From NCBI GenBank assembly GCA_017395215.1, contig JAFPVW010000014.1, positions 1 to 32,496 on the forward strand: 32,496 bases of DNA, read 5' to 3'. Origin of the DNA: Prevotella sp. (GTDB taxonomy: Bacteria; Bacteroidota; Bacteroidia; Bacteroidales; Bacteroidaceae). Below the pieces are notes generated by a model. That model was not told the origin of the DNA. It did not search any database and was given only the letters and a program-made list of their open reading frames with translations. The position numbers were made by a program, and so were the translations under genes. Position 1 is the stretch's first letter. Each line of letters begins with the position of its first letter. This document shows, in pieces, positions 1-32,496 of the stretch.

Positions 1-1347
1 CAGACCGATGATGCCGCGCGAGGGGATATTGAACTCAATATTGGTGCGCTCACCTTGTGACTCCATGCTGGTCATCTCGCCCTTGCGGCGCGTCACCATG
101 TCAATCATCTTCGAGGCAAACTCCTCAGGCACGGTGATGGTGAGTTCCTCAATAGGCTCGCACTTCTGGCCGTCGATCTCTTTGTAGATGACCTGTGGCT
201 GACCAACCTGCAGCTCGTAGCCCTCGCGGCGCATGGTCTCGATGAGCACCGAGAGGTGGAGCACACCACGGCCGGAGACCACCCACTTGTCGGTGGAGTC
301 CTCAAACTGCTCGACGCGCAGGGCGAGGTTCTTCTCGAGCTCGCGCTCCAGGCGGTCGTTGATGTGGCGCGAGGTGACAAACTTGCCCTCGCGGCCGAAG
401 AACGGCGAGTCGTTGATGGTGAAGAGCATCGACATGGTCGGCTCGTCGATGGCGATGGGCGGCAGCGGCTCCGGGTTCTCCAGATCGCAGATGGTGTCGC
501 CAATCTCGAACTTCTCTAAACCGATGACGGCGCAGATGTCGCCGCAGTCAACCTTGTCGGTGCGCGAGTGGCCCATGCCGTCGAAGGTGTGCAGCTCCTT
601 GATCTTGGTCTTCTCCAACGAACCGTCGCGGTGGGCAATGGTTATCTGCTGACCGTCGCGGAGCGAGCCACGGTGGACGCGGCCCACGGCGATGCGGCCC
701 GTGTAAGAGCTATAGTCGAGCGAGGTGATGAGCATCTGGGGCGTACCTTCCAACTGCTTCGGGGCGGGAATCACCTCAATGATCTTATCTAATAAATAGG
801 TGATGTCGGTGGTGGGCTTGTTGTAGTCCTCGCCCATCCAGCCGTTCTTGGCCGAACCGTAGACCACGGGGAAGTCGAGCTGGTCCTCGGTGGCATTGAG
901 CGAGAACATCAGGTCGAACACCATCTCGTAGACCTCCTCGGGGCGGCAGTTGGGCTTGTCGACCTTGTTCACCACGACAATGGGTTTCAGACCAATCTGC
1001 AGGGCCTTTTGCAGCACGAAGCGCGTCTGCGGCATCGGCCCTTCGAAGGCGTCGACGAGCAGCAGACAGCCGTCGGCCATGTTGAGCACGCGCTCCACCT
1101 CGCCGCCGAAGTCGGAGTGTCCCGGGGTGTCGATGATGTTGATCTTCACGCCCTTCCAGTTGATGCTGACGTTCTTCGACAGAATGGTGATGCCTCGTTC
1201 ACGCTCGAGGTCGTTGGCGTCGAGTACTTGGCTGCTGAGGTTCTGCCCTTCGCGGAAGAGGTTTCCGGCCAGCATCATCTTGTCCACGAGCGTCGTCTTG
1301 CCGTGGTCAACGTGTGCAATAATTGCTATGTTTCTGATGTCCTGCAT
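1..1347 (-). CDS. typA: Translational GTPase TypA/BipA, 5' part (C-terminus outside window)
   Basis: Ribosome-associated GTPase of the EF-G/LepA superfamily, linked to 50S assembly and stress or low-temperature growth. Reading from the ATG at 1345-1347, the protein opens [19 protein letters not shown], so the P-loop (AHVDHGKT) lies at about residues 10-17. The switch region [15 protein letters not shown] and the guanine-specificity motif NKVDK follow in order, then the start of the domain II barrel ([16 protein letters not shown]). The 449 codons present lack the C-terminal part of the usual roughly 600-residue protein, because the gene runs off the left edge. The reading frame is open to base 1 with no lesion. 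A TACCTTTG promoter element lies about 25 nt upstream of the start. TypA is chosen over LepA or EF-G by the N-terminal sequence and the [10 protein letters not shown] motif; identification is firm. Confidence 0.95.
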
Positions 1348-1371
1348 AAGTCACTTTCTTGAAATCGGCTG

Positions 1372-1379
1372 CAAAGGTA
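1372..1379 (-). promoter_or_regulatory. typA promoter -7 element
   Basis: On the minus strand this reads TACCTTTG, an exact match to the Bacteroidetes sigma-ABfr -7 consensus TAnnTTTG, 25 nt ahead of the typA ATG. No convincing TTG -33 element is visible at the expected spacing. Confidence 0.7.
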
Positions 1380-1389
1380 CAAAGAAATA

Positions 1390-1443
1390 GTGAGAAATTT
1401 GCTTCCGCACGCCTTTTTTTGCTCGCGGAAGCAAATTTCTCAC
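1390..1443. repeat. 19-bp perfect inverted repeat between typA and the beta-barrel gene
   Basis: Arms GTGAGAAATTTGCTTCCGC (1390-1408) and its exact reverse complement (1425-1443) enclose a 16-nt loop that carries seven consecutive T on the plus strand. The structure lies 24 nt beyond the stop codon of the upstream minus-strand gene and just upstream of the typA promoter. It may terminate the beta-barrel transcript, although no T-run directly follows the stem on that strand. It could instead be a small mobile palindrome or a regulatory dyad. Only the palindrome itself is seen; its role is inferred. Confidence 0.6.
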
Positions 1444-1467
1444 CTATGTCAATCAGGACACTTACTA

Positions 1468-2034
1468 TTAGAACGGAATCTTGTAGCCTAAGGTCAGCAT
1501 GATAACGCTGTTGTGACCTTTGCCGTGCCAAACAAAACCTGCCTTGTCCTTGAGAATATTGGAGACACCCAGGTTGTAGCGAGCATCAATCACGAAGTCA
1601 CTGATTTCATAAGACAGGCCCATGGGAATTGAAAAGTCAAAACTCTCCATATAATCCTTAATATCAGTGTCATCAAACTTTGCGTTCATCAGGAAACCAG
1701 GCTGAACACCAGCCTTCACTGCCAATCCAGGAACAATGTAATAGTTAAACAGCACAGGGATGTTCAGATAATCCAATTTGTACTTCTCATCCACATCTTT
1801 AATCGCTGAACCTTGCATAGAATACAGCAAACCTGCTGTCACACCCATATTCTCTGTAAAATTATACCCAAACTCAGCACCAGCAACGAGACCGACCTTC
1901 ATCTTGTTGTCATGAACATCACCTGTGAAAGTAGTCAGCGTTCCACCAACCATTGGCTTGAGAAACATCCCCTGAGCATTTGCACTCATTGTAGCCATTA
2001 AGGCGACTACTGCCATAACAATCAATCTCTTCAT
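1468..2034 (-). CDS. PorT-like outer-membrane beta-barrel protein
   Basis: A 188-residue exported protein. A signal peptide is evident at residues 1-20 (MKRLIVMAVVALMATMSANA, cleaved before QG). The rest alternates polar and hydrophobic residues with many Gly, Tyr and Phe, and ends in a barrel strand (MLTLGYKIPF) with the terminal aromatic residue expected for BAM-assembled proteins. Phrases such as GLVAGAEFGYNF, GVTAGLLYSMQGSA and YLNIPVLFNYYI are typical of the small Bacteroidetes PorT / outer-membrane beta-barrel family. The specific role is unknown. It is separated from typA by a 19-bp palindrome and has its own AT-rich leader and TAGCTTTG promoter element, so it is probably monocistronic. 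Its DNA is noticeably more AT-rich than that of the neighbouring genes. Confidence 0.8.
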   Translation of the reverse strand: MKRLIVMAVVALMATMSANAQGMFLKPMVGGTLTTFTGDVHDNKMKVGLVAGAEFGYNFTENMGVTAGLLYSMQGSAIKDVDEKYKLDYLNIPVLFNYYIVPGLAVKAGVQPGFLMNAKFDDTDIKDYMESFDFSIPMGLSYEISDFVIDARYNLGVSNILKDKAGFVWHGKGHNSVIMLTLGYKIPF

Positions 2035-2082
2035 AATAACATTTGTTTAGTTGTTAGACATATTAACTATATATATTTACTG

Positions 2083-2090
2083 CAAAGCTA
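2083..2090 (-). promoter_or_regulatory. Promoter -7 element of the beta-barrel gene
   Basis: Reads TAGCTTTG on the minus strand, matching TAnnTTTG, with an AT-rich untranslated leader of about 45 nt before the ATG at 2034. No TTG at the standard -33 spacing was found. Confidence 0.6.
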
Positions 2091-2182
2091 ATAAAAAATC
2101 CTAACATTATAACTAAAAGCAGACAAGAAGATCCGCAAATTAAGCATTATTAACGAAAGAGAGAAAAAGAAGTGGGAAAAAC

Positions 2183-2213
2183 TTGTAGGAACGGAGAAAA
2201 AGTAGTACCTTTG
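2183..2213 (+). promoter_or_regulatory. rpsO promoter (TTG-N20-TACCTTTG)
   Basis: TTG at 2183-2185 and TACCTTTG at 2206-2213 with a 20-nt spacer, a full match to the Bacteroidetes -33/-7 promoter. Transcription would begin near 2219, giving a leader of about 85 nt before the rpsO start codon. Such a leader is long enough to carry the translational self-control known for S15 in other bacteria, but no specific pseudoknot could be assigned by eye. Confidence 0.8.
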
Positions 2214-2304
2214 CAGCCGCATTTGACGAAGCCCCCGTCGGTGATGAAGGCGGAAAGGACTTTTGAAGGATGTTTAGTATTAACAAATTCAATTCATCAA
2301 CAAC

Positions 2305-2574
2305 ATGTACTTAGACAAAGAAAAGAAAGTAGAGATTTTCAGCCAGTATGGCAAGTCGGCAACCGACACGGGTTCTCCCGAAGCTCAGATTGCCCTGTTC
2401 ACCTATCGCATCAAGCACCTGACGGAGCACCTGAAGAAGAACCACAAGGACTTCGCTACCGCCCGCTCGCTGACCATGCTGGTAGGCCGTCGCCGCAAGC
2501 TGCTGAAGTACCTCTATGTCAACGACATCAACCGCTACCGTGCTATCATCAAGACGCTCGGCCTGCGTAAGTAA
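2305..2574 (+). CDS. rpsO: 30S ribosomal protein S15
   Basis: An 89-residue primary 16S rRNA-binding protein of the small-subunit platform. The full family length is present. Landmarks are TDTGSPEAQIALFT at about residues 21-34, HLKKNHKDF at about 44-52, the basic RRRKLLKYL segment at about 63-71, and a C-terminal YRAIIKTLGLRK. The ATG at 2305 gives the standard N-terminus for this phylum. The gene stands alone between its own promoter (2183-2213) and a hairpin terminator (2614-2640), so it is monocistronic. Nothing is unusual in the protein. Confidence 0.97.
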   Translation: MYLDKEKKVEIFSQYGKSATDTGSPEAQIALFTYRIKHLTEHLKKNHKDFATARSLTMLVGRRRKLLKYLYVNDINRYRAIIKTLGLRK

Positions 2575-2613
2575 GTAAAGGCAAAAACAGCAAAAAGGCC
2601 TAAAGGTAAAAAG

Positions 2614-2640
2614 CCGCGTAGGGATTCCCCTATGCGGTTT
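2614..2640 (+). terminator. rpsO terminator hairpin
   Basis: Stem CCGCGTAGGG (2614-2623) pairs with CCCTATGCGG (2628-2637) across a 4-nt ATTC loop, with one G-T wobble, and is followed by TTTTATGTTTTT. It lies 40 nt after the rpsO stop and ahead of the next promoter. Confidence 0.85.
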
Positions 2641-2654
2641 TATGTTTTTCCCTC

Positions 2655-2684
2655 TTGACAATCCAGGAAAAAAGCGTAACTTTG
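2655..2684 (+). promoter_or_regulatory. Promoter of the interrupted lipoprotein gene
   Basis: TTG at 2655-2657 and TAACTTTG at 2677-2684, spacer 19 nt. This matches the Bacteroidetes consensus and is placed about 42 nt ahead of the ATG at 2727, so the damaged gene still has an intact promoter. Confidence 0.75.
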
Positions 2685-2726
2685 CACCAACAAACTGAGT
2701 TATTCACCTTTTAAAACTTAACGACG

Positions 2727-3275
2727 ATGAAGAAGATATACACACTCTTGGCAATGCTGCTGACCATGATGGCAGGCTCGACCTTCAGCTCCTGCGACTG
2801 GGATGACGACGATGCCATCGCCTACACCTTAGAGGGCACATGGAAGGGAAACATGTATGTTAACACCTACTACGACGGCAACACCTATTATGCCACAGCT
2901 ACGGAAATCACATTCCTACGCGACCCCTACCGCTACTCCAGCGGCGACGGCTACTAGGTGGACTACTACTCCAGGGCACCATGGGACTATGTGGCCAACC
3001 ACATACGCTGGACGGTGAACTACGGCAGGATCAGGGTCTACTTCATTGAGGAGGGGACGGAATTGGAGATCCATGACTACCGGCTGAGCGACAACCGCTT
3101 CACGGGCTACATTGCCGAGCACGGCAATGACGTGGAGTTCAGCCTCTATCACGTATCGTCGCCCAACTGGAACAGCTATCGCTGGGGTTACGACGCCTGG
3201 TATGACGACTACTACTGGTCGCGCGAGACACGCGGACTGGCAGCCGACAAGCCGGTCAGAAGGATTGGCAAGTAA
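2727..3275 (+). pseudogene. Small secreted lipoprotein interrupted by one in-frame TAG
   Basis: Two open segments, 2727-2957 and 2958-3275, share one frame and are separated only by the TAG at 2955-2957. Read through, they give a protein of 183 codons. It has a lipoprotein signal (hydrophobic core, then TFSSC with the lipid cysteine near residue 24), an acidic stretch after the cysteine, and a Tyr/Trp/Asp-rich domain. The region around the stop reads SSGDGY-stop-VDYYSRAPWDY. Similar domains in Bacteroidales lipoproteins, as I recall them, have a Gln here, so a single CAG-to-TAG change would explain it (inference). The second half has no further stop or frameshift, the promoter is intact, and a good terminator follows, so the lesion is recent, a base-call error, or read through. 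The function of the family is unknown. Confidence 0.75.
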
Positions 3276-3285
3276 ACATCAAGTA

Positions 3286-3327
3286 GAAACAAGGAATGGA
3301 CAAGTCGCCATTCCTCGTTTCTTTTTT
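3286..3327. terminator. Bidirectional terminator between the lipoprotein gene and GH28
   Basis: GAAAC-A-AGGAATGG (3286-3299) pairs with CCATTCCT-C-GTTTC (3308-3321) around an 8-nt loop, followed by TTTTTT (3322-3327). The GH28 gene on the other strand ends at 3326, so the same stem can close both converging transcripts. Confidence 0.85.
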
Positions 3328-4792
3328 ATTCCACCTTAATTCGGACATTGTCGCGGATGATATTCTGGCAATGCTGGAACGTCGCATCGTGCTTGGCGCT
3401 GATGTCAATGTTACGCAGGGTAATGCGGTCGATGGGCATCTCAGGCAGTCCGTTGAACTCCATGGCATAGCCGGCACCGTGGCAGATAACATTGCGGATG
3501 TCGATGTTGCGGAAGACGGGTGTCTCCTCGGTGACGGGCACGGGCTTCGCCTCCGGCTGCTGACCGCCTTCGGCCAGCACCTCGGCCACCGACTTGCCGC
3601 CGTAGTACATGTTGAAGGTCAGGGCGTAAGTCTTGATGTCGGTCATCGAGATTCCGTCGATGAAGATGTTCTCGACCACGCCGCCACGGCCACGGGTCGA
3701 CTTGAAGCGCAGGCCGACGTCGGTGCCGAGGAACTGGCAGTTCCTGACGCTGATGTTTCTAACGCCGCCGCTCATCTCAGAGCCCACGACGAAGCCGCCA
3801 TGTCCGGCAAAGACGGTGCAGCCGTCGACGACGACATTCGAGCAGGGCACGCCGCGCCGGCGCCCGTCGGCATCCTTGCCGCTCTTCAGGCAGATGCCGT
3901 CGTCACCGGCATCAAACTTAGAATTGACAATCAGGGCGTTGGTACACGACTCCAGGTCGAGGGCGTCGCCGTTCTGGGCGAAGGCGGGGTTACGCGCGAG
4001 TACATTATCTATAATAATATTCTCGCACATCAGCGGATGGATATTCCACGCCGGTGAGTTCTGGAAGATGACGCCCTCAAGCAGCACGTTCTTGCAGCCC
4101 ACAAGACTGACCAACACCGGGCGCAGGAACCGCTTCACCTGCTGCCACTCCTCCTCGGTCGTAGCAGCGGGCACGTTCATGTTGGCGCCCTTTTCGCCCT
4201 TCTCGTAACCCTCGGAGGGCACCCAGTAGTCCTTCTTCATCTCGCGGCCACCGGGGCGCGCCAGGACTTCCTTCCACTGGGCATCTGTCATTTTCGCCCG
4301 CTTTACCGGGCGCCAGTATTGGCCATTGCCATCGATGACGCCCTGGCCCGTTACGGAGATGTTTGTGGCACCGTTGGCACTCAGCGGCGACTGGCAGCGA
4401 CGGGTGTCAAGTCCTTCGAACGAGGTCTTGATGAGCGGGTAGAGATTTTCGTCGGCAGCAAACTGGATGACGGCACCGGCCTCCAAGTGCAGGTCGATGT
4501 TCGACTCCAGGACGATGGGACCTGTCAACCACACGCCACGGGGCACGATGAGGTGGCCGCCGCCGTTGCGCTTCAGATAGCTGATGCCCTTGGCGAAAGC
4601 GTCAGTACAGAGTGTCTCGCCCGTGCCTACAGCATAGAAGTCTGTCAACACCACCCGGCGGTCGGGAATGGCAGGGGCCTGCACCTCTGCCATCTTGAAC
4701 GGCAGGTTGTCGGTGTACTGTTTATACTTGTTCTGAGCGTTCACAGCACAGAACGAGACAAGGCTCAAAATTAGTAAGGTAGTTCGCTTCAT
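3326..4792 (-). CDS. GH28 family polygalacturonase-like glycoside hydrolase
   Basis: A 488-residue exported enzyme expected to hydrolyse alpha-1,4 galacturonic acid linkages in pectin, probably in the periplasm. The signal peptide covers residues 1-19 or so (ends CAVNAQ). A right-handed beta-helix follows with the GH28 signatures in order: NSPAWNIHP, NGDALDLES, AGDDGICLKSG (paired catalytic Asp), GHGGFVVGSEM (the conserved His) and RFKSTRGRGG (substrate-binding Arg/Lys). All four motif groups are present, so it should be active; endo or exo mode and decoration tolerance cannot be told from sequence. It follows folK on the same strand after 37 nt with no clear promoter of its own. No pectin locus surrounds it; rhaD, which could use pectin-derived rhamnose, is 23 kb away. 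Confidence 0.92.
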   Translation of the reverse strand: MKRTTLLILSLVSFCAVNAQNKYKQYTDNLPFKMAEVQAPAIPDRRVVLTDFYAVGTGETLCTDAFAKGISYLKRNGGGHLIVPRGVWLTGPIVLESNIDLHLEAGAVIQFAADENLYPLIKTSFEGLDTRRCQSPLSANGATNISVTGQGVIDGNGQYWRPVKRAKMTDAQWKEVLARPGGREMKKDYWVPSEGYEKGEKGANMNVPAATTEEEWQQVKRFLRPVLVSLVGCKNVLLEGVIFQNSPAWNIHPLMCENIIIDNVLARNPAFAQNGDALDLESCTNALIVNSKFDAGDDGICLKSGKDADGRRRGVPCSNVVVDGCTVFAGHGGFVVGSEMSGGVRNISVRNCQFLGTDVGLRFKSTRGRGGVVENIFIDGISMTDIKTYALTFNMYYGGKSVAEVLAEGGQQPEAKPVPVTEETPVFRNIDIRNVICHGAGYAMEFNGLPEMPIDRITLRNIDISAKHDATFQHCQNIIRDNVRIKVE

Positions 4793-4829
4793 TTTTGTTA
4801 GAGTTATTAGTTATGGATTGTAAGCTATG

Positions 4830-5270
4830 TTAGTCTGGTTGGTATATCTCGCGTAGTGGTTTCATCACGAAGTCGCGCTTATGCATCAGCGGATGCGGTA
4901 TCTTCAGGTCGGGCTCGTCTACCGTCAGGTCGTCGTAGAGCAGGATGTCGATGTCGATGGGTCTGTCAGCGTACTGACGGTCAGACGACTTTTGGCTGAC
5001 GGTTAGACGGGTAGACTTTTTTTTCCGGCCCAAGTCACGCTCTATCTGCTGGGTCAGCGTCAGCACCTCACGTGGTGTCTTTGTTGTCTGGCACAGGATA
5101 ACGGCATTGAGGAAGTTATGGCAGGACTCAAAGCCCCACGGCTCGGACTCCATGAGCGACGACTGGCGAACAACCTGTCCCACCTTTTCCTGCACAAGTC
5201 GTACAGCATCTTCAATATTCTGCTGCCGATTGCCCAGATTACTTCCTAACCCCAAATATACCTTATGCAT
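4830..5270 (-). CDS. folK: 6-hydroxymethyl-7,8-dihydropterin pyrophosphokinase
   Basis: Transfers pyrophosphate from ATP to the hydroxymethyl dihydropterin in folate synthesis; cytoplasmic. The start MHKVYLGLGSNLGNR at 5270 is chosen because GLGSNLGNR is the conserved N-terminus; the upstream in-frame start would add only MAVRL. The signature DRPIDIDILLYDD and the downstream IPHPLMHKRDFVM segment are present. Total length is 146 residues. Between GRKKK and SSDRQYADRP the protein carries about nine residues (STRLTVSQK) whose DNA (4998-5016) is made of the same GTCTAACCGTC words that fill the spacer upstream of the gene, suggesting a tolerated repeat insertion. It is the last cluster gene after queA; GH28 follows. 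Confidence 0.93.
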   Translation of the reverse strand: MHKVYLGLGSNLGNRQQNIEDAVRLVQEKVGQVVRQSSLMESEPWGFESCHNFLNAVILCQTTKTPREVLTLTQQIERDLGRKKKSTRLTVSQKSSDRQYADRPIDIDILLYDDLTVDEPDLKIPHPLMHKRDFVMKPLREIYQPD

Positions 5271-5316
5271 GAGTCTAACCGCCAATATAGTCTAACCGTC
5301 TAACCGTCACATCAGT
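5271..5316. repeat. GTCTAACC word-repeat spacer between queA and folK
   Basis: The spacer contains AGTCTAACC (5272-5280), then GTCTAACCGTCTAACCGTC (5290-5308), then a degenerate AGTCTAATCGTC running into the queA stop. The same words appear on the opposite strand inside folK at 4998-5016. This is a degenerate tandem tract, not a recognised regulatory site. Confidence 0.6.
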
Positions 5317-6459
5317 CTAATCGTCGAGAATCAGCAGCGCATCGCCGAAGCATCCGAACTGATATCCCTTCTCGACTGCCTGCTCGTAAGCCTCGTAGAC
5401 GATGTCGTAGCCACCGAAGGCCGCCGTCAGCATCATCATCGTCGACTCCGGGTGATAGAAGTTGGCTATCATTGCATTGGCGAGTCCGAAGTCATAAGGC
5501 GGAAAGATGAACTTGTTGGTCCAGCCGTCGAAAGGCTTCAACAGTCCGTCGGTACCCACGGCGGTCTCCGTGGCGCGGGTCGTGCTGACACCCACTGTGC
5601 AGACGCGGTGGCCGGCCTGCTTGGTGTCGTTCACCAACTGGCAGCAAGCCTCGCCGATAATCATCTGTTCCGAGCTCATCTTGTGCTTCGTCAAGTCCTC
5701 CACCTCAATGCTGTCGAAACAGCCAAGGCCGCAGTGAACGGTCAGGTAGGCAAAGTTGAAGCCGCGAATCTCCATCATCTTCATCAGCTGGCGGCTGAAG
5801 TGCAGTCCAGTGGCAGGTGCCGTCACCGCCCCCTCGTTCTTGGCATAGATGGTCTGGAAGTTCTCCATATCCTCAGGCACCGTTGCCCGGCGGTCGACGA
5901 TGTAGCGCGGCAGCGGGGCAGCCCCCAAGGCAAAGAGCTCGCGCTTGAACTCGTCGTGGTCGCAGTCGTAGAGGAACCTCAGCGTGCGGCCACGGCTGGT
6001 GGTATTGTCGATAACCTCGGCAACCATCGGTCCGTCTTCCTCGAAGAACAGCTTATTGCCAATGCGTATCTTGCGGGCCGGTTCTACCAGCACGTCCCAC
6101 AGGCGCAGCTCAGCGTTCAGCTCACGCAGCAGGAACACCTCTATCTGGGCGTCGGTCTTCTCCTTGGTTCCGAACAGCCGTGCCGGGAAAACCTTCGTGT
6201 CGTTGAAGACAAAGGTGTCGCCCTCGTCGAAGTAGTCAACGAGATCACGAAACGACAGGAACTGGTCGGTATCGTTACCGTCGGAATCCTTCTTGTACAT
6301 CTCGATGGTCTGGCGCTTGCGGTGAATCACCATCAGGCGCGACTGGTCGCGGCTATAGATACGTTCTACCGTGCCATCTTCGTTTTCGAAGGTGCGGTGT
6401 GGCGGGAACAGCGCTACCTGCTCCTCTGGCAGCTGGAATCTGAATTGTGATAGTTTCAT
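5317..6459 (-). CDS. queA: S-adenosylmethionine:tRNA ribosyltransferase-isomerase
   Basis: Transfers the ribosyl moiety of SAM to the 7-aminomethyl-7-deazaguanine base in tRNA, giving epoxyqueuosine. The 380-residue protein has the expected QueA landmarks: VFNDTKVFPARLFG near residue 85, NEGAVTAPATGLHFS near 210, LTVHCGLGCFDSIEVEDL near 240, and GVSTTRATET near 295, ending with the Bacteroidetes-style GYQFGCFGDALLIL. It ends with TAG, showing that this codon acts as a normal stop in this genome. It lies 24 nt after truB and 46 nt before folK in the same transcription unit. Assignment is secure. Confidence 0.96.
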   Translation of the reverse strand: MKLSQFRFQLPEEQVALFPPHRTFENEDGTVERIYSRDQSRLMVIHRKRQTIEMYKKDSDGNDTDQFLSFRDLVDYFDEGDTFVFNDTKVFPARLFGTKEKTDAQIEVFLLRELNAELRLWDVLVEPARKIRIGNKLFFEEDGPMVAEVIDNTTSRGRTLRFLYDCDHDEFKRELFALGAAPLPRYIVDRRATVPEDMENFQTIYAKNEGAVTAPATGLHFSRQLMKMMEIRGFNFAYLTVHCGLGCFDSIEVEDLTKHKMSSEQMIIGEACCQLVNDTKQAGHRVCTVGVSTTRATETAVGTDGLLKPFDGWTNKFIFPPYDFGLANAMIANFYHPESTMMMLTAAFGGYDIVYEAYEQAVEKGYQFGCFGDALLILDD

Positions 6460-6483
6460 CTATGTTACTATTTTGTTATTCCG

Positions 6484-7182
6484 TTATTTCGATAAGGCCT
6501 CGTCGAGCCATTGGGGGAACGAGTCGAAGGTCTGGCAGTCCTCAATGCGAACATCGCCAAGACGGGTTCGGCAGAGAGCCGTCAGGAAGGCACCGCTACC
6601 CAAGGCGCAGCCGATGTCGCGGGCCAGTGAGCGTATGTAGGTACCCTTGCCGCAGACCACGCGGATGCTTATCTGCATCTTTTCAGGGTCGAAGGCCGTC
6701 AGCTCCAGCTCGTCGATGCGGACGGGCTTGGCCTGCAGTTCGACGTCGGCACCCTTGCGGGCCAGCTTATAGGCACGGTGGCCATCGACCATGACGGCCG
6801 AGAACAGCGGCGGCACCTGCTGAATCTCGCCGACGAAACCGGCGAGCACGCGAAGGATGAGTTCACGGGTGATGTGGCGCGTGGGATAGGTCATGTCAAC
6901 GGTATGCTCACGGTCGAACGAGGGCGTGGTGGCCCCAAGCTGCAGGGTGGCGGTGTACTCCTTGTCGTGCAGCTGGAGCGTCTCTATCTGCTTCGTGGCC
7001 TTGCCCGTGCAGAGTATCAGCACGCCCGTTGCCAAGGGGTCGAGCGTACCGGCATGCCCCGTCTTCACCCGCTTGACGTGCATCTTCTTTGAGATGAGGT
7101 AGCGGATGTGGGCCAATGCGCCGAACGACGACATGCCATAGGGTTTGTTGATGTATATGAATGCGCCTTCGTTGAAGTCCAT
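6484..7182 (-). CDS. truB: tRNA pseudouridine(55) synthase
   Basis: Isomerises U55 of the tRNA T-arm to pseudouridine. The 232-residue protein carries the TruB catalytic motif [14 protein letters not shown] at about residues 42-55, with the catalytic Asp, preceded by the INKPYGMSS start segment. Further conserved blocks are [31 protein letters not shown] and [14 protein letters not shown]. The ATG directly follows the uppP stop codon (TAA-ATG with no gap), implying translational coupling. It has the short bacterial form without a PUA-type extension. Confidence 0.96.
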
Positions 7183-8040
7183 TTAGTCGACCATTGCAAG
7201 TGAGTGACCTGTCAGCAGCAGCACGATGATGATGGTGCCGACGATGATGCGATAGATACCAAAGGCCTTGAAGCCGTACTTGGTGAGGAAGGCCACGAAC
7301 CACTTCATGGCTAAGAGTGCCACGACGAACGCCACGGCACAGCCTAAAAGCAGCATCATGATGTTGTGAGACGTAGCCCAGACAGCATCCTCCTTCACGA
7401 GATCGAGCAGGTCGAGCAGCGTGGCACCGGCCATTGTGGGCACGGCCAGGAAGAACGAGAACTCGGCGGCACGCTTACGGGTCAGTCCCTGCGTCATGCC
7501 GCCCACGATGGTAGCCATCGAGCGCGACACTCCGGGAATGACCGATATGCACTGGTAGAGGCCGATGTTGAATGCCCGTTTCTCGTTGACCTTCTTCTCG
7601 TCGCTGCCCTTGTTGAACAACTTGTCGCAGAACAGCATGAAGATTCCACCAACGACCAGCATCACAGCCACCACCTCGACGCTGTCGAGGAGCCAGTCGA
7701 GCACACCCGACTTCTTAGCCAGCAGGCCGATGATGACTGCCGGCAGCACGCCAACAAAAAGCAGCCAGTAGAAGTAGTACTTATGCTTCAGCTGCTGCCA
7801 CGCCGAGCTTCCTTCGGGAGCAGGCGTATTGTCGAACTTGAAGAACCGCTTCCAGTAGAGACACACCACCGACAGGATGGCACCAAACTGGATGATGAAC
7901 GTAAAGGCATGGACGAAAGGATCGCCCTGCTCAATGCCCAACAGGTTCTGGGTGATAATCATGTGCCCCGTCGACGAGACGGGCAGGAACTCGGTGATTC
8001 CCTCTACGATGGCAATAATGACGGTCTCTATCCAGGTCAT
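7183..8040 (-). CDS. uppP: Undecaprenyl-diphosphatase (UppP/BacA)
   Basis: An integral inner-membrane enzyme that dephosphorylates undecaprenyl diphosphate, recycling the lipid carrier for peptidoglycan and surface glycans; it is linked to bacitracin resistance. The 285-residue protein has both family motifs, EGITEFLPVSSTGH at about residues 13-26 and PGVSRSMATIVGG at about 168-180, and about eight hydrophobic segments. The start overlaps the end of the DUF3098 gene by 4 nt (ATGA), and the stop abuts truB, so all three are co-translated. This neighbourhood with ftsX, truB and queA recurs across Bacteroidetes. Confidence 0.96.
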   Translation of the reverse strand: MTWIETVIIAIVEGITEFLPVSSTGHMIITQNLLGIEQGDPFVHAFTFIIQFGAILSVVCLYWKRFFKFDNTPAPEGSSAWQQLKHKYYFYWLLFVGVLPAVIIGLLAKKSGVLDWLLDSVEVVAVMLVVGGIFMLFCDKLFNKGSDEKKVNEKRAFNIGLYQCISVIPGVSRSMATIVGGMTQGLTRKRAAEFSFFLAVPTMAGATLLDLLDLVKEDAVWATSHNIMMLLLGCAVAFVVALLAMKWFVAFLTKYGFKAFGIYRIIVGTIIIVLLLTGHSLAMVD

Positions 8041-8288
8041 TCCGTCACCTCCTTCTGCGCTTCGTCCTTCGGTTTATGCACCACAGCGTAAATCATCGAC
8101 ACAAAGCCCAGCAGGCAGACGATGGGAGCCACCACGATGCGGCGCGTACTGAAGATGTCGGGGTTGTAAGCCTCTTCCGACGAACTGCCGCCACTCATCA
8201 GGATAAAGCCGACGACAACCACCAGCATGCCCACGGCAAGCAGGATGAAGTTCATGCGGCTAAATGCAAAATCTCTCTTGTCCATCAT
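8037..8288 (-). CDS. DUF3098 small membrane protein of the ftsX-uppP cluster
   Basis: An 83-residue protein with two predicted membrane helices (about residues 13-32 and 50-69). The loop between them reads GGSSSEEAYNPDIFSTRR, the characteristic block of the DUF3098 family. The family is confined largely to Bacteroidetes and lies between ftsX and uppP, suggesting a role tied to division or lipid-carrier recycling; no biochemical function is known to me. Two adjacent ATG codons could serve as start; the first is used here. It overlaps uppP by 4 nt and follows ftsX after a 37-nt A/T-rich spacer made of GGTAA-type words. Confidence 0.85.
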   Translation of the reverse strand: MMDKRDFAFSRMNFILLAVGMLVVVVGFILMSGGSSSEEAYNPDIFSTRRIVVAPIVCLLGFVSMIYAVVHKPKDEAQKEVTE

Positions 8289-8325
8289 ATCTTATTCTTT
8301 TTTTACCTTATTTACTTTCTTACCT

Positions 8326-9204
8326 TTAAATCTTATAAAGGTCATGCGCCCGCATCCGCAGGAAGCGGTTCACCGAGATATACGAGCACAGCGACGTGAT
8401 AATCAGTCCGAACAGGAACACTGCTGCACCGGTGATGGCCAGCACCTGCCACGTGATGATATCCGTCAGGTTCGGCTCATACTTGTACAGCCACCAGATG
8501 CCCACGCCCAGGACGAGACAGGCCAGCAGCGCGGCCAGAATGCCCACCGCCAAACCATCGCGCATAAAGGGCCGGCGAATAAAGCCCCACGATGCTCCCA
8601 CGAGCTTCATGGTGTGGATGAGGAAACGCTGGGAATAGACCCTCAGCCGCACCGTATTACTGATTAGCGAGTAGCTGATGAACGTCAGCAGCACGGCCAG
8701 TATCAGCAGCACCAGACTCACCTTCTGAAGGTTCTTGTTCACCTTGTCCATGAGGTCTTCCTGATAGGCCACGTCGGTCACCTTAGGATTTGCCGACAAT
8801 TCCTTGGCTATCCACACCAGTGAGTCGCGGTTGGCATACTCCGACTTCAGCTGCAGCTCAAGGGTGGCCACAAAAGGGTTCATGCCGAGAAACTCTGACG
8901 GGTCGCTGCCCATGGCCTCGGTCTGATCCTTCAGTGCCTGCTCCTTACTCACATAGTCGATATTGCGGGCATAGGGTCGGTGGTACAGGTCACGGCACAG
9001 CCGGTGGGCATCGTTCACTGACACAGTGTCGCCCAGCATGACGGTCACCGTCAGGTTCTCCTTTACATAGTTCGAGAGGTTTTGGGCTGTCAGCACCGAG
9101 AGTACCACAAGTCCAAGCAATATCAGCACCATCGTCGTGCTGATACACAGTGTAACTACCTGCATACCATGACGGCGCCGGGTCGTTTTTCTTCTTTTTC
9201 CCAT
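8326..9204 (-). CDS. ftsX: Cell division ABC-transporter-like permease FtsX
   Basis: The membrane partner of FtsE, which transmits ATPase cycles to peptidoglycan hydrolase control at the septum. The start MGKRRKTTRRRHGMQ at 9204 is preferred because it gives the usual basic cytoplasmic tail; the upstream in-frame ATG would begin inside the promoter. Helix 1 lies at about residues 16-40. A large extracytoplasmic domain follows (about 41-165) with DYVSKEQALKD, the conserved FtsX phrase. Three C-terminal helices follow, with the RTVRLRVYSQRFLIHTMKLVGAS-type coupling segment in between. Length is 292 residues. ftsE is not adjacent, as is common in this phylum. First gene of a six-gene minus-strand unit. 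Confidence 0.93.
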   Translation of the reverse strand: MGKRRKTTRRRHGMQVVTLCISTTMVLILLGLVVLSVLTAQNLSNYVKENLTVTVMLGDTVSVNDAHRLCRDLYHRPYARNIDYVSKEQALKDQTEAMGSDPSEFLGMNPFVATLELQLKSEYANRDSLVWIAKELSANPKVTDVAYQEDLMDKVNKNLQKVSLVLLILAVLLTFISYSLISNTVRLRVYSQRFLIHTMKLVGASWGFIRRPFMRDGLAVGILAALLACLVLGVGIWWLYKYEPNLTDIITWQVLAITGAAVFLFGLIITSLCSYISVNRFLRMRAHDLYKI

Positions 9205-9237
9205 TAACTTTACGTACGTAAAATTCAAATTCGGATG

Positions 9238-9267
9238 CAAAGATACAAATAATTTTGGGGAAAACAA
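9238..9267 (-). promoter_or_regulatory. ftsX operon promoter
   Basis: On the minus strand TTG (9265-9267), a 19-nt spacer and TATCTTTG (9238-9245) match the Bacteroidetes consensus, 33 nt upstream of the ftsX start. It overlaps the divergent promoter of the radical SAM gene. Confidence 0.8.
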
Positions 9268-9285
9268 ACTTTTTTCGTAATTTTG
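9255..9285 (+). promoter_or_regulatory. Promoter of the radical SAM gene, nearly leaderless
   Basis: TTG (9255-9257), 20-nt spacer, TAATTTTG (9278-9285). Only 8 nt separate the -7 element from the ATG at 9294, so the transcript should start at or within a few bases of the start codon. The -33 elements of this promoter and the opposing ftsX promoter lie 7 nt apart, so polymerase could occupy only one at a time. Confidence 0.75.
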
Positions 9286-9293
9286 CGCCCGTT

Positions 9294-10058
9294 ATGAGTA
9301 CAATTATCTATCCGTCACCCATCTTCGGCCCTGTCAAGAGCCGCCGCTTAGGGCTGTCGTTAGGCATCAACCTGTTGCCTGCCGACGGCAAAGTGTGTAC
9401 CTTCGACTGCATCTACTGTGAGTGTGGCCTCAACAGCGAGAACCGCCCTACCCTGCCGCTACCTACGCGCCAGGATGTAGGACTCGCCCTGGGGCACAAG
9501 CTGCGCCAGATGGCTGAGCAGGGGCAGCGGCCCGACGTGCTGACCTTTGCCGGCAACGGCGAGCCCACGTGCCACCCCGACTTCGCCGCCATCATCGGCG
9601 ATGCCATCCAGCTGCGCGACCGCTTCTGTCCTACGGCCAAGGTGTCGGTACTGTCGAATGGCACCCAGATTCACCGTCCTGCCGTCCATGACGCGCTGAT
9701 GCTGGTAGACAACAACATCCAGAAGCTCGACACCATCGACCCAGAGTTCATCAACCGCGTCGACCGTCCCACTGGCGCCTACGATGTCAATGCCGTCGTC
9801 GAGCATCTGAAGACCTTCAACGGTCACGTCATCATCCAGACCATGTTCCTCTGCGGTCCAGACCTCGACAACACCACCCCACGATACGTGGATCCGTGGC
9901 TACAGGCTGTCTGCGACATCAAGCCCCAGCAGGTGATGGTTTACACCGTTGACCGCGAAACGCCCTACCGTTCGCTGCGCAAGGTCTCACGCCAACAGCT
10001 CGACGCCATCCGCGACAAGGTCATCGCCGCCGGCATCCCCTGCACGGCTTCTTACTGA
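9294..10058 (+). CDS. Radical SAM protein, COG0731-like
   Basis: A 254-residue protein with a canonical 4Fe-4S motif CTFDCIYCECG at about residues 37-47 (Cys-x3-Cys-x2-Cys) and the downstream radical-SAM blocks FAGNGEPTCHPDF (GGE-like SAM-binding motif) and VSVLSNGTQ. Overall it resembles the COG0731 Fe-S oxidoreductases related to wybutosine-type tRNA modification enzymes, but the substrate is not known. The start at 9294 (MSTIIYPSPIFGPV) is preferred over an upstream in-frame ATG at 9255, because the latter lies in the promoter and would add a non-conserved stretch. The last 7 nt overlap the 3' end of the GH3 gene on the opposite strand. Confidence 0.85.
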   Translation: MSTIIYPSPIFGPVKSRRLGLSLGINLLPADGKVCTFDCIYCECGLNSENRPTLPLPTRQDVGLALGHKLRQMAEQGQRPDVLTFAGNGEPTCHPDFAAIIGDAIQLRDRFCPTAKVSVLSNGTQIHRPAVHDALMLVDNNIQKLDTIDPEFINRVDRPTGAYDVNAVVEHLKTFNGHVIIQTMFLCGPDLDNTTPRYVDPWLQAVCDIKPQQVMVYTVDRETPYRSLRKVSRQQLDAIRDKVIAAGIPCTASY

Positions 10059-12466
10059 CCTTCCTTCAGCCTGAACCCGCATGTGCTCACGATGGCCGAT
10101 GATGAGGTACCGATGAGAGCCTCGAAGTCGCCGGGTTCGGCTGTCCATTGGCTGCTGCGGCCGTCGTAGTAGCTGAGGGCACGCTTGTCGATGGTCAGGC
10201 TGACGTTCTGCGTCTCGCCGGGCTGGAGGAAGACTTTCTGGAAGGCTTTCAGTTCCTTCACGGGGCGCTCTGCCTTTGAGTGCTTGTCGCTGATGTAGAG
10301 CTGGACGGTCTCGGCACCGGCCATTGAGCCAGTATTCGTCACGGGGACGGTGAAGGTAATCGTCTCGTCGGCAGTCATTACCGTCTTGTCAGCCGAAGCC
10401 TTGCCAAGCCTGAACGTCGTGTAGCTCAAACCGTGGCCGAAGGGGAACAGGGGAGCTGACTGTTTTACCTTTTTACCTTTTTCCTTTTTTACTTTTAAGC
10501 GGTCAACCCAGCGGTAGCCTACGAAGATGTCTTCTTTGTATTCTTCGTCTATCACAGCCTCCCCCTGGCCCCCTCCCGTAGAGGGGGAACTATTACGCCA
10601 TGTGCCTGGATAAGTATTCAGGGCGTGGGCACCACACTGGTCGAGCGAGGCATACCAGGTGAAGGGCAGCTTGCCCGAAGGATTGACATCGCCGAAGAGC
10701 ACGCTGGCAATGGCCTCGCCAGCCTCGGAGCCGATGAACCAGGCCTGAACGACGGCAGGTACCTTCGAGAGCCAGGGCAGGGCAATGCCGTTGCCGGAGA
10801 TGTTGACGAACACCAGACGGGGATTCACCTTCAGAATGGCCTCGACCACTTCGTTCTGCGCGTAGGGCATGTCGTAGGTCTTGCGGTCGTGCCCCTCACA
10901 GTCCTGATAGTCGCTCTTGTTGAGGCCGCCAATGAAGATGACGACATCGGCCTGGCGGGCCTTTTCCACAGCCTCAGCGGTGAGTTCGGCCTGTGAGCGC
11001 GTCTCATAGAGGGAGCGGCCGACGGTGACGCCGTTGTAGCTCTGAACGGTATCGCCGACATAGCCACGGGCGAAAGAAAGCCTCACCCCCTGCCCCTCTC
11101 CGACTGGAGAGGGGAGTAGATAGTCACGGCCGGTAACAGCACGCGAAATACCATCTAAAGGTAGAATTTCGCGCTGAGCTTTGAGCGAAGAGGAGCCGCC
11201 GCCGACGGTCATCATCTTGATGGCGTTCTCGCCCACCACAAGGATACGCTTGGTCTTAGAGCGGTCAATGGGCAGCAAAGCCCCCTCCCAACCTCCCCCC
11301 GTAGGGGAGGCTTTCCGCGCATCTGCTCCCCTCCCTACGGGGGAGGGGCTGGGGGTGGGGCTATTCTTCAGCAGCACGATGCCCTCCTGGGCAATCTTCA
11401 GGGCTGCTTCGTAGTGGGCGTCGGAGCAGAGGAAGCCGACGGGCTTGTTGCAGCGCATGGTGGTGCGGTAGAACAGTCGCAGCACGCGGCGCACCTTGTC
11501 GTCGAGCTCCTTCGTCGTGTAGCGGCCCTCACGGATTCCCTGCTTGTAGGCGTCGGCCAGGTAGTAGGCGTCGTAGGCGTTGGTTTTGCCCATCGTCAGT
11601 CCGTCGGTCCACGTGCCGAACTCCAGGTCGAGACCGTTGCTGACGGCCTCGTCGGTGCTGTGACATCCGCCCCAGTCGCTGATGACCACGCCGTCGAATC
11701 CCCAGTCCTGTTTCAGAATCTTGTTGAGCATCACCTCGTTATGGCAATTGTGCTGGTTGTTGTATAGGTTGTAGGCCCCCATGATGGCCCAGGCACCACC
11801 CTCCTGCACAGCCGCACGGAAGGCGGGCAGGTAGATTTCGTGGAGGGCGCGGTCGCTCACCTTGACGTTCACCTGGTGGCGGTATTCCTCGTCGTTGTTC
11901 AGGGCGTAGTGCTTGACGCAGGCGGCCACCCCCTTCGACTGCAGCCCCTGCACATAGGGAACGACCATGCGCGAGGCCAGCAACGGGTCTTCGCCCATGT
12001 ACTCGAAGTTACGGCCTCCGAGTGGCGTGCGATAGATGTTCACACCAGGTCCCAGAATGACGTTCTTGCCGCGATAGAGGGCCTCCTCGCCGAGGCTCTC
12101 GCCGTAGAGGCGTGCCATCGCGGGATTCCACGTGGCGGCCAGGCAGGTGAGTGCCGGGAAGGCCACGCACGAGTCGTTGGTCTGTCCGGCCTGCTCCCAC
12201 TCGTCCCAGAGCACGTCGGGCCGGACACCGTGTGGGCCGTCGTCGGTCCAAAGGTCAGGGAAGCCGAGGCGCTTCACGCCGGGGCTTGAGAACTTCGACT
12301 GCGCATGGATGACGGCAATCTTCTCATCGAGCGTCATACGCTGCAAAGCGTCGTCGATGCGCTGCTCAATGGGTTTTGACTCGTCGAGATAGACGGGCAC
12401 AGTCTGTGCTTGTAGCGGACTCAGGCTTACCAAGCCCGCTACTATTGTCAATACAACTTGTTTCAT
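10052..12466 (-). CDS. GH3 family beta-glucosidase carrying three palindromic-element insertions
   Basis: An 804-residue periplasmic exo-acting enzyme, expected to release glucose from beta-glucan oligosaccharides delivered by the neighbouring SusC/D system. The signal peptide spans residues 1-20. The N-terminal TIM barrel has KHYALNNDE (Lys185-His186) and the nucleophile motif GVVISDWGG (Asp264). The second domain carries CEGHDR, with Glu524 the likely acid/base. The C-terminal fibronectin-III-like domain follows PLFPFGHGLSYT. Relative to typical relatives of about 735 residues (from memory), the excess matches four inserted tracts: about 369-397, 449-463 and 625-637, encoded by GC-rich palindromic elements, and a Lys-rich tract at about 657-670 from a GGTAAAAA word repeat. 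All retain the frame. Last gene of the PUL, 3 nt after GH16. Confidence 0.93.
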   Translation of the reverse strand: MKQVVLTIVAGLVSLSPLQAQTVPVYLDESKPIEQRIDDALQRMTLDEKIAVIHAQSKFSSPGVKRLGFPDLWTDDGPHGVRPDVLWDEWEQAGQTNDSCVAFPALTCLAATWNPAMARLYGESLGEEALYRGKNVILGPGVNIYRTPLGGRNFEYMGEDPLLASRMVVPYVQGLQSKGVAACVKHYALNNDEEYRHQVNVKVSDRALHEIYLPAFRAAVQEGGAWAIMGAYNLYNNQHNCHNEVMLNKILKQDWGFDGVVISDWGGCHSTDEAVSNGLDLEFGTWTDGLTMGKTNAYDAYYLADAYKQGIREGRYTTKELDDKVRRVLRLFYRTTMRCNKPVGFLCSDAHYEAALKIAQEGIVLLKNSPTPSPSPVGRGADARKASPTGGGWEGALLPIDRSKTKRILVVGENAIKMMTVGGGSSSLKAQREILPLDGISRAVTGRDYLLPSPVGEGQGVRLSFARGYVGDTVQSYNGVTVGRSLYETRSQAELTAEAVEKARQADVVIFIGGLNKSDYQDCEGHDRKTYDMPYAQNEVVEAILKVNPRLVFVNISGNGIALPWLSKVPAVVQAWFIGSEAGEAIASVLFGDVNPSGKLPFTWYASLDQCGAHALNTYPGTWRNSSPSTGGGQGEAVIDEEYKEDIFVGYRWVDRLKVKKEKGKKVKQSAPLFPFGHGLSYTTFRLGKASADKTVMTADETITFTVPVTNTGSMAGAETVQLYISDKHSKAERPVKELKAFQKVFLQPGETQNVSLTIDKRALSYYDGRSSQWTAEPGDFEALIGTSSSAIVSTCGFRLKEGQ
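10461..10498. repeat. GGTAAAAA word repeat inside GH3
   Basis: On the coding strand this tract is a run of AAAAGTAAAAAAGG, AAAAAGGTAAAA and similar words, encoding the Lys-rich segment KVKKEKGKKVKQ just before the conserved PLFPFGHGLSYT motif. Similar A/G-rich words occur in the ftsX/DUF3098 spacer (8290-8325) and downstream of rpsO. It looks like a tolerated in-frame expansion. Confidence 0.6.
10557..10593. repeat. GC-rich palindromic element, single unit (copy C)
   Basis: AGCCTCCCCCTGG followed by a short stem CCCTC-CCGTA-GAGGG, 37 nt, inside the GH3 coding region. On the coding strand it gives the peptide SSPSTGGGQGEA. The sequence is related to the half-units at 11277-11362 and 31215-31314. 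The frame is preserved through it. Confidence 0.7.
11079..11118. repeat. GC-rich palindromic element, single unit (copy B)
   Basis: Contains CACCCCCTGCCCCTCTCC, a 4-nt loop GACT and GGAGAGGGGAGTAGATA. It closely matches the left half-unit at 25306-25344 in the RND gene, including the tail GAGGGGAGTAGATA. Stem bases differ in a compensated way (CTCTCC/GGAGAG here, CTCCC/GGGAG there). Coding-strand peptide: LLPSPVGEGQGVRL within GH3. Confidence 0.8.
11277..11362. repeat. GC-rich palindromic element, inverted pair of units (copy A)
   Basis: The left half (11278-11315) begins AAGCCCCCTCCC and ends GGGGAGGC after a CCCCC-cgta-GGGG stem. The right half (11320-11362), read on the other strand, gives CACCCCCAGCCCCTC and GAGGGGAGCAGATG. 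The two halves are inverted relative to each other. Together they encode roughly residues 369-397 of the GH3 protein (PTPSPSPVGRG then KASPTGGGWEG) with no frameshift. Confidence 0.8.
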
Positions 12467-12469
12467 GTT

Positions 12470-13576
12470 TTATCTTTTTTGGAACACGCGGATGTAGTCA
12501 ACCTCCATCACGGCAGGCAGGGCACTCTCGTCGACTCCCTGTGCACCGCCCCAGTCGCCGCCCCAGGCGAGGTTGAAGATGACGTAGAACGGGTCGTCGT
12601 AGGGCCAGTCGTCGCGCCCCTTGCCCCGGTTGTCGTAGCTCAGCTGCTGCTTGCCGTCAACGTAGGTTGTGATGTTGTTGGCTGTCCATAGGATGGCGTA
12701 GGTGTGGAACTCGTCCTCGGCACCCTGGCAGAACATCTCGTGGGTGACCTGCGTGCCGTTTGAGTGGACGTGGGCATTGGCGTGCAGACTCGACGAGACG
12801 TAGTTGGGATGGTAGCCCACCTCCTCCATGATGTCAATCTCGCCGTCGGCCGGCCATGAGCGGAAGTTCACGGGCATCATCCAGAAGGCGGGCCACGTGC
12901 CCTTGCCCTTCGGCAGCTTGATGCTCGCCTCGATGTAGCCGTACTGCCACCCCTGCTTCACCTTGGCATAGACGCGCCCTGAGTAGACCTTGCCGTTCTC
13001 CTTCAGCGCCGTGATGCGCAGCTTGCCGCCCCGCACCTCGGTGACGAGCTGCCCCTCGGGCGTCTTGTGGTTGACGTAGTTCTGCAGTTCGTGGTTTACC
13101 CATCCGCTGCCCTTCACCTCGTGGGTCCAGTCGTCGGGGTTCAGTTCCGAACCCTTGTCGAACTCATCCTGCCAGACGAGTGAGTAGCCTTCGGGTGCAT
13201 TGTAGGCCGACTGTGCTGCCGCCGCCTGCGCTACGCTGACGGTCTTACGGGCAGTCCCCGACATGACGATGACGGAGCCCGTGCGGGCACTGGTCGTCGG
13301 ATTAGCAGGAACCGTGACCGTCAGCGTGCCCGCCTGGGCTACCGTGTTGTTCGTGTTCACCGTGATGAAGTCCTGGTCGGCGTAGGCCCCCCACTCCTTG
13401 CCCGTCGTCGTGACGCTGACGGTATATGTACCGCCGTCGGCCGGCACGCTGATGCTCTCCTGCGAGACGGTGATGCTGACGGCCGTGGGCTGCGGGTCGT
13501 CGTTGTCGCTCCCCCCGCAGCCCCAGAGGGCCACGGCGAGAGAGAGCATGAATGAATTAAGCATGAGACGTTTCAT
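12470..13576 (-). CDS. GH16 endo-beta-glucanase lipoprotein with BACON domain
   Basis: A 368-residue surface or periplasmic lipoprotein (lipobox ALWGC, Cys20). Residues about 33-118 form a BACON domain (ITVSQESISVPADGGTYTVSV and VPANPTTSARTGSVIV), a mucin- or carbohydrate-associated spacer in Bacteroidetes. The GH16 jelly roll spans about 130-367, with the catalytic signature GEIDIMEEVG: Glu246 nucleophile, Asp248, Glu251 acid/base. The GTWPAFWMMP and NLAWGGDWGG blocks are typical of laminarinase-type GH16 enzymes, so it should cut beta-1,3 or mixed beta-1,3/1,4-glucan. It follows the binding protein without a gap (TAA-ATG) and precedes GH3 by 3 nt. Exact linkage preference needs biochemical data. 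Confidence 0.94.
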   Translation of the reverse strand: MKRLMLNSFMLSLAVALWGCGGSDNDDPQPTAVSITVSQESISVPADGGTYTVSVTTTGKEWGAYADQDFITVNTNNTVAQAGTLTVTVPANPTTSARTGSVIVMSGTARKTVSVAQAAAAQSAYNAPEGYSLVWQDEFDKGSELNPDDWTHEVKGSGWVNHELQNYVNHKTPEGQLVTEVRGGKLRITALKENGKVYSGRVYAKVKQGWQYGYIEASIKLPKGKGTWPAFWMMPVNFRSWPADGEIDIMEEVGYHPNYVSSSLHANAHVHSNGTQVTHEMFCQGAEDEFHTYAILWTANNITTYVDGKQQLSYDNRGKGRDDWPYDDPFYVIFNLAWGGDWGGAQGVDESALPAVMEVDYIRVFQKR

Positions 13577-16024
13577 TTATTGAGCCTTTTCAAAGATGAT
13601 GTCACTGATAATAATGTTGGTGCCGATAGGCGTGCCGCCGAAGTCAAAGAACAGCGACAGGGCGTGCGCATCGTTCTGCGACAGCTTGACGCCTGTCACC
13701 TGATAGACAAACGGCTCGTCGGCGTTCACGTTGTGGCGGTCGGCAAAGAAGAAGTTGCCATCGTGCTTGGTGCCGTCGGCATCGTTAGTCTCCGTCAGTT
13801 TGATGGTCACGCCCGGGCAGTCGTTGTCAGCTAAGATGGTACACGAGAAGTTGTAGGCATCGACCTGGGCTGCGGTCAGCGTGGTGTTGATGGGGAACTG
13901 TCCCTGCCACTGCGAGCCGCCCATGCCCTCGGGGATAGTGAGGCTCCATTTGCCTGCTTCATGCTTCCACACGGGGTCACCTATCTGCGTCCAGCCGTCG
14001 TTGGCAAACCACGGTGTGACGCTGATGAAGGCATCGCCACTGTCTACGGCTTTCCACAAGTTGTTGGCATCGTCGTAGCTCATGGAGACATTCTCCTCGA
14101 AGTAAATCTTGCTGATCTTGATATGAGTGCCGGCAGGCGAGCCGCCGAAGTCGAAGAACAGACGGATAGCTGAAGCATCAGTACCTTCTTTCAGGCTTGC
14201 TCCCGTCAGTTTGAAGATGAAGGGTTCGTCAGCCTTAATGTCGTGGCGTCCCTCGCAGAAGAAGTTGGTATCGCCTGAGTCGGTGAGCTTGACAGTCACC
14301 TGAGGACAATCGTTGTCAGCCTCCATCACGAAGTAGAAGTTGTAGGTCTTCGAAGCAAGTGCCGTGAGCTTGGTGTCAATGTGGAACTGCCCCTGCCACT
14401 GCGAGCCGCCCATACCTTCAGGCAGAGTAATCTCGTAGGTGTCGCCGCTGTGAGTAGCTTCGGGCTGAGTGCCAAGTGCAGTCCAACTATTGTCAGCAAA
14501 CCAGTAGCCGAAGGCGTCGAACAGTGTACCGTCGTCAACAGCCTTCCAAAGGTTGGCACCACTCTCGTAGTCCCAGTCCATCGTGGGGGCATCGGGATTA
14601 TCGGGCGTGTCAGGCTTGTCGTCGTTGGGAGGCACAGTGCCGTCATCATCGGCGTGGTTCTTCAGCACGATGCTCGAAACATTGACGGTCGTACCAGCCT
14701 GGCAGCCGCCGAAGTCGAGCACAAGCATTACCTTGGGCATGTCGATGCCGGGCATGTTGCTCTTCCAGAAGATATAGTCCTCGCCAGCCTTCAGGTCGAT
14801 GCGGTCGGTGAAGTAGAACACGCCGTCGTCGCCGTCGAGCACCAGCTTCACAGTAGCACCGGTCAAGTCCTTGTCGCTGTTGAATATGGCCGAGAAGTCG
14901 TAGTTTGTTGCAGCGTTGGTGGTCAGGTCGGTGTGGAATTTCACCTGTGCCTGCCACTGGTCGGTTGTGGCCTCTGGCAGCGTGATGGTGTAGTCGTTGC
15001 CATCATCTTTGAAGCCCGGGTCGGCAATCTGGCTCCAGCCGGGAGCATACCAGAACTCCATCGTCGGGGTGATGCCCTTCCACATGTTGAACTGGCTGTT
15101 GGCGTCGAATCCCGTAAACGCCTTCTCGCCCTCCTTGCTTGTGAAGACGAAGCGCCAGGCGATGCTGCGGTCGGGCTTGTCGTAGACGAGCACCAGCTTA
15201 TTGGCCGTCAGCTGCTCAACGCGGAACAGCGGGTCTTCATACTGTGCATCGCTGCTGACGTACGGGAAGAGCGTGTTGGCCGCTAGGCGGATATAGCGTT
15301 GCTTGGTGACGTTGCCGTCGATGTCTTTCCAGTCGAGTTCCTCGAAGTTCCAGGTGGCCGTCTGGTTGCCCAGAGCCACGTCCACATCCTCAGTGGCACC
15401 GTTGGCCCACTTCGTCTCTTTGTTGACGTAGGTCATGCCGTCGGCACCGGCACTGTAGGTGAAGCTGCCGCCCTTGCGGGTATCGGCGGTGAAGGTGATG
15501 CGGTCGTCGTAGACGCCGAAGGCCTTCTTGTCGTCGGCATTGGCTTTCCACCATGAGGTGGCGTCGGTGCCGGCCTCGCCGCAGCCCATGTGTGCCACCT
15601 CCTTGTTGTCTATACGCCACTCCTTGCCGGTGATGCGTCGGAAGTCGGCCGAGTAGTCAATCTTCGTCTCGTTGAAGGTGTACTCCTTCTTCACGCTGGC
15701 ATGGCTGATGCCGTTGCGGTTGGCAATTCTCAGTTCGACGGTGTGCGTACCGGCCTCGTCGTTCTTGTAGCCCACCTCGTTCAGCGTGGAGTAGCTTGTG
15801 CCGTCAAGGATCCAGACGGGATAGGTTCCGGCCTGCGGCGTATAGTTGGCCACCATCTGATTGGTCTCCTGATCGACGCTGATGTTGAAGTCAACACCGC
15901 TGACCGTGGGCAGGCCGTTGGCGTCGGCGCCGTTGAATTCGTCGGCGGAGCAGGCGGTGAGGGCTGCGGCGGCGCCGCAGCACAGCAAACATGCGTGGAA
16001 TAGGTTATATATCTTTGTTTTCAT
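13577..16024 (-). CDS. Surface glycan-binding lipoprotein with three CBM-like modules
   Basis: An 815-residue lipoprotein (lipobox LTAC, Cys25), in the position of SusE/SGBP proteins that capture glycan at the cell surface. After a PKD-like segment (about 40-120) and a lipocalin-like region (about 125-300), there are three related beta-sandwich modules at about 311-455, 489-643 and 654-813. Each has the pattern W-K-(G/A), a Trp-rich W(T/S)-x-(I/L)-(G/A) strand, (T/S)LPEG-QWQ(G/A)Q(F/V), a DCP-V-(V/I)KL core and a closing (F/L)DFGG-x-x-GT-x-(I/V)-(I/V)-S strand. The layout resembles CBM4_9-type beta-glucan binders. Modules 2 and 3 are closest, sharing PEGMGGSQWQGQF, indicating an internal duplication. 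It contains no catalytic motif. It lies between susD and GH16 and ends flush with GH16. Confidence 0.85.
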   Translation of the reverse strand: MKTKIYNLFHACLLCCGAAAALTACSADEFNGADANGLPTVSGVDFNISVDQETNQMVANYTPQAGTYPVWILDGTSYSTLNEVGYKNDEAGTHTVELRIANRNGISHASVKKEYTFNETKIDYSADFRRITGKEWRIDNKEVAHMGCGEAGTDATSWWKANADDKKAFGVYDDRITFTADTRKGGSFTYSAGADGMTYVNKETKWANGATEDVDVALGNQTATWNFEELDWKDIDGNVTKQRYIRLAANTLFPYVSSDAQYEDPLFRVEQLTANKLVLVYDKPDRSIAWRFVFTSKEGEKAFTGFDANSQFNMWKGITPTMEFWYAPGWSQIADPGFKDDGNDYTITLPEATTDQWQAQVKFHTDLTTNAATNYDFSAIFNSDKDLTGATVKLVLDGDDGVFYFTDRIDLKAGEDYIFWKSNMPGIDMPKVMLVLDFGGCQAGTTVNVSSIVLKNHADDDGTVPPNDDKPDTPDNPDAPTMDWDYESGANLWKAVDDGTLFDAFGYWFADNSWTALGTQPEATHSGDTYEITLPEGMGGSQWQGQFHIDTKLTALASKTYNFYFVMEADNDCPQVTVKLTDSGDTNFFCEGRHDIKADEPFIFKLTGASLKEGTDASAIRLFFDFGGSPAGTHIKISKIYFEENVSMSYDDANNLWKAVDSGDAFISVTPWFANDGWTQIGDPVWKHEAGKWSLTIPEGMGGSQWQGQFPINTTLTAAQVDAYNFSCTILADNDCPGVTIKLTETNDADGTKHDGNFFFADRHNVNADEPFVYQVTGVKLSQNDAHALSLFFDFGGTPIGTNIIISDIIFEKAQ

Positions 16025-16057
16025 AATTCGTTATATTCGTTAAATTCGTAGTCCTTT

Positions 16058-17620
16058 TTAATAATTGTTCTGCTTCAGCGTGGGGTCGGCGTCGAGCTCG
16101 CTCTGGGCCAGGGGGATGTGCTTCTTGCTGGCCGTCCAGGAGTTGGTGCGGTAGCCGTAGCTGTCGGGCACGAGCACCGTAGAGGCTTTCTGCGTGGCAC
16201 CGCTGATGCCCTCGGCGCGGACGAGGTCGAAGTAGCGCTTGCCCTCGCCGCAGAACTCCAGGTGGCGCTCGGTCAGGATGTCGTCGATGGTGACATTAGA
16301 GAGTGCAGCCAGTCCGGCACGTATGCGTACTTGGTTCACATAGCCCGTAGCCTCGGCGGCACTGCCACCCGTCTGCAACAGCAGCTCGGCAGCGTTGAGC
16401 AGGGTCTCGGCGTAGCGGTAGATGCGCTTGTTGTTGTTATAGTTCAGGTTCTTCGACGTGGGGCAGTCCTTGTTGTTGTCCGACTTCGGACGGTATTTGC
16501 CGTGCCAGATGTGTGTGTCCTGATAGCGCTCGGTGTAGCTGTAGCCACGAACGTCCCAGCAGGTGACATCACGCCGCAGGTCGTTCTCAGCATACATATT
16601 GTAGGTCTCAACCTTCATGGGCAGGAATCCCCATCCGTCGTTGCCGCCGTCCCAGCCTTCACCGCCGCTCCAGCCGTTGGGCGAGCAGAGCGTGGGGAAC
16701 ACGGTGCCGCCGGCGTTGAGGGCGGCGTCGCCCCAGTCGCGCTGTGCCTGGTCGTCGTTGTAGTTAATCTCGAAGATGCTCTCCTGGCACCATTCGCCGT
16801 TCTCCTGCCACAGGGCAGCGAAGTCGGGGTTCAGTGCGTAGCTGTTGTCGCCGATGATCTGCTTCATGAAGGCCAGTGCCTGCGGATAGCGTGCCGTGTC
16901 GTTCTGGTACATCACCATCTCGGCATAGAGCATGTAAGCAAACGCCTGGCTCACGCGTCCGCTCTCGGCATTAGCCCAGCGCATGGGCAGCACGCCTGAG
17001 GCGATGATATCCTCAAGCTCGGGCAGCAGTCGGTTGTATATCTCGTCGGCCGAAATCTGCGGAGCCGTGTAGGGCAGCGAGAGGTTCTCCAAGTAGAAGG
17101 GCACGTTGCCGTAGTAGTGCCACAATATATTATAATAGTACACGCGCAAGAGACGGGCCTGCATCTCCATCGACTTACGGAAGCTGGCGCTGGTCTTGCT
17201 TTCCCAGCCGGCATACTTGATGGCGTCGTTGCAGCGCTTGATGCCGCTGTAGAAGTCGCCCCAGAGGGTGCCGAGCGTGTTGTTGCCGTCGGCCTCGAAA
17301 TTGAACAGCCGGTGCCAGTGCTGGTTGTCGGTATTGTCGGAGCCGCCCACCCAGAAGTCGTCGCCCATGATTTCGCCGTCGACGGTCAGGTCGTTATAGG
17401 CTTTGTTGTCCCAGTCGGGCCAGTGCAGGGGTGCGTATGCTGAAGTAAGGGCCTCGTTGAGGCGTTCTTCGGTGGTGTAATACTCCTCTAACGGCTCGCC
17501 GTCGGGTTTGGTAACCTCAAGGAAGTCTTCGGAGCAGGCCGTAAAAGCTGCGGCGACGCCGCAGCATACCAGACAGCTGGCGGCAAAGTTCTTTATGTTT
17601 GTGGTAATCATAATCTTCAT
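16058..17620 (-). CDS. susD: SusD/RagB family outer-membrane lipoprotein
   Basis: A 520-residue substrate-binding lid of the SusC/D pedal-bin transporter. The lipobox is FTAC (Cys29), followed by SEDFLEV, the standard mature start. TPR-like helices follow, with the family phrases LNEALTSAYAPL, RLLRVYYYNILWHYYGNVPFY, RYAETLLNAAELLL-x-NQVRIRAGL and ERHLEFCGEGKRYFDLVR, as in the SusD C-terminal domain. Full length. It follows susC after 28 nt (the spacer is a TTCAATTCTTC-type word repeat). An internal Met at residue 4 is an alternative start, with no effect on the mature protein. The glycan is inferred from the GH16 and GH3 partners as beta-glucan. Confidence 0.95.
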   Translation of the reverse strand: MKIMITTNIKNFAASCLVCCGVAAAFTACSEDFLEVTKPDGEPLEEYYTTEERLNEALTSAYAPLHWPDWDNKAYNDLTVDGEIMGDDFWVGGSDNTDNQHWHRLFNFEADGNNTLGTLWGDFYSGIKRCNDAIKYAGWESKTSASFRKSMEMQARLLRVYYYNILWHYYGNVPFYLENLSLPYTAPQISADEIYNRLLPELEDIIASGVLPMRWANAESGRVSQAFAYMLYAEMVMYQNDTARYPQALAFMKQIIGDNSYALNPDFAALWQENGEWCQESIFEINYNDDQAQRDWGDAALNAGGTVFPTLCSPNGWSGGEGWDGGNDGWGFLPMKVETYNMYAENDLRRDVTCWDVRGYSYTERYQDTHIWHGKYRPKSDNNKDCPTSKNLNYNNNKRIYRYAETLLNAAELLLQTGGSAAEATGYVNQVRIRAGLAALSNVTIDDILTERHLEFCGEGKRYFDLVRAEGISGATQKASTVLVPDSYGYRTNSWTASKKHIPLAQSELDADPTLKQNNY

Positions 17621-17648
17621 TTTTTCAATTCTTCATTTCTTCAATTTA

Positions 17649-20600
17649 CTACAGCGAGATGTTAAATCCGATAGTGTAGGTACGGGCCTGCGGGTAGACA
17701 CCGTAGTCAACGCCCGTAAACTGCGTGTTGTGCTTCTGTGAATCGTTATCCCATCCGGCACCGATTTCCGGGTCGAAGCCCCAGTACTTGGTCCAGGTGA
17801 AGAGGTTCTCGGCCCGGCCGTAGATGCGCAGTCGGCTGATGCCGATCTTGTTGGTCAACTCGCGGGGCAGCGTGTAGCCCAGGGTGATGTTCTTCAGGCG
17901 CAGGTAGCTGCCGTCGCGGACATACATGTCGCTGACCACCCAGTTCTTAGAGTCGCCCAGTGTGGGCACGGTATTCGAGGAGCCTTCGCCCGTCCAGCGC
18001 TGGAGCACCCAGGTGGGATAGTTACCCGAGGCGATGTCCTGACGGTAGGTAGCATCGAACACATCGACGCCGCTGACACCCTGGAAGAATACGCCTAAGT
18101 CGATTCCCTTCCACTCGGCATCGAAATTCAGGCCGAAGCTCCAGTCGGGAACGCCATTGCCGATGTTCGTGCGGTCGTCTGAGGTAATCTTATTATCGTT
18201 GTTGGTATCAACGAAGCGGAAGTCGCCGGGCATCGAACTGGTGCCGTATTGTGCGTTATAGGCATCGGCCTCGGCCTTGTTCTGCAGGATGCCGTTGGTC
18301 TTGTATCCATAGAAGAAGGGGAAGGGCTGGCCGTTCTCGGCACGGGTACCGCCATCAGCAAACTGGCTGATGCCGTAGTTCAGGAAGCCGGTGTCGTTGC
18401 CCAGGTTGGTCAGTTCATTCTTCAGATAGGCGGCATTGGCCTTCACGGCGAAGCGGGCGTCGCTGATGTTCCACTTATAGCCTAATTCAAACTCCCAGCC
18501 GCTGTTCTTCATGTCGCCGACGTTGGCCAGCGGGCGCTGCTCGCCGACGTAGCTGGGTATGGGCATATCGATAATCATGCCGTTGGTCTTCTTCAGAAAG
18601 TAGTCTACACTGAAAGTCAGCTGGTTGTTCCAGAAACCGAAGTCCACGCCGATGTTCGTCTGCTCGCTCTCCTCCCACTTCAGGTCTTCGTTGGCCAGTC
18701 GGTTAGCCTTCGAGCCGTAGGTCATCGAGGCGGTCTGTCCGTAGTAGTAGTTGCTGCTGCCGCCGGTAGCCGTCAGCGTCGTGTAGGCGAAGTCGCCGAT
18801 GTTGTCGTTACCGTTCTTACCCCAGCTGCCGCGCAGTTTCAGGTTAGTGAGCCAATCGCGGGTCTGCTCCATGAACTGCTCGTTCATGACGTTCCAACCG
18901 ACGGAGAACGAGGGGAACGTACCGTATTTCTTGTTCGAACCGAAGCGGCTGCTGCCGTCACGGCGTATGGTGGCCTGCACCATATATTTCTCGTCGAAGT
19001 TATAGCTCAGTCGGGCAAAGAGCGAAGCCAGACGGTGCTGCGTGTAGGGGCCGCCCCATACGCCGACCAGGCTCTTGGCACCCGTCACCTTGCCGTCGGC
19101 ATCGGTAGAGAGTTCCAGGTCGCCGCCAATGGTGTAGTTGATGCTGGGTTTGTCGGGGTTGACAAGGTTCCAGTGCGAGCCGCCCAGCTCGTCGCCCTTT
19201 GTCTTCAGGGCACTCTGTCCGAGCACCACGCCGATGGTGTGCTTGCCGAACTGTTTGTCATAAGTCAGCGTATTCTCAATCTGCCAGGTCGAGTTGTTGC
19301 CTTTGTAGGCGGTGGCCTGCGTGTGGTCGCTGTTGCTGTTGCCCGAGAAGTAGTACTTCTGCAGCGTGGCGCCCTCATAGCCCCAGAACGAGAGTTCGGC
19401 ACTGTAGCTGAAGTGGTATTTCAGCTCGTCCCACAGCTGCAGGTCGAGCGAGAACTTCGGCATGAACTTGTGACTCCAGTTCTTGTTGGGGTTGCCCTGC
19501 ATCATGGCGATGGGGTTGTTCTGCTCCTGGTAGCTGCCTACGTAGCCGGGGATGGTATAAGGATGACCGTTGCCATCGTAGTAGAGATCGTAGGCGCTGT
19601 AACGGTCAATCATTGCCTGACCATAGCGCGGGTCGCCGTTGTCCTCATAGCCCAGCTGAGTCAGCGTGACGGGCAGCGTGGGAGCGAGGTAGAGGGCCGA
19701 GCCGAGGGGTGAGCCCCAGGTGGAGTTGTCGCTCACGCCGGTGCTGTGTACACGCATATAAGAGAGGTTCGCACCCAGGTCGAGCTTGTTCAGGAAGTTG
19801 CGCTCCTTGGTAGCGTCGAGCAGGTTGAACTGGTTGTTCGAGCGGATGGTCAGACGGTCGTAGTTCGACTGGCCGTAGTTGCCGCCTACGATACCCTCCT
19901 GGTCGAAGTAGCCTAAGGAGAGGTAGTAGTTCACCTTCTCAGAAGCACCGCTGACGCTGAGGTCGTGCTGCTGGATGGGGGCGTTGTCGTTGAAGAGCAG
20001 GTCCTGCCAGTTAGTACCGAAGCCATTGATGGCATCGCCGTTGGCATCCTTCAGGTTATAGGGGTCCATGTAGAGGGGCGCCATTCCGTTCTGGACGCGG
20101 CGCTCGTTCTGCAGGATGGCGTAGTCGGTGGCTCCTGTCACGTCGCGCTTCTTCCAGGCGCTCTGCCAGCCCTGCGAGAAGCTGTAGTTGATCTGGGCCT
20201 TGCCCACCTTGCCCTTCTTGGTCGTTACGAGGATGACGCCGTTGGCGGCCCGGGCACCGTAGATGGCGCCAGAGGCAGCGTCCTTCAGCACCTCAATCGA
20301 CTCAATATCGCCGGGATTGACGCTCTCCATACCATTCTGGTCGGTAGGCATACCGTCGATGATGTAGAGGGGCTCGGAGCTGTTGATGGTTCCGATACCA
20401 CGGATGCGGATCATCGACTTGGCGCCCGGCTGGCCAGAGGCCGAGGTGACGTTCACACCGGCGGCCATACCCTTCAGGGCATCTTCGGCGCGCAGACGCG
20501 TCTTGCCGCTGAGGTCGTCGGCACTGACCTTCGCGATGGAGGCCGTCACGACACTCTTCTTCTGCACGCCGTAGCCGATGACGACCACGTCCTGCAGTGT

Positions 20601-20888
20601 CTGGGCGTCTTCCTTCAGTGTGACATTCATGTTGTTGCTGGCGTTCACCTCCTGAGAGACGTAGCCAATATAACTAATAATAATAGGTGTACCCTGGCTG
20701 ACCTTAATGGTGAAGTTACCATTGAAGTCGGTGATGGTGCCATTCTGAGGGTTTCCTTTCTCGACGACAGATGCTCCGATGACCGGTTCACCAAGGTCGT
20801 CTGTCACAGTTCCCAAGATGCCTTGGGCTTTCGTAGCCATTGACACGATGAGTGCCAATAACAACAGTAGATACCTGCTTTTTTTCAT
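17649..20888 (-). CDS. susC: SusC/RagA family TonB-dependent transporter
   Basis: A 1079-residue outer-membrane barrel that imports oligosaccharides using TonB energy. The signal peptide covers residues 1-21 (ends TKAQG). A carboxypeptidase-D-like N-terminal extension (GTVTDDLGEPVIGASVV, GTITDFNGNFTI) is followed by the DVVVIGYGVQKK segment, then the plug (RGIGTINSSEPLYIIDGMP, VLKDAASGAIYGARAANGVILVTTK). The long barrel ends with GVDYGVYPQARTYTIGFNISL. No extra anti-sigma STN domain is present, so control probably runs through the neighbouring regulator. It is the first gene of the PUL operon, with a leader of about 55 nt and a TAACTTTG promoter element. It ends with TAG followed directly by TAA. 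Confidence 0.96.
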   Translation of the reverse strand: MKKSRYLLLLLALIVSMATKAQGILGTVTDDLGEPVIGASVVEKGNPQNGTITDFNGNFTIKVSQGTPIIISYIGYVSQEVNASNNMNVTLKEDAQTLQDVVVIGYGVQKKSVVTASIAKVSADDLSGKTRLRAEDALKGMAAGVNVTSASGQPGAKSMIRIRGIGTINSSEPLYIIDGMPTDQNGMESVNPGDIESIEVLKDAASGAIYGARAANGVILVTTKKGKVGKAQINYSFSQGWQSAWKKRDVTGATDYAILQNERRVQNGMAPLYMDPYNLKDANGDAINGFGTNWQDLLFNDNAPIQQHDLSVSGASEKVNYYLSLGYFDQEGIVGGNYGQSNYDRLTIRSNNQFNLLDATKERNFLNKLDLGANLSYMRVHSTGVSDNSTWGSPLGSALYLAPTLPVTLTQLGYEDNGDPRYGQAMIDRYSAYDLYYDGNGHPYTIPGYVGSYQEQNNPIAMMQGNPNKNWSHKFMPKFSLDLQLWDELKYHFSYSAELSFWGYEGATLQKYYFSGNSNSDHTQATAYKGNNSTWQIENTLTYDKQFGKHTIGVVLGQSALKTKGDELGGSHWNLVNPDKPSINYTIGGDLELSTDADGKVTGAKSLVGVWGGPYTQHRLASLFARLSYNFDEKYMVQATIRRDGSSRFGSNKKYGTFPSFSVGWNVMNEQFMEQTRDWLTNLKLRGSWGKNGNDNIGDFAYTTLTATGGSSNYYYGQTASMTYGSKANRLANEDLKWEESEQTNIGVDFGFWNNQLTFSVDYFLKKTNGMIIDMPIPSYVGEQRPLANVGDMKNSGWEFELGYKWNISDARFAVKANAAYLKNELTNLGNDTGFLNYGISQFADGGTRAENGQPFPFFYGYKTNGILQNKAEADAYNAQYGTSSMPGDFRFVDTNNDNKITSDDRTNIGNGVPDWSFGLNFDAEWKGIDLGVFFQGVSGVDVFDATYRQDIASGNYPTWVLQRWTGEGSSNTVPTLGDSKNWVVSDMYVRDGSYLRLKNITLGYTLPRELTNKIGISRLRIYGRAENLFTWTKYWGFDPEIGAGWDNDSQKHNTQFTGVDYGVYPQARTYTIGFNISL

Positions 20889-20949
20889 ACTTCTTTTGTT
20901 AGGTGATTATTATTAAAGTTAGATTGTTCCCGTTTTTGGTTTCCGAGTG

Positions 20950-20957
20950 CAAAGTTA
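20950..20957 (-). promoter_or_regulatory. susC promoter -7 element
   Basis: Minus strand TAACTTTG matches TAnnTTTG, 61 nt ahead of the susC ATG. A -33 TTG is not seen at the usual spacing. The region where it should be is occupied by a small dyad, which would fit a promoter that needs an activator. Confidence 0.65.
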
Positions 20958-20970
20958 AGGAAAAATACAG

Positions 20971-21018
20971 TCGCCTGACGGCGAAAGGCTGAAAAAGTGG
21001 ACGCTTTTCAGCCTTTCG
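20971..21018. promoter_or_regulatory. Two adjoining dyads upstream of the susC promoter
   Basis: A short palindrome TCGCC-TGAC-GGCGA (20971-20984) overlaps the expected -33 region. It is abutted by a perfect 14-bp inverted repeat, CGAAAGGCTGAAAA (20982-20995) and its complement (21005-21018), around a 9-nt loop. No T-run follows the larger stem on the minus strand, so it is a poor terminator for the upstream regulator gene. Its place just upstream of the -33 site suits an activator operator (inference). The 8-mer AGTGGACG in the loop recurs at 21073-21080. Confidence 0.5.
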
Positions 21019-21116
21019 GTTATGTATTTACCTAAGAATCAGATGTTTGTATTTTTCCTTGGCCTCAAAAAGAGTGGACGATATATAGAGGTGTAGTTTT
21101 TACATTTATCGTCTTT

Positions 21117-22784
21117 TTACAGGGTTTTCACCTGCTTTTCAAACTGTTCGCGGTTGCCCAGGGCACCGTTCTTGATGCGAGCGCGGTAGTTGTAGATGGT
21201 GTTGACGGAATAGTGCAGGAACTCGGCAATCTTCGACGAGTCCTCAAAGCCCAGGCGTATCAGTGCGAAGATACGGATATCAGTGGTCAGCCTGTTCTCC
21301 TCCTTGGGGTGTATGCGCATCTCGGGCAGCAAGAGGGCGTTGAAGCCGTCAATGAAATTGGGGAAAAGATGCAGGAACACGGTATCGAAGTTCTCATAGA
21401 GTTCCTCCAGCTCCTTCTCCTTCAGCTCCGTCGACTTCGATATCTGGAACAGTTCGTCAAGTTCTTTGTTCTTCATCTTCTTGTTCACCATCTTGCGATA
21501 GTTGTCCAGCTTGTCTATATACTGGGCACAAAGGCTCATGAAGCGGCCGATGTACTCCTCCTTCACGCGGTTGCTCTCAGTCAGCTGGGCATTCAGGGTT
21601 GACAGTTGGGAGTTCAGCGCGGCGAGTTCGTCTTTCTGGGTTGAGAGTTGCGAGTTGAGCGTCGAGAGCTGGGCGTTCGAAGCCTTCAGGTCGTTTCGGG
21701 CAGCGTGCAACTGGGTGTTGCGACGGTGTACGAAGAAGAGTGCGCCCAGCAGCAGGAGCGCCAGTATGCTGATGACGGCCAGCGTCAGCCACAGCTGCGA
21801 GGTGGTGCGCTCGCTCTGCGCCTTGTATTCAGTGGCAATGTGCGACAACAGCGGCGTTATCTGCCAGTTGCGCTGTCGTGAGCCGTAACGGTTGGCACAG
21901 TCGCTGGTATAGCTGATGTAATGCGAAGCCCGGTCAACATCGCCGCTGATCATCAGCTCATTGGCCAGCTCCCACATCGAGCCTTGGTCCATGGCGGCAT
22001 TGCGGATGTCGGCCAGCACCGATTCCGTCAGCCAGTACATCATCTGCGTGGTGTCGCCCTGTAGCTTGTACTCGATATAGCGGTAGAGGGCTGTCAGGGC
22101 GTAGGGATGGCTGCCCGGCTCCACGGTTTTCATCCATTCGTCGTTGATGGCCATTGCCTCGTCGAGCCTGCCTTCAGCCTGTGCCGTCTGTTCACGACGA
22201 AGCAGACACGACTCGCTCGTCGGCGGCAGGTTGTCGAACATCAGCTGCTTGTAGTGCTGTTCCTTCTCCTGATAGTTCCGCCGCATGTCGTCGAGACGGG
22301 TGTAGTAGCTCAGTTCGCCATATACATTATTATATGCCTCATAGTAGGTGCCAAGCACCGTCTTGTCGAGCCCGTTTCCCAGACGGATGGAGTCGAGGAT
22401 GTTCAGCGCCTCATCGTAGAGGCCGATGTTCGAGCAGCGGATGGCCAGCAGCGAGCGGCAGCGCACGGAGGCGGCATGGTCTCCCTGCTGCTCGGCTAAC
22501 GTGATGCACTGCCGCAGAAAGAAGATGGCAGAGTCGCTCACAAAGGGACGGTAGAGTTCGTATAGCCGGAAGCCCTCTTCGTATTTCTGCTGACCGCTGG
22601 TCTGCTCGAAGGCATGGCGGGCTGACGCAATCTTTGCCTCACGCTGGGCTACGAAGCGGGGCGACTCGGCAATGGCCTCGTCAATCTGCCGGAAGCGTGA
22701 ATCCAGGTCAACGTGTTCCTGCGCCAGCACAAAGATGGGCAGGAGCAGCAATGCGTAGAGAGTTGCCAGTAGTTTTTGCTTCAT
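21117..22784 (-). CDS. Membrane-anchored PUL regulator, DUF6377-like with C-terminal HTH
   Basis: A 555-residue protein. The start at 22784 (MKQKLLATLYALLLLPIFVLA) gives a clean signal peptide; the in-frame ATG at 22880 would prepend 32 unrelated residues and lie upstream of the promoter element. Residues about 25-325 are helical, TPR-like and periplasmic. A membrane helix follows at about 332-352 (LWLTLAVISILALLLLGALFF), then a coiled coil at about 356-407 built from LSTLNSQ repeats, then a cytoplasmic region with RIFALIRLGFEDSSKIAEFL and SVNTIYNYRARIKN (about 500-540), a LuxR-like helix-turn-helix. I recall this architecture as the DUF6377 family (name from memory). It sits upstream of susC on the same strand and probably senses a glycan cue and activates the PUL; this is inferred from position. 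Confidence 0.8.
   Translation of the reverse strand: MKQKLLATLYALLLLPIFVLAQEHVDLDSRFRQIDEAIAESPRFVAQREAKIASARHAFEQTSGQQKYEEGFRLYELYRPFVSDSAIFFLRQCITLAEQQGDHAASVRCRSLLAIRCSNIGLYDEALNILDSIRLGNGLDKTVLGTYYEAYNNVYGELSYYTRLDDMRRNYQEKEQHYKQLMFDNLPPTSESCLLRREQTAQAEGRLDEAMAINDEWMKTVEPGSHPYALTALYRYIEYKLQGDTTQMMYWLTESVLADIRNAAMDQGSMWELANELMISGDVDRASHYISYTSDCANRYGSRQRNWQITPLLSHIATEYKAQSERTTSQLWLTLAVISILALLLLGALFFVHRRNTQLHAARNDLKASNAQLSTLNSQLSTQKDELAALNSQLSTLNAQLTESNRVKEEYIGRFMSLCAQYIDKLDNYRKMVNKKMKNKELDELFQISKSTELKEKELEELYENFDTVFLHLFPNFIDGFNALLLPEMRIHPKEENRLTTDIRIFALIRLGFEDSSKIAEFLHYSVNTIYNYRARIKNGALGNREQFEKQVKTL
21581..21680. repeat. CAACTCTCAA-type word repeat inside the regulator
   Basis: On the coding strand the words CAGCTCTCGACGCTCAACTC, CAACTCTCAACCC and CAACTGTCAACCCTGAATG recur, encoding LSTLNSQLSTQ and LNSQLSTLNAQL just inside the membrane. 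The repeat lengthens the signalling coiled coil in steps of heptad-like size. Confidence 0.6.
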
Positions 22785-22788
22785 AGTG

Positions 22789-22796
22789 CAAAGGTA
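22789..22796 (-). promoter_or_regulatory. Regulator promoter -7 element directly at the start codon
   Basis: Minus strand TACCTTTG, then CACT, then the ATG at 22784. Only 4 nt separate the element from the start codon, so the transcript would be leaderless or nearly so. This supports the 22784 start over the upstream in-frame ATG. Confidence 0.65.
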
Positions 22797-22897
22797 ATGC
22801 AAAAAGGTTAAAAAAGACGCCCTGAGAAGGTTAATAAAACATAAATCGCCGCCACCATTATTTACTTTCACCACCGCCAAAGGTCAAACAAGCAGAT

Positions 22898-24049
22898 ATG
22901 AAAACTAAATTATGCACTATAGGCACCGCCTTGTTGTGCCTATTGTCTGTTTCCTGCGCCAGCGAACAGAAGAAGGCACGGGGTGATGCTGCGCACTACC
23001 CTACAATGACCGTCACTACGCAGGACGTCACACTCAGCCAGCAATACAGTGCACGGCTGACCGGACGGCAGATTGTAGAGGTAAGGCCGCAAGTGACCGG
23101 AAACATCACGCGCATCTGTATCCGCGAGGGCGATGCCGTCAAGCGGGGACAGACGCTGTTCATCATTGACCAAGTGCCCTACCGCGCCGCCTTAGAGGTG
23201 GCCGTTGCCGCCCGCCGGAGCGCCGAAGCCAAACTCGCCACGGCACGCATGAACTACGAAAACGAGCAGCGCCTGCAGGAAGGCCTGGTCGTGGGCGACG
23301 TGTCGGTACAGACCATGCGCAATGCCCTGCTCGAAGCAGAGGCTGCCCTGGCTCAGGCCCGTGCCCAGGAGCGCAACGCCCGCTGGCAGCTGTCGTACAC
23401 CGAGGTGAAAAGTCCCGTCAGCGGTGTCGCCTCGATGATTCCCTGGCATGTCGGCTCACTCGTCAGCAGCAGTATCAGCGAACCGCTCGTCACCGTGGCC
23501 GACGACCACGAGATGTATGCCTACTTCAGCATCAGCGAGAACCAGGCCATCGACCTGATCAGCCAGTACGGCTCAATGGATGAGTTCATCCGCCAGGCCC
23601 CCGGCGTCGGACTCCTGCTGAGCAACGGCTCGGAATATCCGCGCAAGGGGCGCATCGATGCCGTCAGCGGAACCATTGATGCCTCAACAGGTGCCGTCGA
23701 GATACGCGCCACCTTCCCCAACGACGGCCACCTGCTCCACAACGGCGGCAGCGGCAAGGTCATCGTCTCCACCCACCGCAAGGACTGTATCGTCGTGCCT
23801 CAGGAGGCTACCTACGAACTGCAGAACCGGACTTTTGTCTACAAGGTCGTCGACGGCAAGACAAAGGCCACGCCGGTTGAGACATTCCGGCTGAACAACG
23901 GCCGCGAGTACGTCATAGACAAGGGCTTGACGAAGGGCGACGTCATCATAGCCGAGGGTGCCGGTCTGCTAAAGGACGGCATTGAGGTCAAGAGCGAAAA
24001 CGAGAAACCGGAACATCGAAATACCGAAACTTCGAAACATCGAAAATAA
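22898..24049 (+). CDS. RND efflux periplasmic adaptor (membrane fusion protein), lipoprotein
   Basis: A 383-residue adaptor that bridges an inner-membrane RND pump and an outer-membrane channel. The lipobox is SVSC (Cys20). Domain order is as expected: the barrel-sandwich half-motif GRQIVEVRPQVTGNITRICIREGDAVKRGQTLFIID (about 56-92), an alpha-helical hairpin rich in Ala/Glu/Arg (about 98-160), the second lipoyl half with YTEVKSPVSGVASMIPWHVGSLV, the beta-barrel, and a membrane-proximal domain with CIVVPQEATYE. The last 15 or so residues (EKPEHRNTETSKHRK) are encoded by a degenerate CGAAACATCGAAA word repeat. It is divergent from the regulator. The transporter gene begins 7 nt later. Confidence 0.93.
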   Translation: MKTKLCTIGTALLCLLSVSCASEQKKARGDAAHYPTMTVTTQDVTLSQQYSARLTGRQIVEVRPQVTGNITRICIREGDAVKRGQTLFIIDQVPYRAALEVAVAARRSAEAKLATARMNYENEQRLQEGLVVGDVSVQTMRNALLEAEAALAQARAQERNARWQLSYTEVKSPVSGVASMIPWHVGSLVSSSISEPLVTVADDHEMYAYFSISENQAIDLISQYGSMDEFIRQAPGVGLLLSNGSEYPRKGRIDAVSGTIDASTGAVEIRATFPNDGHLLHNGGSGKVIVSTHRKDCIVVPQEATYELQNRTFVYKVVDGKTKATPVETFRLNNGREYVIDKGLTKGDVIIAEGAGLLKDGIEVKSENEKPEHRNTETSKHRK

Positions 24050-24056
24050 CAAAGAG

Positions 24057-27000
24057 GTGAACGTCAAGACATTCATAGACAGGCCGATATTGTCCGGTGT
24101 GATAAGTGTGCTGATGGTGCTGGTAGGCATCATCGGACTGAGTCAGCTCGCCCTGGAGCAGTTCCCGGAGATAGCGCCGCCGACGGTGCGCATCATGGCC
24201 AGCTATACCGGCGCCAATGCCGAGACGGTGCAGAAGAGCGTCATCGTGCCACTCGAGGAGGCCATCAACGGCGTCGAGGGCATGATGTATATGACGTCCT
24301 CAGCCTCAAACAACGGCACAGCCTCCATCGGCATCTTCTTCCGGCAGGGCACCGACCCCGACATGGCGATGGTCAACGTGCAGAACCGCGCCGCCACCGT
24401 CCAGGGCCGCCTGCCGAGCGACGTGGTGAAGAGCGGACTGACGGTGCGCAAGCGCCAGACGTCGAACATCAAGCAGCTCAGCGTCTACAGTCCCGACTCG
24501 ACCTTCGACCGCTCGTTCCTGGCCAACTATACGAAGATTAACATCGAGCCGCGCCTGAGCCGCATACCCGGCGTCGGCGAGGTGAACGTCATGGGTGCCG
24601 ACTACTCCATGCGCATCTGGCTCGACCCGCTGAAGATGGCGCGCTACGGGCTGACCCCCGCCGACATCACCCAGGTGCTCAGCGAGCAGAACGTCGAGGT
24701 GGCCACGGGCACCCTCGGTGCCGAGAGCCAGAACACGTTCCAGTATGTGCTGAAGTACCGCGGCCGCTACGAGGACGAGGAGGGCTACCGAAACCTCGTC
24801 GTCCGCTCACTGCCCGACGGCAACGTGCTGCGCATCGGCGACATCGCCCGCGTGGAACTCGGCTCACAGAACTATAACATCATCGGCGAGACCAACGGCC
24901 GCCCGGGCGTGAACATCAGCATCAACCAGGTGGCAGGCTCAAATGCCAACGAGATTATCAAGCAGATTGACCGCGAGGTGGAGGACATCCGCCAGTCGCT
25001 GCCGCCGGGCGTCGTCATCGAGGACATTGAGTCGAAGAAGGACTTCCTCGACGCCTCCATTGCCAGCGTTCTCGAGACCTTGGCAGAGGCCCTCCTGCTG
25101 GTCATCCTCGTGGTGTTCGTCTTCCTGCAGAGCTGGCGCGCCACCATCATCCCCGCCATAGCCATCGTCGTCTCGCTCGTGGCCACGCTGGCCGTCATCT
25201 ATGCCATCGGCTTCTCGCTCAACATGCTGACGCTCTTCGCCCTCGTGCTCGTCATCGGTACCGTCGTCGACGACGCCATCGTCGTGGTCGAGGCCGTAGA
25301 AGCAAAGACCCACCCCCAGCCCCTCCCTATAGGGAGGGGAGTAGATACCTCTTTCGATAAAATGACTGACAGTAAAAGTAACTACTCCCCTCCCTTACAG
25401 GGAGGGGTCGGGGGAGGGTCTGCGGGGCTGGTTGCCGCCGCCATGCACAACATCACGTCGGCCCTCGTCACGACGACCCTCGTCTTCATGGCCGTCTTCG
25501 TGCCCGTCTGCTTCATCGGTGGCGTCACCGGCACGTTCTACACCCAGTTCGGCCTGACGATGGCCATCGCCGTCGGCATCTCGCTCTTCAACGCCCTGAC
25601 GCTCTCGCCGGCGCTCTGCGCGCTGATTATGAAGCCGGGGAATGGGGATAATGGGCAAAGTGGGCAGAATGGGCATTCCGGTTTCGCTGCTAAATTCAAC
25701 GCCGGCTTCGCGGCCCTTGTCAGCCACTACAAGCATTCGGTGACGTCGACGCTGCACCACCCCCGCCTGGCCGTTGTTGCCGTCGTGGCGGCCATCGCCC
25801 TTTTGGGCTGGTTGATGCGCACGACGAAGACCGGTCTCGTGCCCAACGAGGACATGGGCACCGTCTTCATCAATGTCCAGGCCTCGCCGGGCAGCAGCCT
25901 GCAGCAGACCTACCATATATTAAAAGAGGTGGAGGAGCGCATCAAGGACCTGCCGCAGCTGCGCATCTACTCGCTCATCGCCGGCAACAGCAACAACTTC
26001 GAGCAGTCGTCGTCGAACGGCAACTTCACCCTCAAGCTCAAGAAGTGGGACGAGCGCACCGCCAAGGGCGACGACGTGCAGAGCGTCGTCGACGAAATCT
26101 ACCGCCGCACCGCCGACATTGCCAACGCCAAGATACAGGTGAACACGCAGAACATGCTGCCGGGCTTCGGCCGACTGAACGGCTTCGAGCTGCACGTGCA
26201 GGACAAGCACGGCGGCACCATCGACGAGCTGCTCGCCCAGACCAACCGCCTCATAGCCGCGCTGAACGAGCGCCCCGAGATCAGCCGCGCCTTCACCAAC
26301 TTCTCGCTGAAGTACCCGCAGTACCGCGTCGAGGTCGACGCCGCCCTCTGCAAGCGGCGCGGCGTGTCGCCCAGCGACGTGCTCGCGGCCCTCAGCGGCT
26401 ACATCGGCGGCTCCTACGCCTCCAACTTCGTGCGCTTCACCAAGCTCTACCGAGTCATGGTGCAGGCCTCGCCCGAGTACCGTCTCGACACGGAGTCGCT
26501 CAACAACATCTTCGTGCGCAACGCCCAGGGCGAGATGTCGCCCGTCGGCCAGTACCTGCGGCTGACGCGCATCTACGGCTCCGAGACGCTCTCGCGCTTC
26601 AACCTCTTCCCCTCCATCCAGGTGGGCGGAACGGCCGAGGCAGGCTACAGCAGCGGACAGGCACTCGACGCTATCCGCGAGACGGCTGCCGAGGTGCTGC
26701 CCGAGGGCTACGGCTACGAGTTCGGCGGCATGGCCCGCGAGGAGGCCTCGGCCCAGAACACCACTGCCCTGGTCTTCGTCGTCTGCATCGTCTTCATCTA
26801 CCTCATCCTCTGTGCCCTCTACGAGAGCCTGTTCATACCGCTGGCCGTCATCCTGAGCGTGCCCTTCGGACTGGCCGGCTCGTTCCTCTTCGCCCAGTTG
26901 TGGGGACTTGAGAACAACATCTACATGCAGACGGGACTCATCATGCTTATCGGACTGCTGTCGAAGACGGCCATCCTGCTCACGGAGTACGCCTCCGAGC

Positions 27001-27269
27001 GCCGCCGTCAGGGCATGAGCATCGTCGCCGCAGCCCTCGATGCCGCAGCCGTCCGACTGCGTCCCATCCTGATGACCTCGCTGACGATGGTCTTCGGTCT
27101 GCTGCCCCTGGCCCTGGCCACGGGCGTGGGTGCCAACGGCAACCGCTCGCTCGGCGTGGGCGTCATCGGCGGTATGCTCATCGGCACCGTAGCCCTGCTG
27201 TTCATCGTCCCTGCGCTGTTCGTCATCTTCCAGACCATTGAGGAGCGTGTGTTCCACAGGCGTCAGTGA
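24057..27269 (+). CDS. RND (AcrB/HAE1-like) multidrug efflux transporter with loop insertion
   Basis: A 1070-residue inner-membrane proton-drug antiporter. The GTG at 24057 (MNVKTFIDRPILSGVIS once initiated) is chosen: it follows the adaptor stop by 7 nt and yields the conserved N-terminus, whereas the ATG at 23982 would overlap the adaptor by 68 nt and add repeat-derived residues. RND landmarks are QFPEIAPPTV, the TM4 proton-relay GTVVDDAIVVVEAVEAK (Asp405, Asp406), PVCFIGGVTGTFYTQF, the second-half NTTALVFVVCIVFIYLILCALYES and GLENNIYMQTGLIMLIGLLSKTAILL. About 38 residues (417-455) in the cytoplasmic loop after TM4 come from a paired palindromic element, and a Gly/Asn/Gln tract near residue 530 comes from an AATGGGCA word repeat. 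Catalytic Asp residues and downstream helices are intact, so it is probably functional. No channel gene follows. Confidence 0.93.
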   Translation: MNVKTFIDRPILSGVISVLMVLVGIIGLSQLALEQFPEIAPPTVRIMASYTGANAETVQKSVIVPLEEAINGVEGMMYMTSSASNNGTASIGIFFRQGTDPDMAMVNVQNRAATVQGRLPSDVVKSGLTVRKRQTSNIKQLSVYSPDSTFDRSFLANYTKINIEPRLSRIPGVGEVNVMGADYSMRIWLDPLKMARYGLTPADITQVLSEQNVEVATGTLGAESQNTFQYVLKYRGRYEDEEGYRNLVVRSLPDGNVLRIGDIARVELGSQNYNIIGETNGRPGVNISINQVAGSNANEIIKQIDREVEDIRQSLPPGVVIEDIESKKDFLDASIASVLETLAEALLLVILVVFVFLQSWRATIIPAIAIVVSLVATLAVIYAIGFSLNMLTLFALVLVIGTVVDDAIVVVEAVEAKTHPQPLPIGRGVDTSFDKMTDSKSNYSPPLQGGVGGGSAGLVAAAMHNITSALVTTTLVFMAVFVPVCFIGGVTGTFYTQFGLTMAIAVGISLFNALTLSPALCALIMKPGNGDNGQSGQNGHSGFAAKFNAGFAALVSHYKHSVTSTLHHPRLAVVAVVAAIALLGWLMRTTKTGLVPNEDMGTVFINVQASPGSSLQQTYHILKEVEERIKDLPQLRIYSLIAGNSNNFEQSSSNGNFTLKLKKWDERTAKGDDVQSVVDEIYRRTADIANAKIQVNTQNMLPGFGRLNGFELHVQDKHGGTIDELLAQTNRLIAALNERPEISRAFTNFSLKYPQYRVEVDAALCKRRGVSPSDVLAALSGYIGGSYASNFVRFTKLYRVMVQASPEYRLDTESLNNIFVRNAQGEMSPVGQYLRLTRIYGSETLSRFNLFPSIQVGGTAEAGYSSGQALDAIRETAAEVLPEGYGYEFGGMAREEASAQNTTALVFVVCIVFIYLILCALYESLFIPLAVILSVPFGLAGSFLFAQLWGLENNIYMQTGLIMLIGLLSKTAILLTEYASERRRQGMSIVAAALDAAAVRLRPILMTSLTMVFGLLPLALATGVGANGNRSLGVGVIGGMLIGTVALLFIVPALFVIFQTIEERVFHRRQ
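25306..25421. repeat. GC-rich palindromic element, inverted pair of units (copy D)
   Basis: The left unit 25306-25344 starts AGACCCACCCCCAGC and ends GAGGGGAGTAG. The right unit 25382-25421 is its near-exact reverse complement, and 37 nt of unrelated sequence separate them. Each unit is itself a small hairpin (CCCCTCCC-tata-GGGAGGGG). The 116 nt are read through in frame as part of the RND cytoplasmic loop, giving PQPLPIGRGVDT and SPPLQGGVGGGS. Confidence 0.85.
25641..25679. repeat. AATGGGCA word repeat inside the RND gene
   Basis: A degenerate tandem of AATGGG(G/C)A and AGTGGGCA words, encoding GNGDNGQSGQNGHSG in the loop between the first-half transmembrane bundle and the second half. Loops at this point vary in length in RND pumps, so the expansion is probably neutral. 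Confidence 0.55.
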
Positions 27270-27311
27270 AATTGACATAAATCAATATCGCGGTCATAAA
27301 TTGCAGTGCTT

Positions 27312-27343
27312 AAATCAGAAATCGAGGGCTGATTTCTCTTTTT
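27312..27343 (+). terminator. Possible weak terminator after the RND gene
   Basis: AAATCAG (27312-27318) can pair with CTGATTT (27329-27335), followed by CTCTTTTT. The stem is short and the region runs into the rhaD promoter, so readthrough is possible. Confidence 0.45.
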
Positions 27344-27348
27344 AGCCG

Positions 27349-27356
27349 TACCTTTG
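27349..27356 (+). promoter_or_regulatory. rhaD promoter -7 element
   Basis: TACCTTTG, matching TAnnTTTG, 14 nt before the ATG at 27371. A short leader of about 10 nt is expected. No TTG at -33 was found. Confidence 0.65.
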
Positions 27357-27370
27357 CAGCCGTAAATTTA

Positions 27371-28195
27371 ATGCTTAAGAAACAGATGAAAAGTATACTG
27401 GAAGGACGCCCCGCCCTGAAGGCGGAGATTGAGAAAGTGGCCGAAGTTGCAGGCTACCTGTGGCAGAACGGCTGGGCCGAGCGCAACGGCGGCAATATCA
27501 CGGTGAACGTTACAGAATATGCAGACGACGAAATCCGCCAGCTGCCCGCCATCAGCGACGTCAAGCAGATTGGTGTGACGCTGCCGGCACTGAAGGGCTG
27601 CTATTTCTATTGTAAAGGTACGGGCAAGCGCATGCGCGACCTGGCCCGCTGGCCGATGCAGAACGGCTCTATCATCCGCATCCTCGACGACTGCGCATCG
27701 TATGTCATCATTGCCGACGAACCGGTAATGCCCACATCCGAGCTGCCCAGCCACCTGACCGTCCACGCCCGCCAGATTGAGACGGGCAGCGGATACAAGG
27801 CCACCGTCCACACCCACCCCATCGAACTGGTGGCCATGAGCCACAACCGCGAGTTCCTCGGCAAGGACGTGCTGACGCGCATCCTCTGGTCGATGATTCC
27901 CGAGACGAAGGCCTTCTGTCCGCTGGGCCTCGGCATCGTGCCCTACACGCTGCCCGGCAGCAACGAGCTGGCCGACGCCACCTTGAAGGAGCTCGAAGAC
28001 TACGATGTGGTGATGTGGGAGAAGCATGGCGTCTTTGCCAAGGGTAAGGACGTGATGGATGCCTTCGACCAGATTGACGTGCTGTCGAAGTCGGCCAAGA
28101 TATACATCAACTCCCGCTGCATGGGCTTCGAGCCCGAAGGCATGAGCGACGAGCAGATGAAGGAAATGACCGTGGCGTTCAACCTGCCGCGTTAA
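27371..28195 (+). CDS. rhaD: Rhamnulose-1-phosphate aldolase
   Basis: A class II zinc aldolase that splits L-rhamnulose-1-phosphate into dihydroxyacetone phosphate and L-lactaldehyde. The 274 residues equal the length of the E. coli enzyme. Landmarks are GWAERNGGNITV near residue 35, the substrate loop YCKGTGKRM near 79, PTSELPSHLTVHARQIE with its conserved Glu near 119, the zinc-binding HTHPIEL near 143 and WEKHGVFAKG near 215. An in-frame ATG at 27386 is an alternative start. The gene stands alone with its own promoter and terminator; the usual rhamnose partners (kinase, isomerase) are not in the window. It may use rhamnose from pectin or host glycans. Confidence 0.93.
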   Translation: MLKKQMKSILEGRPALKAEIEKVAEVAGYLWQNGWAERNGGNITVNVTEYADDEIRQLPAISDVKQIGVTLPALKGCYFYCKGTGKRMRDLARWPMQNGSIIRILDDCASYVIIADEPVMPTSELPSHLTVHARQIETGSGYKATVHTHPIELVAMSHNREFLGKDVLTRILWSMIPETKAFCPLGLGIVPYTLPGSNELADATLKELEDYDVVMWEKHGVFAKGKDVMDAFDQIDVLSKSAKIYINSRCMGFEPEGMSDEQMKEMTVAFNLPR

Positions 28196-28244
28196 GACGA
28201 ACACATTAAAAACAACTACTGACTAATATTAGAAACAAATCAAG

Positions 28245-28279
28245 AGTCCCCCATGCTGTGAAGCACTGGGGGCTTTTTT
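28245..28279 (+). terminator. rhaD terminator
   Basis: CCCCCA (28248-28253) pairs with TGGGGG (28267-28272), with an inner TGCT-GTGA-AGCA stem-loop and a following CTTTTTT. Strong hairpin, about 50 nt after the stop codon. Confidence 0.85.
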
Positions 28280-28391
28280 GTTTCACTAATTGTCATTCGC
28301 ACTTTTCATCCTACACTTCCTACACTCCCAACACCTAACCGCATATTCATACATTTGGCGAATGTTTATGCAATCGCTGTAAGGCGTCGCC

Positions 28392-28475
28392 AAAAGGCGG
28401 CGCCTTTTGCCCAAAACCCGGCGCTTTTCAGTCAAAACCCGGCGCCTTTTGGACAAAAAGTGCCGCGCTTTTCCG
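28392..28475. repeat. Four tandem 21-nt units with palindromic cores
   Basis: Units begin at 28392, 28413, 28434 and 28455, each AAAA followed by a G/C-rich core such as CCCGGCGCCTTTT. The first unit contains AAAAGGCG-G-CGCCTTTT, a near-perfect palindrome. Units 2 and 3 are nearly identical, and unit 4 is diverged. There are no unique spacers and no cas genes, so this is not a CRISPR array. Confidence 0.75.
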
Positions 28476-28505
28476 ATTGTATATTTATCCAGATATCAAG
28501 TGTCG

Positions 28506-28543
28506 GTTCAGGTGTCGGTTAATTTGGCAACCTGCACCTGAAC
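28506..28543 (-). terminator. Hairpin downstream of the minus-strand decayed locus
   Basis: GTTCAGGTG (28506-28514) pairs with CACCTGAAC (28535-28543), with an inner GGTT/AACC stem. It is well placed about 70 nt beyond the last minus-strand reading frame, but no T-run follows, so a terminator role is only possible. Confidence 0.4.
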
Positions 28544-28614
28544 ATGCACTGATTCACAGCAAGTTAAGCACAAGGTGTAGGAAGTGTCGGTTGTTTTTTC
28601 TTTTTCCTATCAAC

Positions 28615-28926
28615 TTATCGGGCAAGACGCAGGAAGTGAAGACCTGCTATGACCAGAAGCTCTATGATATAGGCTATGAGATAACTGTACCAGAGATAAA
28701 CGGGGGCATAGCGGGCCATCACCCACAAAACGGGGATGACGGTCAGCGAGAGTGCGAACGAGATGAACAGCGCCATGCTGTGGTGCTTGTAGAGCTTATA
28801 GACAATCATCATCACGTAGATGTAGCAGAACGGGATGAAGCTGAGGGCGAAGATGCGCAGGGCGTGAACGGTCTCGGCAGTGTACTCGAGTATTGCGCTG
28901 CAGGAGGTTGTTGATGGCGGAGGAGA
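28615..28926 (-). pseudogene. C-terminal remnant of a MATE-like membrane transporter
   Basis: The frame is open for 104 codons directly after the STAS stop (TAG) and ends at a TAA at 28615-28617. It has no start codon with a plausible ribosome site near its 5' end; the first Met codons lie at about 28815. The sequence ALRIFALSFIPFCYIYVMMIV, followed by two more hydrophobic helices, resembles the last three or four transmembrane segments of MATE-family exporters. A full member is about 440-470 residues, so more than three quarters is missing. A neighbouring frame in the first 50 nt reads SSAINNLLQ, possibly the scar of another deleted gene. Most likely a deletion fused the STAS gene end to the transporter tail. 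The family call is tentative. Confidence 0.6.
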
Positions 28927-29229
28927 CTACTCAAAGTCAAAAAGGTCGATGAATCCCGTCAGCTTGAACACGTTCTTGATATCGTCGTTCACGTTGCGCA
29001 GCGTCACCTTACTGCCGCCGGCCTTGGCACCTTTCAGGATGCCGAGCAGGATGCGCAGACCACTGGAGGCGATATACTCCAGTCCCTCGCACTCAATAAC
29101 AACGTCGCGCCCGTCGCTCTTATACAGCGGCAGCAGCGCCTTTTCCGCCTCTAAGGCAGCGGCGGTGTCCATTTCTCCTTCCAACGTGGCAATCAGCTTG
29201 CCGTTAAGTTCTTCAATTGTAGTCTTCAT
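28927..29229 (-). CDS. STAS-domain anti-anti-sigma factor-like protein
   Basis: A 100-residue single STAS domain of the SpoIIAA/RsbV type. These proteins are switched by phosphorylation of a Ser in the (D)SSGL loop by an RsbW-like kinase and restored by a PP2C phosphatase. Here the loop is EYIASSGLRILLGI at about residues 51-64, with Ser55/Ser56 as the candidate site. The rest fits the fold (GKLIATLEGEMDTAAA at the start, VTLRNVNDDIKNVFKLTGF near the end). The frame is intact, but the neighbouring phosphatase is broken and no kinase is in the window, so it may be an orphan. It overlaps the preceding damaged frame by 4 nt (ATGA). Confidence 0.88.
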   Translation of the reverse strand: MKTTIEELNGKLIATLEGEMDTAAALEAEKALLPLYKSDGRDVVIECEGLEYIASSGLRILLGILKGAKAGGSKVTLRNVNDDIKNVFKLTGFIDLFDFE

Positions 29230-30410
29230 AATGGTATAGTTAATTGTTTTGGATTGTCTTTTTCAGCGTGAGGATGTTCTTGCCGTCCACACGGTGCCAG
29301 CAACCCATAGATGTCGACATCGTCGCGTGTGACGCTGTTCTCCCGAGGCAGCATCTGTGTCTGTATCTCACTTGCTATGCGCAGTTCACTGCCTATCCGC
29401 TCCTGCTCCAGCGACTGCTTCATCAGCTTCTTCTCGTTGCGGGCAAAACTGTAAATCATGTACAGCAGAATGCCAAAGGCCAACAAAGAGAGCAGCAGCA
29501 GGCGGAGGCGCAGCTGCAGAAACGGACCGTAGACCTCGTCATCGTAGCACACAACGGCCAGCAGCCAGTGGGGCTTGCCTTTCAGATTAGCGTAGAAGAT
29601 TGTACCGTCGCGCTTGTCGGTGTCGAAGTATATCTTCGTAGTCCGTCCGTTGCTACTTTTCTCGCGGGCCACCGTACTGTCGTTGATAAGTCTGATGATG
29701 GCATCCGACTCCTCCATGCTGATACGGCTCTCGGAAGGGCGGATAATCGGCCGGCCGTCTTCAGTAAGCAGTATGACGAACGACGACGGATAGATGTGGC
29801 GGCGGTCGATGGTGTCTCTCAGCCAGTTCAATGCCACGTCGACACACACCACGCCGGCCAGTTCCCGACGCTTGTCATAAATAGGCTTGGTGTAGGAAAT
29901 GACCGATGTCTGCGCTCCCGCAGTGTCCTCGTAAGGATCTATCCACAAAGCATCGTTGGCAGCGATGGCCTGTTGGTAGAAAACGCTTGTCGTGTAGTCG
30001 TGGTCGGGGCCGCCTATCTGGCGCTTCACGATGCTGTCGCCACTCTTCTAGGCATACGGTTCGTACAGCCGGCCCTTGGCTGGGTAGTAATCGGGCACAA
30101 ATGCCAGTGCTCCACCCTGCAGGAAACGGCTGAGGTGAATCATGCGCCCGATGGACTGCGCCGCAGAGTCGGGATGCGTCAGGTTTTCGCAGATGTCCCA
30201 GACGTGGTTCTTCAGGTCGTCCTCGGCTGAGTTGAGCCTGCTCTTAATCAGAATGGCTTTCAGCGTCAGTTCGCTCTCAGCGCGCTTCTCCAGCTGCTCT
30301 TCCATCAGGATGTCCGTAGAGTAATATTGTGCTGCGGAAAGAATCTCCAACAGCACCGCTGCCAGCACGATGATTAGCAGTCCAGTACGTTTCCTCGGCC
30401 AATTCCTCAT
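29226..30410 (-). pseudogene. Cache-domain SpoIIE-type phosphatase, amber codon plus lost catalytic core
   Basis: The gene begins at 30410 (MRNWPRKRTGLLIIVLAAVLL, a membrane helix). An extracytoplasmic double-Cache sensor follows, then a second helix (LRLLLLSLLAFGILLYMIYSFA), then LEQERIGSELRIASEIQTQMLPRE and DIYGLLAP, the opening of a SpoIIE/PP2C phosphatase. Lesion 1: TAG at 30048-30050 inside the Cache region (YEPYA-stop-KSGDS), with the same frame open on both sides. Lesion 2: after GLLAP (near 29291) the metal-binding core is absent and the frame is wrong. In another frame the tail reads VDGKNILTLKKTIQNN and stops just before the STAS gene, which looks like the original C-terminus. About 200 codons are missing (estimate from family size). 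It should be inactive. Confidence 0.8.
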
Positions 30411-30429
30411 AAGGCCCAGTCAGCGTGGT

Positions 30430-31209
30430 CTACTTCCTTGAAATGATGCCAAGCTTCGTGGCGCGCAGGAACTCGATGATATGACGGATTTCCGGACCGT
30501 CGGGCACCTGCTCCACGATCTGGTTGACGGCGTCGAAGAGCGACGTACCGCCATTGAACACCAGCCGGTAGGCGTTGGCAATGTGCTTCAGCGTCTTCTC
30601 GTCGACCCCGTGCTGGCGGCCTACGGCGAAGTTCACGCCGCCGTAGGTGTTTCTCTTCGTAGCCACGATGTAGGGCGGAATGTCGCGCGAGAAGGTGGTG
30701 CCGGCCTGCACCATCGAGCCTTTGCCGACGCGCGTCTTGGCATTCTCGATGACCGAGCTCGAGAAGATGACGCTGTCCTCAATCTCGCAGTCGCCGGCAA
30801 TCTTCGTGCCGTAGCCGAAGACGCATTGGTTGCCGACCTTCGTGTCGTGCGAGATGTGGGCACCCTCCATCAGCACGTTCCCGTTGCCGATGACGGTCTG
30901 GCCGCCGGTGTGGGTGGCACGGTTGATGACGACGTTCTCGCGGAAGATGTTGCCGTCGCCAATGATGCACTCCGACCGTTCGCCGCGGAAATCGAAGTCC
31001 TGCGGCAGGGCGCCGATGACGCTTCCCTGGTGCACCTTGTTGAGCTTGCCCATGCGCGTACCGCTACAAATACTGACGAAGGGGAAGATGATGCAGCCAT
31101 CGCCTATCACCACGTCGTCCTCGATATACGCGAACGGGAATATCTTACAGTTGTCGCCGATTTTCGCCTTTGGCGATATCTCGGCTTTGGGGGATATTTC
31201 GCTTGCCAT
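30430..31209 (-). CDS. lpxA: LpxA-like acyl-ACP--UDP-GlcNAc O-acyltransferase
   Basis: A 259-residue left-handed beta-helix acyltransferase. LpxA adds a 3-hydroxyacyl chain to UDP-GlcNAc, the first step of lipid A synthesis. The hexapeptide repeats run from residue 10 to about 190. Conserved blocks are VHQGSVIGALPQDFDF, IFRENVVINRATHTGG, MEGAHISHDTKVG (His121 is the likely catalytic base) and SRDIPPYIV, with a helical C-terminus ending IIEFLRATKLGII. Bacteroidales usually carry another lpxA next to an lpxC-fabZ fusion gene, so this copy away from lpxC/lpxD may be a paralogue with a different acyl or sugar substrate (inference). It ends with TAG. It lies between the tolC-like gene and the damaged phosphatase. 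Confidence 0.88.
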   Translation of the reverse strand: MASEISPKAEISPKAKIGDNCKIFPFAYIEDDVVIGDGCIIFPFVSICSGTRMGKLNKVHQGSVIGALPQDFDFRGERSECIIGDGNIFRENVVINRATHTGGQTVIGNGNVLMEGAHISHDTKVGNQCVFGYGTKIAGDCEIEDSVIFSSSVIENAKTRVGKGSMVQAGTTFSRDIPPYIVATKRNTYGGVNFAVGRQHGVDEKTLKHIANAYRLVFNGGTSLFDAVNQIVEQVPDGPEIRHIIEFLRATKLGIISRK

Positions 31210-31214
31210 AGTTT

Positions 31215-31314
31215 AAGCCCCTCTCTTATCCCCCCGAGGGGGGAGGCCGCAACAGGGGCGAGGGCCTATGTGACTAATAAGCCTCCCCATCAGGGGGAGG
31301 TTGGAGGGGGCTTC
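31215..31314. repeat. GC-rich palindromic element, inverted pair of units (copy E)
   Basis: The left unit (31215-31247) starts AAGCCCCTC and contains CCCCCC-ga-GGGGGG. The right unit (31281-31314), read on the other strand, gives GAAGCCCCCTCCAACC and GGGGAGGC, matching the left half of copy A in GH3. It fills the whole spacer between the tolC-like stop and the lpxA start. The tolC stop codon (31313-31315) overlaps the element's edge, so the element may have supplied the stop. Confidence 0.8.
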
Positions 31315-32496
31315 ATTTAGCTCCTCCGCCAAGTGCCTGATACAGGTTCACGACGGCTTGCATCTTGTTGAACTGGTCGGTCACTTCCGAGATCTCGGCG
31401 TTAAGCAGGTTGCTCTGGGCAGAGATGACCTCGAGGTAGGTGGTGTTCGAGCTCGACTCCATCAGCTTCTTGGTGTCCTCGACGTTCTTCTTCAGCACTT
31501 CGACGCGCTTCGAGTCGAGGTCGCCCTTCTCGGCCGAGGCGTTGTAGCTGACGAGAGCATTGCTCACCTCGTTGCCGGCCTTCAGCACGGTGTTCTGCCA
31601 CGTGTTGTACTTCTGCTCATACTGCATCTTGGCCACCTTCAGGCCGGCCACGATCTGGCCGTGCTGGAAGATGGGCTGCACCAGCGAGCCGACAGCCGAC
31701 AGCAGCAGCTTGCCGGGGTTCACCATACCGTTGTTGTTGGTGAAGGCACCCGTGCCCGTGATGGTGATGCTGGGATAGAAGCGCGAGCGGGCCTGCTGCA
31801 CGTCGTAGAAGCACTGTGCCAGCGACATCTCGGCGGCGTGGACGTCGGCGCGGTTGTTCAACAGGCCGATGCTGACGCCCGTAGCAAACGTCGAGGGCAG
31901 CGACTGGTCGGCCAGCTTGCCGCGCTTGATGGCCTGGGCGGGCTGTCCGATGAGCAGCGAGAGCGAGTTCTCCATCTCGCGCGTCTGGCGCATCAGGTCA
32001 ACCTTCTGTGCCTGCACGGAGTAGTAGGCAGCCTCAGCCGACTGCACGGCGGTGGAGCGGTAGCCCACGCGGTTCTCGTGCATAAACTGCATCTTCTCCC
32101 ACGTCTCCTTGGTCAGCTGCTCCATGTCGCTGACAATCTCCACCTGACGGTCGAGCATCAGCAGCGTGTAGTACAGGTTGGCAATGCCCGAGACGATGTT
32201 GCACTTCACCACCGTCTGGTAGTCCTGGGTGGCGATGAGCTGCATCTGTGCCGACCGCTTGGCGTTCAGCAGGTTGCCGAAGAGGTCGACGTTCCACGAG
32301 GCGCTGAGGGGCACCTGGTATGACTTCGTCGTCACCGAGGGGTCGGTCTTCAGTGTGGCGATGGTTCCCTGCGGCGACAGTGCCACCGAGGGCAGGAAGG
32401 CCAGTCGGGCCACCTTCAGTCCCTCGTTCACCATCTGCACGTTCAGGGCGGCGTTCAGCAGGTCGGGATTCTTCTCCAGTCCCTGCTCAATGAGCA
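31313..32496 (-). CDS. TolC/OprM-like outer-membrane efflux channel, 3' part
   Basis: The C-terminal 394 codons of an outer-membrane efflux protein; the gene continues beyond the right edge. The pattern is typical of the NodT/OprM class used with RND pumps: ASWNVDLFGNLLNAKRSAQ, NIVSGIANLYYTLLMLDRQ, SLSLLIGQPAQAI, NNRADVHAAEMSLAQCFYDVQQARSRF(Y)PSI, two long helical hairpins, and an end NLYQALGGGAK. The N-terminus and any lipobox are outside the window. On this strand its upstream partners would also lie to the right, probably another adaptor and pump. The pump at 22898-27269 lacks its own channel, so sharing is possible but not shown. A palindromic element abuts its stop codon. Confidence 0.92.
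   Translation of the reverse strand, partial: LIEQGLEKNPDLLNAALNVQMVNEGLKVARLAFLPSVALSPQGTIATLKTDPSVTTKSYQVPLSASWNVDLFGNLLNAKRSAQMQLIATQDYQTVVKCNIVSGIANLYYTLLMLDRQVEIVSDMEQLTKETWEKMQFMHENRVGYRSTAVQSAEAAYYSVQAQKVDLMRQTREMENSLSLLIGQPAQAIKRGKLADQSLPSTFATGVSIGLLNNRADVHAAEMSLAQCFYDVQQARSRFYPSITITGTGAFTNNNGMVNPGKLLLSAVGSLVQPIFQHGQIVAGLKVAKMQYEQKYNTWQNTVLKAGNEVSNALVSYNASAEKGDLDSKRVEVLKKNVEDTKKLMESSSNTTYLEVISAQSNLLNAEISEVTDQFNKMQAVVNLYQALGGGAK

Follow-up and report, generated by a model that had tools for sequence, protein, structure and literature searches.

Hairpin units translated in frame within a Prevotella beta-glucosidase-like gene probably belong to a REPIN-like mobile element

The 32,496-nucleotide stretch of Prevotella sp. 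DNA analysed here (contig JAFPVW010000014.1, assembly GCA_017395215.1; hereafter the window) contains a GH3 beta-glucosidase-like ORF of 804 aa (10052..12466, minus strand) that hosts palindromic sequence at three insert sites, A, B and C. Its reading frame continues uninterrupted for 804 codons across all three, and GH3 N, GH3 C and Fn3-like domains are recognized in it by Pfam. The question raised by this locus is what the palindromes are and how they came to be read as protein. Where the first-pass annotation described three palindromic elements translated in frame, the three in-frame sites stand, but the number of elements rises to four, one site being an inverted pair. All four are C-rich hairpin units. 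Unit C (10557..10596, plus strand; sequence taken by eye) is single, is read as NSSPSTGGGQGE at residues 625-636 and is missing from homologues. Unit B (11077..11121, plus strand; profile E 2.3e-10) is also single, is read as YLLPSPVGEGQGVR at residues 449-462 and is shared with the relative G393. Site A (residues ~369-396) is a heads-out pair of two different families in inverted orientation: the first unit (11278..11313, plus strand) has a head of the AAAGCCCCCTCCCAACC... family, is read as ASPTGGGWEGA and gives no match to our unit profile, and the second (11320..11365, minus strand; profile E 1.8e-9) is read as NSPTPSPSPVGRGADA. In a fourth loop of the ORF (window 10469-10500, residues ~659-672) lies an A-rich repeat read as KVKKEKGKKVK; in relatives the corresponding loop holds heptamer repeats or, in L067, a palindrome.

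Exact copies of the unit core, CACCCCCNGCCCCTC, number 48 in the 3.6 Mb assembly, a draft of 211 contigs with 5.9% contamination, and matches with at most one mismatch number 118. The reversed control matches once. Because of this difference, the in-frame palindromic units are confirmed not to be a product of chance, and the further genomic copies anticipated from the window are present. Three parts make up a unit: the head, which is C-rich (AGACCC, AGCCTC or AGCCCC, then ACCCCC or similar), the hairpin, mostly 8-9 bp long, and the AGTnnnTAC tail. Among 193 distinct units from genomes G000, G368 and G246, the inner 7 bp of the stem are 99.1% paired (188 units), compared with 84.0% when the arms are re-dealt. 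Head and stem types are linked, 72 GACC heads going with CTCCCT and 39 GCCTC heads with CTCTC. Units read forward give peptides such as SPTPSPSPVGRG or THPQPLPVREG, and those read in reverse give STPLPHREGQG or SPPLQGGVGGGS. For the AAGCCCCCTCC type of the first-pass annotation, a stricter pattern matched 1 of 388 fetched loci. Our profile, built from 45 seed units, identifies 117 units in 71 clusters among the near-match places listed, which are 100 of the 118 and were all covered except C132:5422 and C168:1417; some of the listed core places have no profile match. In a separate family with CTGACCCC heads, the spacers of L003 and L014 resemble each other (CCGCAGAAAGYCCGC), and the arrangement in L167 and L224 is tails-out.

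Are the GH3 tracts additions to this protein? None of 80 GH3 homologues, mostly from uncultured Prevotella or Prevotellaceae, has the inserts of the window (named records, recounted over all; L106 does not cover site C). Together with the 118 near-matches, this bears out the initial proposal that the palindromes form a family whose members can be translated in frame. The same positions vary in other ways: L034 has inserts of similar length but other sequence at A and B, L077, L082 and L107 have such inserts at C, and different palindrome-like peptides occupy site A in L041, L045, L049 and L065. One of the eight closer relatives (L247-L254), G393 (locus L248), carries unit B at the matching site; A and C in the form seen in the window occur in none of the eight. 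The solved GH3 homologue 8va7 lacks all three stretches. Its lack of them and the natural length variation at the A columns lend indirect support to a location of the inserts in surface loops.

Two further pairs lie in the window. An RND efflux permease ORF (ACR_tran, 1095 aa; 23982..27269, plus strand) contains a pair whose whole span, 25304-25421, is translated in frame; its profile-matched left (25304..25350, plus strand) and right (25376..25421, minus strand) units are read as AKTHPQPLPIGRGVDTS and KSNYSPPLQGGVGGGSA, respectively. In the 24 of 29 RND loci that could be parsed, G368 has a pair with a different spacer in the same loop, and in other relatives the loop is short or contains heptamer repeats or other palindromes. 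The RND pair has no match in phages and a single 38-nt match in plasmids (Sphingomonas). The second pair is intergenic: its left unit (31215..31247, plus strand) belongs to another family and was recognized by eye only, and its right unit (31274..31310, minus strand) is of the same family as 11278-11313 and 84% complementary to that unit. No Rfam family reaches its gathering threshold in the window.

Repeats of other kinds are also present. Positions 4990-5030 and 5280-5320 hold inverted heptamer-type repeats (CTAACCGT and its complement) with 26-nt arms that are 88% complementary; they lie within, and beside the start of, an ORF that we take to be FolK-like, and resemble the inverted heptamer arrays found in G417 at the start of another gene. 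Three CAAAACCCGGCGCCTTTTGG-type repeats are spaced at 21 nt in an intergenic region (28391-28458). Elsewhere in the assembly, a second RND permease stretch (G000:C161:10878-14012) is 86% identical to that of the window, with three stop codons within the match, and may derive from another strain, given the assembly contamination of 5.9%.

The arrangement of units is strongly biased. The 71 clusters of this genome comprise 36 plain heads-out pairs, 1 tails-out pair, 2 same-direction pairs, 29 single units and 3 larger groups; one of the 36, formed by B and A of the window, in fact comprises two sites, the profile missing the first A unit. By distance, neighbouring units are heads-out in 25/31 cases at <60 nt, 11/11 at 60-130 nt and 4/5 at 130-260 nt. 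In 40 stretches from G368 and G246, 36 of 44 clusters are plain heads-out pairs, although these stretches were picked from full-length alignments and are therefore biased toward whole composites. The same pair with the same or a near-identical spacer is found on different G246 contigs (L345 and L346; L354 with L355 and L356), and because copies of one pair and one spacer occupy different places, this comparison supports movement of the pair as a block. The anchor distance in 34 G368 and G246 pairs is 105-107 nt in 25, 117-119 nt in 8 and 140 nt in 1; pair sizes in the window's own genome vary widely, more than in G368 and G246. Target duplications of 2-9 nt are not evident at 72 pairs, the counts never exceeding the control.

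How often are the units translated? A codon-usage test places 38 of 74 clusters in this genome within an ORF and in a single reading frame. Of the others, 14 have two coding flanks that do not share a frame, 11 have one coding flank, 7 have none and 4 are located at contig edges. Inspection by eye adds at least five in-frame clusters, GH3 unit B included. The units show no preference for genes in this genome, because 38 of the 70 scorable clusters are in frame, compared with 773 of 1000 random stretches that look coding under a looser test. In frame are also 20 of 20 scored clusters in G368 and 16 of 20 in G246, with 4 edge clusters excluded. Both orientations are used about equally (37 forward and 33 reverse among 70 units read in frame). 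In 11 of 36 pairs in this genome, the units enclose the first ATG of the downstream frame, and the second of them is translated. The in-frame hosts include the RND permease of the window and an ORF with four clusters. The latter, at L149, is a 1621-aa ORF that we take to be GltB-like; the same locus has an ORF, presumably DapF-like, that carries a pair.

Comparison with relatives of these two ORFs gives both shared and empty sites. The sequence between the units in the DapF-like ORF is native, being aligned by the unit-free orthologue L219, and so is that between the units at GltB-like residues 179-235, aligned by the unit-free orthologues L211, L220, L223 and L224. A foreign-cargo spacer is ruled out for both of these pairs. 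Both DapF-like units are also present in G425 and both GltB-like units in G246 and G368. At GltB-like residues 1310-1366, G412 has a nearby pair of another family in the opposite arrangement. At L151, the two units enclose what is natively the start of a membrane-protein gene; of these units, G425 has the coding one only, and in G417 the corresponding places are occupied by inverted heptamer arrays. The counterparts of L147 and L150 are unit-free gene junctions in L265, L266, L268, L290 and L298, and G368 has a pair with a different spacer at the L150 junction. The bracketing units are present or absent together in the comparable DapF-like and GltB-like cases, the exception being L151 in G425. 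Native sequence between some paired units is not what block insertion would be expected to leave, and we found no explanation for heads-out pairs around native segments or start codons.

Of 301 genomes in the family, 55 contain exact cores, spread over 13 of 30 genera and numbering up to 75 per genome; within the genus their distribution is patchy (0 to 75 per genome). A candidate mobilizing protein was first noticed as weak PF01797 matches in carriers and then searched for, in an association set that had been picked by copy number before the protein was known: 14 rich genomes (at least eight exact copies; G143, with 9, excluded) and 23 poor genomes (none or one). Of the 14 rich genomes, 10 have this HUH transposase-like protein, against 2 of the 23 poor ones (p 1.4e-4), or 3 of 23 if a marginal match in G108 is counted (p 8.5e-4); these p-values overstate the support because the genomes are related and not independent. 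Within the genus, the figures are 7 of 8 rich and 1 of 14 poor genomes (2 of 14 with G108). Among five more carriers that lack an exact count, the protein is found in G368, G393, G425 and G320 and not in G412. The correspondence is imperfect in both directions: G178, G115, G149, G100 and G412 carry elements and give no HUH match, and the protein occurs in G014 (no element) and G056 (one copy).

The protein is 350-450 aa long, with DHxH and YLxDNP motifs and a conserved C-terminal domain without a Pfam match. H127, H129, Y208, N212 and P213 are invariant in 23 aligned members, and most have the C-terminal domain. Known families recognize it weakly. One member scores 38.8 bits against NF047646 (REP-associated tyrosine transposase, NCBIfam; cut-off 80), four members give 12.3, 17.7, 12.3 and no match against PF01797 (cut-off 23), and a six-frame PF01797 search scores members in G010, G164 and G233 just above that cut-off (24.2, 23.6 and 23.7 bits) and a second G233 member at 21.9 bits. 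The HUH part has weak matches to solved transposases (E 0.02). No row in the available text of Table 1 of PMC6006769 combines the DHxH and YLxDNP motifs, and by the motifs of that table the protein apparently constitutes an undescribed subclass. Of 34 HUH loci, some overlapping one another, only 2 have units within the flanks that were fetched. A pattern-based scan of viral contigs yielded no relatives, and plasmids gave one weak match. Long tandem peptide repeats of variable length occur in the HUH-Y linker or at the C-terminus of the L138, L374, L381 and L388 proteins.

An ordinary RAYT was also considered as the mobilizer and rejected: PF01797 matches are found in 8 of 14 rich and 9 of 23 poor genomes (p 0.33), three of those eight being weak matches to the larger HUH family, and no unit was found by pattern at any of 30 PF01797 loci. 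The PF01797 genes L031 and L032 of the window's own genome lie between inverted repeats of their own (of GGGGACTGTCCCC type and GGGGTCGGTTCCGGT type), which by eye are unrelated to the units.

We consider it probable, if by no means certain, that the GH3 inserts arose as copies of a miniature, REPIN-like mobile element that moves as a block, is tolerated in frame and is mobilized by an HUH enzyme. Two units stand heads-out around a short spacer and would form a block of ~117 or 129 nt (a length derived from the anchor distances plus the heads) that inserts as one without target duplication. Readability in frame would allow copies to survive in tolerant loops as translated parts of working proteins, as shown by comparison with unit-free orthologues, and single units such as B and C may be remnants or one-unit insertions. 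The most likely mobilizer is the HUH/Y1 transposase-like protein, which, to judge from its co-occurrence and motifs, would act on single-stranded hairpins. The peptides themselves would be tolerated passengers, no evidence of a peptide function having been found. Comparison demonstrates the translated insertions, the unit families, the pairing, copies of one pair in several places, patchiness, shared and empty sites and HUH co-occurrence; single-strand mobilization by the HUH protein, the passenger role and the exact block length are inferred. An extended form of this proposal, possible but rather doubtful, is that a new HUH subclass drives a REPIN-like element fitted to genes, one insertion of which can bracket a native segment or start codon. 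Block lengths of ~117 or 129 nt are multiples of three and, with readable frames, would fit life inside genes.

Several other explanations can be weighed against a REPIN-like element. Local copying by replication errors, such as template switching or slippage at hairpins, would require no transposase, and the pairs would be quasi-palindromic copies of one insert. It would accord with the inverted heptamer arrays of G417 at the gene start where the window's own genome has inverted units, with L018 and L344, where head and arm are repeated in tandem, and with the similarity of paired units, which exceeds that of random ones also at separations of at least 60 nt (0.56 vs 0.44, 14 pairs). We nevertheless regard it as unlikely: the same families recur at 71 clusters, one spacer is found on different contigs, 7 of 14 long pairs have mixed head types, and copying does not account for the excess of heads-out over tails-out pairs. 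A MITE of a DDE transposase that fits reading frames by chance is a poorer candidate, and we give it little credence; its inverted ends and length of ~120 nt would suit, whereas the lack of target duplications (2-9 nt) at all 72 pairs and the hairpin within each end would not.

Selection might instead keep the peptides as improvements to their hosts, or the hairpins might regulate translation. The peptide, its frame and its family vary between sites and species, and the same loops in relatives hold heptamer repeats or nothing, which makes this improbable despite the cross-species sharing of the GltB-like and DapF-like sites and of unit B, and despite the start codons between units in 11 of 36 pairs. 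An artefact of low-complexity sequence or misassembly might be suspected in a draft of 211 contigs with 5.9% contamination, but is already refuted by the 118 matches against 1 in the control and by orthologous units in other assemblies; its probability is negligible.

If a REPIN-like element is indeed responsible, mobile DNA hairpins of Prevotella-like bacteria from gut and rumen reside in genes that still function, where they are translated as extra protein loops. In-frame spread of palindromes is documented mainly in Rickettsia and Wolbachia, and Prevotella provides a second case; the available text of a 2024 review (PMC10969869) calls a similar process in other prokaryotes "conceivable", and in the accessible parts of the literature searched we recognized no description of in-frame palindromic elements in Prevotella or Bacteroidales. 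In the Prevotella case, unit-free orthologues are available for comparison, the species represent different stages, the hosts include conserved enzymes and a candidate for the mobilizing enzyme can be named, so that the in-frame spread of elements and the usefulness of the resulting loops become testable questions. Should the more tentative proposal of a gene-fitted element with its own HUH subclass hold, Prevotella proteomes would be undergoing remodelling loop by loop.

How does the element compare with known systems? The RPEs of Rickettsia and the WPEs of Wolbachia, as described in the available text of PMC3767692 and PMC10969869, are palindromic repeats of ~100-150 bp that form several families and lie in frame in the ORFs of unrelated genes. 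The Prevotella element has the same size, family structure and in-frame placement, and like them it occupies the same sites in orthologues, with different families at one hot spot. It differs in its phylum, its GC-richness, its two heads-out hairpin units and its HUH co-occurrence. With REP, BIME and REPIN sequences, according to the available text of PMC3116915, PMC3733652 and PMC6006769, it shares short hairpins, inverted units with a variable spacer, head-and-stem families and a lack of duplication; a doublet moving as a unit is likewise indicated by the comparison of one pair and spacer on different contigs. REPs are described there as mostly extragenic, whereas the Prevotella units are often in genes and in frame (38/74 clusters in the window's genome and 36/40 scored clusters in G368 and G246). 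Units read by eye have no GTAG/CGTC tag before the stem, AGTAG sequences occurring only after it, and, unlike in REPINs, the transposase gene mostly has no units in its flanks (0/30 PF01797 and 2/34 HUH loci with units). The candidate enzyme resembles the RAYT/TnpA-REP proteins, which are HUH Y1 transposases, in the HUH and YxxNP motifs invariant in the 23 aligned proteins; its length of 350-450 aa, its DHxH and YLxDNP motifs and its C-terminal domain without a Pfam match set it apart from those in the available text of Table 1 of PMC6006769. By build and placement rather than by membership, the Prevotella element is REPIN- or BIME-like in architecture and RPE-like in its translated outcome.
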